From: Deltaproteobacteria bacterium
Lineage (GTDB): Bacteria; Campylobacterota_A; Desulfurellia; JAGGSF01
Assembly (NCBI GenBank): GCA_021159235.1
Contig: JAGGSF010000024.1
Location: 1 to 5,574 of the forward strand
Direction: 5' to 3'
Length of the DNA: 5,574 nt
Part shown: positions 1-5,574 of the stretch, one piece after another
How positions within the stretch are numbered: the first letter of the stretch is position 1
How the letters are laid out: the number at the start of each line of letters is the position of its first letter
The notes under the pieces: model-generated
What the model was told of the DNA's origin: nothing
Database searches by the model: none
The model's input: only the letters and a program-made list of their open reading frames with translations
Made by a program: the position numbers and the translations under genes

Positions 1-620
1 ACGGTATTCCTCTGTTTCTGTCTTCTACTGTTACAAGAATTTTTGGTGAAGGGAGGATTGAGGGTGTTAATGTAGGAAAAGTGGATAAAGATCTAAAAAT
101 TATCCCGGGTACAGAAAGATTCGTGAAATGCGATACACTACTTTTATCCGTAGGACTGATCCCTGAAAATGAGCTTTCTAAGAAAGCAGGGATAAAAATA
201 AATGAGCTTACGGGAGGGGCGGTGGTAGACTCTCACCTTCAGACCAGTGTAGAGGGAATTTTTTCCTGTGGAAATGTTTTGCACATTCACGACCTTGCAG
301 ATCATGCCAGCCTGGAAGGGGAAAAAGCGGGATACTTTGCAGCGAAATATATAGAATCCAAAGGGGAAAGATACGGCAGATACAGGGTAAGCTTCTGTGA
401 TAAGATCAGATATGCCCTGCCAAACTGTATTGTAGAAGATGGGGAACCGGTGAGCATCTCGTTTCGCATCAAAAGACCTACCAGAAACACGGTTTTAACT
501 GTGAAAGACAGAGAAGATATATTAATAAAGAGAAAATTTGTAAGACTTTTGCCTTCAGAACTTGTTCAGATTAAATTGGAAAAAGAGATTAAGTCCGATA
601 TATATCTGGAAATAGAATGA
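1..620 (+). CDS. NAD(P)/FAD-dependent oxidoreductase, 3' part (5' end outside window)
   Basis: The frame is open from the first base (first whole codon at base 3) to TGA at 618-620, giving 205 visible C-terminal residues; the start lies upstream. The visible part opens with GIPLFLSSTVTRI, continues through a conserved CDTLLLSVGLIPENELS stretch, and carries the C-terminal FAD-contact motif TSVEGIFSCGNVLH typical of pyridine-nucleotide-disulfide-type flavoproteins. It ends in a beta-rich tail of about 75 residues rich in Lys, Arg and Glu. The GTG at base 81 is internal, since the homologous sequence continues upstream of it. In known genomes this family sits between a glycerol-3-phosphate-dehydrogenase-like gene and a DUF1667 gene, and here it overlaps DUF1667 by ATGA. 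The two probably form an electron-transfer complex; the substrate cannot be read from this fragment. The N-terminal FAD and NAD motifs are not visible. Confidence 0.9.
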   Translation, partial: GIPLFLSSTVTRIFGEGRIEGVNVGKVDKDLKIIPGTERFVKCDTLLLSVGLIPENELSKKAGIKINELTGGAVVDSHLQTSVEGIFSCGNVLHIHDLADHASLEGEKAGYFAAKYIESKGERYGRYRVSFCDKIRYALPNCIVEDGEPVSISFRIKRPTRNTVLTVKDREDILIKRKFVRLLPSELVQIKLEKEIKSDIYLEIE

Positions 621-985
621 GAAGGAAGATCTCCTGTATTTTATGTCCCATGGGATGCGAACTGGAGGTTGAAGTACAAAAGGGTAAGGTAATTTTAGTT
701 GAAGGTAACCTTTGTGAAAGAGGTATTAAGTATGCAAAAGAGGAGGTAGAAAATCCTACCCGCTGTATTTCCACCTCTATTCCCATTCAGGAAGGCGGAA
801 AATGTGAAACAGTTTCTGTAAAGACGAGTAATCCCATACCAAAGGATAAGATATTTGATGTAATGAATGAAATTAAAAAGGTTGAGTTAAAAGCACCGAT
901 AAAATCGGGGGATATCATTATAAAAAATGTTTTGAACTTAAATGTAGATATTGTAGCGACAAGAAGTGTAGAAAGGGAAATTTAA
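617..985 (+). CDS. DUF1667 family cysteine-rich protein, partner of the upstream flavoprotein
   Basis: 122 residues. The ATG at 617 overlaps the upstream TGA (ATGA), so translation is probably coupled. The N-terminus has a CILCPMGC cluster (Cys7, Cys10, Cys14), followed by GNLCERGIKYAKEE (Cys33) and a further Cys50 in NPTRCIST. This layout resembles the small iron-sulfur domain at the N-terminus of molybdopterin oxidoreductases and is diagnostic of DUF1667. The second half (about 75-122) is a beta-rich, cysteine-free domain ending in IVATRSVER. By family knowledge the protein accompanies the flavoprotein and a glycerol-3-phosphate-dehydrogenase-like subunit, and probably carries a metal or Fe-S centre for electron transfer; that role is inferred. 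No signal peptide or membrane helix is seen, so it is cytoplasmic. It appears to be the last gene of its operon, since the next genes run on the other strand. Confidence 0.9.
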   Translation: MRRKISCILCPMGCELEVEVQKGKVILVEGNLCERGIKYAKEEVENPTRCISTSIPIQEGGKCETVSVKTSNPIPKDKIFDVMNEIKKVELKAPIKSGDIIIKNVLNLNVDIVATRSVEREI

Positions 986-989
986 ATTA

Positions 990-1026
990 GAGAAAAGCTT
1001 TTTATCTATCTTTCTCCTCCTTTTTT
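990..1026 (+). terminator. Possible weak terminator between converging genes
   Basis: GAGAAA (990-995) can pair with TTTCTC (1011-1016), followed by a pyrimidine stretch ending in six T (1021-1026). The stem is short (6 bp), the loop is long (15 nt) and the T run starts 4 bases after the stem, so this is a weak intrinsic terminator at best. Its position, just past the DUF1667 stop and overlapping the end of the converging minus-strand gene, is where one is expected. Confidence 0.25.
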
Positions 1027-1278
1027 ATTGTCTTATATACATAACCCCAAAGAAAGAGGAAAAGCCCCAGAACAAATCCTCCGAATAATGTCGGTAAAAG
1101 ATGCGGTAAGCTTTCCAAACAGCGGAGATGCCGTTCAAGGGAACAAGTTACGGTTTGGTAAAAGATTCTGTAGGCTTTCTCTTCCTGAGAGAAGCTTGGG
1201 AAGAAAAATTGTCAATGTCACCAGTATTACCACAAACGCAATGATTCTTATCAGTAGTGCCTTAAACCCTTCTTTCAT
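1002..1278 (-). pseudogene. Small two-helix membrane protein, probably frameshifted by a 64-bp duplication
   Basis: Read on the minus strand from ATG at 1278, which overlaps the upstream TGA as ATGA. The first frame gives a hydrophobic helix (residues about 7-27, with IIAFVVILVTLTIF), then LPKLLSGRESLQNLLP, and stops at TGA 1137-1135 after 47 codons. A second frame, shifted by +1, then encodes ESLPHLLPTLFGGFVLG, a second membrane helix and a charged tail ending KKEEKDR, with stop at 1004-1002. The segments encoding ESLQNLLP (1179-1157) and ESLPHLLP (1115-1093) are 20/23 identical and exactly 64 bases apart (64 = 3x21+1). Removing 64 bases restores one 70-residue protein with two membrane helices. 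A sequencing error or a truly short 47-residue product are alternatives. I do not recognise the family. The coupled start supports a real ancestral gene. Confidence 0.5.
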
Positions 1279-1493
1279 TTTCCCATACCTGTCATAAACC
1301 ATTTATCTTTTAACTCGTCATAGAGAATGTTGAGTCTACCTTCTTCGATATAAACGGTGAAGTGTAATGCATTAGGTGTGCGCCACATTTTTTCTATTCT
1401 TTGTATATCATACTTCTTTCCTTTTCTAATAAGAGCTACAGGCTTTTCTCCATATCGTGAGCCACTGTAACATTCTACTGTTATTTCTTCCAT
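1275..1493 (-). CDS. Small conserved protein, DUF6504-like (72 aa)
   Basis: The sequence starts MEEITVECYSGSRYGEKPVAL, then has a basic KGKKYDIQRIEKMW segment, ALHFTVYIEEGRLNILYDE and a final DKWFM. The pattern (ECYSG.R..E.P, a Trp around residue 37, then a beta-hairpin ending with D..W) matches from memory the small all-beta DUF6504 type; the function is unknown. No membrane segment or signal peptide is seen. The ATG at 1493 is chosen because GGAG lies just upstream (1500-1497, a short 3-nt spacing) and the family begins here. A TTG at 1529 would extend the protein into the hairpin repeat and is unlikely. The stop overlaps the next ATG, so the two minus-strand genes form one unit, divergent from nnr. 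Confidence 0.6.
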   Translation of the reverse strand: MEEITVECYSGSRYGEKPVALIRKGKKYDIQRIEKMWRTPNALHFTVYIEEGRLNILYDELKDKWFMTGMGK

Positions 1494-1500
1494 ATTCTCC

Positions 1501-1529
1501 AATATAGTTAAAGATATTTGTTTTGACAA
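1501..1529 (-). promoter_or_regulatory. Possible minus-strand promoter at the repeat edge
   Basis: TTGTCA (1529-1524) and TATATT (1506-1501) are separated by exactly 17 bases, each 5/6 to the sigma-70 consensus. The predicted start of transcription falls at about 1495, almost on the ATG at 1493, which would make the message nearly leaderless and leave the GGAG outside it. That conflict keeps confidence low. The -35-like box is the outer edge of the first hairpin repeat. Confidence 0.25.
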
Positions 1530-1624
1530 CTGCTATAAGCAGTTGCAAGCAAACACTTCTGGTGTTTGTCTTGACAACTCTCGTAGAGAGTTGCAAGCAA
1601 ACAACTTTGTTGTTTGTCTTGACA
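1523..1624. repeat. Tandem 48-bp double-hairpin repeat: two units plus the edge of a third
   Basis: Unit 1 is 1523-1570, unit 2 is 1571-1618, and a third copy survives only as TTGACA (1619-1624). Each unit holds two abutting hairpins. Unit 1: CAACTGCT/AGCAGTTG (1527-1545, ATA loop), then 1546-1573, an 11-bp stem with one bulged T. Unit 2: CAACTCTC/GAGAGTTG (1575-1593, GTA loop), then 1594-1621, a 12-bp stem with the same bulge. The units are 37/48 identical, and every difference lies in the hairpin tips. Four base pairs change between units and all are compensated (G-C to C-G, C-G to T-A, T-A to C-G, C-G to A-T), so structure rather than sequence is kept. The 48-bp period is also 16 codons, so frames run open through it, but no gene is inferred. 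It lies in the divergent intergenic region. Confidence 0.9.
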
Positions 1625-1646
1625 GATTTACATATTGGTGGATAAT
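1619..1646 (+). promoter_or_regulatory. Sigma-70-type promoter of the nnr operon
   Basis: TTGACA (1619-1624, 6/6 consensus) is followed after 16 bases by GATAAT (1641-1646, 5/6). Transcription would start near 1653, leaving a leader of about 30 bases with an AAGGGGG ribosome-binding site at 1672-1678, five bases before the ATG at 1683. The -35 box is the conserved edge of the hairpin repeat. The same TTGACA in the other two units has no -10 box at the right distance. Confidence 0.7.
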
Positions 1647-1682
1647 TTGCAGTGTGAAGATTGCATAATTTAAGGGGGTAAG

Positions 1683-3248
1683 ATGAAGGTATCCACAGTA
1701 GAGGAGATGCGAAACTTGGATAGACGTTCAATGGAAGAATGCGGTTTCCCGCAGGAGATGTTGATGGAAAATGCAGGTGAGGCTGCATACTTCGTTATAC
1801 TAAAAGATTTTGGTGTAAAAAATAAGAGATTTGTTATCTTTTGCGGTATAGGCAACAATGGTGGAGATGGTCTTGTTGTCGCCAGAAAGATTCATTCTAA
1901 CGGTGGAGATGTAAAGATATATCTTCTGGGTGATGAGAGAAAATTCACAGGTGCAGCAAGAATGAATTTTGAGATTGCGTCTAAGATACCCCTGAATATT
2001 GAACATGTTGAATCCCTTGAAGCTGTAAAATTGGATATTTTACATTCGGATGCCGTAGTAGATGCAATATTTGGCACAGGTCTGAAAAGAAATGTGGAGG
2101 GCATATATAAAGATGTTATTCAATTGATAAACGAAAGCGGGAAGAAGGTGTTCAGCATAGATATACCATCCGGCATAAACGGCAACACGGGAAAGATAAT
2201 GGGTGTCGCTGTAAAATCAGATTATACTATAACCTATGGTCTTCCCAAATTAGGAAATATGTTATATCCGGGATATGACAGGTGTGGAAAATTGTATGTT
2301 TCGCACATATCTTTTCCTCCCTCCCTCTATGATTCAATAAAAGTGGAAACAAATGACCCCATAAAACTACCGGAAAGAGTTAAGGATGCACATAAGGGAG
2401 ATTTTGGAGAAGCTTTGTTTATTGCAGGTGCGTCCAGCTATTTTGGAGCTCCATATTTTTCTGCGCTATCTTTTTTAAAGGCAGGAGGAGGATACTCAAG
2501 GTTAGCTGCACCTCTATCCGTTACGCCATTTATAGCTAACAAGGGTAGCGAGATAGTATTTATACCGCAGAAGGAAACCTCTTCAGGGAGTATATCTTTG
2601 GAAAATAGAGATAGCTTGTTAGAGCTCTCGGAGAAAGTGGATATGGTTATATTAGGTCCTGGATTGTCGTTAAATGAAGAAACACAGAGGTTGGTAAGGG
2701 AATTGGCAGAGGAGATTGAAAAACCGCTTATAATAGATGGGGATGGAATTACAGCAGTTTCTAAGGATGTAGAAATAATAAAGAAGAGAAAGAAAGAGAC
2801 AATCCTTACTCCTCATCTGGGTGAAATGTCTCGGATTACTAAATTGAGCGTAAAAGAGATAGATGAAAACAAGGTAGAGGTATTACGGAAAACATGCGGG
2901 GAGTTGAATGCCATTATTGTTTTGAAAGGAGCTCATTCCTTGATAGGATATCCCGATGGGAGGGTTTTTATAAATATGAGTGGAAACTGTGGTATGGCTA
3001 CCGCAGGTTCTGGTGATGTTCTAACTGGGACAATTGCCGCTATGTTTGGTTTGGGGTTGAATATTTTTGATGCGGTGAGAATGGGTGTTTTCATGCATGG
3101 ATTTTCTGGGGATCTGGCGGCTATGGATAAGGGAGAAGATGGGATAACAGCACAGGATATATTACACTATCTTCCCAATGCTATGAAATATTATAGAGAG
3201 AGTTTTGATGAGGTTTTTAAAGAGAACTACGAACTTCAGGTTATATAG
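1683..3248 (+). CDS. nnr: Bifunctional NAD(P)HX epimerase / ADP-dependent NAD(P)HX dehydratase
   Basis: 521 residues, the usual length of the fused YjeF-type enzyme. It repairs hydrated, inactive NADH and NADPH in the cytoplasm: the N-terminal half interconverts R and S forms, and the C-terminal half dehydrates the S form using ADP (ATP in eukaryotes). Epimerase domain, about 1-215: MENAG (28-32), GIGNNGGDG (55-63), VDAIFGTGL (126-134, Asp127), SIDIPSGING (158-167, Asp160). Dehydratase domain, about 225-505, ribokinase-like: HKGDFG (237-242), then LGPGLS, DGDG, LTPHLGEM, VLKGAHS, and GSGD at 442-445 with the probable catalytic Asp445, then GEDGITAQDIL. Both halves look intact. The ATG at 1683 has an SD at good spacing and begins the conserved N-terminus. 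A dehydrogenase that uses the same cofactors follows 9 bases after the stop, in the same operon. Confidence 0.96.
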   Translation: MKVSTVEEMRNLDRRSMEECGFPQEMLMENAGEAAYFVILKDFGVKNKRFVIFCGIGNNGGDGLVVARKIHSNGGDVKIYLLGDERKFTGAARMNFEIASKIPLNIEHVESLEAVKLDILHSDAVVDAIFGTGLKRNVEGIYKDVIQLINESGKKVFSIDIPSGINGNTGKIMGVAVKSDYTITYGLPKLGNMLYPGYDRCGKLYVSHISFPPSLYDSIKVETNDPIKLPERVKDAHKGDFGEALFIAGASSYFGAPYFSALSFLKAGGGYSRLAAPLSVTPFIANKGSEIVFIPQKETSSGSISLENRDSLLELSEKVDMVILGPGLSLNEETQRLVRELAEEIEKPLIIDGDGITAVSKDVEIIKKRKKETILTPHLGEMSRITKLSVKEIDENKVEVLRKTCGELNAIIVLKGAHSLIGYPDGRVFINMSGNCGMATAGSGDVLTGTIAAMFGLGLNIFDAVRMGVFMHGFSGDLAAMDKGEDGITAQDILHYLPNAMKYYRESFDEVFKENYELQVI

Positions 3249-3260
3249 GGGGAGGTGATG
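3248..3260 (+). promoter_or_regulatory. Unusually extended Shine-Dalgarno running into the start codon
   Basis: GGGGGAGGTGATG: nine bases from 3251 (GGAGGTGAT) are perfectly complementary to the 16S tail and run into the ATG at 3258, leaving only two bases between GGAGG and ATG. A GTG at 3255 lies inside the same block. The ATG is preferred because the family begins M(R/K)AWVL. The G run also overlaps the nnr stop codon, so reinitiation by ribosomes finishing nnr is likely. Confidence 0.6.
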
Positions 3261-4265
3261 AGAGCCTGGGTATTAAAAAAACAATCAAAAATAGAGGAAA
3301 GACCATTAAAGCTTGTGGAGGTGGAAACCCCTTATCCCAAGGATGATGAAATAAGGGTGAAGGTTTTAGTCTGCGGTGTGTGCAGGACAGATATTCACAT
3401 TGCAGAAGGAGACCTCCCCTTGAAAAAGGACAATTTGATACTTGGTCATGAAATTGTAGGGATTGTGGATAAAACGGGGAAGGGTGTAAAAAGGTTTAAG
3501 GTTGGGGATAAGGTGGGTGTTTCGTGGTTGAATAGCACTTGTGGAAAATGCAAGTTTTGTCTATCCGGTAGAGAAAATTATTGTCCAAATTTCAAATGCA
3601 CCGGATGGGATGTAGATGGTGGATATGCAGAATATACAATTATAAAAGAAGATTTTGCCTTGAATTTAAATGATATTAAATTGGAGGCGGAGGATGTTGC
3701 GCCTCTTATGTGCCCGGGAATAGCGGGATATTGTGCATTTAAACTGACTGATATAGAGAAAGGGGAAAAACTGGGATTATATGGTTTTGGTCCTACTGCA
3801 TACTATGTGTTAAAGGTTGCAAATCGCCTGGGTATCGATACCTATGTGAGCACCAGATCTCAAAAAAACATAGAGGCAGCAAAAAAGGCAGGGGCAATCT
3901 GGGCAGCGGATGCATCAAAGAAAGACCTACCCTGTAAACTGGACAGATCCATTGTATTTCCACCTGCAGGAAATCTGGTGGAACCTGCATTAAAGAAACT
4001 TGAGGTAGGTGGAATATTGGTGTTGGCACCGGTAAGTATGTCAACCATTGAAATAAAAAATTATTCACAGAACTTATGGGGGAGAGACATAAGAACGCTG
4101 TTCAATGTAAAGAAATCATGGGGGGAAGAGTTTTTAAATATTGCAGATGAAATGCAGATAAAGATGGGAAAAGAGGTTTTCCCGTTTGAGAAATTACAGG
4201 ATGCACTGATTTTGGTCAGGAAAGGAGAAATAAAAGAGCCAAATGCAGTAATAAAAATTAGTTAA
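3258..4265 (+). CDS. Zinc-dependent alcohol dehydrogenase (MDR family)
   Basis: 335 residues from ATG 3258, the usual length for medium-chain zinc alcohol dehydrogenases. It should oxidise alcohols or reduce aldehydes with NAD(P)(H) in the cytoplasm. GroES-like domain: catalytic zinc ligands Cys42 (CGVCRTD), His64-Glu65 (GHE) and Cys152 (APLMCPGIAGY). Structural zinc site: Cys95, Cys98, Cys101 and Cys109 (CGKCKFC...NYC). Rossmann domain: GLYGFGPTA (172-180), ending in STRS (197-200); Arg199, where NAD enzymes usually carry an acidic residue, hints at NADP(H). The C-terminal half has LWGRDIRTLFN, as in the AdhA-like branch with aldehyde or alcohol substrates. The true substrate cannot be told. 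All zinc ligands are present, so the enzyme looks active. It is cotranscribed with nnr. The IS110 element begins only 21 bases beyond its stop. Confidence 0.93.
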   Translation: MRAWVLKKQSKIEERPLKLVEVETPYPKDDEIRVKVLVCGVCRTDIHIAEGDLPLKKDNLILGHEIVGIVDKTGKGVKRFKVGDKVGVSWLNSTCGKCKFCLSGRENYCPNFKCTGWDVDGGYAEYTIIKEDFALNLNDIKLEAEDVAPLMCPGIAGYCAFKLTDIEKGEKLGLYGFGPTAYYVLKVANRLGIDTYVSTRSQKNIEAAKKAGAIWAADASKKDLPCKLDRSIVFPPAGNLVEPALKKLEVGGILVLAPVSMSTIEIKNYSQNLWGRDIRTLFNVKKSWGEEFLNIADEMQIKMGKEVFPFEKLQDALILVRKGEIKEPNAVIKIS

Positions 4266-4280
4266 TCTCTGTTAATCTCT
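4261..4280. repeat. Perfect 10-bp direct repeat at the end of the dehydrogenase gene
   Basis: GTTAATCTCT occurs twice head to tail. The first copy contains the dehydrogenase stop codon (TAA 4263-4265). It abuts the GGGGTC that flanks the insertion sequence. It may be the outer edge of the REP-like sequence that the element entered, or simple slippage. Confidence 0.8.
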
Positions 4281-4295
4281 GGGGTCAGATACTGT
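4281..4295 (-). other. IS110 right end, core and right target flank
   Basis: On the minus strand ACAGTAT (4295-4289) is the right end of the element, CT (4288-4287) is the core and GACCCC (4286-4281) is flanking DNA. ACAGTATC matches the left donor guide 8/8, and CTGACCC is the exact complement of the right target guide. Confidence 0.8.
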
Positions 4296-4343
4296 GGTCA
4301 AAGTCAAGTCCCAAAACTCTCCCCTATTAACTTCTTTTTTAAG

Positions 4344-5300
4344 TTAAGCAATTGAGAACTCTACCTTATTTTTATAAACTGCGTGTGCTATTAACACCAA
4401 TTTTCTCATAGCTGCTATAAGGGCTACTTTCTTAGACTTATGATTATTTATAAGCCTTTCATAAACTGTTTTTATTCTCTTGTTATAGTTTATGGCAGTC
4501 AGTGTAGGAAAATATAATATCTTACGTACAGTTCCGTTTCCATTCTTACTAATTTTTCTCCTACCACTAATGGAGGTCCCTGATTCCTTTCTTGTTGGAT
4601 CTAAGCCTACCAATGCTGTTATCTGGGAGCGATTTGTATCTTTATAATTTTTAAATAAATACAATAGGGCAATTGCGCTTATTTTACCAATACCTGGAAT
4701 TGTCAGAAGATTATGATAATCCTCTTTTAATTCCTTATTTTTTTCTATATGTTTCTCAGTTTTATTTAAAAGTCTCCCCTCAAGTTGTTTGTTTCTTTTA
4801 AACTCTTGTTTTAAGGTGCTCAAGAGTTTCTTAGGTGCATCATTATGCTCTAAAGCCTCAATATGATTTGAGATGGAAATTCTTGTCTTAAGTACAAATT
4901 CATAGCTTGAAAGGTACGCAGATAATACTTCAACATCCTTATCTATTTCAGGGACCTTTATATCACCTGGATTAATAAGGTTTTTAAATGCATAAAGTGT
5001 TTTAGCATCAATTTTATCTGTCTTCGAGCGATTGCCAATTGCCTTTGCAAAATTGGAACTCCTTTTAGGGTTAATGATACAGGTCTTTATCTGGTTAGTG
5101 GCACAGAACTTCTTTAGATAATTAGAATATGGGCCTGTAGACTCAAAGATGATTACTACATCATCAAATGTTTCAAACTTCTCTTTAAGGTATGATTTTA
5201 AAGCCCTCAGACCCCTTTCATTTTTAAATGTTAAATCTTTTTTACCATCAAACACAGAAAGTACTTCCTTTGAAACATCAATTGCGATATAATACTTCAT
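4344..5300 (-). CDS. IS110-family DEDD transposase (bridge RNA-guided recombinase)
   Basis: 318 residues, slightly short but typical for IS110. The enzyme joins donor and target DNA under the guidance of the bridge RNA encoded just upstream. N-terminal RuvC-like domain (DEDD_Tnp_IS110): Asp8 (YIAIDVSK), Glu53 (FESTG), Asp95 and Asp98 (KTDKIDA), so all four acidic residues are present. A helical, lysine-rich linker with coiled-coil character spans about 120-195. C-terminal Transposase_20 domain: LLTIPGIGKISA (198-209), ALVGLDP, and ESGTSISG with Ser240 as the probable nucleophile, then RRKISKNGNGTVRKILY. The ATG at 5300 has AGGAGG six bases upstream (5312-5307). The frame stays open to an ATG at 5531, but that extension is the bridge RNA and is not protein-like. 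The stop lies within a hairpin, 4327-4347. Translation is probably restrained by the hairpin over the SD. Confidence 0.95.
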   Translation of the reverse strand: MKYYIAIDVSKEVLSVFDGKKDLTFKNERGLRALKSYLKEKFETFDDVVIIFESTGPYSNYLKKFCATNQIKTCIINPKRSSNFAKAIGNRSKTDKIDAKTLYAFKNLINPGDIKVPEIDKDVEVLSAYLSSYEFVLKTRISISNHIEALEHNDAPKKLLSTLKQEFKRNKQLEGRLLNKTEKHIEKNKELKEDYHNLLTIPGIGKISAIALLYLFKNYKDTNRSQITALVGLDPTRKESGTSISGRRKISKNGNGTVRKILYFPTLTAINYNKRIKTVYERLINNHKSKKVALIAAMRKLVLIAHAVYKNKVEFSIA

Positions 5301-5307
5301 AAGAAAC

Positions 5308-5329
5308 CTCCTAATAATTTTATTAGGAG
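5308..5329 (-). promoter_or_regulatory. Hairpin sequestering the transposase Shine-Dalgarno
   Basis: In the transcript CTCCTAATA (5329-5321) pairs perfectly with TATTAGGAG (5316-5308) around a 4-nt loop. The right arm contains five of the six bases of the AGGAGG site (5312-5307). A ribosome could bind only when this stem is open, so transposase synthesis should be held down, in particular from transcripts reading in from outside. The effect is inferred; the pairing is seen directly. Confidence 0.75.
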
Positions 5330-5356
5330 AGTTTGTGATGGGCAGGCCCTTCCCAT

Positions 5357-5551
5357 AGCTTGACCTCGTAACAACGCAAGCTGAAGTGGCTCTTGCCATT
5401 TCGCTTCTGATACTGTTCAAGCTTGTGGAGGGGCGGTCCATCTGACCCACGAACTGATTACCAATCGATAATCGTTCCGGTCTCATTTGACCTAGCCAAC
5501 CACTAAACTCTTCGGAAGCAAAATATAGCATTATTTAATCTCCACTTCTAT
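5357..5551 (-). ncRNA. IS110 bridge RNA with target-binding and donor-binding loops
   Basis: The 5' end is estimated from the promoter formed at the circle junction; the 3' end is set at the end of the donor-loop stem. Target loop: outer stem GGC..GGTC (5497-5489) with GACC.GCC (5438-5432); left guide TGAGACC (5485-5479); inner 9-bp stem 5477-5469 with 5460-5451, one bulge, 8-nt loop; right guide GGGTCAG (5448-5442). Donor loop: outer 7-bp stem 5423-5417 with 5363-5357; left guide ACAGTATC (5416-5409); inner stem 5406-5395 with 5390-5378, loop AAGA, one mismatch and one bulge; right guide TACGAG (5370-5365). The order and geometry are those of the IS621 bridge RNA, and all four guides fit this element's ends and flanks. 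A clear 5' stem-loop ahead of the target loop was not found. About 195 nt, close to the 177 nt of IS621. Confidence 0.85.
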
Positions 5552-5557
5552 GTTCTT

Positions 5558-5574
5558 ATAGTACGAGGTCTTGA
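5558..5574 (-). other. IS110 left end, core and left target flank
   Basis: On the minus strand TCAAGAC (5574-5568) is flanking DNA, CT (5567-5566) is the core and CGTACTAT begins the element. CTCGTA is the exact complement of the right donor guide TACGAG. AGACC of the flank plus core matches the left target guide, with two wobble pairs beyond. TACTAT (5563-5558) can act as the -10 box when the ends join. Confidence 0.75.

Follow-up and report, generated by a model that had tools for sequence, protein, structure and literature searches.

The double-hairpin repeat described here is a mobile 48-base DNA unit limited to one Desulfurellaceae genus. It was found as a tandem pair in a 5,574-nucleotide stretch of DNA (contig JAGGSF010000024.1 of assembly GCA_021159235.1), the whole of which is referred to as the window. 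We regard it as reasonably probable that a non-autonomous mobile palindrome of about 48 nt is present here in two copies, head to tail, and that this unit is targeted to TTGA and moves as a single strand in an IS200/IS605- or REP-like manner. The family, its covariation, its target, its in-frame and tandem insertions, and its placement at −35 boxes are all shown by the sequences, and the comparison of sister genomes shows that the unit is mobile. The genomes compared are the window's own (G000, a 1.13-Mb draft in which the window is contig 61) and the other two genomes of the genus (G001 and G002).

Architecture of the Repeat

Two 48-bp units in direct repeat, at positions 1527–1574 and 1575–1622 of the plus strand, form four abutting hairpins, and the tandem arrangement in the original prediction is confirmed in the sequence. 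The general formula of the unit is [CAA-hairpin1-TTG]-CAAG-[hairpin2]-CTTGA, in which a T bulge may precede the terminal motif, (T)CTTGA. Among the aligned units of the family, CAAG is invariant and CTTGA is nearly so. The left flank, TTTGA (1522–1526), is the presumed pre-existing target (N)TTGA and occupies the same position as the TTGA that precedes the insertions at the empty sites of sister genomes. Unit 1 (covariance-model hit 1522–1574, E 1.4e-12) consists of hairpin 1 (1527–1545, CAACTGCT-ATA-AGCAGTTG), the CAAG linker (1546–1549), a putative guide that can pair with the CTTG to its left or to its right, and hairpin 2 (1550–1568, CAAACACT-TCT-GGTGTTTG) with a T bulge at 1569. The CTTGA at 1570–1574 terminates unit 1 as the proposed right cleavage site and doubles as the start site for unit 2 (covariance-model hit 1570–1622, E 8.1e-14). 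Unit 2 repeats the order with hairpin 1 (1575–1593, CAACTCTC-GTA-GAGAGTTG), CAAG (1594–1597), hairpin 2 (1598–1616, CAAACAAC-TTT-GTTGTTTG), a T bulge at 1617, and a terminal CTTGA (1618–1622), all on the plus strand. A search for an empty ortholog of the window array found none, and the G001 ortholog (locus L130) is likewise occupied.

Pairing and Compensated Changes

Between the two units, hairpin 1 differs at three stem pairs (G-C to C-G, C-G to T-A, and T-A to C-G) and hairpin 2 at one two-sided pair (C-G to A-T). The four changed stem pairs are thus all compensated, as first noticed; a one-sided change in hairpin 2, from a T.G wobble to C-G, had been left unmentioned. Folding of positions 1517–1630 gives z = −5.9 for the plus strand and −6.5 for the minus strand, and none of 200 shuffles folds as well. 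In an alignment of 24 distinct units, 92.4% of the cells pair and double changes occur at 12 pairs, counts that are conservative for hairpin 2 since the alignment contains length variants. The covariation score of these 24 units is 0.361, compared with 0.133 (sd 0.014) for column shuffles, none of 500 of which reaches it, and with at most 0.083 in slid versions of the alignment. The proposal that selection or a copying mechanism preserves the pairing is supported, as pairing is kept by double changes across the 24 units.

The hairpins also vary in other ways. A loop is found in both orientations on five hairpin backbones, for example CAACTGCC-TCT-GGCAGTTG and CAACTGCC-AGA-GGCAGTTG, and in orthologous arrays the edges are kept while whole hairpins are replaced (window and L130; L121 and L147; L139 and L207). 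The compensated tips may have originated by drift, with pairing restored either through selection for foldability or through template-switch correction of quasi-palindromes.

A Family Confined to One Genus

The sequence AGTTGCAAGCAAACA has four exact occurrences at three loci in the window's genome, and its reversed control has no match. The pattern CTTGACAAN{3,25}TTGCAAG has 8, 39, and 15 matches in G000, G001, and G002, respectively, none with the reversed control, and at most two in each of 96 other genomes. A covariance model built from 24 units has 14, 65, and 30 hits in the three congeneric genomes, partly double-counted because some represent one array read on both strands, whereas 22 further genomes from the class yield a single marginal hit (at most one per genome). 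In a strict-pattern scan of about 85,000 named genomes, matches are confined to this genus. Family units were sought in IMG/VR viral contigs (with the pattern), plasmids, and phages, with no match, and an Rfam scan of the whole window matched no curated RNA family. The original prediction of a dispersed palindromic repeat family was therefore right, the family being spread through three genomes of one Desulfurellaceae genus; the outcomes named as contrary to it, a lack of further copies or tips that do not pair, are absent, since further copies exist and their tips pair. The genomes are all draft metagenome assemblies, several of which break at arrays. Several G001 contigs end inside arrays (L130, L135, and L136), so copy number is probably underestimated. 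A separate observation is a dCTP deaminase-like ORF of 602 aa (L010:2750–4558, minus strand) that is apparently interrupted by an intein (CYDKETELLTLDGW ... NGKACWSSNCW).

Filled and Empty Sites in Sister Genomes

Over the compared stretches, G001 and G002 are about 92–98% identical, and G000 is more distant at about 82–90%. Comparison of the sister genomes yielded two clean empty sites, one in the ksgA coding region and one in a promoter, and one tandem gain. In ksgA, the empty G002 locus (L173), which reads TTTCTCTTGATATAAAG, is joined as TCTTGA|TATAAAGGA, and the filled G001 locus (L172, G001:C61 near 6218–6270) carries exactly 48 bp after TCTTGA. This insert is in frame near the C terminus and adds 16 codons with no stop. 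At the promoter site, the empty G002 locus (L210), GTATTGA|TTTGCTG, reads GTTTGTATTGATTTGCTG with TATAAT 17 bp beyond TTGATT, and the filled G001 locus (L166) has 47 bp inserted after ATTGA that end in CTTGA. Because the target there was ATTGA, the right-hand CTTGA at L166 is element-borne. The tandem gain, L154 versus L216, is of 48 bp after TCTTGA.

These junctions place the insertion point immediately 3' of (C)TTGA and show that the unit brings along the CTTGA of its right end rather than duplicating its target, the latter on the basis of one site. Each unit's end supplies a fresh target, which makes tandem stacking possible. Array-free TTGA −35 boxes are present in G000 at the rplM, tRNA-Gly, L191, and L183 (ispD-like) promoters; those at rplM, tRNA-Gly, and the L191 gene are unoccupied TTGACA boxes where G001 or G002 carry arrays. 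The orthologous pairs at L143, L152, and L140 are too divergent for a clean empty site. Two further loci illustrate changes in array size. L134 (G001:C28:329–620) contains a tandem run of six near-identical units, against a single one in G002, a recent array expansion, and L221 (G000:C1) holds a short derivative with a single hairpin, TTGACAAATGTTCTGAGGTTTGCTTGACA, whose G002 counterpart is a complete unit that precedes a tRNA gene.

Insertion at Promoter −35 Boxes

At the right edges of the family, the element's CTTGA and the adjoining host bases, usually CA, together read TTGACA. In the window, the rebuilt −35 box of the downstream promoter (TTGACA, 1619–1624, plus strand) takes TTGA from the element and CA from the host. 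It is followed after 16 bp by a −10-like GATAAT (1641–1646), which the G001 ortholog L130 has as well, and then by the gene for a bifunctional NAD(P)HX epimerase/dehydratase (YjeF_N + Carb_kinase, 1683–3248, plus strand). A −10-like hexamer, defined by 4 or more of 6 matching positions, lies 16–18 bp past the right-edge −35 box in 28 of 33 independent arrays. Distant spacings in the same flanks contain one in 7–12 of 34 cases, and the adjoining, overlapping 14–16 bp window in 25; among control sites the proportion is 23% for CTTGA and 30% for TTGACA. Since CTTG was a requirement in the detection of right edges, their uniformity is partly built in. Several arrays precede tRNA genes.

The original prediction drew attention to outer edges reading TTGACA and TTGTCA. 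The right edge proves to coincide with a −35 box, that of the promoter that follows, and this box contains the target TTGA, but the left TTGTCA is not a promoter feature of the family, as left edges taken as a class are not above control as divergent promoters on the opposite strand. In the window, TTGTCA (1529–1524) and TATATT (1506–1501), separated by 17 bp on the minus strand, form a weak divergent promoter-like pair (1501–1529) before a minus-strand ORF with its ATG at 1493, which may be due to chance. The arrays sit at −35 boxes because the target TTGA is part of the −35 consensus and the box is re-formed on insertion; they may accumulate there because insertion is tolerated.

Proposed Movement and Candidate Enzyme

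In IS200/IS605 elements, a guide sequence at the 5' base of a hairpin selects the tetranucleotide at which the transposase cuts single-stranded DNA, and the hairpins of REP elements have a comparable foot (PMC6006769, PMC8266576). The unit may move as single-stranded DNA in the same way. The CAAG on the 5' side of hairpin 2, at its foot, would act as the guide, pairing with the CTTG of the target on the left and with that of the element end on the right, and a Y1 HUH-type nuclease would cut 3' of CTTGA. Such an enzyme would recognize the hairpin shape and CAAG/CTTG rather than the tip sequence. In the REP elements of S. maltophilia, loop inversion impairs cleavage (PMC8266576); contrary to the expectation from that system, inverted loops are common in this family.

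No intact mobilizing enzyme was found in the search for one, and the sole Y1 (PF01797) protein in G000 and G001 is altered. This single-copy protein of 322 aa (L167:1462–2430, L168:1462–2430; contigs G000:C6 and G001:C37) is REP_Tyr_transpos-like, has a DnaA-like C terminus, and scores below the NCBIfam cut-off. It carries CFH in place of HuH (HxH in its relatives) and YIHLKP in place of Y---NP (YIHLNP in its relatives), and these two changes in catalytic motifs make it only a weak candidate mover. The G000 and G001 copies nevertheless show purifying selection (dN 0.06, dS 0.51), and the protein is possibly a repurposed Y1 protein. No units lie beside its gene within the 3.3 kb examined in G000 and G001, and for proteins that carry this DnaA-like C-terminal domain (subclass 2.1), no REP-like sequences were found in the vicinity (PMC6006769). 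No such protein was found in G002, where the entire stretch is missing from the assembly. The mover may have been lost, may be unconventional, or may be absent. The window also encodes an apparently intact IS110-family RNA-guided transposase near the contig end (4344–5303, minus strand; NF033542, 152.8 bits against a cutoff of 140). It was set aside as the mover, being 2.7 kb away, with none noticed in passing beside other arrays.

Alternative Explanations

If the mover is absent, the main rival is microhomology template switching without any transposase, to which we assign a minor but real chance. A strand ending in TTGA would jump to an array, copy one unit up to the next CTTGA, and jump back, and the same hairpin-driven switching would give rise to both the compensated tips and the inverted loops. 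Such switching accounts for exact one-unit gains between TTGA and CTTGA, the lack of an intact enzyme, tandem growth (the six near-identical units in G001:C28 versus one in G002), whole-hairpin replacement at orthologous arrays, and the loops inverted in five hairpin pairs. However, homology of only four to five bases is scant for jumps among distant loci, and precise single-unit gains at fresh sites together with the restriction to TTGA look enzymatic. It is improbable that the arrays are instead regulatory DNA (an operator, an UP-element-like sequence, or a supercoil-sensitive cruciform) selected upstream of promoters. The strong −35 placement, which includes tRNA and rplM promoters, would agree with this, but the TTGA target already explains placement, orthologous promoters in a sister species lack an array (rplM, tRNA-Gly, and L191), unit number and hairpin sequence vary between orthologous arrays, and one copy lies within the ksgA coding region.

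A classical MITE mobilized by a DDE transposase, with CTTGA as the target duplication, is very improbable, even though the majority of copies have CTTGA on both flanks (it is present at 31 of 38 left edges). The left edges vary (TTTGA, GTTGA, ATTGG) while the right edges are CTTGA, partly as imposed by the search; at one site, L166/L210, an ATTGA target on the left is matched by CTTGA on the right, which is not a target-site duplication; and no terminal inverted repeat extends past CAA/TTG. We give almost no credence to a small-RNA array of the TIGR stem-loop or CRISPR-like type in which the tips are spacers. The alternation of two conserved and two 9-nt variable parts per tandem unit does recall TIGR dual-repeat arrays (PMC12045711), but each variable part is complementary to itself, dozens of loci have their array upstream of a promoter, the window proteins scanned include no match to a Nop-domain or Cas gene, and Rfam is without a match.

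Relation to Known Mobile Palindromes

The family is a CAAG-tagged, new form of REP-like mobile palindromes. It shares with REP, BIME, and REPIN elements and their TnpA_REP (RAYT) systems short, dispersed, clustered, and species-specific palindromes with a tetranucleotide foot; as in REP/REPIN, the palindromes are multi-copy and their stem pairing is conserved. Compensatory stem changes are common in REP elements (PMC3116915), which occasionally insert in frame in genes (PMC6006769). Unlike REP/REPIN, the foot in the aligned units is CAAG/CTTG rather than GTAG/GTGG or CGTC, the unit has two hairpins with one central tag common to both ends, −35 boxes are entered at a TTGA target and rebuilt, and no repeats flank the tnpA_REP-like gene, whose Y1 catalytic motifs are altered. 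Because the tag differs and no linked tnpA_REP gene is flanked by the repeats, the family is not filed as REP.

As in IS200/IS605 elements (IS608, ISDra2), insertion occurs on the 3' side of a short, fixed target that is not duplicated, the ends are hairpins, and the cleavage site has its complement in a guide (PMC6006769, PMC8266576). Insertion of this kind is seen at L172/L173 and L166/L210, with the absence of duplication resting on one site, and the putative guide is the conserved CAAG at the hairpin 5' foot facing CTTG. In contrast to IS200/IS605, the unit is only 47–48 nt with no internal gene, the left and right cleavage sites are nearly identical (CTTGA), and one guide apparently serves both ends. 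The family is not filed as a proven IS200/IS605 derivative because the Y1 protein has CFH and YIHLKP instead of HuH and the motif with the catalytic Tyr. By analogy, it may work like both REP and IS200/IS605. The double-hairpin elements of fungal mitochondria and the repetitive hairpin elements of sponge mtDNA are also mobile hairpin repeats of unclear enzyme. They differ from this family in compartment and sequence, and we know of no −35 targeting by them. TIGR arrays are similar in that each of their tandem units combines two conserved parts with two variable ones of roughly 9 nt (PMC12045711), but here the variable parts are palindromic and the units are dispersed at promoters; no TIGR-type Nop-domain Tas protein was found beside the array among the window proteins scanned.

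Significance

Little is understood of how REP-like palindromes spread, and empty sites that document it directly are scarce; the sister genomes compared here provide one-unit insertions and a defined target. Insertions in core promoters are apparently tolerated because the target lies inside the −35 consensus, which is then rebuilt. More tentatively, the CAAG guide could make the −35 box a landing site that the element's end regenerates, so that a parasite might build up cheaply in essential promoters (tRNA, ribosomal protein) through a non-canonical Y1 protein or no enzyme at all. The turnover of tips and the inverted loops among close relatives also preserve, as a natural record, the ways in which stem changes come to be compensated.

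What the first reader, a model, noticed from the sequence alone, without database searches (positions are those of the whole stretch)
5357..5551. A bridge RNA whose four guides can be read against the element's own ends and flanks
Seen in the sequence: two internal loops fold upstream of the transposase. Left donor guide ACAGTATC = right end 4295-4288 (8/8). Right donor guide TACGAG is the complement of left end CTCGTA 5567-5562 (6/6). Right target guide GGGTCAG is the complement of CTGACCC 4288-4282 (7/7). Left target guide TGAGACC fits CAAGACC 5573-5567 with five Watson-Crick and two wobble pairs. Known: IS110 recombinases use such bispecific RNAs. Inferred: this element carries a working programme that matches its present site, so it inserted there itself and has not diverged since.
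Basis: partly seen in the sequence, partly recalled or inferred. Interest (0 to 1): 0.88.

Follow-up and report, generated by a model that had tools for sequence, protein, structure and literature searches.

The report
IS110 element with intact bridge RNA
This is a 1.3-kb IS110-family jumping gene, a distant cousin of E. coli IS621, whose upstream RNA carries four short guides matching its own ends and the repeat it sits in; the mechanism is already known, so it is a well-formed new member rather than a new kind.

Summary
All four guide matches are at the stated coordinates. Every sequence feature I tested for IS110-group bridge-RNA elements is present except a clear 5' stem-loop. The element (minus strand, 5567 to 4287, CT core, 1279 bp counting one core) encodes a 318-aa DEDD/Ser recombinase homologous to IS621.

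New evidence:
- The leader is 95.9% identical to an 82%-protein sibling, against 86.8% for the gene.
- The right end and CTGACCC recur at two other loci with different flanks.
- The target TTCAAGACCTGACCCC occurs intact in the same genome. It is a palindromic, REP-like repeat in 9 of 99 genomes, and flanks a Y1 transposase gene in one.
- Across seven related elements the target guides fit their own flanks better than any reassignment (1 of 5040 permutations).
- The circle junction would create a promoter with a 17-nt spacer in 8 of 8 elements.
- Both handshake dinucleotides pair 4 of 4.

Weak points:
- The left target guide alone is not beyond chance (32% of shuffles).
- The left flank is only 8 nt (contig end).
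- A covariance model from independent relatives ranks the site first in the window, but at E = 0.14.

Nothing shows present activity. New member of a known kind.

The parts
4344..5300 (-). IS110-group recombinase, 318 aa, DEDD (D8, E53, D95, D98) and Tnp-domain serine (ESG, S240)
   Evidence: Pfam PF01548 and PF02371; phmmer to IS621 8wt6, E 9e-26, full length; residue positions
5566..5567 (-). left core dinucleotide CT
   Evidence: ends compared with IS621 and relatives
5567..5574 (-). left target flank TCAAGACC (ends at the contig end; last C is the core C)
   Evidence: identical to the left half of the intact repeat at C71 2217-2232
5558..5563 (-). -10 hexamer TACTAT in the left end; pairs with the -35 in the right end only in the circular form (17-nt spacer)
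5357..5551 (-). bridge RNA (start 5551 predicted by analogy with IS621, 7 nt after the -10); 3' end uncertain
   Evidence: 95.9% leader identity to the L033 sibling
5425..5503 (-). target-binding loop: outer stem GTGG..GG..GGTC / GACC..CC..CCAC, inner hairpin GAACGATTATC/GGTAATCAGTTC (5477-5451)
   Evidence: fold z -3.42; pairs checked on window and L033
5479..5485 (-). left target guide TGAGACC
   Evidence: 5 WC + 2 wobble to 5573-5567; not significant alone, supported by swap test
5442..5448 (-). right target guide GGGTCAG
   Evidence: 7/7 to CTGACCC 4288-4282
5440..5441 (-). handshake guide AT after RTG, pairs donor P7-P6 (T, A)
5357..5423 (-). donor-binding loop: outer stem AGCTTGA/TCAAGCT (7 bp) at the place predicted from relatives, inner hairpin GAAG..TGGC/GCCA..CTTC
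   Evidence: fold z -2.69; both L033 changes in the outer stem are wobble-compatible; same register as the covarying stem of 16 relatives
5409..5416 (-). left donor guide ACAGTATC
   Evidence: 8/8 to 4295-4288; same sequence in the IS621 bridge RNA
5365..5370 (-). right donor guide (T)ACGAG
   Evidence: 6/6 to 5567-5562; first T varies in the sibling
5363..5364 (-). handshake guide GT after RDG, pairs target P7-P6 (C, A)
5308..5329 (-). hairpin CTCCTAAT/ATTAGGAG that encloses the Shine-Dalgarno sequence of the recombinase
   Evidence: nearly unchanged in L033
4302..4307 (-). -35 hexamer TTGACT in the right end
4289..4295 (-). left donor sequence ACAGTAT (end of the right end)
4287..4288 (-). 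right core dinucleotide CT
4281..4286 (-). right target flank GACCCC
   Evidence: same bases follow the right end in L033 and in C71, with different sequence beyond

Best explanation
A complete IS110-group (IS621-like) insertion sequence, inserted in reverse orientation into a TTCAAGACC|TGACCCC palindromic repeat just downstream of an alcohol-dehydrogenase-like gene. Inferred cycle, by homology to IS621: the recombinase excises a circle joined at the CT core. The joined ends create a promoter (TTGACT-17-TACTAT) that transcribes the leader as a bridge RNA. Its second loop (LDG/RDG) holds the circle's own ACAGTAT-CT-CGTA junction, and its first loop (LTG/RTG) holds a CAAGAC-CT-GACCC target. The recombinase tetramer exchanges strands at CT, helped by handshake dinucleotides after each right guide. 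Shown here: the protein family, the ends, the guides, the loops, the target repeat and their covariation across relatives. Inferred: transcription, binding and recombination.
For: Recombinase domains and full-length similarity to IS621, catalytic residues kept. Joint guide matches absent from 100,000 shuffles. Leader conserved above the gene, 260/271 against 831/957, p 6e-6. Two of the three changes to L033 within the listed stems keep the pair by wobble. Right end plus CTGACCC repeated at C71 and L033 with different flanks. Intact target in the same genome. Guides match their own flanks across 7 elements, best of 5040 permutations. Split promoter with 17-nt spacer in 8 of 8 circles. Handshake pairing 4 of 4. 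Donor-loop stems of relatives covary, 0 of 500 shuffles.
Against: An independent covariance model of whole bridge RNAs does not find the window. A donor-loop model ranks the site first but at E 0.14. No stable 5' stem-loop (z +0.96), which IS621 has. The LTG match is not significant alone. The left flank is only 8 nt. Rfam has no matching family.
Confidence: 0.93

Rival explanations
1. The element is a real IS110 member but an inactive fossil: the guides record a past insertion and the copy no longer moves.
For: Only one full copy plus one right-end relic in this genome; LTG carries two wobbles and a core mismatch.
Against: Intact reading frame and catalytic residues; leader more conserved than the gene; ends, promoter halves and handshake bases intact.
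Confidence: 0.25
2. The guide matches are coincidence and the leader is only an untranslated or translated leader of the transposase (a 395-codon frame starting at 5531 is open through it).
For: The frame is open in the window; single guides of 6-7 nt are common.
Against: All four together never occur in 100,000 shuffles; the sibling has an indel in the leader and a shorter open frame; guides covary with flanks across relatives.
Confidence: 0.02
3. The element belongs to the IS1111 group, with the guide RNA downstream.
For: Same protein superfamily.
Against: The long non-coding end is upstream (267 nt) and the right end is about 55 nt; donor guides are found upstream; no long subterminal inverted repeats were seen.
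Confidence: 0.01

Closest known systems
IS621 of Escherichia coli (IS110 group; Durrant et al. 2024 PMC11208160; Hiraizumi et al. 2024 PMC11208158)
   Same: Recombinase architecture, CT core, identical left donor ACAGTAT and LDG ACAGTATC, two-loop bridge RNA upstream of the gene, split circle promoter with 17-nt spacer, handshake bases AT and GT, insertion into a REP-type repeat.
   Different: Roughly 30% protein identity; right donor CGTAC instead of TGTAT; 7-nt RTG pairing instead of 4; longer donor-loop hairpin; no clear 5' stem-loop; a different target repeat.
IS110-type elements of REP sequences: ISPa11, ISPpu9, ISPpu10, ISRm19 (PMC1525189)
   Same: IS110-family elements that insert at a fixed place in palindromic repeats.
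   Different: Different hosts and repeat sequences; guides not compared here.
seekRNA elements of IS1111 and IS110 (PMC11187229)
   Same: Same principle of an element-encoded RNA choosing the target.
   Different: That paper covers both groups; the IS1111 members have subterminal inverted repeats and carry the RNA in the right end (the latter per PMC11208160).

Membership tests
IS110 family, IS110 group (IS621-like) | DEDD RuvC-like domain plus Tnp domain with catalytic serine | tested here: met
   Pfam and PDB sequence matches, residues D8 E53 D95 D98 and S240
IS110 family, IS110 group (IS621-like) | long non-coding end upstream of the gene, short right end | tested here: met
   267 nt upstream, about 55 nt downstream
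IS110 family, IS110 group (IS621-like) | core dinucleotide shared by target and donor | tested here: met
   CT at both ends, as in IS621 and most relatives examined
IS110 family, IS110 group (IS621-like) | bridge RNA with target loop and donor loop whose guides match the flanks and the ends | tested here: met
IS110 family, IS110 group (IS621-like) | promoter recreated at the circle junction | tested here: met
   sequence only, TTGACT-17-TACTAT, same offset in 8 of 8 elements
IS110 family, IS110 group (IS621-like) | handshake guides | tested here: met
   4 of 4 Watson-Crick
IS110 family, IS110 group (IS621-like) | 5' stem-loop in the bridge RNA (described for IS621 orthologues; not treated as required for the diverse IS110s in PMC11208160) | tested here: not met
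   first 60 nt of the left end fold no better than shuffles, z +0.96
IS110 family, IS110 group (IS621-like) | match to a covariance model of independent bridge RNAs | tested here: inconclusive
   whole-RNA model: no hit; donor-loop model: best place in the window is the LDG, E 0.14
IS110 family, IS110 group (IS621-like) | RNA expression, binding by the recombinase, RNA-guided recombination | not testable with these tools
   needs experiment
IS1111 group | guide RNA in the right end and long subterminal inverted repeats | tested here: not met
   right end about 55 nt, donor guide found upstream
REP-like repeat as the target | short palindromic repeat, dispersed or in inverted pairs, linked to a Y1 transposase gene | tested here: met
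   16-mer in 9 of 99 genomes, inverted pairs, 15 copies in one genome; one pair flanks a Y1_Tnp gene. Only one such gene was checked

The most novel reading that the evidence does not exclude
The element's guides are set to the core of a repeat shared by unrelated genomes and linked at least once to a Y1 (IS200-like) transposase, so one unchanged bridge RNA programme would be usable in unrelated hosts. A right-end relic with 89% protein identity in a Nitrospirae genome would fit such spread, though that relic has a different right flank.
Probability: 0.3. Interest if true: 0.45.

Novelty: new member of a known kind. Interest (0 to 1): 0.3.

Why it matters
It shows that the full IS621 design (four guides, handshake bases, split promoter) is kept in a distant element from a reduced, uncultured relative of the Desulfurellaceae, with a longer right target guide and a different, widespread target repeat. 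It is a usable additional orthologue for bridge-RNA work, and a further clear case of IS110 guides set to a REP-like repeat. It does not change the known mechanism.

Tried and rejected
- Rfam scan: nothing relevant.
- Close relatives in viral contigs: none by protein. DNA patterns from the RNA and right end gave only short matches without an IS110 gene.
- More siblings: 395 genomes of the phylum of the Nitrospirae hit and 386 relatives gave no new copy above the thresholds.
- Dating the insertion or testing LTG against the sibling's flank: not possible, because the L033 contig starts 4 nt left of the core.
- L034 relic as a guide-tracking test: its bridge RNA is missing.
- Whole-RNA covariance model from enterobacterial relatives: finds Bandiella (E 1e-8) but not the window.

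Full report
What the window is. The window occupies contig C61, bases 1-5574, of a 1.13-Mb, 122-contig genome. Its same-class relatives include an uncultured Desulfurellaceae bacterium. The element lies on the minus strand at the window's right end, just downstream of an alcohol-dehydrogenase-like gene (3255-4265).

Checking the four guides. Searching 100,000 dinucleotide shuffles of the 267-nt leader for the same four matches gave LDG in 0.32%, RTG in 1.8%, RDG in 4.4% and LTG in 32%. At least three occurred in 32 shuffles and all four in none. So the LTG alone is weak and the set is strong. In IS621 itself the LTG also has a G opposite a T in the target (ATCGGGCC against ATCAGGCC), which Hiraizumi et al. 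saw as a non-canonical pair (PMC11208158), so wobbles there have precedent.

Ends. By comparison with IS621 the junctions read TCAAGAC-CT-CGTACTATAAG on the left and ACAGTAT-CT-GACCCC on the right. The sibling L033 (82% protein identity) has the same left end starting AGAC-CT-CGTAC and the same right end followed by GACCCC and then different sequence. A 42-bp right-end relic on C71 of the same genome is again followed by CTGACCCC and then different sequence. The right boundary is therefore supported by three loci. The left boundary rests on the repeat, because both contigs end there. A further relic in a Nitrospirae genome ends ACAGTAT-CT-CGTTTG, with another right flank; its RNA is lost.

Target. 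Joining the two flanks gives TCAAGACCTGACCCC. CAAGACCTGACCCC exists intact at C71 2219-2232, within TTCAAGACCTGACCCC at 2217-2232. That 16-mer occurs in 9 of 99 genomes, often as close inverted pairs, with 15 copies in one genome and no matches for the reversed control. One pair in that genome flanks an ORF with the Y1_Tnp domain. REP-associated tyrosine transposases are the known genes of that kind (PMC2817692). IS110 elements that insert in REPs are known (IS621, ISPa11, ISPpu9/10, ISRm19; PMC1525189).

RNA structure. The target-loop segment folds with z -3.42 and the donor-loop segment with z -2.69. The whole-RNA minimum-energy fold differs (z -3.65). Between the window and L033 the leader is 260/271 identical, the gene 831/957 (p 6e-6). 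Two changes in the donor-loop outer stem keep pairing through wobble, and one in the target-loop inner hairpin breaks a pair. In 16 relatives the two donor-loop stems covary (84.8% of cells paired, 0 of 500 shuffles, and lost on sliding by one column). The window's 7-bp stem AGCTTGA/TCAAGCT lies in that register, by hand alignment. Covariance models were less kind: the whole-RNA model misses the window, and the donor-loop model ranks the LDG site first but at E 0.14. I attribute this to the longer donor hairpin; it remains inconclusive.

Do guides follow flanks? For seven elements (the window, IS621, an Enterobacter copy, the 39% relative in genome G016, Bandiella, Acinetobacter, Salmonella houtenae), each target loop scores its own target above the other six, and the matched assignment is the best of 5040 permutations. 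The ends of the relatives were set using LDG and left-end motifs, not the target guides, so the test is not circular with respect to targets. IS621 and the Enterobacter copy are closely related (81% over the RNA), so the seven are not fully independent.

First, in 8 of 8 elements the right end holds a -35 that falls exactly 17 nt from a -10 in the left end when the circle closes (TTGACT-17-TACTAT here). The integrated left end has no promoter passing the scan. Second, the handshake dinucleotides after RTG (AT) and RDG (GT) pair 4 of 4 with donor and target positions 7 and 6. The position-7 pairs hold in all eight elements, with one GU, including a compensated change in the Salmonella copy.

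How it most likely works. By homology to IS621 (PMC11208160, PMC11208158): excision as a circle, transcription of the bridge RNA from the junction promoter, capture of the donor junction by the second loop and of the repeat by the first, and strand exchange at CT. The anatomy of each step is shown here; the steps themselves are inferred.

Verdict. A complete IS110-group element with a bridge RNA, by every sequence feature tested except the 5' stem-loop and an inconclusive covariance-model search. Present activity is unproven. New member of a known kind; interest modest.

Noticed in passing
L066 (G000:C71) 966-1110 and 2178-2290: A right-end relic of the same element, cut off on its left next to a truncated transposase-like ORF (404-943, minus), followed by two copies of a duplicated stretch with the CAAGACCTGACCCC / CAGGACCTGACCCC repeat, close to what looks like the start of a 16S rRNA gene.
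   Followed up: partly
L034 2101-2300: Nitrospirae genome with a 5'-truncated copy (last 38 codons, 89% identical, plus the right end) whose right flank CTCGTTTG differs from the usual CTGACCCC and resembles the element's own left end CTCGTA.
   Followed up: no
window 5308-5329: Hairpin CTCCTAAT/ATTAGGAG that would hide the recombinase's Shine-Dalgarno sequence; also scored as a terminator-like site.
   Followed up: no
window 5574 and L033 1: Both independent contigs end within 8 nt of the left junction, as expected if the assembler met alternative left neighbours (several copies, or circles).
   Followed up: no
window 1517-1625: Tandem palindromic units (TTGACAACT..AGTTGCAAGCAAACA..TGTTTGTC) repeated just upstream of the NAD(P)H-hydrate repair gene at 1683.
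   Followed up: no
L109 926-1842 (G045:C22): Y1 transposase gene (Y1_Tnp) bounded by inverted TTCAAGACCTGACCCC repeats in a genome with 15 copies of the repeat.
   Followed up: partly
L112 (G016:C79) 480-1760, minus: A 39%-identical IS110 element in the same class with its own bridge RNA and a different target (CTTGCAC-CT-ACGAGG).
   Followed up: partly
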